Origin: Actinomycetes bacterium
GTDB lineage: Bacteria; Actinomycetota; Acidimicrobiia; Acidimicrobiales; RAAP-2
NCBI GenBank assembly: GCA_021794655.1
Contig: JAJYQJ010000038.1
Location: 1-41,783 of the forward strand
DNA length: 41,783 nt
Direction: 5' to 3'
Part shown: piece by piece, positions 1 to 41,783 of the stretch
Layout of the letters: each line of letters begins with the position of its first letter
Position numbering within the stretch: position 1 is the stretch's first letter
Notes under the pieces: model-generated
Databases searched by the model: none
Told to the model about the DNA's origin: nothing
Seen by the model: the letters and a program-made list of their open reading frames with translations, nothing else
Translations under genes and position numbers: made by a program

Positions 1-874
1 CGTAGTAGTACGGATTCGCACCACCGCCCGGCAGCGTCCGCGTACCGAACGCGCGGATCAGATCCATCGGCGACACGAGCCCCGGCTCGGGCGGGTACGG
101 CCCTCTCTTCGTCGAGCAGAAGAGCCGCCCGTAGGTCTTTGCGACCTTCATCACACGGGGGTCCGACGCGTACTGTGCGACGTTGAACACCCTGCTTCCA
201 TTCAGATCGTAGGGGTTAGTAGCGCCACTAGACCCACCGTGGGAGCTACCACCTCCAACTTCGGATCTCGTCTTGCCCTGGGCGTTCTCCGGAGGAGGAA
301 GAGCTCCCTCGTTCAAGTAGATCTTGTCGACGATCGACGGATCGCACCACTCTATCCCGGAGTCCGTTATCGCGATCACCGTCGTCGGGCTACCAGTCGT
401 CGTCTGCCACGCCTTGTCGACGGAACCGCCCATTACCCCGCAGAGCTCTTGGGGATTCGAGCTGATCGACGGGTTCGTCGAACGTGCAGAGGTGAGCTTC
501 CAGTTCCCACCGGCGCTCAGCCAGTTCGACGGGCGAACCGGTGGGAACACGTTAGCGTTGTGGTCGTTCGTGAGCGACGTGTGATTAGCACTCGACGGCG
601 CCGGCCAGGGGAACGTCCCCGTCAGCGATCCATGTTGTCCGGGGGTTGGAGTGTTTGGATCCACTCTCAACGCGGGACACGTCACGGGCCGGTGCGGCGT
701 CATGCGCGCCCCGGACACCCACTGCGGCGCCGCTTCAACCTTTGCCGTCATCACGCCGAGCATCGCAGTCCCCGGTCGACCACTCGCGCAGCTCGAAAGA
801 ACCATCGCGACCCCCGCAACCCCCAGCGCGACCCGCCCTACCTTGCCCCTACCCTTACCCCTGCCCTTGCCCAT
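1..874 (-). CDS. Secreted subtilisin-like serine protease (S8), N-terminal part
   Basis: The gene runs off the left edge of the window; 291 codons are visible. The start at 874 gives a very basic N-terminus of alternating Lys/Gly/Arg, a hydrophobic stretch (VALGVAGVAMVL) and a lipobox-like LSSC near residue 32, so export and perhaps lipid anchoring are likely. Around residues 155-185 the sequence TTVIAITDSGIEWCDPS matches the Asp-box of S8 peptidases (catalytic Asp in TDSGI), preceded by the usual KAWQTTTG lead. The following DLNGSRVFNVAQYASDPRV stretch is typical of the insert before the His-box in actinobacterial S8 members; the His and Ser boxes would lie outside the window. It begins 19 nt after the stop of the ctaG-like gene and probably shares its transcript. 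Family is fairly certain; substrate is unknown. Confidence 0.75.
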   Translation of the reverse strand, partial: MGKGRGKGRGKVGRVALGVAGVAMVLSSCASGRPGTAMLGVMTAKVEAAPQWVSGARMTPHRPVTCPALRVDPNTPTPGQHGSLTGTFPWPAPSSANHTSLTNDHNANVFPPVRPSNWLSAGGNWKLTSARSTNPSISSNPQELCGVMGGSVDKAWQTTTGSPTTVIAITDSGIEWCDPSIVDKIYLNEGALPPPENAQGKTRSEVGGGSSHGGSSGATNPYDLNGSRVFNVAQYASDPRVMKVAKTYGRLFCSTKRGPYPPEPGLVSPMDLIRAFGTRTLPGGGANPYYY

Positions 875-893
875 CGCGACGAGACTAGCCTCT

Positions 894-1880
894 TCAGGGT
901 CCCGCTGCGCTGCCGTCTCGTGAGTTGGAGTCGACGAGAGCCGCCTCGTCGAGGATACGATCCGCTTCCTCGGCCAACCTCTCTTCATGGTGGATCCACA
1001 CGATCGCTACTGGAATCATCGCCAGAAGCATGATCGTGTCACCACCTACCCACATGATCGCACCCCCGATGTGGAGATCCGTGACGAGCGACGGTCCCCA
1101 CGTCCGGTGCATCGCTTTGTACGCGGGAAATATCTCATGCGCCGTCGCCGTGAGCGCGAGCCCGGTGAACGTGTCAACTGGCACCCCCGCCGATATGTAC
1201 AAGAGACGGAACCCCGGATGGAGGCGGTGTCGACTCGGCTCTATCGCGACGACGGGCCGCCAGAAGAGATACCCGACGACGAGGTACAAGAAATGCTCCA
1301 TGTTATGCACCGTCTCGTTTTCAAGCGTGAGGTTATAGAAACTCGTCAGATGTGTCACCGGGATGACGACCGCGTACAACACGAATCCAAATATCGGATG
1401 CCCAATAACTTCAGATACCCTGGAGTCAAGAGCCCGCTTGATAACTTCGTGCGCCCGCCCCGTCGTCGCGCGCTCCAAGAGCTCGATCGGCGCCCCCATC
1501 GCAAACAGCGGTCCGGCGACCATGATCAGCAACAGGTGCTGGATCATGTGATCGTAGAACAACACGCTGTCGTATATCCCGATAAAGCTCTCGACCGCGA
1601 CGAACGTCGTCACGAGACCAGCGAAGAACGCTAGAGTTCGCCTCACATGCCAGCGCTCCTCCGGCTCGCCTCTCGATAACCTCTTTACTCCCGCGAGATA
1701 CGCGAGCGCAACGAGAATGATCATCACAGTCGGCACCGGATCGAACGTGAACTGTGTGAACCTGTGCCAGTTGAGAGGAGGGAGCATCGCGGCCGTCACA
1801 ATGTCTGTCGACCTTACCGCAAAGATCGGCCTCTTAGAAACCGGTAAGCGGCGGTCGATCCGGTTCAAATACCTGGTCAT
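894..1880 (-). CDS. ctaG: Cytochrome c oxidase assembly protein, CtaG (caa3 type)
   Basis: Predicted polytopic membrane protein needed for assembly of caa3-type cytochrome oxidase, probably in copper delivery to the CuB site. Seen in the sequence: at least six or seven hydrophobic segments, the family block DHMIQHLLLIMVAGPLFAMGAP, a second block HNMEHFLYLVVGYLFWRP, and a C-terminal DLHIGGAIMWVGGDTIML segment; several of these carry membrane-embedded His and Met residues. Length (about 300 residues) suits the family. The listed start gives 328 residues; Met32 (1787, MLPPLNWHRFTQ) is closer to where family members begin, and neither start has a good Shine-Dalgarno site. It is divergent from the DUF2786 gene. 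A heme A synthase gene (31536) elsewhere in the window serves the same oxidase pathway. Confidence 0.85.
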   Translation of the reverse strand: MTRYLNRIDRRLPVSKRPIFAVRSTDIVTAAMLPPLNWHRFTQFTFDPVPTVMIILVALAYLAGVKRLSRGEPEERWHVRRTLAFFAGLVTTFVAVESFIGIYDSVLFYDHMIQHLLLIMVAGPLFAMGAPIELLERATTGRAHEVIKRALDSRVSEVIGHPIFGFVLYAVVIPVTHLTSFYNLTLENETVHNMEHFLYLVVGYLFWRPVVAIEPSRHRLHPGFRLLYISAGVPVDTFTGLALTATAHEIFPAYKAMHRTWGPSLVTDLHIGGAIMWVGGDTIMLLAMIPVAIVWIHHEERLAEEADRILDEAALVDSNSRDGSAAGP

Positions 1881-1912
1881 CTCGGATCCAAGATCTGCGA
1901 ACGCATCTCGTG

Positions 1913-1918
1913 CATAAT
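1913..1918 (+). promoter_or_regulatory. -10 box of a leaderless promoter
   Basis: CATAAT is separated by 6 nt from the ATG at 1925. This spacing places the transcription start at or next to the start codon and supports 1925 rather than the GTG at 1910 as the start of the DUF2786 gene. Confidence 0.45.
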
Positions 1919-1924
1919 GCTCAC

Positions 1925-3262
1925 ATGGGAACTAAGAACCGCGAACGCAGACGACAGAAGCAAGCCAAGCACAACCGTGCTCGACGCGGAGGTGCAAGCC
2001 GGGGGGACTCTCGCTCGGCGGGCAGGAATACGACACGCGGTTCTGCATACGAGTTCGCCGACGAGCTACTCGATGCACTCATAACGGACGCGATCTACAA
2101 CGCCGCACACGCCGACTGTCAAACCGGGTTCGTCCCCGACGCGACGATCAACGCGCTCGTCGAAGGCTTTGGAGTGCCAGGTGGACCCGAAACGGTTCAG
2201 GAGAAGATCTTCTCCTCGATCGTCACCTCTGCGACGCGCTCCCTTCGGGGGGGTTGGGAACCAGAGGAGCTCGAGCGAGTCCTCAGACGCAAGGCAACCG
2301 TTAGCGCCGCGCGACTCTGTGTCAACGCTATCGCAACCGCCGCGAGCAACTGCTGGGGCGCCGAGACCCAAGACGACTGGGAACGCCAGATCGCGGCGAT
2401 GAAACCAAACGCCCGCCCACTCGACCCCGGGTTCTCCAGTTGGCCCTCCGACGTCGACGCGGCACTACGAGCACTCGGCGTCCTCGACCATCTTCCCCCG
2501 ATGCCGAACCTCGGCGCGCTCCCGCGGACTCGACCGACCAAGCACTCCGACGCGGACGAGCAGGTTCTCGCTCGAGTACGCGCCCTGCTCGCCAAAGCGG
2601 AGTCGACCGACTTCCCCGAGGAAGCCGACGCTCTAACCGCGAAGGCCCAACAGCTCATGACCCGCCACTGCCTCGACCGCTCCCTCGTCGACGCCCAAGC
2701 GGGCCACGACGCTCATCCGCACCTCCAAGTGCGCCGCTGCTGGCTCGACGACCCTTACCTCGAGGCAAAAGGACTTCTCTTGACCATCGTCGCGAGCGCA
2801 AATCGTTGTCGCACGGTTCTCTCCCCCGACGTCGGTTTCTCGACGATCGTCGGCCACCCTGACGACATCGACGCGTCAGAGTTGCTCTTCACATCGTTAC
2901 TCGTCCAGGCGACACGGCGCATGACCGTCGCCGCCGACGATCCCACACACTCCACTCGATCGCGGCGACCCTCCTACCGCCGTTCATTCCTCGTCGCCTA
3001 CGCCCACCGGATCGGAATGCGCCTCGACGAGGTCAGCCAAGCCGCTACCGCAGAAGCGGACAAGGAACATGGTGGGGCTCTTCTACCCGTCCTCGCCCGT
3101 CGATCCGATCACATCGACGAAGCTGTCGACGCACTATTCGGTGAGCTCACCAGCAGCGCTATCTCGGTCTCTGACTACGCGGGATGGGCAGCGGGCACCG
3201 CTGCCGCAGACCTCGCCGACCTCGTCACCGCAGAACAACTCGCCGCCTCCGCCGTCGCTTAG
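1925..3262 (+). CDS. DUF2786 domain protein
   Basis: 445 residues. The N-terminus is strongly basic (NRERRRQKQAKHNRARR), suggesting nucleic-acid contact or simple charge. The middle carries a DUF2786 domain at about residues 205-245 (VRALLAKAESTDFPEEADALTAKAQQLM), a short helical module of unknown function found in actinobacteria and some phages. The C-terminal half contains SFLVAYAHRIGMRL and an Ala-rich helix and is like other actinobacterial DUF2786 proteins as far as can be judged by eye. There is no signal peptide or membrane segment. An alternative GTG start lies 15 nt upstream, but a CATAAT box 6 nt before the ATG favours the chosen start. Function unknown. Confidence 0.75.
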   Translation: MGTKNRERRRQKQAKHNRARRGGASRGDSRSAGRNTTRGSAYEFADELLDALITDAIYNAAHADCQTGFVPDATINALVEGFGVPGGPETVQEKIFSSIVTSATRSLRGGWEPEELERVLRRKATVSAARLCVNAIATAASNCWGAETQDDWERQIAAMKPNARPLDPGFSSWPSDVDAALRALGVLDHLPPMPNLGALPRTRPTKHSDADEQVLARVRALLAKAESTDFPEEADALTAKAQQLMTRHCLDRSLVDAQAGHDAHPHLQVRRCWLDDPYLEAKGLLLTIVASANRCRTVLSPDVGFSTIVGHPDDIDASELLFTSLLVQATRRMTVAADDPTHSTRSRRPSYRRSFLVAYAHRIGMRLDEVSQAATAEADKEHGGALLPVLARRSDHIDEAVDALFGELTSSAISVSDYAGWAAGTAAADLADLVTAEQLAASAVA

Positions 3263-3374
3263 AACCGCCGTCGGCCCAGACCCGCATCGCCCTCCGGCCC
3301 TGCTGCGGCAAACGCTGAGCACTTCGTTGGGGCTTGGCGTGAGCGACCGTGCCGGCGTTAGATTTAGATGGGTT

Positions 3375-3394
3375 AGTCTTGCATCTTCAAGACT
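3375..3394. promoter_or_regulatory. Perfect inverted repeat, likely operator
   Basis: AGTCTTG and CAAGACT form perfect 7-bp arms around a 6-bp centre (CATCTT), 57 bp upstream of the amidohydrolase start at 3451. Such symmetry and position suit an operator for a dimeric repressor controlling the 3451-6663 operon. No regulator gene is adjacent. It could also form an RNA hairpin in the leader. Confidence 0.45.
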
Positions 3395-3450
3395 GGCGAC
3401 GGCCGGGACCCCACGACGGGGCCACTAGTACGCAGGAGGAGATTATAGCG

Positions 3451-4734
3451 ATGCAGATCGAGGACATGATCTTGGTGAGCGTCGACGATCACGTCGTCGA
3501 ACCCCCAGGTATGTTTGACGGAAGGCTCCCGGCCAAGTACCAAGAGGTCGCACCGGAGTTCATCCACAAAGACGACGGAACCGACGTGTGGCGATACCAC
3601 GGGGCCGAGATACCCAACATCGGACTCAACGCCGTCGTCGGTCGACCTCCCGAGGAGTACGGGATTGAACCGAGCTCGCTCGCGGAGATGCGCGCCGGCT
3701 GCTACGACGTGACAGAAAGAGTGCGCGACATGAACGCGAACGGCGTTCTCGGCTCGATGTGCTTCCCGTCGTTCGTCCAGTTCTGCGGCCAGTTGTTCGC
3801 GAGGACCCAAGACAAGGACGAGGCGCTCGCGATGGTCAGAGCTTACAACGACTGGCACATCGAGGGATGGTGCGGGGCAGCGCCGGGTCGCTTCATCCCG
3901 CTATCGATCCCGGTCCTGTGGGACGCAGACCTCGCCGCCGACGAAGTTCGCCGGGTCGCGAAAAAGGGCTGCCACGCCGTGACGTTCTCGGAGAACCCCG
4001 AAAAACTCGGCTGGCCGAGCCTTCACAACGCTCACTGGGACCCGTTCTGGAAGGCCTGCTCTGACGAACACACCGTCGTCTGCATGCACATCGGGTCCTC
4101 GTCTCAGCTCGTGATGACCTCCGTCGAGGCCCCGCTCGACGTCATGATCAGTCTGCAACCTATGAACATCGTCCAGGCCGCCGCCGATCTCATCTGGTCA
4201 CCGGTCCTTCGTAAGTTTCCAGACCTTCGAGTAGCGCTCTCTGAAGGAGGGATCGGCTGGATCCCGTACCTACTCGAGAGGATCGACTACGTCTATCAAC
4301 ACCACCACAAGTGGACCGGCCAGGACTTCGGTGACATGCTCCCGAGCCAAGTCTTCCACGAGAAGATAATCACGTGTTTTATCGACGACGCGTTCGGCGT
4401 CGACAACCGACGATACTTGAACGTCGACAACATAACCTGGGAGTGCGACTATCCACACTCTGACTCAACGTGGCCACAGTCCCCGGAGGCCGCAATGAAG
4501 TACCTCCACGACGTTTCCGACGACGAAATCAACAAGATCACCCACAAGAACGCGATGCGGGCCTTCCAGTACGACCCCTTCAGTGTCATCGCCGCGGAAG
4601 ACTGCACCGTCGGCGCCCTGCGAGCCCAGGCGACCGACGTCGACACACGGAATATCTCCAGAGCCGAACGAGGGCTCCCCGAGCGGGAGCGAGCGAGTAT
4701 CGACCTGTTTAATCTGACGGAAAAGGACAAGTAG
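3451..4734 (+). CDS. Amidohydrolase family protein (COG2159, Amidohydro_2)
   Basis: 427 residues, predicted TIM-barrel metal-dependent hydrolase or decarboxylase of the ACMSD-like superfamily; the substrate cannot be read from sequence. Seen: the N-terminal VDDHVVEPP motif (residues 11-19), where family members usually place metal-binding residues; ALSEGGIGWIP in the second half; and WECDYPHSDSTWP near residues 330-342, with the conserved metal or catalytic Asp. The start is fixed by AGGAGGAG about 8 nt upstream of the ATG; an in-frame upstream ATG at 3349 has no such site. It is first gene of an operon with a crotonase only 9 nt downstream. The protein at 36855 shares the motifs in the same order (VDDHLIEPP, ALSEGGIGW, ECDYPHADSTWP) and is a clear paralogue. 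Confidence 0.85.
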   Translation: MQIEDMILVSVDDHVVEPPGMFDGRLPAKYQEVAPEFIHKDDGTDVWRYHGAEIPNIGLNAVVGRPPEEYGIEPSSLAEMRAGCYDVTERVRDMNANGVLGSMCFPSFVQFCGQLFARTQDKDEALAMVRAYNDWHIEGWCGAAPGRFIPLSIPVLWDADLAADEVRRVAKKGCHAVTFSENPEKLGWPSLHNAHWDPFWKACSDEHTVVCMHIGSSSQLVMTSVEAPLDVMISLQPMNIVQAAADLIWSPVLRKFPDLRVALSEGGIGWIPYLLERIDYVYQHHHKWTGQDFGDMLPSQVFHEKIITCFIDDAFGVDNRRYLNVDNITWECDYPHSDSTWPQSPEAAMKYLHDVSDDEINKITHKNAMRAFQYDPFSVIAAEDCTVGALRAQATDVDTRNISRAERGLPERERASIDLFNLTEKDK

Positions 4735-4743
4735 GTAACGACG

Positions 4744-5553
4744 ATGCCGATCCACTACCAGCCAGGTGACGACCACGTCGTCTTGATAACGATAGATCGC
4801 CCCGAAGCGCGTAACTCGCTCGACATGGAGCACTTCTTCCAACTCCGCAAGGCTTGGGAACGCTTCGGAGACGACGCCGACGCGTGGGTTGCCGTCATCA
4901 CCGGGGTCGGACCCGACTTCTGCGTCGGCGCCGATCTAAAGACCTACATACCCCAGATCACCGAACTCTTGAAGAAGATGGAGACGGGTAAGGCGACAGA
5001 GGTCGACGGTTACAGTCTCGACGACGGAACGAAGGCCGTCTTGCGAGGGTCACAACTCTACAAGCCGATCGTCGCGGCGGTCAACGGAACGTGCGTCGCG
5101 GGTGGGATGGAGATGCTCGGCGGATGCGACATCCGAGTCGCGTCAGACACCGCGACGTTCGGCGTCTTGGAGCCAAAGCGCGGTCTTTTCGCGGGCGGCG
5201 GCACTACGGTAAGACTGCCCCGTCAGATCCCGTTTCCAGCCGCGATGGAGTTGCTCTTGTGTGCAGACCGGATCTCAGCTTCACGAGTCTACGAGATGGG
5301 GCTCTTGAACGAGGTCTGCCCACCCGAGAAGCTCCTCGAGCGCGCGTACGACTACGCGAAGAGGATCACCACGAACGGTCCCTTCGCCGTTAAAAAGACT
5401 AAAGAGTCCGTCATCCGTGGTCTCGCAACCGACATGCACGAAGCGTACAAAATAGAAGAAGCGATCTCCGGCGAGGTCTTCTCGAGCGAAGACGCAACCG
5501 AAGGTCCAAAAGCCTTCGCCGAGAAGCGCCCGCCCGTTTGGAAGGGTCGCTAG
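4744..5553 (+). CDS. Enoyl-CoA hydratase/isomerase (crotonase) family protein
   Basis: 269 residues, cytoplasmic, acts on acyl-CoA thioesters. Crotonase signatures: LITIDRPEARNSLD at the N-terminus, the first oxyanion-hole block FCVGADLKTY (about residues 60-69), the second block NGTCVAGGMEMLGGCDIRVAS (about 114-134), then FGVLEPKRGLFAGGGTTVRLPR and the RISASRVYEMGLLNEVCP stretch. A short insertion between the two oxyanion blocks (ITELLKKMETGKATEVDGYS) is seen in actinobacterial members of broad enoyl-CoA hydratase groups. I did not assign the catalytic Glu pair, so hydratase, isomerase and hydrolase activities remain possible. It lies 9 nt after the amidohydrolase and 13 nt before the stress-protein gene, so co-transcription is very likely. 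Confidence 0.85.
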   Translation: MPIHYQPGDDHVVLITIDRPEARNSLDMEHFFQLRKAWERFGDDADAWVAVITGVGPDFCVGADLKTYIPQITELLKKMETGKATEVDGYSLDDGTKAVLRGSQLYKPIVAAVNGTCVAGGMEMLGGCDIRVASDTATFGVLEPKRGLFAGGGTTVRLPRQIPFPAAMELLLCADRISASRVYEMGLLNEVCPPEKLLERAYDYAKRITTNGPFAVKKTKESVIRGLATDMHEAYKIEEAISGEVFSSEDATEGPKAFAEKRPPVWKGR

Positions 5554-5566
5554 AAAAGAGGTTCCC

Positions 5567-6055
5567 GTGAGTGACGGGAGTGACGGGAGTGATGGGAGTG
5601 ACACGAGGCCCGAGGTCTCACACCACGACAGGCGTGTCGTCGTCGGTATCGACGGTTCTACCGGATCGGACAAGGCGCTCTTGTGGGCTGCCGCCCAGGC
5701 GCAGCGCACCGGTGCGATCCTCGAGGTGGTCGGGGCGTGGAGCATTCCAGCTGCCGCTGGATATACACCCGGCGTCGTATTCGAGGAGTTCGAAAAGGCG
5801 GTCGAAGACGTCTCTGATCAAGCCGTCACAAGAGCAACCGAGCTCTACCCGGATCTTGAAGTGCAACAACGGATCGTCGAGTCGCCGGCTGCGCCCGCGT
5901 TGGTCGAAGCAAGCGAGGGTGCAGAGTTGCTCGTCGTCGGCTCCAGGGGACGCGGTGGTTTCAGGGAACTACTTCTCGGCTCCGTGAGCCAGTACTGCGC
6001 TCACCACGCCGACTGTCCAGTCGTCATAGTCCCCTCTCACACCCGATCGAGCTGA
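5567..6055 (+). CDS. Universal stress protein (UspA family)
   Basis: 162 residues, single Usp domain. The core begins at VVVGIDGSTGSDKALLWAA and ends with the ATP-binding signature GSRGRGGFRELLLGSVS (G-2X-G-9X-G-S/T), followed by CPVVIVP. Members bind ATP and modulate stress or dormancy responses. The start is a GTG preceded by AAGAGG. The first dozen residues are a low-complexity Ser-Asp-Gly run encoded by a 9-bp tandem repeat, absent from most family members and likely disordered. Its stop overlaps the next gene's start by one base (TGATG). Its place in a catabolic operon suggests co-regulation with substrate use. Confidence 0.88.
   Translation: MSDGSDGSDGSDTRPEVSHHDRRVVVGIDGSTGSDKALLWAAAQAQRTGAILEVVGAWSIPAAAGYTPGVVFEEFEKAVEDVSDQAVTRATELYPDLEVQQRIVESPAAPALVEASEGAELLVVGSRGRGGFRELLLGSVSQYCAHHADCPVVIVPSHTRSS
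5570..5596 (+). repeat. 9-bp tandem repeat at 5' end of the usp gene
   Basis: Three consecutive copies of AGTGACGGG (the third is AGTGATGGG) starting at the second codon; a fourth degenerate copy follows. Each unit adds Ser-Asp-Gly in frame, so copy-number change would lengthen the N-terminus without a frameshift. Confidence 0.8.
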
Positions 6056-6663
6056 TGGACAAGCACGCTTGGGACGCGAGATATCGAGAGAAGGACCTCG
6101 TCTGGGGTGCTGAGCCAAATCAGTTCTTGGTATCCGAACTCGCAGACCTCGACCCCGGCACAGTCGTCGACTTGGCCTGCGGCGAAGGAAGGAACGCTAT
6201 CTGGCTCGCCGAACACGGATGGACCGCGACCGGAGTCGACTTCTCCTGCGCAGCCCTCGACAAGGCCCGTGAAATCGCGCAGCGTCGCGGCGTCGACGTC
6301 GAATGGATCGAAGCCGACGTCTCTACGTGGGTCCCACCCGACCGCGGCTACGACTTAGTCGTCGCTTTTTACATGCAGCTTCTCGAGCCACAACGCACTT
6401 CCGCAGTCAACGCAGCACTCGACGCGGTCGGATCGGGGGGAACGTTTCTATTCGTCGCCCACGACTTGAAGAACCTAACAGAGGGTTTCGGTGGACCACC
6501 GAACCAAGACGCTCTCTACACTCCAGAAGAGGTCGCCGGAAGGGCTCTGGACCGCGGACTCATCGTCGAGAAGGCAGCGAGCGTCGTTAGGACCGTTACG
6601 ACCGACGACGGCCCCCGCGACGCGGTCGACGTTTTAGTGCGAGCTACCCGACGTCGCTCGTAG
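6055..6663 (+). CDS. Class I SAM-dependent methyltransferase
   Basis: 202 residues. The SAM-binding motif I is VVDLACGEGRNAIWLAE (about residues 36-52), followed by TGVDFS (motif II acidic strand) and VEWIEADV. The N-terminal WDARYREKDLVWGAEPNQFL is typical of the TehB-like / thiopurine-like small methyltransferases common in actinobacteria, where the substrate is usually unproven. It begins at the overlapping TGATG of the stress-protein gene, so translation is coupled. Its 3' end overlaps the convergent MFS gene by 30 bp. Confidence 0.85.
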   Translation: MDKHAWDARYREKDLVWGAEPNQFLVSELADLDPGTVVDLACGEGRNAIWLAEHGWTATGVDFSCAALDKAREIAQRRGVDVEWIEADVSTWVPPDRGYDLVVAFYMQLLEPQRTSAVNAALDAVGSGGTFLFVAHDLKNLTEGFGGPPNQDALYTPEEVAGRALDRGLIVEKAASVVRTVTTDDGPRDAVDVLVRATRRRS

Positions 6664-8361
6664 AGGATCGTTCCTCGCCGGGCTGGAAGAGACGCGTGCG
6701 ACCGTTGAGTCTTTATCTCCATCTTGGGGTCGCAGACCGTCTCTTGAACCTGGTTCAACCTCACCTATCTCAGGGGTGAACTTGGCCGGACGAGACGGCA
6801 ACCCGGCGAGAACTGCGACGACGCTCACCACTACAACTACCGCCGCCACTTTTAGCGCAAGATCCATGCCGCTTATGAATCCAACGCGCGCCGTATCTGC
6901 GAGCGCCGTGCCCAACTTGCCGCCGACGTGATCCGCGACCATCTGCGCTCCACCAATTGAACCCATGATTGCTTGGCGCGCTATTTGTGGCACTTTGTGT
7001 CCCGATAGAACCGCTCCCATGTGCGCTTGGTAGCGAACACTCAGGACCGAACCGAGAATCGCAACGCCGAGGGCTCCACCGGTCTGTATTGCGGTGCTGT
7101 TCGTCGCCGACCCGACGCCGACTCGGGACTGGGGAAGCGATCCCATCACCGACGACGTCGACGGGGCAAGAATGAATCCGGCGCCTACCCCCAAGACTAT
7201 GAACCCCAATAGGGCATGGCTGAACGTATCGGCCTGCGTAGTCAACGACAGCTGCCACAGACCGGCCGCCGTGAGAATGAGACCGACAGCGACGACAGCC
7301 TTTGTCCCAAACCAATGATCGAGATACGACGACGCCGGCGACGCTAGAAGCAGGACTCCTGCTACGGGGAGGATTCGGATTCCAGTTCCAAACGCAGAGT
7401 ATCCAAGAGCGAACTGGAGGTACTGCGTGAGCACGAAGAACAGTCCCATCAGGGAAAAGATCGCCAACGCGGCTGCGCCCATCGCTACGGAGAAGCGGCG
7501 ATCTCGAAACGGCCTCAGTACGAGCATCGGGTGTTTCGAGTTGACCTCCCAGATCCCAAAACCCGCGAGTACGACGAGCGAGAACACCCCGGATACCGCG
7601 ACGACCGGCGACGACCATCCTCTCTCGGGTATCTCGATTATCGAGAACAGCAACGCACCGAGACCAACCGTCGAGAGAACGAACCCCACGAAATCGATGG
7701 GGCGCCTCTTCGCGCTCTTGGACTCAGGGATCAACAAGATCGTCGCAACAGCCCCGACGAGCGCTATCGGTGTATTGATCAAGAACACAGAGCCCCACCA
7801 GAAGTGTGCGAGGAGCCAACCCCCGAGAATCGGTCCGACCGCTATTCCAATACCCGCCGTTCCAGACCACACCCCAATAGCGCGCGACTGCGACCTCGTC
7901 CCGGTGAACACGTTCGTCAGTATCGCAAGTGTCGACGGCATGACACACGCAGCACCAACCCCCATGATCGCTCGCGCTAGAACGAGTCTGGTCACTGACC
8001 CCGAGAACGCCGATCCTGCAGACCCCGCGCCAAAGATCACCAGTCCAACTAGAAATATCCGCTTACGGCCGAAACGATCACCGAGGCTTCCCGCCATTAG
8101 GAGCAGCCCCGCGTAGATGACAGCGTAAGAGTCGACTATCCACTGCAGATCGCTCTCGTTCGCGTGCAGGTCACGCACGAGCGTTGGTAGCGCAATGTTC
8201 AACACAGTGTTGTCGAGCGACACAAGAAGCAGGGACAGGCACAACACGACGAGAATCGCGGCGCGCAATATCTTCGACCTCGGAATCGACGCCGTGTTCG
8301 ACGCCGGACTCGGGCCCACATCGCAAACGTTGCTCACCTGGTTAGATAAACACAGTTCCAC
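6634..8361 (-). CDS. MFS transporter, DHA2 (14-TMS, EmrB/QacA-like) drug exporter
   Basis: About 575 residues with 14 hydrophobic segments. The first segment is followed by LDNTVLNIALPTLVRDL (DHA2 motif D1), then GSLGDRFGRKRIFLVG (MFS motif A), and GPILGGWLLAHFWWGSVFLINTPI (motif C region), all diagnostic of drug:H+ antiporters with 14 spans. A hydrophilic C-terminal tail of about 50 residues follows the last span. The start is uncertain: GTG at 8361 or GTG at 8337 (MSNVCDVG); neither has a clear Shine-Dalgarno site. The last 30 bp overlap the convergent methyltransferase gene. A 14-bp tandem repeat upstream (8425-8460) could be its regulatory region. Confidence 0.87.
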   Translation of the reverse strand: MELCLSNQVSNVCDVGPSPASNTASIPRSKILRAAILVVLCLSLLLVSLDNTVLNIALPTLVRDLHANESDLQWIVDSYAVIYAGLLLMAGSLGDRFGRKRIFLVGLVIFGAGSAGSAFSGSVTRLVLARAIMGVGAACVMPSTLAILTNVFTGTRSQSRAIGVWSGTAGIGIAVGPILGGWLLAHFWWGSVFLINTPIALVGAVATILLIPESKSAKRRPIDFVGFVLSTVGLGALLFSIIEIPERGWSSPVVAVSGVFSLVVLAGFGIWEVNSKHPMLVLRPFRDRRFSVAMGAAALAIFSLMGLFFVLTQYLQFALGYSAFGTGIRILPVAGVLLLASPASSYLDHWFGTKAVVAVGLILTAAGLWQLSLTTQADTFSHALLGFIVLGVGAGFILAPSTSSVMGSLPQSRVGVGSATNSTAIQTGGALGVAILGSVLSVRYQAHMGAVLSGHKVPQIARQAIMGSIGGAQMVADHVGGKLGTALADTARVGFISGMDLALKVAAVVVVVSVVAVLAGLPSRPAKFTPEIGEVEPGSRDGLRPQDGDKDSTVARVSSSPARNDPLRATSGSSH

Positions 8362-8424
8362 GAGTTGCGCCAGGGCACAACGTCACAGATTTCTAACCCC
8401 TGTTCACCTCGGAGACACTTGGAC

Positions 8425-8460
8425 CAGGTGTATTGGATCAGGTGTATTGGATCAGGTGGA
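8425..8460 (+). repeat. 14-bp tandem repeat upstream of the MFS gene
   Basis: CAGGTGTATTGGAT occurs twice in direct succession (8425-8438 and 8439-8452) and begins a third time (CAGGTGGA). It lies between two divergent genes, 64 bp before the MFS GTG at 8361 and 47 bp before the membrane-protein start at 8507, so a tandem regulator-binding array is possible. Confidence 0.6.
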
Positions 8461-8506
8461 CCCACCCCGTTAGACCGCGACTTAGACTGCAGCTGGAGCC
8501 TCTCAT

Positions 8507-9025
8507 ATGCCAACTGATCTACTGCACACGAAGTCCCGACTCCAAAAGGCCGTAGGAGTCGCGCTCGGGGTCTCGATGACGGTTGGCGTCGTTCTTTACC
8601 TGCTCTGGGAGGGTCGGCTCAGGTACTACAGCACCCCGTCTCGGGTGAGTGTGGTCTCAACGATAGCTGCGATCTTGATCGTCGCTACCCTCCTCGGTCA
8701 CGGCCGGCAGATCGATCGTTCGCGACTATGGTCCACACAGATATCAACTGCGACGCGCGAATGGCGGAGTTTGGACCGTAGGGCGGTCTTCAGCGTCGTC
8801 GTATGGATCCTCCTCTTTGTCGCGATCGTCGGATGGGACCTCTACAGCTTCTCACGGGAGGTTCACCAACTCCCGACTCTCAGTTACCTGATAGGCAGAG
8901 TCACTCGATTCTCACTCGGGCGTAGCGCTGTCTATGCCCTGTGGTTGCTCGCGGGTTTCTGCATCTGTATCGGGCACAGGAGGCCGAGGAGTCGTCTCGA
9001 TACTCGTGAAGGTCGATCGAGTTGA
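8507..9025 (+). CDS. Small membrane protein, partner of DUF6186-like protein (copy 1)
   Basis: 172 residues with four predicted membrane segments (about residues 15-33, 46-63, 95-115 and 145-163). I do not recognise a named function. The C-terminal half pattern (VVWILLFVAIVGWDLYSF, PTLSYLIGR, then a final span starting ALW) also occurs in the protein at 9228 (TPWILLAALVVAWELACYL, PTISSLYNI, IALWISLG), so the two are diverged copies. GGAG lies about 10 nt before the ATG. The stop overlaps the start of the next gene (TGATG). Confidence 0.6.
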   Translation: MPTDLLHTKSRLQKAVGVALGVSMTVGVVLYLLWEGRLRYYSTPSRVSVVSTIAAILIVATLLGHGRQIDRSRLWSTQISTATREWRSLDRRAVFSVVVWILLFVAIVGWDLYSFSREVHQLPTLSYLIGRVTRFSLGRSAVYALWLLAGFCICIGHRRPRSRLDTREGRSS

Positions 9026-9225
9026 TGGGCCTTTCGACCGGCGAGCTCGTTTGGACAGCTCTTGGTGCACTCCTCACCATCTGGACCTCGATAACCTTCT
9101 TTCACTCGCGGCTCGTAACCGTCATCGAAATCGTCCGCTGGTTTCTTAGATGCTGGGTTGGCCGTGCCTTGTTGTTGCTCGCCTGGGGGGAAGCTGGCTG
9201 GCACCTCTTTTGCCAGCATCCTTAA
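9025..9225 (+). CDS. DUF6186-like small membrane protein (copy 1)
   Basis: 66 residues, two predicted membrane spans. It ends with the hallmark RALLLLAWGEAGWHLFCQ, matching the C-terminal W-x-GWHLF signature I associate with DUF6186 proteins of actinobacteria. The ATG overlaps the stop of the preceding gene by one base. A second copy of the same size (66 residues) ending in LGWMWLGWHLFAR lies at 9692. Function unknown. Confidence 0.6.
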   Translation: MGLSTGELVWTALGALLTIWTSITFFHSRLVTVIEIVRWFLRCWVGRALLLLAWGEAGWHLFCQHP

Positions 9226-9227
9226 CT

Positions 9228-9695
9228 GTGAAGACTTCAAGGAGGTCTCGTTGGAGGATCGACATCTCGACTCTCTCCGTGCTCGCCCTACTCGTCGTGC
9301 TCGTCGTGCTCACCGTCGTGTTCTCCTGGTTCGCATCCGCGAGTAAGCCGTTTACGACCCCAGCGGATCTCTACACGGCGACGCCGCTCGTCCTCGCCAC
9401 CGTCGTCATCCTCCTTCAACTCTTTAATCCCAGTACCCGAGGATTGACTGTCTTGCGCCGCGTCGTCGCGCGAAACAGCAAAGTGCCAGACCACGCGGAG
9501 CTAAAAGGGGGAACGCCGTGGATTCTCCTCGCGGCTCTCGTAGTCGCCTGGGAGCTCGCCTGTTACCTACTTGGACCGAGGGCCCAACATCCAACGATAA
9601 GTTCGCTATACAACATCGCAGCAAGAATTCGCTGGGTCAAGGCTTCGATCATCGCTCTTTGGATCTCGCTCGGCGCCTACTTGCTAAAGCAATGA
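9228..9695 (+). CDS. Small membrane protein, partner of DUF6186-like protein (copy 2)
   Basis: 155 residues from the GTG at 9228, with four predicted membrane spans and a basic N-terminus (KTSRRSRWR). The start is uncertain: the only strong AGGAGG lies at 9240-9245, inside the reading frame, with no canonical start codon at usual spacing after it. It is the diverged paralogue of the 8507 protein (shared W-x(8-10)-W, PT-x-SSL and final ALW span). The stop overlaps the next start (ATGA). Confidence 0.5.
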   Translation: MKTSRRSRWRIDISTLSVLALLVVLVVLTVVFSWFASASKPFTTPADLYTATPLVLATVVILLQLFNPSTRGLTVLRRVVARNSKVPDHAELKGGTPWILLAALVVAWELACYLLGPRAQHPTISSLYNIAARIRWVKASIIALWISLGAYLLKQ

Positions 9696-9892
9696 CTTCC
9701 TATCAGGTAACCCTCGCTGTCTGGGCAACAGTCGCGTCTCTTGCGATCGCAACCGTCGTGATATCCCATCTCGCGCGCGACTCGGTACTAAAGGTGAGCG
9801 AGCTCATGCGCATCGTTCTTACAAACCGCTATCTTCGGACCTTCGTCATCCTCGGCTGGATGTGGCTCGGCTGGCACCTCTTTGCCCGTTAG
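9692..9892 (+). CDS. DUF6186-like small membrane protein (copy 2)
   Basis: 66 residues, two membrane spans, ending in FVILGWMWLGWHLFAR, the same C-terminal signature as the copy at 9025. The start ATG overlaps the stop of the upstream gene as ATGA, copying the coupled layout of the first pair. The gene-pair duplication is therefore of two genes as a unit. Function unknown. Confidence 0.62.
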   Translation: MTSYQVTLAVWATVASLAIATVVISHLARDSVLKVSELMRIVLTNRYLRTFVILGWMWLGWHLFAR

Positions 9893-9908
9893 ACGACTCT
9901 TGGGCCGG

Positions 9909-11195
9909 TTAGTCCCAAAGCTCTTCTGGCTCTCGGTTCCTGGTCTCCGGCAGGAGCCATACGCACAACACCACCGGAATCATCGGCAAGAACACTAAGA
10001 GCGCCGCGATACTGAAGTGGTTACCGATGTCGGCGACCTCGCCGAACGCGACCAGTCCTACTACCGCACCGATGACACCCGCGGCGATCTGCCAACCCGC
10101 AACCGAAGCTCTAACGCTCGTTGGGAACAGCTCGTTTATGAACGCACCACCCGCTGGAGCAAACGTCGCTCCCGCCAACACCCCAAGGACGTAACCGAGA
10201 ACAGTTCCAATATCAGAGCCACTGTAGGCAACGCTTCCAAACACAGCTAGACCGACCATGCCAACAACAACCGTGATCCGCCTACCCCACCTGTCTGCCA
10301 TCCAGCGCCCAAGGAGTAGCCCCGATAGTCCCGTCACGCCGGCCGCAACCACCATCGCCGAGACTGCGAGGCCCGGGAGGTGGCGTACTTCTTGGGCGTA
10401 CAAGAAGATGAAGCTGTTCGCGGGACCTGTTATGACCGACACTGCGAACGCAAGGATAGATACGAGAATCAACCTACGCCGAAAAGGCCGTCCGACGGGA
10501 CCTAAGACAGGCGGCGCATGCTCAGATCCCACGACGTTTTCAAACCTTGCCGGTTCTCTTAGCCATTTGCGCAAGAACGGCAACATCGCGAGCGGAAAGA
10601 CGGCTAGAGCGAACACTCCCCTGAATCCAAGTGAGTTCTGTGCAAAGCCGTGAATGATCGCCGTCAGTCCCGCCCCGACTCCGTAACCCGCAGCAATCAG
10701 CGAAACCGCCTTCGCTCTTTGAGCACTCGCCGTGTGCTCCGCTGCGGTGACTTGAGCGACACCGGTCGTAGCACTCAAGAACGGGCGCCCGAGTGCAAAT
10801 ATCGCGACGAACCACCAGTAGCTAGGGCTAAACGCCGCCGTCACCGTCAACGCGAGACCAAGTCCACACGTCGCGATCAAGACCGGACGCCGTCCGAATC
10901 GATCAGCGAGACCGGATAACGGGAGTGCGCCGAGCGACGCGAGGCGAAGGATCGAAAGCCCGACCCCGAGCACCGTCCCAGAGAGCCCAATGCGATCCGT
11001 GATCGTCGCTCCGTGGCTCACGTGTCCAAAGCCCTGAGCTACGCTCCCGAGGGCCGCAACGGCCCCGAACTGGCCAAACCCGGCGAACAGCGCAACCACT
11101 GCTACGGCTACAACAGAGGGGTCTCGCCAGCTGAACAGTTTCGTACTCGGCGAAAAACTCGGCTCAGGATCCGCCGATTCCTCTGACTCCTCCAT
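9909..11195 (-). CDS. MFS transporter (12-TMS)
   Basis: 428 residues from the ATG at 11195, with about 12 hydrophobic segments. MFS motif A is seen as SGLADRFGRRPVLIATCG in the first half and the second-half copy as GRWMADRWGRRITVVVGM. The hydrophilic acidic N-terminus (MEESEESADPEP) and the repeated motif A suit the sugar/metabolite-proton symporter branch of MFS; the substrate is unknown. The open frame continues upstream to 11297, but that extension reads like non-coding sequence. Convergent with the DUF6186-like genes, 16 nt between stops. Confidence 0.82.
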   Translation of the reverse strand: MEESEESADPEPSFSPSTKLFSWRDPSVVAVAVVALFAGFGQFGAVAALGSVAQGFGHVSHGATITDRIGLSGTVLGVGLSILRLASLGALPLSGLADRFGRRPVLIATCGLGLALTVTAAFSPSYWWFVAIFALGRPFLSATTGVAQVTAAEHTASAQRAKAVSLIAAGYGVGAGLTAIIHGFAQNSLGFRGVFALAVFPLAMLPFLRKWLREPARFENVVGSEHAPPVLGPVGRPFRRRLILVSILAFAVSVITGPANSFIFLYAQEVRHLPGLAVSAMVVAAGVTGLSGLLLGRWMADRWGRRITVVVGMVGLAVFGSVAYSGSDIGTVLGYVLGVLAGATFAPAGGAFINELFPTSVRASVAGWQIAAGVIGAVVGLVAFGEVADIGNHFSIAALLVFLPMIPVVLCVWLLPETRNREPEELWD

Positions 11196-11310
11196 TGCCG
11201 AGATGATCCCACGTCGGGACGTACAAGGGACGACCATACCGCTTGGAGCGCAGGCTAGCTGGCCTTTTTCGCCAAGTTGGCCTACAGCCGAGCACATTCA
11301 GCGGTGACCA

Positions 11311-11326
11311 GCGATCGCTCGATCGC
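11311..11326. promoter_or_regulatory. Inverted repeat upstream of lipoprotein gene
   Basis: GCGATCG and CGATCGC form perfect 7-bp arms around 2 bp. A possible -10 box (TATCAT, 11332-11337) follows at once, and the lipoprotein start is 42 bp downstream. A repressor or activator site is plausible. Confidence 0.35.
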
Positions 11327-11367
11327 AACATTATCATTGGAGAAACAAGTTGATAGGAGGAAACACG

Positions 11368-12030
11368 ATGACAAAGACCGTGAGATTAAAGTCCATCGTA
11401 GCGCCCGCATGCCTCGTCGCCGTCGCCTTGTTGGCCGCGGCGTGTAGCTCATCGTCGACTACTAAGTCGAGCGCTTACCCGAGCACCTCTTCGACAGCTC
11501 CAAAGCCGACCCCCGCGAGCTCAATCAACGTCTCCACCCTCCCCGTCGGCGGCGTCCAGACTTCGGTCCTCGCAAACGGTGCGGGATACACGCTCTACTA
11601 CTTCAAGCTCGACACTCCAAGCAAGGTCGCCTGCACCGCCTCTACGCCGACACCGTCGGGTGCACCCTGTACAAAGATCTGGGCGCCGATGCTGCTCGCC
11701 GCTGGGACCCCTTCGGCGCCCGCGACGATCGCCTCAGGAATCACCGTCGTCACAACGGCCAACGGACGTCAAGTCGAGTACAAAGGTCACCCTCTTTACA
11801 CTTACAGCGGCGACACCGCTCCGGGGCAGACTAACGGCGAAGGGATCCTCGGCAAGTGGTACGTCGTAACTCCTGGAATAGCTGCTCTGGCGGCTCCTGC
11901 TCCCACAACGTCGAGCACTTCAACCTCGTCGAGTTCTTCCACTTCGTCGAGTTCGTACTCCCCGTCGAGTTCTTCGACTTCGACGAAGTCTTCCCCGGCC
12001 ACCACAAAGTCGAGCAACTGGTCGGGTTGA
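11368..12030 (+). CDS. Lipoprotein with secreted repeat (COG4315 / Lipoprotein_15)
   Basis: 220 residues. A strong AGGAGG lies 7 nt before the ATG. The N-terminus is a lipoprotein signal (KSIVAPACLVAVALLAAAC, lipobox LAAAC), so the mature protein is anchored outside the membrane. Two copies of the secreted-repeat motif follow: GYTLYYFKLDTPSKVACTAS...CTKIWAPMLL and HPLYTYSGDTAPGQTNGEGILGKWYVV, known in family members as a short beta repeat of unknown function that may bind redox or surface ligands. The last 45 residues are almost pure Ser/Thr/Pro, a flexible or wall-spanning tail. The stop lies 4 bp before the left 22-bp repeat of the adjacent island. Confidence 0.82.
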   Translation: MTKTVRLKSIVAPACLVAVALLAAACSSSSTTKSSAYPSTSSTAPKPTPASSINVSTLPVGGVQTSVLANGAGYTLYYFKLDTPSKVACTASTPTPSGAPCTKIWAPMLLAAGTPSAPATIASGITVVTTANGRQVEYKGHPLYTYSGDTAPGQTNGEGILGKWYVVTPGIAALAAPAPTTSSTSTSSSSSTSSSSYSPSSSSTSTKSSPATTKSSNWSG

Positions 12031-12033
12031 GGA

Positions 12034-12055
12034 GGGTATTAGGAGCACCTCGCGC
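12034..12055 (+). repeat. 22-bp direct repeat, left copy
   Basis: Begins GGGTATTAGGAGCACC and ends TCGCGC; identical to 14282-14303. It lies just after the lipoprotein stop codon. The flanking bases differ between copies, so the exact match is 22 bp. Confidence 0.85.
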
Positions 12056-12140
12056 GAACGACCGTGCGCAGACTCCCGGGTTTCACTACTCTTGAGGTGA
12101 CCGACGGCAGGGATCGGGACGAAGGAGGGTACGAACCGGG

Positions 12141-12398
12141 ATGGCCGAGACCAAGATCAACAACCACGCCGGGTTCATCTGGTCTGTAGCGGACCTCCTT
12201 CGGGGAGACTACAAGCAGTCTGAGTACGGCAAGGTCCTCCTTGCATCTATCTGTGAGCGCTACGAGATCGCGGAGCTGTGGCTGTTCGACTCGTCTGCCA
12301 GGGGTACGGCAAGACCCGACAGCGACGTCGATCTCCTCTACATGCGTCCTCCGGCTAGCAGAGCCGATCGAGTTGGGAGGCCAGTAGGCGTTGACTGA
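12141..12398 (+). pseudogene. Chimeric remnant: HsdM N-terminus fused to MNT nucleotidyltransferase
   Basis: Open frame of 85 codons with GGAGGG about 10 nt upstream of the ATG. Residues 1-32 ([26 protein letters not shown]) are the start of type I restriction methylase subunit HsdM. After GKV the sequence switches to a minimal nucleotidyltransferase ([13 protein letters not shown], then [16 protein letters not shown]). The catalytic GS-x-x-RG motif reads DS-x-x-RG, so the first Gly is lost, while the D-x-D pair remains. The last residues drift from either family. The most likely origin is a deletion joining hsdM to a neighbouring MNT antitoxin gene of the same defence locus. It is unlikely to work as either enzyme. 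Confidence 0.7.
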
Positions 12399-12518
12399 GC
12401 CCCTGGTGTTGCGTGAAGCGTCGGTGCCTACCGTACTCATCCTTGTCCGCCTCGGGGTCGCGACGCTGGAAAACGACCACCTGTCGCGCAGTTGCCAGGA
12501 GTGCTTCTGACGTGGGGC

Positions 12519-12782
12519 ATGTGGGGCTTTTCGGTGCTGGAGGTGCCAGGGGGTGACTATAGCCACCTGGCTCGACTACGACCGATCGTCGCTGAGCGGC
12601 GAATGATTTGGACAGACAGCGGACCTGAACTGGCGGCAGGCGGTTTCCCTGTGCTGCCCACTCTCGACTTCCCTCATTGGACCGTCGTCCTGTCGGAGCC
12701 GACACCCAACCAGTTTCAAAAGGCGCGCGGGCTCTTCACGGGGCCGGTCGAGAATCCTGCGTGGTCGGGACGTGCCAGGTAG
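12519..12782 (+). CDS. Hypothetical protein in the island
   Basis: 87 residues from the ATG at 12519 (the frame is open from 12492). I do not recognise it. It reads like a genuine soluble protein (GDYSHLARLRPIVAERRMIW, FPVLPTLDFPHWTVVLSEP) rather than out-of-frame sequence. Its end overlaps the next frame's GTG by 11 bp, suggesting a coupled pair inherited with the restriction locus. Confidence 0.4.
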   Translation: MWGFSVLEVPGGDYSHLARLRPIVAERRMIWTDSGPELAAGGFPVLPTLDFPHWTVVLSEPTPNQFQKARGLFTGPVENPAWSGRAR

Positions 12783-13038
12783 TAAGCTGGTAGACGTGTC
12801 AAGCACCAAATATGACTTGTGGTTTGGTCCTAACGACGTAGGCGGTGACCTCGTCGTTGAGTGTTGGATATCCCACGGGCCGCGTAAAGATGACCCGGGT
12901 TTCGATCCTCAGCCGAGCGACTGGCTGCTGGCCAGCGACGATGAAGAGGCTCCGATGAGTGCTCGGGTGACGCGACGCGAAGGGAACCGGGTCTGGCTGC
13001 AACTGTTTCTTCCGGATTCCGCCCGCGCTGCCGTCTGA
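12772..13038 (+). CDS. Hypothetical protein in the island
   Basis: 88 residues from GTG 12772; a second GTG at 12796 (VSSTKYDLWFGPN) could be the real start. Acidic, soluble, with a motif-like PSDWLLASDDEEAPMSARVTRREGNRVWLQLFLP that looks like a small beta-rich accessory protein. No family is recognised. It sits 16 nt before the hsdR fragment, so it was probably co-transcribed with it. Confidence 0.4.
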   Translation: MPGSKLVDVSSTKYDLWFGPNDVGGDLVVECWISHGPRKDDPGFDPQPSDWLLASDDEEAPMSARVTRREGNRVWLQLFLPDSARAAV

Positions 13039-13054
13039 CGCAACGGCGAAGAGC

Positions 13055-14062
13055 ATGAAGCCTGACGAGCGGGGTTTCGAGGATGCCATCGAGGCCGCGC
13101 TGTTAGCTGGCGGCTACCTCAAGTCGGTCCCGTCTCACTTTGATCCGGTGCTGGGACTCGACGCGGCCGAGCTGTTCGCGTTCATCGGCGCCACACAGAG
13201 CACTGAGTGGGAGAAACTCCTCGGAGGCTACGGCAACGACCCGGATGCCGCTCAGCGTGCGTTCGCAAAGCGCCTCGCGTCCGAGCTCGACGCTCGGGGC
13301 ACAGTGGACGTGCTCCGCCAAGGGGTGGTGGACCAGGGAGTGACGATCCGATTGGCGTACTTCGCACCCGCGCACGGGCTCACCCTCGAGTTGCAGACGC
13401 TGTTTGCGGCGAACCGCGTGAGTGTCACCCGCCAGCTCGCCTACGAGCAGGGTTCGACCAAGACGCTCGACATCGTCCTGCTGGTGAACGGCATCCCGAC
13501 GGCCACCGCCGAGCTGAAGAACCCGCTTACGAAGCAAGACGTTGAGGACGCTATCGGTCAGTACCGAAGCGACCGGGACCCGGCCAACGTCACTTTGGCG
13601 CGCCGAGCGCTCGTGCATTTCGCCGTGGATCCCGACCGGGTCGCGATGACGACTAAACTCGGCGGGCAGGCTACGCGGTTCCTGCCGTTCAACCTCGGTC
13701 ACGACGGCGGCGCCGGCAACCCGCCAAACCCGGCCAGACACCGAACCGCCCACCTGTGGGAGCGGGTGTGGGCACGAGACGCACGGATGGACCTCCTCGC
13801 CCGTTTCATCCACGTCGAGCGACCAACTCAGGGCACCCCAGCCACCCGTCGGGCCGCTGAGCGCGTCATCTTCCCGCGCTTCCACCAATGGGATGCCGTG
13901 TTAGCCCTCGAAGCCGACGCCCGTGAGCGCGGGGCCGGGCACAGCTACCTCATCGAGCACTCGGCCGGCTTCAAGCGGATCCTCGATGACGAGGAGTTCT
14001 GTCGGGTGCTCATGGACCTATACGCCAGCCGGGTATACCAAAGGGCCCGGAGGGATCCATGA
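13055..14062 (+). pseudogene. hsdR: Type I restriction subunit HsdR with internal deletion of the motor domains
   Basis: 335 codons, open throughout, but full HsdR proteins are about 1000 residues. Residues 1-240 form the N-terminal nuclease domain; the sequence TKTLDIVLLVNGIPTATAELKNPL holds the D...E-x-K nuclease core (D at the IVLL strand, AELK). The start of the helicase domain follows (FPRFHQWDAV, SYLIEHSAG), and the frame jumps exactly where Walker A should read SGK. The tail FKRILDDEEFCRVLMDLYASRVYQRAR looks like the extreme C-terminus of HsdR. An in-frame deletion of about 650 codons thus removed all ATPase motifs. A free nuclease domain could persist, but without HsdM and HsdS it is probably inert. 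Confidence 0.78.
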
Positions 14063-14114
14063 CTCCTCCTCGCTGTCGGTCCTTGCGCAGTCAGCTCCGC
14101 CGAAGGCGACCGAG

Positions 14115-14330
14115 ATGAGGATGACCAGGTTGGCAATCGACAACCTTTTCTCCTGCGATCACTTCGAACTCGATCAGATAGACCCCAACTTGACCACCAT
14201 CGTCGGACCGAACGGGTCTGGAAAGACCAACCTGGCCCGCCTTTTCGAACTCATCACTACCGCTCTCGATTGGGTGGAGGTGGGTATTAGGAGCACCTCG
14301 CGCCGTCCACTGCTTCGCAGCGGTATATGA
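14115..14330 (+). pseudogene. AAA ATPase (AAA_15/AAA_23-like), N-terminal fragment
   Basis: Starts with MRMTRLAIDNLFSCDHFEL and a perfect Walker A, GPNGSGKTN, as in OLD/RecF-like ATPases that accompany type I restriction and other defence loci. After about 56 codons (ALDWVE) the frame runs straight into the right-hand 22-bp repeat and ends at a chance stop in chromosomal sequence. Walker B and the signature motif are absent. The gene was truncated by the event that produced the repeat boundary. Confidence 0.7.
14282..14303 (+). repeat. 22-bp direct repeat, right copy
   Basis: Identical over 22 bp to 12034-12055. It interrupts the ATPase fragment. A small hairpin (CTGC-TTC-GCAG) follows immediately and may be the displaced terminator of the lipoprotein gene. 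Confidence 0.85.
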
Positions 14331-14337
14331 CGGGCGA

Positions 14338-14364
14338 TTGACGGTTGCGCCACGGATGTAAAGT
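14338..14364 (+). promoter_or_regulatory. Promoter of the NTF2-like gene, leaderless
   Basis: TTGACG at 14338-14343 and TAAAGT at 14359-14364 are separated by 15 nt; the ATG follows 5 nt later at 14370. The short distance predicts a leaderless mRNA. The -35 spacing is shorter than ideal. Confidence 0.4.
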
Positions 14365-14369
14365 TGTGC

Positions 14370-14879
14370 ATGAATGATTTAGGTGCGCTCTTTGACCGAC
14401 ATATCGCGACGGAGTTCGTGGATAAAGATCCCGATGCGACCATGGCGACGATGGCAGATAACCCGACGCTCTATCACGTACCCGTCGGAACCGGAGGGCG
14501 TGGTCGCGATCAGGTCGCCCAGTTCTACCGAGATCACTTTATTCCAGCGTGGCCCCCCGATGTCGAGATAACGCCTCTGTCGAGAACGGTTGACTCCGCA
14601 CGGGTCGTCGATGAGTTCATCGTGAACTTCACACACGACAGGGTCATGGACTTCTGGCTGCCGCGAATCCCCCCGACTGGCCGTAAGGTCTCGTTGCCAC
14701 ATGTCGTCATCGTGGGTTTCGAGGGAGACAAGGTCTTATACGAACACATCTACTGGGATCAGGCCTCGCTTCTCGTGCAACTCGGACTCCTCGATCCAAG
14801 TTCGTTACCGGTAACCGGGAGTGATCAGGCCCGCGGTCTCACCGACGCCTCACTGCCGTTGAACTGGATCCTTCAGTAA
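14370..14879 (+). CDS. NTF2-like / SnoaL-like protein
   Basis: 169 residues, soluble. It shows the usual pattern of an ester-cyclase-like NTF2 fold: a starting helix (LGALFDRHIATEFVDKD), the strand NPTLYHVPVG, a helix with GRDQVAQFYRDHFIPAWPPDVEI, and strands VVDEFIVNFTHDRVMDFWLPRIPPTGRKVSLPHVVIVGFEGDKVLYEHIYWDQASLLVQLGLL. Family members include cyclases, isomerases and non-catalytic proteins, so the reaction is open. Position 14370 is preferred over the TTG at 14364 because of the promoter spacing. It converges with the alpha/beta hydrolase (7 nt gap). Confidence 0.75.
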   Translation: MNDLGALFDRHIATEFVDKDPDATMATMADNPTLYHVPVGTGGRGRDQVAQFYRDHFIPAWPPDVEITPLSRTVDSARVVDEFIVNFTHDRVMDFWLPRIPPTGRKVSLPHVVIVGFEGDKVLYEHIYWDQASLLVQLGLLDPSSLPVTGSDQARGLTDASLPLNWILQ

Positions 14880-14886
14880 TATTTGG

Positions 14887-15765
14887 CTACCACCCCAGTT
14901 CGCTCATCGCAATCAAGAACTCGTCGGGCCTTTCTATCATCGGGAAATGCCCCGCCGACTCAATCATGCGAAGCTGCGCGTCCGGGCGCGCCAAGAGCAG
15001 CCTCGCAGCCATCTCGGATACCGCTATCGGATCTTTCGCTCCCCAGATAACGGAGAGTGGCGCAGGATGGCTCTCGATCGCACCTGTATATCGACCCTGG
15101 TTCTGTCTGCGCTCTTCTATATAGCGAATAAGACGAGCGAGCAACAGGTGACCGTCGTTCACCATGATCATCTCGCATTGGGCCGCGAGTTCGGAGTCGC
15201 GAACCGTTGAACTCGGCGCATGTGTCGCTCGCAAGCTCTCCATGAGCGACTCCCGTGTGATCACCCCTAGGTCCTCGAACTTCTCGTCGGCCATTTCGAG
15301 GAGCATCTCTTGGCCCGCACTGAGATGCGCCATCTCGATATAGATACTGCCGTTCGTCAACAGCCGCTCTACGATCTCGACGCTCCACGCACCTTCCATC
15401 TCGCGCGCAAGAAGCTCGCCGCCCACAGTATCTCCCATGTCGTGCGTGAACATCGAGAGCCGCTCGATGCCAAGAGTTCCCGTCAGAGCAACGACGATGT
15501 CCGCCTGTAGCCCGATGCTATATCTGATGTCGGGTTTCTCCGATAGTCCATAACCAAGAAGATCGAACAAGACTACGCGACGGTCTCTCCGGACTCTGTC
15601 CACCAGGGCGTAGAAGTCGTAAGACGAAGTCGGAAAGCCGTGCAAGAAAACCAGCGGCTCTCTCTCCTCTATGCCCGACGGCCCAAGATCGATCGCAAAT
15701 ATCCGATACCCACATAGCTCGTAGTAGCTGCCGAGAGCTTCCCACTTTCGAACCTCAGATAGCAT
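14887..15765 (-). CDS. Alpha/beta hydrolase, Asp-nucleophile (epoxide hydrolase / haloalkane dehalogenase-like)
   Basis: 292 residues, start chosen at 15765 because GAGAGG lies 6-7 nt upstream. The oxyanion motif is HGFP (residues 42-45). The nucleophile elbow is THDMGDTVGG with Asp109 in place of the Ser of esterases, which is characteristic of haloalkane dehalogenases and epoxide hydrolases. WGAKDPIAV (Asp near 245) and SAGHFPMIE (His near 273) supply the remaining triad members. The cap region around residues 135-215 is short. Substrate unknown. It is divergent from the PLP-lyase operon. Confidence 0.8.
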   Translation of the reverse strand: MLSEVRKWEALGSYYELCGYRIFAIDLGPSGIEEREPLVFLHGFPTSSYDFYALVDRVRRDRRVVLFDLLGYGLSEKPDIRYSIGLQADIVVALTGTLGIERLSMFTHDMGDTVGGELLAREMEGAWSVEIVERLLTNGSIYIEMAHLSAGQEMLLEMADEKFEDLGVITRESLMESLRATHAPSSTVRDSELAAQCEMIMVNDGHLLLARLIRYIEERRQNQGRYTGAIESHPAPLSVIWGAKDPIAVSEMAARLLLARPDAQLRMIESAGHFPMIERPDEFLIAMSELGW

Positions 15766-15785
15766 GTGATCCTCTCCCGAGCGGC

Positions 15786-15805
15786 GAACTCTCTTGAACT
15801 CTCTT
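15786..15805 (+). repeat. 10-bp direct repeat in divergent intergenic region
   Basis: GAACTCTCTT occurs twice in tandem between the hydrolase and the PLP-lyase operon. Could be a regulator site or chance duplication. Confidence 0.5.
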
Positions 15806-15886
15806 CTACAGATGCCCACGCTACTCGTCCAACTCCCACAAGCGCCCTCGTTGGAACTTCATCGGAACCTTTGTCGCCAAGTGGTC

Positions 15887-15917
15887 TAAAGTGTCTCTCG
15901 ATCGCAAGATTTGCGAT
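15887..15917 (+). promoter_or_regulatory. -10 box and palindromic operator of the lyase-kinase operon
   Basis: A TAAAGT box (15887-15892) is followed by a 17-bp perfect palindrome at 15901-15917: ATCGCAA and TTGCGAT around GAT. The predicted transcription start falls at the palindrome, as expected for repressor control. The palindrome ends 14 bp before the ATG at 15932. No regulator gene is adjacent, and no good -35 box was found. Confidence 0.5.
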
Positions 15918-15931
15918 TAGAGGCGCAGCTT

Positions 15932-17428
15932 ATGGAGACGATCGACCGCGGAGCCGATCGTCCAGGCGAGTCGCGCGATGCAGGCTCGCCATCCATCCGC
16001 TGGGCCCCTCGGGACTTGCTGGAGAGTCACAGCCCTATGAGCGATTTCCCCTACGCCGGCCGGTATGAACTGCACAGAGAACTCCCCGAGAGGGGCACCG
16101 ACCGCGAGATCCTCTTGTCTCAGCTACGTGAGATCTCCAAGACCGAAGACGCGACCTGGGAGTCAGGCAAGTGCTCTGGCACGATGTACTGCGGTGACCA
16201 CGATCACTACAACTTCTTGAACGAAGCGTTCGCGATGTTCTCACACGTCAACGCTCTCCAGCGCGACATGTGTCCGAGCGCCACCAAATTCGAGGCCGAA
16301 ATTCTAGCGATGACGTTGGACCTCTTCCACGCTGAAGCAGCGACACAGCACGAACCCGTTGGAATGATCACATCTGGAGGAACCGCGAGCATCTCCCACG
16401 CTATCCTCGCCTACCGAGAGTTCAACTCCTCTTCCAATAAGCGCCTGAAGCCCAACGTCATCAAACCCGAAACCGCGCATCCTGCATTTGACAAGGCATG
16501 CCACCTCTTTGGCATCGAGCTACGCAAAGCCCCGATAGACCCGATCGACACCACAGTCGACCTCGGCTGGGTTGTCGACCACATCGACTCCAATACGATC
16601 GCAATCGTCGGGTCCGCTTGTAACTATGGATACGGAACCATCGACGACATCGAAGCGCTCTCACAAATTGCGCTCGACAACGACGTCGGGCTCCACGTCG
16701 ACAGTTGCCTCGGCGGTTTCATCCTTCCCTTCGCCGCGGAGCTCGGTTATGACATACCAATCTTCGACTATCGCATCCCCGGGGTTACAAGCATCTCCGT
16801 CGACACCCATAAGTACGGCTACGGGCTGAAAGGTAGTTCAGTTCTAACCTTTCGAGATAAAGCCCTTCGCAACTCTCAGTACTTTTACCTCACCGACTGG
16901 AGCGGAGGGAAGTACTGTTCGCCGGGTATGGACGGTTCTCGATCCGGAGGGCTCCTGGCGGCGACATGGGCGTCCATGGTCCATCTCGGAAGAGAGGGCT
17001 ACCGTCGCTACGCCAAGGAGATCTTCGATACCTCGGCGGCGATGCAACAAGTCGTCTCGTCACACGAGGAGCTTCGAATTATCGGAAAGCCTTCGTTCTT
17101 GTTCAGCTTCACCTCCGACGTCTTCGACATCTACCACGTCAACGACTACCTCATCTCACGCGGTTGGCGATTGAACGGTCAGCAGTACCCAAACGCGATC
17201 CATATGGCCGTCACCCGGCCCCAGACCCAGCCCGGCGTCGTCAATAAGTTTGAATCAGATATCGCAGGCGCCGTTGAATACGCAAAGAGTCACACACAAG
17301 ACACACCTAGCTCAGGAGCGATCTACGGCGGCGTCAGTGGTGGAATGACCCGCGAAGCAGACGAGTTCATAAAGGTTGTAATGGAAGAGATGATGGACTC
17401 ACAACAGTCAATTCCAGCCGATGCGTAG
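15932..17428 (+). CDS. PLP-dependent lyase of the sphingosine-1-phosphate lyase family
   Basis: 498 residues. The whole core matches S1P lyases of the group II decarboxylase superfamily: ESGKCSGTMYCG, MCPSATKFEAEILAMTLDLFH, GMITSGGTASISHAILAYRE, TAHPAFDKACHLFGIELR, GSACNYGYGTIDDIEALS, LHVDSCLGGFILPF, and PGVTSISVDTHKYGYGLKGSSV with the PLP-binding Lys near residue 294. Known enzymes cleave a phosphorylated 2-amino-1-hydroxy compound into an aldehyde and phosphoethanolamine. There is no N-terminal membrane anchor, so it should be cytosolic. AGAGG precedes the ATG at 15932; a later ATG at 16037 (MSDFPYAGRY) begins the conserved part. The FGGY kinase follows after 24 nt. Its true substrate is unlikely to be a sphingoid base. 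Confidence 0.85.
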   Translation: METIDRGADRPGESRDAGSPSIRWAPRDLLESHSPMSDFPYAGRYELHRELPERGTDREILLSQLREISKTEDATWESGKCSGTMYCGDHDHYNFLNEAFAMFSHVNALQRDMCPSATKFEAEILAMTLDLFHAEAATQHEPVGMITSGGTASISHAILAYREFNSSSNKRLKPNVIKPETAHPAFDKACHLFGIELRKAPIDPIDTTVDLGWVVDHIDSNTIAIVGSACNYGYGTIDDIEALSQIALDNDVGLHVDSCLGGFILPFAAELGYDIPIFDYRIPGVTSISVDTHKYGYGLKGSSVLTFRDKALRNSQYFYLTDWSGGKYCSPGMDGSRSGGLLAATWASMVHLGREGYRRYAKEIFDTSAAMQQVVSSHEELRIIGKPSFLFSFTSDVFDIYHVNDYLISRGWRLNGQQYPNAIHMAVTRPQTQPGVVNKFESDIAGAVEYAKSHTQDTPSSGAIYGGVSGGMTREADEFIKVVMEEMMDSQQSIPADA

Positions 17429-17452
17429 CTCCAGGAGTACTCGAGGTCCCGG

Positions 17453-19096
17453 GTGCATACTAACGACGTAGTCCTCGCGGTAGACCTTGGCACAGGTGGT
17501 CCCAAGGTCGCGTTGGTACGCACCGACGGCCACGTCATCGCCCACGAGCTGACAACCGTAGAGACGAAGCTCCTTCCAGGTGGAGGAGCGACACAAGATC
17601 CAGATAGCTGGTGGGACGCGATAGTCACTTCGACCGCTAACTTGCTCGACTCCAACATCGTGAAACGCGAGGACGTAGTCGGAGTCACATGTACGGGCCA
17701 GTGGGGCTCCACCGTAGCAGTCGATCGTCACGGCCACGCGCTCGGAGACTGCCTGCTGTGGATGGACACAAGAGGGCATCCCTACTCGTCGCGCCTAATG
17801 GGCGGGCTAGGACCGATTGAGATCGAAGGATACGGAATCACCAAAGTCATACGCTTCATACGAAAGACGGCGGGAGCGCCGGCCCTTCAAGGAAACGATC
17901 CGCTCGGCCAGATCCTCTACCTTAAACACGAAGAACCGGAGATATTCAACAACGCGGCCTACTTTCTCGAGCCCGTCGACTTCTTGACGATGCGCTTTTG
18001 CGGTAGAACAACCGCGACACCGGCCTCGATGATCCTGTCTTGGATCGTCGACATCAGAGATCTGAACAGCCCCCGCTACGCATCGGACCTCGTAAGGATC
18101 ACAACACGAGACCCCAAGCACCTACCCGAGCTGGTTCCCACCGGATCCGTTGTCGCCACGATAACTCCAGAGGTCGCCGCAGCCACAACCCTTCCACAAG
18201 GCATCCCGGTCATCGCCGGACTACCAGACATTCTCTCGGCCGCCACCGGTTCTGGGGCGCTCGACGACTTCCAAGTCCACATGGCAGTCTCCACCACATC
18301 TTGGATGTCCTGTCACGTTCCGTTCAAGAAGACCGACCCATTTCGTCAGATCGCGACAGTTCCAGGAGTTCTCCCCGGCCGATACGCGCTCGCCAACAAT
18401 CACGACACCGCCGGCGTATCCCTCCAGTGGTTCCGTGATTCGATATTCGCCTCCGGGGAAGAATACAACGTCGGAGGGGCCGGAGGGGCCGGGGGGGCCG
18501 CCGGATCGCCCAGTGACGCCCGAACACCGTCATACTCCACACTCGATCAGATAGCCGAACACGTTCCTCCTGGAAGCGACGGAGTCATCTTCACGCCCTG
18601 GCTCTCCGGGGAGCGATGCCCAGTAGAGGATCGAACAGTTCGGGCTTCGTTTATCAACCTCTCTCTCAAGACGACCCGAGCCGAGATGACTCGAGCGCTC
18701 TTGGAAGGGGTCGCGTACAACGCTCGTTGGATGCAAGATGCAGTCGAGCATTTCTTGAAGCGCCGGGTTGGCCCGATTCGCTTCATAGGAGGAGGGGCGA
18801 CCTCTGATATCTGGTGCCAGATACACGCCGACGTCCTCGATCGCAGGGTTGAGCGAGTTCGCGATCCTCTGCTCGCAAACCTCGCGGGCGCCGGGATCTA
18901 CGCAGGAATCGCGCTCGGACTGCTCGACGTCGCACAGGCGGCCAACGCCGTCAGCGTCGAACACGTCTTCGAGCCCGACCCCGAGAACCGCACTACCTAC
19001 GACGAGCTCTACTCTCACTTCAAAGACGTCTACAAGCAGCAAAAACGAATGTTCAAAACGCTCAACCGAGAGCGTCGTCCTTCCAGCGTACGGTAA
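17453..19096 (+). CDS. FGGY-family carbohydrate kinase
   Basis: 547 residues, slightly long for xylulokinase or glycerol kinase types (about 490-510). The N-terminal ATPase-fold motif AVDLGTGGPKVALV and the block TCTGQWGSTVAVDRHGHAL are FGGY features, with LLWMDTRG as the next landmark and the C-terminal IRFIGGGATSDIWCQIHADVLDRRVERV containing the nucleotide-binding Gly-rich loop. Part of the extra length comes from a 9-bp microsatellite (Gly-Gly-Ala run, near residues 341-350). The GTG start is 24 nt after the lyase, so the two are one operon. I infer that it phosphorylates the lyase substrate or a related polyol. Confidence 0.85.
   Translation: MHTNDVVLAVDLGTGGPKVALVRTDGHVIAHELTTVETKLLPGGGATQDPDSWWDAIVTSTANLLDSNIVKREDVVGVTCTGQWGSTVAVDRHGHALGDCLLWMDTRGHPYSSRLMGGLGPIEIEGYGITKVIRFIRKTAGAPALQGNDPLGQILYLKHEEPEIFNNAAYFLEPVDFLTMRFCGRTTATPASMILSWIVDIRDLNSPRYASDLVRITTRDPKHLPELVPTGSVVATITPEVAAATTLPQGIPVIAGLPDILSAATGSGALDDFQVHMAVSTTSWMSCHVPFKKTDPFRQIATVPGVLPGRYALANNHDTAGVSLQWFRDSIFASGEEYNVGGAGGAGGAAGSPSDARTPSYSTLDQIAEHVPPGSDGVIFTPWLSGERCPVEDRTVRASFINLSLKTTRAEMTRALLEGVAYNARWMQDAVEHFLKRRVGPIRFIGGGATSDIWCQIHADVLDRRVERVRDPLLANLAGAGIYAGIALGLLDVAQAANAVSVEHVFEPDPENRTTYDELYSHFKDVYKQQKRMFKTLNRERRPSSVR
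18473..18499 (+). repeat. 9-bp tandem repeat in the FGGY kinase gene
   Basis: Two identical units (GGAGGGGCC) and a third with one change (GGGGGGGCC) encode Gly-Gly-Ala three times. It is in frame and probably a flexible surface loop. Confidence 0.75.
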
Positions 19097-19180
19097 CTTC
19101 CTCGTCGACTTGATAAACCTTGGCAAGGCTAGTTTTGAGCACCGGCCGGACGGTCGCGGCAGTCTGGGTACAGTTTGGCG

Positions 19181-20782
19181 ATGGAGGAGTTCGACTACGT
19201 CGTCGTTGGGGGCGGATCAGCAGGTTGTGTCGTCGCGAGTCGGCTGAGCGAGGATCCCTCGGTAAAGGTGTGCTTACTCGAGGCCGGCGGCGAGGGACGG
19301 GATGTACTGATTCGCGCCCCGTTGGGCTTCGCCCTCGCAATGCCACGTGGCATCAACAGCTGGAACTACCAGACGGTGCCCCAGCCGGGTTTCAATGGGC
19401 GTCGTGGCTTTCAGCCGCGCGGCAAGGCGCTCGGCGGCTCGAGTGCGATCAACGCGATGATCTACGCCCGAGGACACCGTTTGGACTACGACAACTGGGC
19501 AGCGTTAGGAAACCCGGGTTGGGGCTACGACGACGTACTTTCGTACTTCAAGAAATCCGAGGCAAACGCGATCCACCGAGACTCCCCCTACCATGGAGTT
19601 GACGGTCCCTTACACGTTACAGACTTGCGGAGTCCGAGCCCTCTCAACGACGTGTTCTTGGAGGCGTGCCAGTCACAAGGCATCCCCTTCAACCCGGACT
19701 TCAACGGTGCGGAGCACCACGGCTGCTACCACGTCCAAGTCACGCAGAACGACGGAGAGCGTCACAGCGTCGCTGCCGCCTTCATCCATCCCAACATGGA
19801 TCGCCACAACCTCGACGTGCGCACCGGCGCCCACACCACTCGGGTCCTCTTCGACGAGCGCCGCGCGACCGGTGTCGAGTACGAACGAGGCGGTCAGATC
19901 CACGCCTTAGGCGTGCGCCGTGAAGTGGTGATGTCAGCCGGGGCCTTCGGTTCGCCCCAGATCCTGATGGCCTCGGGCCTGGGGCCGGGTGATCACCTTC
20001 AGGGACTCGGGATCACTCCAGTCCTCCACATACCTGGAGTCGGCCAGAACCTACAGGACCACATCTCGGCTCTGTTGATCTACCGGTCACTCGTCCCTGA
20101 TCACACCATCGGCATCTCCCCGACTGGTGTGGCTCGATTGATCAAAGCGATGTGGACGTGGCACCGGCACCGCTCGGGACTGATCACCAGTTGCGCCGCG
20201 GAGTCCGGCGTCTGCTACCGAACAACTCCCGACGTCGAGGTCTCCGATATCGAGATGGAGCTGATCGTCGGCATCGGCGACGATCACGGACGTAAGCTCC
20301 ACCTCGGTCACGGCTACTCGGCACACCTGCTCCTCGCAAGACCCAAGAGCGTCGGCGAAATAAGGCTCGCCAGTCTCGACACGCGGGTTGCACCCCTGAT
20401 CGATCCGAAATACTTCAGCCATCCCTACGACATGGAGACACTCGTCAAAGGGGTCCAGATAGCGCTCGACATCATGAACAGCCGCGCCTTTGACCGATAC
20501 CGCGGCGAGATGCTCATTCGATACGACCGAGACGACCCCCGCCAGATCGAGGAGACCTTGCGTCAGTACGCCGATACCGAGTACCACGTCTGTGGAACCT
20601 GCAAGATGGGCCCAGACAGCGACCCGGCGGCGGTCGTCGACGCGCAGCTGAGGGTACGTGGAATCAGCGGCCTCAGGATCGCCGACGCATCGGTGATGCC
20701 GTGTGTGACGAGCAACAACATCAACGCGGCCGTCATCATGATCGGCGAGAAGTGTGCCGACATGATCAAGCAGACGGCCTAG
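19181..20782 (+). CDS. GMC-family FAD oxidoreductase (choline dehydrogenase-like)
   Basis: 533 residues, FAD-dependent alcohol dehydrogenase or oxidase. The dinucleotide motif DYVVVGGGSAGCVVASRLSE opens the protein, and LLEAGG marks the end of the ADP-binding fold. The GMC signature 1 region (PRGKALGGSSAINAMIYARGH) and signature 2 (SAGAFGSPQILMASGLG) are clear. The C-terminal active site has YHVCGTCKMG (His) and SNNINAAVIMIGEK. The ATG at 19181 is preferred over the TTG 6 nt earlier; no Shine-Dalgarno site is obvious. Substrate unknown; the gap from the kinase is 84 bp, so it may have its own promoter. Confidence 0.87.
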   Translation: MEEFDYVVVGGGSAGCVVASRLSEDPSVKVCLLEAGGEGRDVLIRAPLGFALAMPRGINSWNYQTVPQPGFNGRRGFQPRGKALGGSSAINAMIYARGHRLDYDNWAALGNPGWGYDDVLSYFKKSEANAIHRDSPYHGVDGPLHVTDLRSPSPLNDVFLEACQSQGIPFNPDFNGAEHHGCYHVQVTQNDGERHSVAAAFIHPNMDRHNLDVRTGAHTTRVLFDERRATGVEYERGGQIHALGVRREVVMSAGAFGSPQILMASGLGPGDHLQGLGITPVLHIPGVGQNLQDHISALLIYRSLVPDHTIGISPTGVARLIKAMWTWHRHRSGLITSCAAESGVCYRTTPDVEVSDIEMELIVGIGDDHGRKLHLGHGYSAHLLLARPKSVGEIRLASLDTRVAPLIDPKYFSHPYDMETLVKGVQIALDIMNSRAFDRYRGEMLIRYDRDDPRQIEETLRQYADTEYHVCGTCKMGPDSDPAAVVDAQLRVRGISGLRIADASVMPCVTSNNINAAVIMIGEKCADMIKQTA

Positions 20783-20911
20783 ACCCAGCCACCGACACGC
20801 TGGCATAAGGTGTGAATAGAGCGGTCCGCCAGGGCGACGCTGCCGTTCGATTGGTTTGATGCTCCCCATTCGCTCGTAGCTGTCCGTAGCCACTTATGCA
20901 ATAGTTATACG

Positions 20912-21115
20912 ATGACGAGGACAATCCCACAGCGAGAGTTGCGGAACGACAACGCAAAGGTGATCGCGGCCGTCGTCGCCGGCGAGACGTTCGTCGTCAC
21001 GCGCAACGGCGTACCAGTTGCAGAGCTGCGTCCGATCCAACAGACGCGGCGGGCCTTTGTCCCTATCGCTGAGCTTCAAGCGCTCGCCACGACCGGACGA
21101 CGGATCGACCAATAA
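20912..21115 (+). CDS. Phd/YefM-type antitoxin
   Basis: 67 residues. The N-terminal RTIPQRELRNDNAKVIAAVVAGETFVVTRNGVPVAELRP matches the Phd/YefM DNA-binding fold (strand-helix-helix-strand), and the C-terminal tail would bind the toxin. Its partner, the PIN toxin starting at 21161, is interrupted by a stop codon, so this antitoxin seems orphaned. It might still repress its promoter or neutralise related toxins. Confidence 0.8.
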   Translation: MTRTIPQRELRNDNAKVIAAVVAGETFVVTRNGVPVAELRPIQQTRRAFVPIAELQALATTGRRIDQ

Positions 21116-21160
21116 CGCTTTAGAGCAGATCTTGACCGGGTCGTAGACCAAGACCTTTAG

Positions 21161-21586
21161 ATGCCGACTGGCTTACTCGACACCTCGGTCATCATCGACT
21201 GGGACGACCCGATGGTCGCCGCGGCTCTTCCAGAATAGGTCGCTGTGTGTGTGATTACGCTCGGTGAACTCGCTGCTGGGCCACACCTCGCGACCCCCAG
21301 CTCCGAGGGCGCGCGGCGTCAAATTCGTCTCCAACAGGTAGAGGCGAGCTTCGAGCCACTCCCCTTCGACGCCTCGGCAGCTCGGAGCTACGGACAGATC
21401 GTGGCAGCTATCGCGGAGACGGGTCGTTCGCATCGACGACGTGTCGCCGACCTACTGATCGCCGCCACCGCTCACGCTAACGGCTTAGCTCTCTACACGC
21501 GAAATCCCGACGACTTCGGCGTATCGGCGCTCATCGCATCGCATGTTGTTGCACGCATCTCGGCATCTCATCCGCGCACTTCATAG
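21161..21586 (+). pseudogene. VapC-like PIN toxin with in-frame stop
   Basis: The frame starts MPTGLLDTSVIIDW (first catalytic Asp) and reads through a TAG at 21236-21238 (codon 26) into the rest of a normal PIN domain: ELAAG (Glu), RRVADLLIAATA (Asp) and NPDDF. Both sides are in the same frame, so only the one stop separates them. The downstream piece could start at a GTG (21245), but that would lack the first catalytic Asp. Inactivation by a nonsense mutation is the simplest reading; a sequencing error or suppression cannot be excluded. Confidence 0.78.
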
Positions 21587-21777
21587 AGCTCGGCGGCGCG
21601 TCAGCCAACGCACGACCGTAGCCGAGGACCAATTATCACACCGACACCGCGTCCTGGCTAAAAGCTCTCGCGATTGGGTACTTGAACTCTCACGAGACAA
21701 GCTCAGAGTCACCAGGGCCGCTACCTCTCGATGCGACTACTTCAAGAGATCTCTCGCCTGCATGATCTCCTGAGCGA

Positions 21778-21783
21778 TATAGC
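21778..21783 (+). promoter_or_regulatory. -10 box of the relBE-like operon
   Basis: TATAGC ends 7 nt before the ATG at 21791, so the transcript is predicted to be leaderless. No Shine-Dalgarno site is seen, which agrees. Confidence 0.4.
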
Positions 21784-21790
21784 CTTACTT

Positions 21791-22081
21791 ATGGTCGTTC
21801 CAGCTTCCGAACAGGTCTCCCTGGCGGATGCGAAGGCACGTCTGTCCGAGGTCGTCGAAGGGATCGAGACCGAGCATCGTCGGGTCGTGATCACCAAACA
21901 CGGACGGCCAACTGTGGTCGTGCTGGCAGTCGAGGATCTCGAGGCGCTCGAAGACACGCTCGACATGCTCTCGGATCCAGACGCCATGGCCGACCTTCGC
22001 GAGGCAGCGACCGCCCGTCGGACCGGAAAGACGATCGACCTGACCAAGGAGGAGGCACGCGTCCGCTGGTCGCGTGGGTGA
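21791..22081 (+). CDS. RelB/Phd-family antitoxin
   Basis: 96 residues from ATG 21791. VSLADAKARLSEVVEGIETEHRRVVITKHGRPTVVVLAVEDLEALEDTLDML is a classical Phd/YefM-RelB antitoxin DNA-binding domain, with an acidic, flexible C-terminus that would wrap the toxin. The stop overlaps the RelE start by 8 bp, the usual coupled arrangement. The frame is open upstream to 21731, but the extra residues look unrelated. It likely autoregulates its own leaderless promoter. Confidence 0.85.
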   Translation: MVVPASEQVSLADAKARLSEVVEGIETEHRRVVITKHGRPTVVVLAVEDLEALEDTLDMLSDPDAMADLREAATARRTGKTIDLTKEEARVRWSRG

Positions 22082-22352
22082 AGACGGCCTCGGGTGGTCA
22101 CCGCCTGCAGTGCGCCAACTCGACCGCCTCGCGTCATCCTCACCACGGGTCGTAGGCGCGGTCGTCGAGTTCTGTTTCCGACGCCTGATTGCCGACCCTC
22201 GCCGAATCGGACGCCTGCTCGAACGGGAACTCGAAGGCTGGTACAGCGCACGAGTCGGGGCCTACCGCGTGATCTACTGGATCGGCGAAGACGAGCTCAT
22301 CGTCTACGTCGACCGCGTCAACTACCGAAGCGACGTTTATCGTCCCAAGTAA
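22074..22352 (+). CDS. RelE/ParE-family toxin
   Basis: 92 residues, GTG start inside the antitoxin's final codons. PPAVRQLDRLASSSPRVVGAVVEFCFRRLIADPRRIGRLLERELEGWYSARVGAYRVIYWIGEDELIVYVDRVNYRSDVYRP follows the RelE pattern, including the YRVIYWI strand and the C-terminal R-x-DVYRP. RelE toxins cleave mRNA in the ribosome; ParE relatives poison gyrase, and the two are hard to separate by eye. The reading frame is intact, unlike the two flanking toxin-antitoxin modules. Confidence 0.85.
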   Translation: MGEDGLGWSPPAVRQLDRLASSSPRVVGAVVEFCFRRLIADPRRIGRLLERELEGWYSARVGAYRVIYWIGEDELIVYVDRVNYRSDVYRPK

Positions 22353-22548
22353 ACCTCTTCACACACGCTCGCGCGCTTCGAATATCGACACGAGACCCCT
22401 AACGAGCTGGCCCGCTACAATACTTAGAAGGGCTTTGGCTGACGACGCCGACGGATATCACCGGGTCGTCTGTCCCGCAGTAGCCGACAAACTCCGCTGC
22501 CCGCTACGGGCCGAATCGCTAGCACTATCCTTTGATCGTCCTGAGATT

Positions 22549-22641
22549 CTAATCCGTTCCCCGGAGAAGGGCCCTACGCTCGATCATCGTCGATGCCTCG
22601 TCGATGTGTGCGACATAGAACACGTCATCGTGCTCGCTCAC
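22549..22641 (-). pseudogene. HEPN (DUF86-like) toxin, truncated remnant
   Basis: Thirty codons starting GTG at 22641, overlapping the MNT stop. SEHDDVFYVAHIDEASTMIERR resembles the first helix of HEPN toxins (commonly SEHDDxxYLxHIxDAxxxIERY). The frame then stops; the catalytic R-x4-6-H motif is absent, so it cannot act as a toxin. No more of the gene is seen downstream (22353-22548 has no coding signal). Confidence 0.55.
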
Positions 22642-22945
22642 AACGGCACCAGTTGCGCTTCCACCTTCGGGCGAACCAATTCGTCGAGTCGGTTCCCGAC
22701 TTGGACATGGTGTCCGAGTAACTCCTCGACCTCGCGGGCGAAGCGAAGAGCTCGAGTCCCCGATGGCCAATCTCGAAATCAACCAAGCGATCGATATCAC
22801 TCATGGGAGTCGCCTCGCCGCGGGCGACAGACCCGAAGACCCTGACGTTGGAGACGCCCCGCCGGGAGGCGACACAAAGGATCTCGTCACGATGAGCCCT
22901 CAACAACCTCAGGGTTGGAGCCTGCAGCTCGTCCAACACCTCCAC
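22638..22945 (-). pseudogene. MNT nucleotidyltransferase antitoxin, frameshifted
   Basis: The first part reads MEVLDELQAPTLRLLRAHRDEILCVASRRGVSNVRVFGSVARGEATPMSDIDRLVDFEIGHRGLELF, with an intact GS-x-x-RG and D-x-D nucleotidyltransferase motif. Near 22734-22745 one base appears to be missing; moving to the next frame restores the normal family C-terminus (REVEELLGHHVQVGNRLDELVRPKVEAQLVPL) and a stop that overlaps the HEPN start as GTGA. It belongs to a HEPN/MNT toxin-antitoxin pair whose toxin is also broken. Confidence 0.72.
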
Positions 22946-23235
22946 TCACGGTCTTGCCTTCTTCCTGGCTGAAGCTGGGGGCTTTTGCTCGCATCTTGGT
23001 CGTGGCCTTGCATGTTGTTCTGTTCTCCTCCGATGCGACCTGACATCTGCTACCGACACCATTGACCATAGCGAACCCGAAGCCCAAACGGGCCTCCTCC
23101 GACCTCCAGTCCCCCACATCGAGGTCGAGAGCCGATCCGCGGTACGGCCCTTCTTACCGATAGCGCTCGCCTGTACACATCCGACGGCGACGAACCCTCC
23201 CGCGATCGGAAAGGTTCGACCACCGTCAGGGTCGG

Positions 23236-23309
23236 CGCCCCCGGCAGGAGTCGAACCCGCAACCTGGTGGGTAGAAGCCACCCGCTCTATCCAGTTGAGC
23301 TACAGGGGC
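23236..23309 (-). tRNA. tRNA-Arg (UCU)
   Basis: Full cloverleaf on the minus strand: acceptor GCCCCTG/CGGGGGC, D-arm GCTC/GAGC, anticodon stem GGTGG/CCACC with loop CTTCTAC (anticodon TCT), and T-arm GCGGG-TTCGACT-CCTGC. CCA is not encoded. It reads AGA/AGG codons. Confidence 0.93.
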
Positions 23310-23487
23310 AGAGCTACGCCGCTAAATACGCCGACAAGCGTTCGTCGTCAACGGTCAACCAGAGTAACCCAATCCCTGTCGATACGCGAATTTTCCTCGT
23401 CAAACTGCCTTTCAATAGCTTACCGGCTCTGATCCGGCCGCTCGTCGTGCGATACCGATCGCGACTGTGGCAAACTGGTAACTCACG

Positions 23488-23564
23488 GTGGGCGTAGCTC
23501 AGCTGGTCAGAGCGCCGGGATGTGGCCCCGGAGGCCGCGGGTTCGAACCCCGTCGCTCACCCCA
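23488..23564 (+). tRNA. tRNA-His (GUG)
   Basis: Cloverleaf on the plus strand: acceptor GTGGGCG/CGCTCAC, D-arm GCTC/GAGC, anticodon stem CCGGG/CCCGG with loop ATGTGGC (anticodon GTG), T-arm GCGGG-TTCGAAC-CCCGT. The discriminator is C and the 3' CCA is encoded (23562-23564). A G precedes position 1 (23487), as required for the G-1 of tRNA-His. Divergent from tRNA-Arg, 178 bp apart. Confidence 0.93.
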
Positions 23565-23883
23565 ATATCTCCGCGACACGGTGGCCTCGTCCATAATTGA
23601 ACCTGCACTGGTCGGGGAACGTGCTTCTGGGAGACATCATGTTTGGTCGCGCGCTCCGACCGGTGGAACTGGCCCACCCGTTGGTGAATGCTTCGGCGCC
23701 AGCCGGTCACCGGAAGCTCATGGCGGAGCTGAACGCGCGCGGCGTCTCCTATCGGCCCAGGGGAATACTCTCACAGTTCTCTATGACGGTCGCGCGCTGT
23801 CGTGCCTTCGTATGGCGGGCAAGCGCGCCACATAACGTCCAGACCTTTCCACGTAGCAAGCCGCCCTGATCGCCGGGAGGAAG
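23565..23883. other. Intergenic region with no confident gene
   Basis: About 320 bp between tRNA-His and vapC. An open frame at 23597-23869 on the plus strand (90 codons) has no recognisable family and no Shine-Dalgarno site; parts such as HRKLMAELNARGVSYRPRG faintly recall serine-recombinase tails, but I would not annotate it. No repeat of the tRNA-His 3' end was found, so there is no visible att site here. Confidence 0.4.
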
Positions 23884-24300
23884 TCACATTTCGAGCGTGA
23901 GAGAAGCGGGGTCGATCGCGATCCCGACAACCCTTCCCAGTCGGGTGAGGTCAGCGTCGTGGGCGAGCAACGTGGCATCGTTCCGGCGCGCGACCGACGC
24001 GATCATGCAGTCGATCAGGCCTCGCGGCGTGACTCCGGCTCGTCGGCACAGGCGGTAGATGCGCGCCGCTGCCTCGAAGTCCGCCGCCGCGTCGAACGGG
24101 AGCAGATGGAACCGCAGGAGCAATCTGCGCAGGTCTTCTTCCCGGCCGTCTGCCTTGGCCCCTGCCATGACCTCCATCATCACCAGTTCCGTAGTCGCAA
24201 GTGGGCCGTCATCAGCGATGAGCTCGGACACTCGGTCGTCTACCGGACTCCCCGTTGCCCTGTCGTACTCGACCCATGCCGACGTGTCGGCCAGGATCAT
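23884..24300 (-). CDS. vapC: VapC toxin (PIN domain ribonuclease)
   Basis: 138 residues. The four PIN catalytic acids are visible: LADTSAW (Asp5), MMEVMAG (Glu), LIDCMIAS (Asp) and HDADL (Asp). The length suits VapC (125-140). VapC toxins are Mg-dependent RNases that often cut tRNA or rRNA. The ATG overlaps the vapB stop as ATGA, so translation is coupled. The frame is intact. Proximity to tRNA-His and tRNA-Arg is noted, but no target can be inferred. Confidence 0.9.
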   Translation of the reverse strand: MILADTSAWVEYDRATGSPVDDRVSELIADDGPLATTELVMMEVMAGAKADGREEDLRRLLLRFHLLPFDAAADFEAAARIYRLCRRAGVTPRGLIDCMIASVARRNDATLLAHDADLTRLGRVVGIAIDPASLTLEM

Positions 24301-24509
24301 CGAACGCGAGCGCGACCGGTGTCAGCCGGCAGCTTGCCGATGGCGCGCACCCCACGCATGGCGAGGGCTTCCTCGCGGCTCATGGGCTGGCCCGCAAGGT
24401 GGCGGAGGGCCAGATCGACAGCGTCCGTCTTCGTGTGGAGACCGTAACGGTCCATGACGGCTTGGAGGTAGGTGTCCTCAATCTCGATGTTGGTCCTAAC
24501 TCGGCTCAT
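24297..24509 (-). CDS. vapB: VapB-type antitoxin (ribbon-helix-helix)
   Basis: 70 residues from the ATG at 24509. SRVRTNIEIEDTYLQAVMDRYGLHTKTDAVDLALRHLAG is a ribbon-helix-helix fold typical of VapB. The C-terminal part (SREEALAMRGVRAIGKLPADTGRARVR) is the toxin-binding tail. The reading frame continues upstream to 24620, but a TATACT box ends 6 nt before the chosen ATG and an operator overlaps it, so this start is well supported. Likely represses its own promoter with VapC. Confidence 0.87.
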   Translation of the reverse strand: MSRVRTNIEIEDTYLQAVMDRYGLHTKTDAVDLALRHLAGQPMSREEALAMRGVRAIGKLPADTGRARVR

Positions 24510-24515
24510 ACACGT

Positions 24516-24535
24516 AGTATACACGACGCGTGTAT
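24516..24535 (-). promoter_or_regulatory. vapB promoter -10 and overlapping operator
   Basis: On the minus strand the inverted repeat ATACAC-N5-GTGTAT (24535-24519) runs into the -10 box TATACT (24521-24516), which ends 6 nt before the ATG. Binding of VapB dimers there would block transcription. A similar layout recurs at the right edge of the window. Confidence 0.6.
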
Positions 24536-24747
24536 GATGAGTGTACGGTCGGATTGGAGGCTCTGCCGTCCCCGAACATCGCCTGGCCGGATTGCCACGG
24601 TGCGGGCATAGCGACGGCAAGGGTTCGACATCTCGCTCCCTCTTGCGGCGAGAAAGTAAAGATGCAGTCTAAGCGTGTTTCTTGGTATCGTCTGGGCAAA
24701 GTACAACGTCGGCATTTAATCCGTATCTAGGCGACGGGAAAGACTAG

Positions 24748-25545
24748 ATGAGTTCGGTTGATCGTGGGGAACGAATCGCAATTGTCACAGGTGCGTCGTC
24801 TGGGATCGGTGCGTCTACGGCGCGACTGCTCGCTGAAGCCGGCACGACGGTCGCGTTGGTCGCTCGAAGAGAAGCGCGCTTGAACGAGGTGCTGAAAGAG
24901 TGCGCTCCGTGCGCGCCCAATTCCGCGGTGTTTGCGGCGGATCTCTCCGTCCCCTCAGATGCCGCAGAGTTGGCGGTCGGGATTTGGGAGCACTTCGGCC
25001 ACGTCGATGTCCTCGTCAACAACGCCGGGATCCCGATGAGAAAGCCCGTCACTCGACTCGAGATGTCCGATGTCGAACACGTGATGACGGTAAATTTCTT
25101 TTCACCGGTAGCGATGACGCTCGCGCTCTTGCCCCGGATGATCGAGCGTGGGTCCGGAGTGATCGTTAACGTTTCCAGCCTCGGCGGAAGGCTCGGGATC
25201 ATGACCGAAGCTGCGTATTCGTCCTCAAAGTTTGCACTTGCGGGTTGGAGTGAGGCGGTGTCGGCGGACCTGGCAGATACCGGGGTGAGAGTGAGGCTCG
25301 TCTTACCCGGTGCGATCGACACGGAGATCTGGGATCAGCCGGGCAACGACGCGCCGTTGTACTCGGGGCCGCTCGTCCCCGCCGACGAGGTAGGCGCCGG
25401 CATCGTTGCGTCGATCGACAGTGACGAGTTCGAACACTACTTGCCGGACATGAAAGCGGTCGTCGAGATGAAGACTGCCGACATCGACGGCTTTTTTGCC
25501 GGGATGCGGGCGATGGCCGAACAGGCTTCGCAACGTTCTACCTAG
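24748..25545 (+). CDS. SDR-family oxidoreductase
   Basis: 265 residues, classical short-chain dehydrogenase. The cofactor motif TGASSGIG is at residues 14-21, NNAG at 91-94, the catalytic Ser in NVSSLGG (about 143-144), and Tyr157/Lys161 in YSSSK. The Arg after strand 2 (VARREARL) suggests NADP preference, as a family inference. Substrate unknown. A GGGA box sits upstream of the ATG, and the MDR dehydrogenase gene starts 79 bp downstream. Confidence 0.88.
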   Translation: MSSVDRGERIAIVTGASSGIGASTARLLAEAGTTVALVARREARLNEVLKECAPCAPNSAVFAADLSVPSDAAELAVGIWEHFGHVDVLVNNAGIPMRKPVTRLEMSDVEHVMTVNFFSPVAMTLALLPRMIERGSGVIVNVSSLGGRLGIMTEAAYSSSKFALAGWSEAVSADLADTGVRVRLVLPGAIDTEIWDQPGNDAPLYSGPLVPADEVGAGIVASIDSDEFEHYLPDMKAVVEMKTADIDGFFAGMRAMAEQASQRST

Positions 25546-25624
25546 CACTGTCGCTGCAGGCGAAGTGAAGAGTCGCTGACGTTGAGAGGCTCCGTGTCAT
25601 CTGAGGATCGAGAGGAGAACTAAT

Positions 25625-26869
25625 TTGAAAGCGCTCATCTTTGGGTCCGAGCCGCCACAGGAACGGCCGCGTCCGAAGCCACGAGACGAGCTCGACGAGC
25701 GTCTCTACGGTCTTCCTTTTGGTTTGCACGAGGTAGACGATGCGCACCCACTCCGGCCCGACTGGGTCGTCGTTAGACCGACTCTCTCTGGAATCTGTGG
25801 GTCTGACTCCAAGCTTGTACTGGGCGACTTCAGCGAGGAAGACATCGACAACCCGATGGCTGCGTTCTCTTCCCTCCCTAACGTCCCCGGCCACGAGACG
25901 GTCTGCAAGGTGGAGACGCTCGGTCCCGAAGCAGAAGGCCTCGAAGTTGGCCAGAGGGTCGTCTTGAATCCCTGGCTAACGTGCGCGCCTCGCGGAATTG
26001 AGCCGCCTTGTGGACCTTGTCGACGCGGTGACTTTCCGCTCTGTGAAAGCTTTACGACCGGCGAACTTGGCCCCGGCGTCCACATCGGAGTTACTGCAGG
26101 GGTCCCTGGAGCGTGGGCGGAGCAGTTCAGCGCTCACGACTCGATGCTCATCGCCGTCCCTGACTCCATATCCGATGAAGCAGCTGTACTCGCCGATCCG
26201 TTCTCGGTCTCGTTCCACGCGATTGTTCGTAACCCACCGCCAGAGAGCGGGCGTGTGGTCGTCTACGGTGCAGGCGCACTCGGTCTCGCGAGCGTCGCGA
26301 CGCTACGGACTCTTTACCCAGAGGTCGAAGTCGCAGTCGTCGCTCGCTTCGAGGCCCAAGCCGAGACGGCAAGACAGTTCGGAGCCTCGGTGGTCGTTAC
26401 CCACGAACCGACAACCCAAGTTGTCGACGAGTTGGCACACTGGTCAGGCGGCGTTCTCCACGCCGCGCTCGCGGGCCTTCCGATGACGCGGCCCGGCTAT
26501 ATAGACGTCGTCTACGACACGATCGCGAAACCCGAGACGTTCGAAGTCTCCGTAAGGGTACTCGCTGAGCGCGGGAAACTCGTCTACACCGGAGTCGCGA
26601 CGCCGGGCCGTTGGGAGTGGACCCCGGTCTACTTCAAAGAACTGACCGTCGTGGGCTCGAACGCTTTCGGCATCGAAACCCTCGAGGGTGTAAGACAGCA
26701 CGCGATCTCACACTACCTAGACCTCGTCGCAGAGGGTCGTTTGGATATAACCGACATGTTGACCCATAAGTACCCTCTTGAGCAGTGGCCACTTGCGCTG
26801 CGCGCCCTTGCGGATCAGGGGTCGAGTGGAGCGTTGAAAGTCGCGTTCGAACCGAACTCGACGACTTAG
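25625..26869 (+). CDS. Zinc-binding alcohol/polyol dehydrogenase (MDR family)
   Basis: 414 residues. The TTG start is set by GAGGAG about 7-8 nt upstream. Catalytic zinc ligands: Cys58 in SGICGSDSK and His90-Glu91 in PGHE. The structural zinc loop has four Cys in the region C-x9-C-x2-C-x7-C around residues 120-140. The Rossmann motif is GAGALGLASV, and VVAR follows as the cofactor strand. It looks like a sorbitol/threonine dehydrogenase relative with an unusual N-terminal extension before the GroES-like fold. Convergent with the FGGY kinase, with a 4-bp overlap. The context suggests polyol or sugar-acid oxidation. Confidence 0.85.
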   Translation: MKALIFGSEPPQERPRPKPRDELDERLYGLPFGLHEVDDAHPLRPDWVVVRPTLSGICGSDSKLVLGDFSEEDIDNPMAAFSSLPNVPGHETVCKVETLGPEAEGLEVGQRVVLNPWLTCAPRGIEPPCGPCRRGDFPLCESFTTGELGPGVHIGVTAGVPGAWAEQFSAHDSMLIAVPDSISDEAAVLADPFSVSFHAIVRNPPPESGRVVVYGAGALGLASVATLRTLYPEVEVAVVARFEAQAETARQFGASVVVTHEPTTQVVDELAHWSGGVLHAALAGLPMTRPGYIDVVYDTIAKPETFEVSVRVLAERGKLVYTGVATPGRWEWTPVYFKELTVVGSNAFGIETLEGVRQHAISHYLDLVAEGRLDITDMLTHKYPLEQWPLALRALADQGSSGALKVAFEPNSTT

Positions 26870-28236
26870 AGCTTCGGGCCCAGCTCCTTGAAGCGTTCGT
26901 ACCTCTCCTCGACCGCCGTCGACCATCGAGGGTCTGGCTCATAGATCTCCCCCGTGCGCGCCCAGCGCGTAGCGTCGTCGAGGCTACCCTCGAACCCTTT
27001 TGCCATTCTTGCGAAGAACGCTGCCCCGAGCGCGCCTCCTTCAGGCGTCGCGACGGTATTGACGGGCAAACCTGAAGCGTCGGCGACTGCGCTCATCCAC
27101 GAGGAGGAACGACTTCCGCCTCCACTTGCAACTATCCTTCGACCCTCTAGCCCCGAACGCTCCAGGAGGCGCCGGATCACGAAACCGCTCGCCTCGTAGG
27201 CGCCACGCTCTATCACGGCACTGCCCTGTGTGATGTCGAGTGCGTGAAGGCTCGCACGTAACGTTGGATCGTTGAACGGTGTGCGCTCTCCTCGGAGGTA
27301 GGGAAGCCATATCGGCACGCGATCTGGATCCTTTGGTCGCACATCTGATGAACCGGTCGAGCGCAAGAGTCCTCGTGCCCAGTCGACGAACAGCGCACCT
27401 GCGTTGCTCGGCCCTCCGACCATGACGCGATCGGGATACGTATGAGGCACGGTCATGAGGCCTGGAACTTCAATCCAGTCCTTCGTCACAATCCAGACGA
27501 CGAGAGTCGCGCCGAATATAGCGAGTACGTCACCAGGTTCGATCGCTCCTGATACGACTTGGTCGCACAACGCATCGATCGATCCGCCGGTGAACACGGT
27601 ATCTGAGCCGGGCAACGTTCCTACTGCTTCGAGCATCGGGATAACCTCAGGGAGCTGGTCGACTCGCGCACCTATCGATTCGATCAACTCTGCGTTCCAC
27701 TGTCCCCACGTATGCAGCTCACCCATAGAGGCGGTCACCGCGGTGTCGATAGCGGCAACCCCGCTCAGTGAATGCGTAGCGAGGGCCTGACAGGTCCAGA
27801 ATCCTGTGGCGTCGGGGAACTCTTCGACACCCCATCGAAGAAAGCCCTCCGCGTCTGGCATTCCCCCTGAGACATGCGAGCTCCCCTCGACCTTTAACGG
27901 AGTGGCCTCTACCGCCCGGTCGGCTCCACGTGCGTCGCCGTAGAGAAGTCCGGGCAGCCTCGCGATTCCTCGCCGATCGACCCCGGTGAGCGACGGCACC
28001 ATACTTGCGACGGTGACACCAGCGATCGGAGCTGAAATCTGTGCCTTTATCGCGGCGTAGGCGCGCCTTGGACCCCGCCGCCACGCAGCGTTTGCGTCGT
28101 GCTCGAGCCGGTCGGCAGCCGGAGTCAAGATCTTGTGTGGAATCCTCGACCTCGCAAGCACGTTACCGTCGTCGTCGACAGCTATCGCCTTGACCGACGT
28201 CGTCCCGATGTCTACCCCGACGGTTACTCCACCCAC
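26866..28236 (-). CDS. FGGY-family carbohydrate kinase
   Basis: 456 residues. VTVGVDIGTTSVKAIAVDDDGNVLA opens the FGGY N-terminal ATPase fold, and VPGLMTVPHTYPDRVMVGGPSNAGALFVDWARG and ASGGGSRSSSWMSAVADASGLPVNTVATPEGGALGAAFFA are the C-terminal landmarks. The GTG start has GAGGAG about 11 nt upstream. It is shorter than the kinase at 17453 and lacks its Gly-Ala loop, so it is a separate member rather than a recent duplicate. It is divergent from the hydroxyacid dehydrogenase at 28425. Confidence 0.86.
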   Translation of the reverse strand: MGGVTVGVDIGTTSVKAIAVDDDGNVLARSRIPHKILTPAADRLEHDANAAWRRGPRRAYAAIKAQISAPIAGVTVASMVPSLTGVDRRGIARLPGLLYGDARGADRAVEATPLKVEGSSHVSGGMPDAEGFLRWGVEEFPDATGFWTCQALATHSLSGVAAIDTAVTASMGELHTWGQWNAELIESIGARVDQLPEVIPMLEAVGTLPGSDTVFTGGSIDALCDQVVSGAIEPGDVLAIFGATLVVWIVTKDWIEVPGLMTVPHTYPDRVMVGGPSNAGALFVDWARGLLRSTGSSDVRPKDPDRVPIWLPYLRGERTPFNDPTLRASLHALDITQGSAVIERGAYEASGFVIRRLLERSGLEGRRIVASGGGSRSSSWMSAVADASGLPVNTVATPEGGALGAAFFARMAKGFEGSLDDATRWARTGEIYEPDPRWSTAVEERYERFKELGPKL

Positions 28237-28303
28237 TGGCTCACTCTCCTCGGTCCTCTCTTGTCTCTTGGCGTCCCATTATGCGTCCAAGTCGGCGCAG
28301 ACC

Positions 28304-28389
28304 GGCCAATTGACGAGGCCGCCAGGTTCATATTTCACATCTCACCCCGGTTTCCGTTAGAGTCACAGTGGCACGCGGTAGGCCAATTG
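28304..28389. promoter_or_regulatory. Two GGCCAATTG sites in the kinase/dehydrogenase intergenic region
   Basis: GGCCAATTG occurs at 28304-28312 and 28381-28389, the first 68 bp from the kinase start and the second 35 bp from the dehydrogenase ATG. Each has a CAATTG centre. A shared regulator for the divergent pair is plausible but not proven. Confidence 0.3.
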
Positions 28390-28424
28390 CCGCATTCGTG
28401 ATCTAAAGGAGATGACAGCCAAAA

Positions 28425-29408
28425 ATGACTCAACCTCGCCCTAAGGCACTCGTCACCGCAGCGGTCAACGGTCCCGGCCTCGACCTCTTGGGCGAGTTGG
28501 CCGACCTCGTGATCGATTCGTGGCTGGACCAACCGTCCCTTCGCATCTACAACACCGAACAACTTGCCGAGCGTGTCGCGGCGGAGCGAGCGAACATCGT
28601 TGTCGTCGAGAGCGACCAGTGCGGTGGTCCCCTCTACGAGCAGCCTCTCATAGCCGTGTGCAGCTGCCGCGGCGACCCGAACAACGTAGACGTCCCCGGA
28701 GCAACGGCGGCAGGTATTCCAGTCTTGAGAGCACCGGGGAGAAACGCGGACGCGGTTGCCGAGGTCGCGATCGGCCTCCTATTTGCGGCGACAAGGGGCA
28801 TCGTCCCGGCAGATAAAGACGTTAGGAAGGGAGACATCTATAAAGACGGGACGATCCCTTACCAACGGTTTCGCGCGTGGGAGATGGCTGGAAAGACTGT
28901 TGGGCTCGTGGGCCTCGGCGCGGTCGGACGGGCACTGCGCTGGCGGCTGCGCGGTCTTGGAATGGACGTGCTCGCATACGACCCGTATGCGCCGGACGCG
29001 ACCTCGACGCTCCCTGAGCTATTGGCTCGCTCTGACGTCATCTCCATCCACGCACCGGTAAACGAGCAGACTGTCGGCATGATCGGCGCTGCCGAGTTCG
29101 ATCAGATGCGCGACGGGGTTGTTTTCATCAACACAGCGCGAGCGAAGATTCACGACACGGACGCGTTGGTGACCGCACTACGCTCCGGAAAGGTCGGCGC
29201 GGCGGCTCTCGACCACTTCGAAGGCGAGTTTCTCGACCCGAATCATCCCTTGACCGAGTTCGACCAGGTGGTGCTCACTCCCCATATAGGCGGAGCGACC
29301 TACGACACTGAGTCCAACCACACTTCGATGATCGCTGAAGACCTCTGCAGGATCATGGCCGGCGCACGACCCCTCAACATCGTGAACCCAGAGGTACTCG
29401 ATCGTTAG
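28425..29408 (+). CDS. D-2-hydroxyacid dehydrogenase (phosphoglycerate dehydrogenase-like)
   Basis: 327 residues. NAD-binding motif GLVGLGAVGRALRWRL (about residues 160-175); catalytic Arg in FINTARAKIHD, Glu in DHFEGEFLDPNHPL, and His in LTPHIGGATYDTESNH. The start has AAAGGAGATG about 13 nt upstream. It lacks the regulatory ACT domain of biosynthetic SerA, so it is more likely a catabolic 2-hydroxyacid (for example sugar-acid) dehydrogenase. The neighbouring FGGY kinase points the same way. Confidence 0.87.
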   Translation: MTQPRPKALVTAAVNGPGLDLLGELADLVIDSWLDQPSLRIYNTEQLAERVAAERANIVVVESDQCGGPLYEQPLIAVCSCRGDPNNVDVPGATAAGIPVLRAPGRNADAVAEVAIGLLFAATRGIVPADKDVRKGDIYKDGTIPYQRFRAWEMAGKTVGLVGLGAVGRALRWRLRGLGMDVLAYDPYAPDATSTLPELLARSDVISIHAPVNEQTVGMIGAAEFDQMRDGVVFINTARAKIHDTDALVTALRSGKVGAAALDHFEGEFLDPNHPLTEFDQVVLTPHIGGATYDTESNHTSMIAEDLCRIMAGARPLNIVNPEVLDR

Positions 29409-29513
29409 AGTGCCGACCGCCGCCGCAGGGGTGGCTCGCCGGAACCGTTAGCCATCAAGATAGGCAACGTTGGAGGGCGCAAAGGCTTACCGGAATGCGC
29501 TATCGTTGTTTTA

Positions 29514-30302
29514 GTGGCAGGTACTGCGTTTTCTCGCGAAGAGATAGAGGCTTTTATTTCGGCGCTCGAAGCTGACCCTGAGTTACGCTCGCGCGTGGAA
29601 CGAGTAATCCTGCACGACCGTTTATTGGCGATTCCTGAACATCTCGATCACTTCATCGAGGCTACCGACCGTCGTTTCTCTACCCTCGAAGAAGTGGCCG
29701 CAGAGACCAGCCGGAACGTCTCGGAGCTGAGTGACGCTCAACGGCGCACTGAAGCGGCACTTGCGGAGCTGAGCCGGAACGTCTCGGAGCTGAGTGACGC
29801 TCAACGGCGCACTGAAGCGGCACTTGCGGAGCTGAGCCGGAACGTCTCGGAGCTGACCGAGTTGGCGGGACGGCACGAAGTCTCCGTGGGCCATCTGATA
29901 GGTGGTTACTTTGAGGCGAAGTGGCGAGAGAATGGGACTTCTTATCTGGGTAGCCAAGGGTTCCGTAAGGTACGCTACATCGCAAAGAACGCTCTGGCGG
30001 ATTTACTCGACGAAGTTGCCGACCAGGTCCATGACGATATTCTTCTAGCAGATGCGGTTCATTCGGTCGTTCGCAAAGATTTGGGAACCGAAGCCTACGT
30101 CGTTACTGAAGTTTCCTCGCGAATACATCGAGACGATGTTGTGCGTGCCTCACGCCGTGCACGTTCACTCCAAGACGCGGTTCACACCGAGTGCGTGCCA
30201 GTTGTCGCTGGGGCGTCAATCGATGACATGGCGAAGTCACTTGCGAATGAATCGAAGGTGATCGTAGTGGTGCCAAACGAATGGCAGTTGCACGCCGCGT
30301 AG
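29514..30302 (+). CDS. Coiled-coil protein with C-terminal PD-(D/E)XK-like domain (DUF3782-like)
   Basis: 262 residues from a GTG start (no Shine-Dalgarno site). Residues 65-125 are a coiled coil built from an exact 21-residue repeat (SRNVSELSDAQRRTEAALAEL, repeated twice with a third partial copy), encoded by a 63-bp tandem repeat. The C-terminal part (FEAKWRENGTSYLGSQGF, VVRKDLGTEAYVVTEVSSRIHRDDVVRASRRA, VPVVAGASI) has the order expected of a PD-(D/E)XK nuclease-like fold (the E-x-S in place of E-x-K), as in DUF3782 proteins. Function unknown. Repeat number may vary between strains. Confidence 0.65.
   Translation: MAGTAFSREEIEAFISALEADPELRSRVERVILHDRLLAIPEHLDHFIEATDRRFSTLEEVAAETSRNVSELSDAQRRTEAALAELSRNVSELSDAQRRTEAALAELSRNVSELTELAGRHEVSVGHLIGGYFEAKWRENGTSYLGSQGFRKVRYIAKNALADLLDEVADQVHDDILLADAVHSVVRKDLGTEAYVVTEVSSRIHRDDVVRASRRARSLQDAVHTECVPVVAGASIDDMAKSLANESKVIVVVPNEWQLHAA
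29709..29856 (+). repeat. 63-bp tandem repeat in coding sequence
   Basis: Two identical 63-bp units (29709-29771 and 29772-29834) and a third that stops after about 22 bp. The unit is 21 codons or three heptads, so gain or loss keeps both frame and coiled-coil phase. Confidence 0.93.
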
Positions 30303-30321
30303 TTAGACCACTGATCAAACT

Positions 30322-31497
30322 CTAAGAGACATCCACGTGTGGTTCGTAGATACAAGTCGGGTCGGCCCCGAGTAGATCACCGGTCGCGGTCCATGCCCGT
30401 GCTCTACTCCCTCCGCAGATCTCAAGGAACTCACAGCGCCCGCATTTGCCGCCGCGCTTGCTCGTATCACGGAGCGCCTGGAACACAGGGTGCTCTTGGT
30501 ACCAGTAGGCGATCGGGCGATCCCGAACGTTCCCGACCGTAACCGGGAGAAACCCCGACGGTTGGACGTCGCCGATATGCGAGACGAAGCAGAAGCCGTT
30601 ACCGTCGGTCACTCCAGGGCTAACCGGTAAGTTGAGTTGAGCCCGTATCCGGCGATACTTTGGCGCCTCGACGGTCCGAACGGCGAAGGGGAACTCGCCT
30701 GAGGCGAGCCAGTGGAGCGCTCGCTCTTCGTCGTCGGCACTGAGCATGTCCGCGTGCTCGGCTCGGCCGGTCGCGACAAGGAAAAAGAGCGTCCAGCTAC
30801 TTGCCCGGCCGTCCAGCAACGACGCTATCGCCGCAAGCTCGGATATGTTCGATCTCGAAACGGTGGTCGCGACTTGCAGCCGAGCCCCAAGATCGTTGAC
30901 GTCATCGATCGCCTGCCTGGTCCGATTGAAATGTCCTCTAACTCCGCGGAAAGCATCGTGGGTCGCTGACACAGCGCCGTCCAAACTGAGGTGAACTGTA
31001 CCCGTCCCCACCTCAACTGCCCGCCTAAGCGCTCCGGATCGCAATCGCCCGGTCACCGACGGTGAGAAACCGACGTGCATCCCTGTGCTCACCGCATGCG
31101 CGAGCAGGTCAAATATGTCGGCGCGGGCAAGCGGGTCCCCTCCGGTGAGAACGAACACATGGGTCCCGAGCGACGCGACGTCATTGATTAACGCGATGCC
31201 TTCCTCGGTCGTGAGTTCATCAGCCCTGCGGTGGCGCTGCGCCTCGGCGCGGCAGTGGACGCAGCGAAGTGGACACGATCGGGTGACCTCCCAAGCGAGG
31301 GTCATCGGCGCGATAGAGAAGTCGGGGCGGGAAAGGTCCATGCTCCACGCCGACACCTGCCCCTTTGCAGCGTCACCTTCTGATCCGCCCGGCGAGGAGC
31401 GCCTCTCTTTACCTGCAACTGGACTCACGACATCGAACTCCCGTCTTTGCCCGTTGTCCGCGACAAACACCGCGAAGCGGTCCTCCACAACCTCCAT
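30322..31497 (-). CDS. Radical SAM/SPASM protein (TIGR04053-like)
   Basis: 391 residues. CPLRCVHC (Cys75, Cys79, Cys82) is the C-x3-C-x2-C cluster ligand motif, preceded by TLAWEVTRS; LTGGDPLARADIFDLL is the SAM-binding GGDP motif. The C-terminal SPASM region has CGRCEFLEICGGSRARAW and a later DPTC, which would bind an auxiliary Fe-S cluster. The GFLPVTVGNVRDRPIAYWYQEHPVFQALRD block is characteristic of the TIGR04053 group. A start at residue 53 is possible, but the -10 box at 31512-31517 fits the long version. Product unknown. The protein shares a divergent promoter with ctaA. Confidence 0.8.
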   Translation of the reverse strand: MEVVEDRFAVFVADNGQRREFDVVSPVAGKERRSSPGGSEGDAAKGQVSAWSMDLSRPDFSIAPMTLAWEVTRSCPLRCVHCRAEAQRHRRADELTTEEGIALINDVASLGTHVFVLTGGDPLARADIFDLLAHAVSTGMHVGFSPSVTGRLRSGALRRAVEVGTGTVHLSLDGAVSATHDAFRGVRGHFNRTRQAIDDVNDLGARLQVATTVSRSNISELAAIASLLDGRASSWTLFFLVATGRAEHADMLSADDEERALHWLASGEFPFAVRTVEAPKYRRIRAQLNLPVSPGVTDGNGFCFVSHIGDVQPSGFLPVTVGNVRDRPIAYWYQEHPVFQALRDTSKRGGKCGRCEFLEICGGSRARAWTATGDLLGADPTCIYEPHVDVS

Positions 31498-31511
31498 TTG
31501 GAGATCGTTTC

Positions 31512-31525
31512 AGTATACGTATAGT
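31512..31525. promoter_or_regulatory. Overlapping divergent promoters of radical SAM gene and ctaA
   Basis: The 14-bp sequence AGTATACGTATAGT contains TATACT on the minus strand (31517-31512), 14 nt from the radical SAM ATG, and TATAGT on the plus strand (31520-31525), 10 nt from the ctaA ATG. The two -10 boxes are separated by 2 bp and are nearly palindromic, so the promoters cannot both be occupied. Leaders are predicted to be very short. Confidence 0.55.
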
Positions 31526-31535
31526 TTCATACTAT

Positions 31536-32498
31536 ATGAAGAACCGAGACGGTGAAGAGCGGATCGCCCGCCGCTCTCTTGACGGTCGGGATCCGTCGCT
31601 TCGCTGGCTTCGTTGGCTCTCGGTGGCGGCCGCGGTCCTCACCTACTGCCTCATAGTGCTCGGAAGCACCGTTCGCGTCACAAACTCGGGAATGGGCTGT
31701 CCCGGCTGGCCACTTTGCTCCGGGCACATCGGTCCGATCGACAAGTTCCATCCACTACTCGAGCAGTCTCATCGTTACCTCGCTTCGATCGTCACCGTGT
31801 TGATTCTCGCACTTGCAGCACTCACGTGGCGTCTCGGCCCAAAGGCAAGATTCATGAGAGCACCGGTGATCGCGTCGGTCGCAGTAATCGCGGTGCAGAT
31901 CGCCCTCGGGGCTATCACGGTTGTTACCGATAACGCACCGATCACGGTTGCGCTGCACCTCGCGACCGGGCTCTTATTCCTCGGGATCATAACTGCGACG
32001 GCGGTAACAGCCTTTACCGGAGCGACGCGTTCGCGTTCGTGGTTAAGCGAACCGGGCTACCTCGCTTGGGTTGCAGTTGTCGGGCTGTTCATCATACTTA
32101 TTTCAGGTTCCCTTGTGGTAGACGGAGGGGCACAGTCGGCGTGTAAGTCGTGGCCGGCGTGTTCTGGGAGCACCGCGCCCTCTGGGCTCGTCGCGCTCCA
32201 GCTCACACATCGCTCGGTTGTCCTGATCTGTGGCACGATCGTCGCCATCTATCTCACGACGCTGGTTCGCAGGACTGGAGCGTTCGATGCCCAACGGGTA
32301 TTAGCGTTGGCCGGGTTGCTCCTACTCGCGGTTCAGGTAGTGGCCGGCGCGTTCGACGCGATCCTTGGTGCACCACCTTGGCTCGCCGATATCCACCTTG
32401 CCCTCGCCTCTGCTCTGTGGGCTACTGTCGTCGCAGTCGTCGCTCTCACCCGTTCGATCACCACGCCCAAGATCCCCTCGGCACGCGCTCTGAGTTGA
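31536..32498 (+). CDS. ctaA: Heme A synthase (CtaA/COX15)
   Basis: 320 residues with eight predicted membrane segments, the size of bacterial CtaA. LGSTVRVTNSGMGCPGWPLCSG is the family signature at the first periplasmic loop, followed by EQSHRYLASIVTVL with a heme-ligand His, and the second-half repeat LISGSLVVDGGAQSACKSWPACSG...LTHRSVVLICGT with another. ATG 31536 is preferred over upstream frames because the -10 box sits 10 nt before it. The enzyme oxidises heme O to heme A for cytochrome oxidase, consistent with the ctaG gene at the window start. Divergent from the radical SAM gene. Confidence 0.9.
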   Translation: MKNRDGEERIARRSLDGRDPSLRWLRWLSVAAAVLTYCLIVLGSTVRVTNSGMGCPGWPLCSGHIGPIDKFHPLLEQSHRYLASIVTVLILALAALTWRLGPKARFMRAPVIASVAVIAVQIALGAITVVTDNAPITVALHLATGLLFLGIITATAVTAFTGATRSRSWLSEPGYLAWVAVVGLFIILISGSLVVDGGAQSACKSWPACSGSTAPSGLVALQLTHRSVVLICGTIVAIYLTTLVRRTGAFDAQRVLALAGLLLLAVQVVAGAFDAILGAPPWLADIHLALASALWATVVAVVALTRSITTPKIPSARALS

Positions 32499-32580
32499 TC
32501 GAAACAACGACCGTTCACATCAGCCAAAGAGACCTCAATCCCCGACCACCCATCAAGCCGCTTAACCCATGTAGCGACGT

Positions 32581-32623
32581 CGCGGTCAACTCGCCGCGTT
32601 CGTCTCGCGGTCAACTCGTCGCG
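32581..32623 (+). repeat. 25-bp imperfect tandem repeat between convergent genes
   Basis: CGCGGTCAACTCGCCGCG at 32581-32598 recurs at 32606-32623 with one change (CGCGGTCAACTCGTCGCG). The second copy covers the stop codon of the aminoacylase-like gene, so it looks like a local duplication of that gene's 3' end. Confidence 0.6.
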
Positions 32624-34359
32624 AGCACCTCTGAAGCGACGCTCGACGCGAAGACAGTATCGGTATCCGTCCCCGATCTCATAAGCGAGCCAGGAAGCTC
32701 CCCTGTGAACGCGCCTTCATGTACGATCTCTGAACCGTTCACAAAGACGTGCTGAACGCCAGTCGCCTCTGCGTAGAGCCGACTGGCGCCACCAGGCAGA
32801 TCGTCTCTCGTCCGCTCGGGTAGGTGGCCGATCCGTTCGGGGTCGAACACTACAATGTCTGCCCAGTAGCCTTCGGCGATACGGCCCCGGTCGCGCAACC
32901 CGTAGAACCGGGCCGGAACGTCGGAGAGTTGATGAATAGCCTCCTCCCAACTCAACAACGAGCGCTCTCTCACCCCATCTCCGAGCAGCGACGTCGAGTA
33001 GATCGCGCCGCACATCATATCGAGGTGGGCGCCCGCGTCGGATCCTCCGACGATCGTGCGAGGATCCAACCAGGCCTTCGCTCGCATCTCCCAGTCAGCC
33101 TCCGACTCCGGGATAGGCGGGCGCAACCCCGTACGAAGTCCGTCTTCGACGACGATGTCCAACAACGCGTCGAAAGGTTCCTGGCCGCGTTCTTTGGCGA
33201 CGTCGCCGACGGATCTTCCCTCGTAGGCCGCCGTCGAGTCGGAAAACGTCTCCTCTAATACCAATCTCTTCCAGACGGAGAGATGCTTCAGTATTCCCGC
33301 TTCGTCGGACTGGGCGCCTCGATCGAGGCGTTCTCGAACCTCTCGATCGCTGAGCGCCGCAATCTTGTCGGCCTTGGGTAACGAGAGAACGTCCCTCCAA
33401 CCCGGCAAGCCGTCCAGGATCGCTCCTGACTCGAAGCAGAGTCGCAGCCGCATTGTATGGGGCAACGTAAGCGCTATAACTCCTGCTCCTCGTCGTGCGG
33501 CTTTCGTCGAAGCCTCGAGCTGATGGGCTGTTCCATCTGGATTCGCCGCGGATATGCCGAGCACATTCCAGTTGACCGGTCGATCTGCGGCGAGCGAGAT
33601 ATCTGCCATGAGCTCTACCTCGTCGTCGCTGAACCCGTTCAACGCTCCAGGAACGATCAGCTCAACGGTCGTGCCGGGGTGCTTCGAGACGACACTCGCG
33701 AGCGCAATCAGCTCTCTTCTCTCCGCTGAGCGCGACGGAACGGGATTGCCGTCACCGTCGTGATGGGTGTGTGCGAGCGATGTCGAGAACCCGAGCGCAC
33801 CCTCTGAGAGTCCTCGATCGAGTAGCGCAACCATAGCTTCGATCTCTGAGTCGTTCGCCGCATTTCCGACAGCTCTATCACCCATCACGACGCGGCGGAC
33901 TGCCGAATGTCCCACCAAGAACCCGGCGTTCACACCGATTCCAGAGTCGAGGCGACTAAGCCAATCCCCGAAGCCGTCCCAGTCCCAGCTAAGACCGCTC
34001 TCGAGAGCAGCGAGCGGCATACCTTCCACCCGTGCCATCATCTTTGTCAGATACTCTCCGTCTTCACGGCCGCACGGGGCGAGAGAGAACCCGCAGTTGC
34101 CGCCGAGAACCGTAGTCACCCCGTGAAGCGGAGACGGACTCGCGGCCGGGTCCCAGAAGAGTTGAGCGTCGTAGTGGGTGTGGAGGTCTACAAACCCCGG
34201 GCAGACGATCATCCCCTCTGCGTCAACTACTCGAGACGCCTGCTCCTGACGGTCTCCAATCGCGACAATTCGTCCGTTTTCGATGCCGACGTCACTAACC
34301 GTCGAGGGAGCGCCTGTCCCATCGACCAGCGTCGCACCCTTGATCACCAGATCCAGCAT
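32611..34359 (-). CDS. N-acyl-D-amino-acid deacylase family amidohydrolase
   Basis: 582 residues, start fixed by GGAGG 8 nt upstream of the ATG at 34359. Residues 1-50 are the N-terminal beta-sandwich (LDLVIKGATLVDGTG), and VCPGFVDLHTHYD carries metal ligands His60 and His62. GGNCGFSLAPC holds the Cys ligand typical of D-aminoacylases, and VGGSDAGAHLDMM the catalytic Asp. The C-terminal GRIAEGYWADIVVFDPERIG returns to the sandwich. Family members remove acyl groups from N-acyl-D-amino acids, or act on related imides; the substrate here is unknown. Confidence 0.87.
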   Translation of the reverse strand: MLDLVIKGATLVDGTGAPSTVSDVGIENGRIVAIGDRQEQASRVVDAEGMIVCPGFVDLHTHYDAQLFWDPAASPSPLHGVTTVLGGNCGFSLAPCGREDGEYLTKMMARVEGMPLAALESGLSWDWDGFGDWLSRLDSGIGVNAGFLVGHSAVRRVVMGDRAVGNAANDSEIEAMVALLDRGLSEGALGFSTSLAHTHHDGDGNPVPSRSAERRELIALASVVSKHPGTTVELIVPGALNGFSDDEVELMADISLAADRPVNWNVLGISAANPDGTAHQLEASTKAARRGAGVIALTLPHTMRLRLCFESGAILDGLPGWRDVLSLPKADKIAALSDREVRERLDRGAQSDEAGILKHLSVWKRLVLEETFSDSTAAYEGRSVGDVAKERGQEPFDALLDIVVEDGLRTGLRPPIPESEADWEMRAKAWLDPRTIVGGSDAGAHLDMMCGAIYSTSLLGDGVRERSLLSWEEAIHQLSDVPARFYGLRDRGRIAEGYWADIVVFDPERIGHLPERTRDDLPGGASRLYAEATGVQHVFVNGSEIVHEGAFTGELPGSLMRSGTDTDTVFASSVASEVLATS

Positions 34360-34535
34360 TTCAGCACCTCCATTTCTTGCTCCACTGAGCCAACACCCCA
34401 TTGCTCTCGATAGAGACTAGCGCTCCGCTCCTCGATCACGGTCATGTGGCAGTCTCAACGCTACAAGGGCGCGCTCTCCATGTGAGGAATTGGAACTACA
34501 CTCGCGACAGCACCTGGCTTTGAGAGGAGGGGAAC

Positions 34536-35138
34536 ATGGGACCGATCGAGGAGATGCGGCCCCGACTCGCGCTGGCCTTCAGCGAAGCGGTCGCCGCCTA
34601 CGACTTAGCGACCGGTGAGCACTCACGCCGAGTCGGCGCCCTCGCCCGTGCGGTCGGAGTCACACTAACTCTTGGCGAAGCGGACCTCGAAGCGCTCACC
34701 TATGCAGGGATGCTCCACGATCTCGGGAAGCTCGGAGTTCCGGAGCGAACTTTGGGCTGGCCGGGCTCGCTCGACGCGGCGCAGTGGCGGGAGATAAGAC
34801 GCCATCCAACCGTCGGCGCAGGCATGGTGCGCTCGTGCTGCATGCAGCCAGAGGGGTACTACTGCGGCGAGTTCGAACTCGTCGCAACGGGCATCGAGGC
34901 CCACCACGAGCGATTCGACGGCTCCGGTTACCCTGCGGGCTACGCGGGAGAGGAGATCTCGCTAATCGGCCGTATCCTCGCTCTCGTCGACGTCTACGAC
35001 TCGATGACCGAAGAGCGTAACTACCGGCGACACGTCTTTTCCTCCAACGAAGCTCTCGACTATCTAGCTGAGAACTCCGGCACGCTCTTCGATCCAGGGC
35101 TTGTCCCGGCCGTCGTAGAGGTCGCCCGGCGCACGTAG
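34536..35138 (+). CDS. HD-GYP domain protein (putative cyclic-di-GMP phosphodiesterase)
   Basis: 200 residues, a stand-alone HD-GYP domain without sensor or receiver. GAGAGGAGG lies just upstream of the ATG. GEHSRRVGALARAV, AGMLHDLGKLGVPE (the HD pair), HPTVGAGM, HHERFDGSGYPAG (the GYP motif) and RILALVDVYDSMTEERNYR are all present. Metal ligands appear intact, so it could hydrolyse cyclic-di-GMP. A 15-bp motif repeated after 20 bp (CGTAGAGGTCGCCCG) overlaps the stop codon and may have shortened the C-terminus. Confidence 0.87.
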   Translation: MGPIEEMRPRLALAFSEAVAAYDLATGEHSRRVGALARAVGVTLTLGEADLEALTYAGMLHDLGKLGVPERTLGWPGSLDAAQWREIRRHPTVGAGMVRSCCMQPEGYYCGEFELVATGIEAHHERFDGSGYPAGYAGEEISLIGRILALVDVYDSMTEERNYRRHVFSSNEALDYLAENSGTLFDPGLVPAVVEVARRT

Positions 35139-35225
35139 AGGTCGCCCGCGGAGCGTAGAGAACCCCAGTATCCCAAGCCAAGAGTGCCGTCGTTGGCGGT
35201 CGACGCAAACTGCGAGCGAGAACGA

Positions 35226-36689
35226 CTAAGACCCGGGGAGCTGATGACTTAGAATCACGCGCGGTCTCGTGAACTCCCTCATACCCTCTGGACCCAGCTC
35301 GAGGCCGAATCCCGAGTCCTTCCAACCACCCATCGGCGCACGGTAGTCCATCGCAGACATCCCGTGGGCGTTTATGAACACCGTTCCAGCGTTGAGCCTT
35401 CGTGCTACGTCTGCCGCGAGGTCGGCATCTCTGCTCCATATCGACGCACAGAGCCCAAACGAGGACACGTTGGCCGCTTCGACTGCGCCGTCGATACTGC
35501 TGTAGGAAAGTATCGGGAGTGCGGGTCCGAACTGTTCTTCTACGACGATTCGCGAATCGCTAGGCGGGGAAACGACGAGCGTGGGTGAGACGAAGTAGCC
35601 CCCTGCCCCCAAGTCGTCGTCACGAATACTTCCTGGTTGCAGTGTTCGTGCACCTCGTGTGTGTGCCTCGTCGATCATCTCTTCAACACGGTCTCTACCG
35701 GCGGCGGTGTGCATCGGGCCCATCGTCACGCCTTCTACGAGGCCGTCGCCGACGACTTCACCTGAGATCCGTTCAACCATCGCGTCGAGAAGTTCTCCGA
35801 GGCGGTCTTCGTGTACGTAGAGACGCTTTATCGCCATGCAGACCTGACCGCTCGTCACGAACGCGGCGTCAAAGATAGCTCCGGCGAGGGTCGAATCGAT
35901 CTCGACGTCGGGTGCGATGATCGCGGCGTCGTTGCCGCCGAGCTCCAAGACGACGGGCTTGGTCCTCTGGGCGGCGGAGGTCATGACGGCGCGGCCGGTC
36001 GCGACGCCACCGGTGAACGAGACCATGTCGACGTCGGGATGCGAGACGAGGTTCGCGCCGATCGAGGCGTCGGGACCGTTGACGATGTTTACCGTACCCG
36101 GGGGCAATACTTCGCTCAACGCAACCGTCGCGGCGAGGACGGCGCCGGGGCAAGTCGGTGGGGCCTTCACGACGACGGTGTTGCCCGCCAAGAGAGCGGG
36201 CAGGACCTTGTTTGCCATTATCGAGACCGGCCAGTTGAACGGTAGGAGGGCCGCGACGACTCCTTGAGGAACCCACTCAACCTCAGTTCCACGCCCGACG
36301 TCACCGAGTACCCGCGGGGAGAGTGCGTCTCTTGCCATCGGTGAAAACGCGTCGGCCATCGCTGAAATTGTTCCGGTGTCGAACGCCGCTTCCCAGAGGA
36401 CCTTTCCGTGCTCTTTGGTCAACAGCTTCGCTAGATCGTCTTGATCGACCCTCGCGCTTGCGTTCTTCGCAGCAGACCTCACGAGGGCCGATCGTTCTTC
36501 GATGCTCAGGCCCGACCAGTTTGCGAGCGCGTTTCTAGCCGCGCTGACCGCTGTGTCGAGTTGGTCCGAGGAGACGGCCGGAGCGTCGAGGACGACCTCG
36601 CTCGGACGAGCGGGGTTGGTGACCGGATAGGTGCCGTCGTCGCCTTTGACGACCTCTCCACCAATTACGAGACCCAACTCATTGCTCAC
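35226..36689 (-). CDS. Aldehyde dehydrogenase (NAD(P)-dependent)
   Basis: 487 residues. Key motifs: LLPFNWPVSIMANKVLPALLAGNTVVVKAPP (cofactor site), SFTGGVATGRAVM, LELGGNDAAII (catalytic Glu), and SGQVCMAIKRLYV (catalytic Cys); EQFGPALPIL and FGLCASIWSRD follow. The GTG start has AAAGGAG 7-8 nt upstream. Family breadth prevents a substrate call; it could oxidise aldehydes released by the neighbouring catabolic operon. It is divergent from the amidohydrolase at 36855, and the intergenic region holds a 10-bp palindrome (CCACCGGTGG, 36739-36748). Confidence 0.9.
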   Translation of the reverse strand: MSNELGLVIGGEVVKGDDGTYPVTNPARPSEVVLDAPAVSSDQLDTAVSAARNALANWSGLSIEERSALVRSAAKNASARVDQDDLAKLLTKEHGKVLWEAAFDTGTISAMADAFSPMARDALSPRVLGDVGRGTEVEWVPQGVVAALLPFNWPVSIMANKVLPALLAGNTVVVKAPPTCPGAVLAATVALSEVLPPGTVNIVNGPDASIGANLVSHPDVDMVSFTGGVATGRAVMTSAAQRTKPVVLELGGNDAAIIAPDVEIDSTLAGAIFDAAFVTSGQVCMAIKRLYVHEDRLGELLDAMVERISGEVVGDGLVEGVTMGPMHTAAGRDRVEEMIDEAHTRGARTLQPGSIRDDDLGAGGYFVSPTLVVSPPSDSRIVVEEQFGPALPILSYSSIDGAVEAANVSSFGLCASIWSRDADLAADVARRLNAGTVFINAHGMSAMDYRAPMGGWKDSGFGLELGPEGMREFTRPRVILSHQLPGS

Positions 36690-36738
36690 CCGTTACTCCT
36701 TTAGCTCTGCCAGTTCCATCGGTCGCAGCTAGCGTTAC

Positions 36739-36748
36739 CCACCGGTGG
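36739..36748. promoter_or_regulatory. Palindrome in the ALDH/amidohydrolase intergenic region
   Basis: CCACCGGTGG is a perfect 10-bp palindrome located 50 bp from the aldehyde dehydrogenase start and 107 bp from the amidohydrolase start. A regulator site is possible; short palindromes also occur by chance. Confidence 0.25.
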
Positions 36749-36854
36749 ATCTTAATCGCAAAAAGCGCTAACCTCGCGCCTTGATGCCGAAATTTAAAGA
36801 CGATAGTTCGCCACACAGTGCGGTCGCGCGGCCATCTAAGACGTCGCGTACCTG

Positions 36855-38105
36855 ATGTCTTCGCCGCCAACTTCTGCTACTCCGACGACCCCTGGAGCCG
36901 GCGCTCCGGCTCGACATGGTCACCTCTTGCCTGATCCGAGTCCGCGGGAGATCAGAGTTCCGATCGTCTCGGTCGACGACCACTTGATCGAACCACCCGA
37001 TCTTTTCGAAGGCCGCATGCCCGAACGTTTCGTCGAGTCGGCGCCGCGAATCGTTGAACGAGACGACGGCGGTCAAGCGTGGAGCTACGAGGGAAAGCTC
37101 TTTCCAAACGTCGGGTTGAACGCGGTCGTCGGTCGCCCGAAGGAAGACTGGAGCATGGACCCGGCTCGTTTCGACGAGATGCGGCCGGGATGTTTTGACA
37201 TCGACGCACGCATTGCCGACATGGACATCGCGGGTATTTGGGCGTCACTTTGCTTCCCGTCGCTCGTCGCTGGATTCTGTGGATCGGTGTTCTCGCGCTC
37301 TACTGATCAAGATCTCGGGCTCGCGTGCGTGAGGGCCTGGAACGACTGGCACATAGAGGTGTGGGCTGGTAGTCACCCCGAGCGCATCATCGCGTTGCAA
37401 CTCCCGTGGCTTAAAGACGTAGAACTAGCGGCCGCAGAGGTGCGACGTAACGCTGAGCGAGGATTCAAAGCGGTGAGCTTCGCGGAGTTCCCGACTCAGC
37501 TCGGACTGCCGTCGATATTCTCGGGATACTGGGACCCGTTCTTCAAGGCTTGCGAGGAGACCGAGACCGTCGTTTGCCTCCACACTGGTGCTTCCGCGTG
37601 GGCGCCACTTCCCTCACCGGATCCACCGTTTGAACTGCTTCCAACCCTGTTTCCGGTAAACGCTCTCGTCGCGGCGGCGGAGTGGCTCTGGTCTGGAGTG
37701 CCGATCCGCTTTCCTCGGCTTAGCGTCGCACTATCAGAAGGAGGGATCGGCTGGGTACCGATGCTCATGGACAGGGTGGACTATGTAGTGGCGCACTCGG
37801 CGTCTGGAAACGAGTCGGTCTCGTGGCCGTCGGATTTGAAGCCGAGCGAAGTGTTGCGGCGTAACTTCTGGTTCTGCACGATAGACGATCCATCCGTTAT
37901 CAGGCTCCGTGACGTGATCGGGGTAGACCACATCATGGCCGAGTGTGACTATCCACACGCTGACTCGACGTGGCCGGACACCCAAGATGTCATCGCGTCT
38001 TCGCTACGAGACCTGCCGGAAGCAGAACTGAGGGCGGTTGCGGGTGGGAACGCGGCGCGCCTGTTTCGTCACCCGTTGCCCGAACGAGACGACTGGAGGG
38101 AGTAA
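36855..38105 (+). CDS. Amidohydrolase family protein (COG2159)
   Basis: 416 residues. A 35-residue Pro/Thr/Ala-rich lead precedes VPIVSVDDHLIEPPDLFEGRMPERF (DDH at 41-43), as in the protein at 3451. ALSEGGIGWVPMLMDRVDYVV and HIMAECDYPHADSTWP carry the C-terminal motifs. Many stretches are near identical to the 3451 paralogue (for example GRP-x-EDW, RAWNDWHIEVWAG), so the two probably act on related substrates. The final SD-like GGAGGGAG overlaps its stop codon and would serve the next gene. Confidence 0.85.
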   Translation: MSSPPTSATPTTPGAGAPARHGHLLPDPSPREIRVPIVSVDDHLIEPPDLFEGRMPERFVESAPRIVERDDGGQAWSYEGKLFPNVGLNAVVGRPKEDWSMDPARFDEMRPGCFDIDARIADMDIAGIWASLCFPSLVAGFCGSVFSRSTDQDLGLACVRAWNDWHIEVWAGSHPERIIALQLPWLKDVELAAAEVRRNAERGFKAVSFAEFPTQLGLPSIFSGYWDPFFKACEETETVVCLHTGASAWAPLPSPDPPFELLPTLFPVNALVAAAEWLWSGVPIRFPRLSVALSEGGIGWVPMLMDRVDYVVAHSASGNESVSWPSDLKPSEVLRRNFWFCTIDDPSVIRLRDVIGVDHIMAECDYPHADSTWPDTQDVIASSLRDLPEAELRAVAGGNAARLFRHPLPERDDWRE

Positions 38106-38146
38106 CTATAGATACCACGTTGTCGGCTGCGAGCCGAACGAGCGAT

Positions 38147-39604
38147 ATGCCGATCTCGTCGCCGGCGACTGCGGTGATCGACGCGGACGGACACGTCGTA
38201 GAACCGCCGTCGGCGTGGGAGAGCGTGAGCGAGGAGTACCGCCCTGTCATCACCTTGGACTCCTCGGGATACGAGCACGTTGTCGTAGCGGATAAGGAGA
38301 TCCTCGCGGTTCCACTCGGGACTCTAGCGACGCCTGGGTCGAGCTTTTCCGATACCGCGTCGTTCAAACCGCTCGGGGAAGCTCAAGCGGGAGGATCGGA
38401 CCCCGAGTTGCGGCTCGTCGATATGGACACCGAAGAGATCGACCAGGCCGTGCTCTTCCCGTCGGTCGGCCTCTACTTCGCGGCGATTGAGGACCCGAAG
38501 GCGGCGGTCGCGCTCGCACGAGCGTACAACGACTGGCTGGCTGGATACTGTAAAGCGGCCCCGACGCGACTGTTTGGAGCGGCGATGCTCCCACTGCAAG
38601 ACGTCGATGCGGCGATCTCGGAACTCCATCGAGCGGTTGGCGATCTCGGATTTCCTGCGGCGTTCGTAAGACCGAACCCGTGCAACGGCCGATCCCTCCC
38701 GGATAGGGCCTACGACCCACTGTGGAGCGCGATCGAAGAGATCGGACTCCCGATCGGGATCCATGAAGGAAGCTCGGTGATCATCCCAACTCTCGGCTCC
38801 GAGCGTCCGTTCAACCCGCTCGTTCTCCACGCGGTTTCACACTCCTTCGAGGAGATGCTCAGCTGCGCCCAGATGATCGCGTTCGGCGTGCTCGAGCGTC
38901 ACCCGAAGATGAACGTCGTGTTCTTGGAGTCGAGCGGCGGTTGGGTGCCGTTCTGGATGGAACGTCTCGACGAACAGGCTGAGACGTTCGGCGGGTTCTG
39001 CCCGGAGATGAAGCTGAAGCCGAGCGAGTACTTCTCGCGCCAGTGCTTCATCAGCTACGAGGTCGACGAAAAGACACTGCCCTCTCTCACACCGTTCATC
39101 GGTGAGGACCGGATCGTATGGGGATCTGACTACCCACACCACGACGCGACGTTCCCCGGTGCGGTCGACGCGCTCCGAAAGACGATGTCGCCTCTTCCTC
39201 CGAGCGCGCAGTCCAAGATTATCGGAGGAAACGCGAGGAGGGTGTACCGCCTCCCGTCGAGATACGTCGGCGCGGCGGCACTCGTCGACGACTACTTCGC
39301 AGCGGTGACCTCCAGAGATCCGAAGTGGCTTAAGAGTCTGTTCGCAACAGACGCAGTCGTTGTGTCGGGGGAGATGCGGATCGACGGAGTTGGCTCTATC
39401 GTCGAGTTCTACCGCAACGGCGCGTTCAAGTTCGACGATCTGCGACCTCGACCCGGACCGCTCGAGGTCGCCGGGGAGAAGGTCGAAGTGGACATAGACC
39501 TGCGTCTTGGTGGGACCGACTCCGCCGTCCACGATACGTTCAAAATTGCCGACGGTCGAATAGTTCACCTCGACATCTCGACACTGCCGTCCGTTTTATC
39601 CTAG
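38147..39604 (+). CDS. Amidohydrolase with C-terminal NTF2-like (SnoaL) domain
   Basis: 485 residues from ATG 38147. The amidohydrolase part carries VIDADGHVVEPPSAWESVSEEYRP at residues 10-33 and the second-half landmark RIVWGSDYPHHDATFPG. From about residue 375 a second domain begins (LVDDYFAAVTSRDPKWLKSLFATDAVVVSGEMRIDGVGSIVEFYRNGAF) which reads as a complete NTF2/SnoaL fold of about 110 residues ending HLDIS. This fusion differs from the single-domain paralogues at 3451 and 36855. The start is unclear: GGAGGGAG is followed 5-8 nt later by ATA (38108), then TTG (38120), then ATG (38147), all in frame. Confidence 0.8.
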   Translation: MPISSPATAVIDADGHVVEPPSAWESVSEEYRPVITLDSSGYEHVVVADKEILAVPLGTLATPGSSFSDTASFKPLGEAQAGGSDPELRLVDMDTEEIDQAVLFPSVGLYFAAIEDPKAAVALARAYNDWLAGYCKAAPTRLFGAAMLPLQDVDAAISELHRAVGDLGFPAAFVRPNPCNGRSLPDRAYDPLWSAIEEIGLPIGIHEGSSVIIPTLGSERPFNPLVLHAVSHSFEEMLSCAQMIAFGVLERHPKMNVVFLESSGGWVPFWMERLDEQAETFGGFCPEMKLKPSEYFSRQCFISYEVDEKTLPSLTPFIGEDRIVWGSDYPHHDATFPGAVDALRKTMSPLPPSAQSKIIGGNARRVYRLPSRYVGAAALVDDYFAAVTSRDPKWLKSLFATDAVVVSGEMRIDGVGSIVEFYRNGAFKFDDLRPRPGPLEVAGEKVEVDIDLRLGGTDSAVHDTFKIADGRIVHLDISTLPSVLS

Positions 39605-39614
39605 AGTCCTCCAG

Positions 39615-40040
39615 ATGATCGCAGACGGACCATCAATCAGGCTCTTGCCGCGCCTTGACTTAGACAACGAATTCTTTTGGACGAGCGGCGCGGACGGTCG
39701 CTTAAGATTCCTCCGCTGTAGAGCCTGTGAGTCGCTCGTCCACCCGCCAGCGCCGAGGTGCCCCTACTGCCTCGCGGGTTACCTCTCACCAGAACCGGTG
39801 AGCGGGCGCGGTATCTTGGAGTCGTTCACGGTCAACTACCAGCAGTGGATTCCAGGGAGCGAACGATACATCGTTGGACTCGTCTCGATGATCGAGCAGT
39901 CCGACGTGCGCTTGACGACGAACATCGTCGGCGCAGATCCCAAAGACGTCGAGATTGGCATGGAGGTTGAGGTCGTCTTCGAACATCAAGACGACGTATA
40001 CCTTCCGTTGTTTCGCCCGGTAGAGAGGAGCGCGAAGTGA
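39615..40040 (+). CDS. DUF35 Zn-ribbon / OB-fold protein, acyl-CoA-associated
   Basis: 141 residues. A zinc ribbon of two C-x2-C pairs (CRACESLVHPPAPRCPYC) is followed by a short OB-fold (GRGILESFTVNYQQWIP...YIVGLVSM). Family members bind CoA thioesters and form complexes with thiolase-fold proteins; in steroid side-chain degradation the ChsH2 DUF35 domain pairs with Ltp2. It begins 10 nt after the amidohydrolase stop and its stop overlaps the thiolase GTG as GTGA, so a physical partnership with the 40037 protein is likely. Confidence 0.85.
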   Translation: MIADGPSIRLLPRLDLDNEFFWTSGADGRLRFLRCRACESLVHPPAPRCPYCLAGYLSPEPVSGRGILESFTVNYQQWIPGSERYIVGLVSMIEQSDVRLTTNIVGADPKDVEIGMEVEVVFEHQDDVYLPLFRPVERSAK

Positions 40041-41260
40041 CCGGCGTGGTCCACGAAGAGCCGCTCGAGAAGCGCTCTATCATCTCGGGGATAGGCCAGT
40101 CCGAAGTCGGCCGCAAGCTCAATCGAAGTGATATCGACTTGACGGTGGAGGCGGCGATTCGCGCGATTGAAGATGCGGGGCTCACGAGGGACGACATCGA
40201 CGGGCTGGCGACGTATCCGGGGATGGGGGTTGGTACCCCGGGGTTTGCAGGACCGACTACCCCCGAAGTACAAGACGCGCTCCGCCTGGAACTCAACTGG
40301 CACGACGGGGGCGGCGAAGGTCCCGCTCAGATAAGGGCGGTGATTGCGGCGTGCCTCGCGGTCGGTGCGGGGCTCGCAAAGCACGTCCTCGTCTACCGTA
40401 CGGTGACCGAGTCGACCGCCCAAGGCGAGGGCGGAAGAAAAGGAATCGGAGGATCCGGCGGCGGTGGCGGTGGCGTGCCGCGGTTCTCCGGCTTCCTCCA
40501 GTGGTATCTACCGTTTGGAGCGGTCTCCGCGGCGAACTGGATAGCGCTCGTCGCCCAGCGCCGGTTCCACGAATTCGGACTGACGAGAGAGCAACTCGCT
40601 CAGATCGCGCTCAACGCTCGGCGTAACGCGGGGCTCAACGAGAACGCTGTATATAGAGATCCGATGTCTCTTGGAGACTACCTCGCGGCGCGCATGATCT
40701 CGACTCCGCTCTGTCTGTTCGACTGCGACGCGCCGAGCGACGGCGCGACCGCGGTGATCGTCTCACATCGCGACTACGCGAAAGACGCCCGCCATACGCC
40801 TATTCACGTCAACGCAGTCGGAACGGGCCTTAAAGGTCGTCCGAGCTGGGATCAGTTTGACGACATGACGTCGATGGCCGCACGGGACGCGGCTGCGTCG
40901 ATGTGGAAGCGAACCGAGTTGAAGCCGAGCGACGTCGACGTCGCGGAACTCTACGACGGGTTCTCGATACTCACGATGGTCTGGCTCGAAGCGATGGGGT
41001 TCTGCGATCGAGGAGAGAGCGGTCCTTTCGTCGAGGGTGGAGACCGGATCGCGCTGGGCGGTTCGCTACCGCTCAACACCGCCGGTGGCCAGCTCTCGGG
41101 AGGTCGGCTCCACGGCTTCGGCCTCCTCCACGAGGCCGTCGTTCAGCTACGAGGTGACGGCGGCGAACGCCAGGTGCCGAACAACCCCGAGGTCGCCGCC
41201 GTCTCGAACGGGGGCGGACCAATAGCCGGCTCGATGCTCTTGACCGCCCGTCCCCGCTGA
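40037..41260 (+). CDS. Thiolase-fold protein (Ltp2/SCP2-thiolase-like), probable aldolase
   Basis: 407 residues from a GTG start. It follows the lipid-transfer-protein thiolase branch: DLTVEAAIRAIEDAGLTRDDIDGL, a CoA-binding centre (AQIRAVIAACLAVGAGLAKHVLVYRT), the middle block FDCDAPSDGATAVIVS, and C-terminal DVAELYDGFSI, GGQLSGGRLHGFGLLHEAVVQLRG. At the usual nucleophile elbow the sequence is HDGGGEGPAQI with no Cys, as in Ltp2, which acts as a retro-aldolase instead of a condensing or thiolytic enzyme. A glycine run (GGSGGGGGG) lies near residue 140. Partner is the DUF35 protein at 39615. Confidence 0.82.
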   Translation: MTGVVHEEPLEKRSIISGIGQSEVGRKLNRSDIDLTVEAAIRAIEDAGLTRDDIDGLATYPGMGVGTPGFAGPTTPEVQDALRLELNWHDGGGEGPAQIRAVIAACLAVGAGLAKHVLVYRTVTESTAQGEGGRKGIGGSGGGGGGVPRFSGFLQWYLPFGAVSAANWIALVAQRRFHEFGLTREQLAQIALNARRNAGLNENAVYRDPMSLGDYLAARMISTPLCLFDCDAPSDGATAVIVSHRDYAKDARHTPIHVNAVGTGLKGRPSWDQFDDMTSMAARDAAASMWKRTELKPSDVDVAELYDGFSILTMVWLEAMGFCDRGESGPFVEGGDRIALGGSLPLNTAGGQLSGGRLHGFGLLHEAVVQLRGDGGERQVPNNPEVAAVSNGGGPIAGSMLLTARPR

Positions 41261-41361
41261 GGGAGGTAGCGGGGGCATGCCGCAGACTCAGTTGTAATCG
41301 CCGCGCGTCCAAGACACCCAGACGGCGGCGCCTGAAACCAGTAGCGCTACTATGTAGCAGC

Positions 41362-41532
41362 ATGGAACGACCTCTCGCTCCACTCGTACCCATCAACGAG
41401 GACCGCTGGCAGGATCTCGTGGCAAGTGGCCACGTCCTCACCGCGACCGGAGAGGGTGACGTCGCCGATGACGCACCGAACGACTACGGCATCGACGCTT
41501 CGGGCCTGTTGGCCGCAGTACGTGCCGAGTAG
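41362..41532 (+). pseudogene. Antitoxin C-terminal fragment (Phd-like)
   Basis: 56 codons from ATG 41362. RPLAPLVPINEDRWQDLVASGHVLTATGEGDVADDAPNDYGIDASGLLAAVRAE matches the second half of Phd-type antitoxins (after the G-x-PVA-x-LVP strand), so the DNA-binding N-terminus is missing. Just upstream, an in-frame stop (TAG at 41354-41356) closes the frame. No toxin gene follows. It could instead be a short intact protein, but the abrupt start inside a known motif argues for a remnant. Confidence 0.5.
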
Positions 41533-41753
41533 AGCACTCGCTCAAGTCGAGGCCCAAAGAGTGGTAATCATCGTTGGCCCGGCTTCGGTTGCGCTCATTC
41601 GAGATGAGCCCCTTAGGAGGTAACATTAGTCGGGCGTCTTGCCGTCTCATCCGTAAGGTCGTGGCACATTGAGCCGACCGCGGCCGCAACCCCCTTCTGT
41701 GAGGGAGGGGTCAAGGCCGACGGCGAAATGAGTGAGCACCGTTGCACGAATTG

Positions 41754-41783
41754 ATACACCCGTGGTGTAGTATCGAACATATG
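41754..41783 (+). promoter_or_regulatory. Predicted promoter/operator and start of a gene beyond the window
   Basis: ATACAC-N5-GTGTAG (41754-41770) merges into a TAGTAT -10 box (41768-41773), and an ATG follows 7 nt later at the last three bases. The layout copies the vapB promoter at 24516-24535: same left arm, same 5-bp spacer, -10 overlapping the right arm, ATG 6-7 nt on. The downstream gene is probably a vapB-like antitoxin. Confidence 0.45.

Follow-up and report, generated by a model that had tools for sequence, protein, structure and literature searches.

A 22-bp direct repeat around most of the relic of a type I restriction-modification cluster is most likely an ordinary scar of decay

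Introduction

Restriction-modification (RM) systems that insert with a long target duplication were reportedly described by Nobusato et al. in 2000. Double illegitimate recombination is said to be the subject of the 2008 work of Hulter and Wackernagel, short-patch events reportedly that of Harms and colleagues, and microhomology-mediated template switching reportedly that of the paper on MMBIR. In such events, a patch of tens of bases that comes from another place is said to be left where two sequences join through homology that is short or imperfect. The locus described here would resemble them in this, and is unlike them in being deduced from one assembled sequence instead of being an event observed. 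Parts of two published accounts also report long, variable target duplications on insertion of RM systems (PMC3031569; PMC4978471). As in such insertions, the restriction locus here lies between direct repeats that exceed the usual insertion-sequence duplications in length, and no recombinase is in sight; the difference is that the repeat unit seems to belong to the ATPase gene of the island itself and not to a host target.

The closest fuller locus, in the relative G044, is a type I RM locus with an MntA/HepT pair and an OLD-like ATPase, arranged in the order hsdM-hsdS-mntA-hepT-hsdR-ATPase. Its ORFs carry the Pfam domains N6_Mtase, Methylase_S, HepT-like, HSDR_N, AAA_21/OLD-like_TOPRIM and Peptidase_M78; an MntA-like ORF (NCBIfam, below cut-off) lies between hsdS and hepT, and the ATPase protein contains AAA_21, AAA_15 and OLD-like_TOPRIM. 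The hsdR gene of G044 (L103 3472-6452) is divided over several ORFs and may therefore be broken or carry sequencing errors. The locus reported here is like that of G044 in its gene order and in the 85-92% DNA identity of its hsdR N-terminal part and mntA fragments, and unlike it in that each of the surviving genes is truncated or internally deleted.

The locus lies in a stretch of 41,783 nucleotides, the whole of which was analysed and is here called the window. An earlier note, made from the sequence of the window, had drawn attention to the repeat and had offered either att-like site-specific integration or a recombination scar as its origin. In this paper, we report a computational analysis of the repeat pair, of the gene remains between its copies and of related loci in other genomes. 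The window is part of a draft assembly, and a misassembly at the repeat can be checked from the reads alone.

Results

The repeat pair

The earlier note had claimed two identical 22-bp copies and these are present: the 22-mer GGGTATTAGGAGCACCTCGCGC occurs twice, exactly and in direct orientation (Table 1). The own genome (2,707,925 bases in 155 contigs) holds exactly these two copies at up to three mismatches; the 22-mer is not common genome-wide, and a dispersed genomic repeat is ruled out as its source. The distance between the lipoprotein stop and the left copy had been given as 4 bp and is in fact 3 bases, counted from the TGA at 12028-12030. To the left, the match grows to 32 nt with two mismatches (94%), and the left unit consequently takes in the lipoprotein stop codon. 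The right edge of the repeat is sharp and the left edge fuzzy, the decamers that precede the two 22-mers agreeing at 8 of 10 positions (chance 5.8e-4).

None of 100 shuffles of the window contained any 22-mer match, and the longest exact direct repeat per shuffle was 14-18 nt (30 shuffles), in agreement with the earlier view that a match of this length is beyond chance. Natural sequences served as a further control. Exact direct repeats of at least 22 nt were present in 6 of the 49 loci of at least 12.8 kb, i.e. those long enough among 80 loci (L023-L102), and are in natural loci uncommon, not extraordinary. The 22-mer was absent at up to three mismatches from the 99 relatives searched, a set that holds no genome of the same genus, and at up to 4-5 mismatches from the fetched relatives of the locus; viral contigs were without the exact 22-mer.

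A search of 11500-15000 against Rfam gave no structured-RNA match at E up to 1. A terminator or hairpin was rejected as the cause of the repeat, as the left copy folds no better than shuffles (z -0.06); two stretches over the right copy fold slightly better than shuffles (z -1.61 and -0.58).

Table 1. Features of the repeat-bearing region, in window coordinates
Feature	Position	Strand	Remarks
Lipoprotein gene, Lipoprotein_15 / SCO0930 kind	11350..12030	+	PF03640 E 8.4e-16; NCBIfam NF040526 E 1e-14, below cut-off
Left repeat unit, 32 nt	12024..12055	+	22-mer at 12034-12055; read as a displaced ATPase patch
hsdM upstream region	12062..12140	+	79.6% identity with L025 from 12062
hsdM, first 34 codons, then deletion	12141..12241	+	PADLOC MTase_I, residues 2-34
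mntA-type nucleotidyltransferase fragment	12240..12354	+	90% DNA identity with G044 mntA; NTP_transf_2
Small ORF 1, 96 aa	12492..12782	+	no family or plasmid match
Small ORF 2, 88 aa	12772..13038	+	no family or plasmid match
hsdR N-terminal part	13055..13970	+	HSDR_N nuclease domain, PF04313 E 5.2e-15
hsdR C-terminal end	13969..14062	+	preceded by an internal deletion of 1973 bp relative to G044
AAA ATPase gene start	14115..14281	+	OLD-like in the fuller relative; AAA_23 for the fragment
Right repeat unit, 32 nt	14272..14303	+	22-mer at 14282-14303; read as native ATPase with a 7-nt insertion against G542
Possible ATPase relic continuation, weak	14304..14363	frame +1	profile rank 26 of 83478 translated places
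SnoaL-like gene, right flank	14370..14879	+	PF12680 E 1.7e-10

Remains of the restriction locus

The interval between the copies is the relic of a type I restriction-modification cluster and not a working one. The genes hsdM, hsdS and hsdR do not occur in it together: hsdM survives in its first 34 codons and hsdR in two pieces, and no hsdS-like match was found among the scanned ORFs of the interval. The suggestion that everything between the copies is a restriction gene stands for the hsdM and hsdR relics and fails for the mntA-type fragment and for the region that follows it (12355-13054, approximately 700 bp), in which two small overlapping ORFs gave no match in Pfam, NCBIfam, PADLOC, PHROGs or PLSDB and a six-frame search against the fetched loci returned one weak hit (E 0.01).

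Two large deletions have occurred, of which one took most of hsdM/hsdS and the other the central part of hsdR. At the first, the hsdM start is fused in frame to the mntA fragment within an ORF of 85 aa (12141-12398); the alignment ends exactly at 12241 for 11 of the 13 hsdM-start places (14 genomes reached through loci), and the hsdM and mntA alignments overlap by 2 bp (CT). At the second, the N-terminal part of hsdR, with 84-85% DNA identity to G044 and L023-L025, breaks off at what reads as the Walker A region. Its alignments in the same genomes stop at 13968-13970 in 12 of 17 places and earlier in the remaining 5, and those of the C-terminal end begin exactly at 13969 in all 9 places, the overlap at the joint being 2 bp (CT) against L023, L024, L025 and L027 and 0 against G044, L026 and L028. 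As the stops and starts are shared by alignments to other genomes, these are deletion points that arose in the lineage of the window. Overlaps of 0-2 bp at both large deletions fit illegitimate recombination and are so short that they can be due to chance.

Upstream of hsdM, the DNA is 83-85% identical to L024, L026 and L027 from 12075-12079 onwards. In all, the fragments have approximately 75-92% DNA identity to the loci of G044, G542 and other genomes, which is consistent with a possible horizontal origin.

Flanking genes and other features of the window

The restriction relics are flanked by a lipoprotein gene and a SnoaL-like gene. SnoaL homologues were found in 15 of the 171 other genomes of the family (16 of 172 with our own counted). 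The contexts of the five best flank homologues (L140-L144) were inspected and all lack the lipoprotein gene beside the SnoaL gene, the relatives including no genome of the same genus.

Several further observations were made in the window. The Ser/Thr-rich tail of the lipoprotein is coded by 18-bp imperfect tandem repeats (11909-11994). A perfect tandem array of a 63-bp unit in 2.3 copies (29709-29856) lies within an ORF of 262 aa (29514-30302) for which Pfam gave no match at E up to 1e-5. A tRNA-Arg gene and a tRNA-His gene stand divergently within approximately 330 bp (23234-23564); to one side of them lie ORFs for a PIN-domain protein and a Phd/YefM antitoxin (21245-22081), and to the other a further PIN-domain ORF (23884-24300).

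Likeness of the repeat unit to the ATPase gene

The nearest relative of the truncated ATPase gene is in G542, with 81% DNA identity over 13969-14280; no closer ATPase was found in partly overlapping sets of 397 order, 395 class, 32 + 3 family and 396 phylum genomes. Plasmids yielded no ATPase homologue and viral contigs distant ones only. Past 14280 the G542 gene reads ...GGGTCGAGGAGCGAGCACCTC, and at the matching ATPase codons it carries GGGTCGAGGAG, a 7-nt gap and GAGCACCTC. Beyond the 81% alignment, G542 thus has GGGTCGAGG followed by AGCGAGCACCTCAGGTTGTCC, against GGGTGGAGG followed by TGGGTATTAGGAGCACCTCGCGCCGTCC in the window.

The strongest single result of the analysis is the alignment of the left 32-nt unit to this site in G542, which with one 7-nt gap was matched by 9 of 5000 background pieces. 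The right 32-nt unit gave a weaker result (97 of 5000 pieces as good), as did the bare 22-mer (101 of 5000). The decamer before the left 22-mer equals G542 at 9 of 10 positions (chance 4e-5, from random window decamers), and this decamer stands at the end of the unrelated lipoprotein gene. The tests of the repeat against the ATPase were picked after the alignment had been seen and draw on one relative, G542, whose site is 7 nt shorter than that of the window and which is the sole ATPase relative close enough for a test of the site; from this relative, the likeness of the repeat unit to the ATPase gene appears to be statistically supported. Of the two origins proposed for the repeat in the earlier note, the recombination scar is the one favoured here, since the repeat unit resembles what a relative has natively at the corresponding place of its ATPase coding sequence.

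The other proposal fared less well. If the 22-mer were the integrase core (attL/attR) of a former element, exact direct repeats would be expected at both ends of foreign-looking DNA, and an attP within the ATPase gene would put the ATPase start beside the right copy; both are seen. The rest of the ATPase gene should then follow the left copy, where hsdM-upstream DNA is found instead, and no second ATPase piece was detected in the own genome at E up to 0.001. The site lies outside any tRNA gene, and the fetched relatives of the locus are, as given above, without the 22-mer. That no recombinase remains, as had been stated earlier, holds for the 37 window ORFs scanned with Pfam, in which no recombinase domain was found. 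An att core was rejected as the main reading on account of the ATPase remainder that is not beside the left copy and the lack of a recombinase in the scanned ORFs, and we regard it as very improbable.

The DNA beyond the right copy

Read as ATPase with a 7-nt insertion, the right copy would move the reading frame by one. In the shifted frame, the DNA after it gives CFAAVYDGRLTVAP, similar to the stretch YVxAxYDGxxxGxP that the homologues have; this likeness takes rank 26 among 83478 places, with approximately 0.03 expected in the 86 starts considered, and when the protein profile was cut differently the expected numbers were 0.07, 0.12 and 0.28. When the DNA itself was compared with the ATPase, 274 of 5000 background pieces were as good as the DNA after the right copy, a marginal result, and 3528 of 5000 were as good as the DNA after the left copy, which is not ATPase-like.

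When the DNA after 14280 was aligned to G542 without an anchor, 23 of 500 shuffles did as well (41 of 500 for an unrelated control from the window). For the DNA after the repeat alone, the shuffles that were as good numbered 398 of 500 with G542, 62 of 500 with G288 and 322 of 500 with G044. The anchored extension past 14280 was equalled by 2 of 300 shuffles but by 19 of 400 random places of the window, and an extension anchored after GAGCACCTC by 45 of 300 random places. A continuation of the ATPase beyond the right copy is only suggested by these comparisons. Since the ATPase relic may pass the right copy, the repeats may not mark the ends of the island.

Discussion

From the comparisons with relatives, the 22-mer pair probably represents a stretch of the ATPase gene at its native place together with a repair copy on the left. 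A type I RM cluster would have decayed by illegitimate deletions; the 22-mer would be part of 32 nt from its ATPase gene, with the right copy at the native place, and the left copy would be a short patch pasted at the joint of the lipoprotein gene and the hsdM-upstream DNA. The most likely origin of the patch would be template switching or patch repair with the ATPase as donor at the time when the junction formed, and the patch would supply the present stop codon of the lipoprotein ORF. What we infer here is the direction in which the copying went, the mechanism of the repair and that the lipoprotein stop came with the patch; in our reading, the 32-nt unit serves no function today. The bacterial end-joining factor Ku was not found in this assembly and is present in 13 of 20 other genomes searched; end joining by Ku is therefore not specially supported.

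The main rival to this account is that an RM fragment was inserted with a 22-bp target duplication, for which there is precedent in the parts of the published accounts that describe RM insertions with long duplications (PMC3031569; PMC4978471). The boundaries of homology agree with such an insertion: clear ATPase homology stops at 14280, one base short of the right copy, with no firm ATPase likeness in the DNA after that copy, and the hsdM-upstream homology opens at 12062, six bases past the left copy. Left unexplained would be the 8/10 match just outside the 22-mers and the alignment of the whole left unit to the ATPase gene, and the 9/10 match of the left decamer to the relative's ATPase would be a coincidence; the insert must, moreover, already have been truncated within the ATPase gene. 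We consider a target duplication unlikely.

The copying could also have run in reverse. The 22-mer following the lipoprotein gene would then be host sequence, to which a broken end of the ATPase would have annealed via the GGGTnGAGGnGGG likeness; this end would have copied approximately 20 nt and been joined to the DNA that precedes the SnoaL gene. Such an event would account for the sharp right and fuzzy left edges of the repeat, and for why clear homology to the ATPase stops at 14280. It would leave to chance that GAGCACCTC matches G542 and that the DNA after the right copy reads as ATPase-like, and it appears to us quite improbable.

A repair patch copied from the ATPase thus remains the preferred account, and the repeat pair is most likely an ordinary scar of decay and not a place where a mobile element landed. 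Where defence genes have decayed, direct repeats around them can mislead, and what looks like an att core can be the native gene sequence of a relic plus a repair copy. Checking each repeat against intact relatives before boundaries are called avoids the invention of a mobile element. The locus also shows the stepwise decay of a restriction cluster, in which fuller relatives fix the deletion points to within a few bases. We propose, tentatively and as a possibility that falls well short of being probable, that a short-patch event put 32 nt of a decaying defence gene at the end of a neighbouring host gene and in this way gave the lipoprotein a new, fixed stop. If true, the 32-nt patch would be a natural case, in what the names of hsdR relatives suggest is an actinobacterium, of a dying restriction locus rewriting the end of a host gene by way of its own junction.
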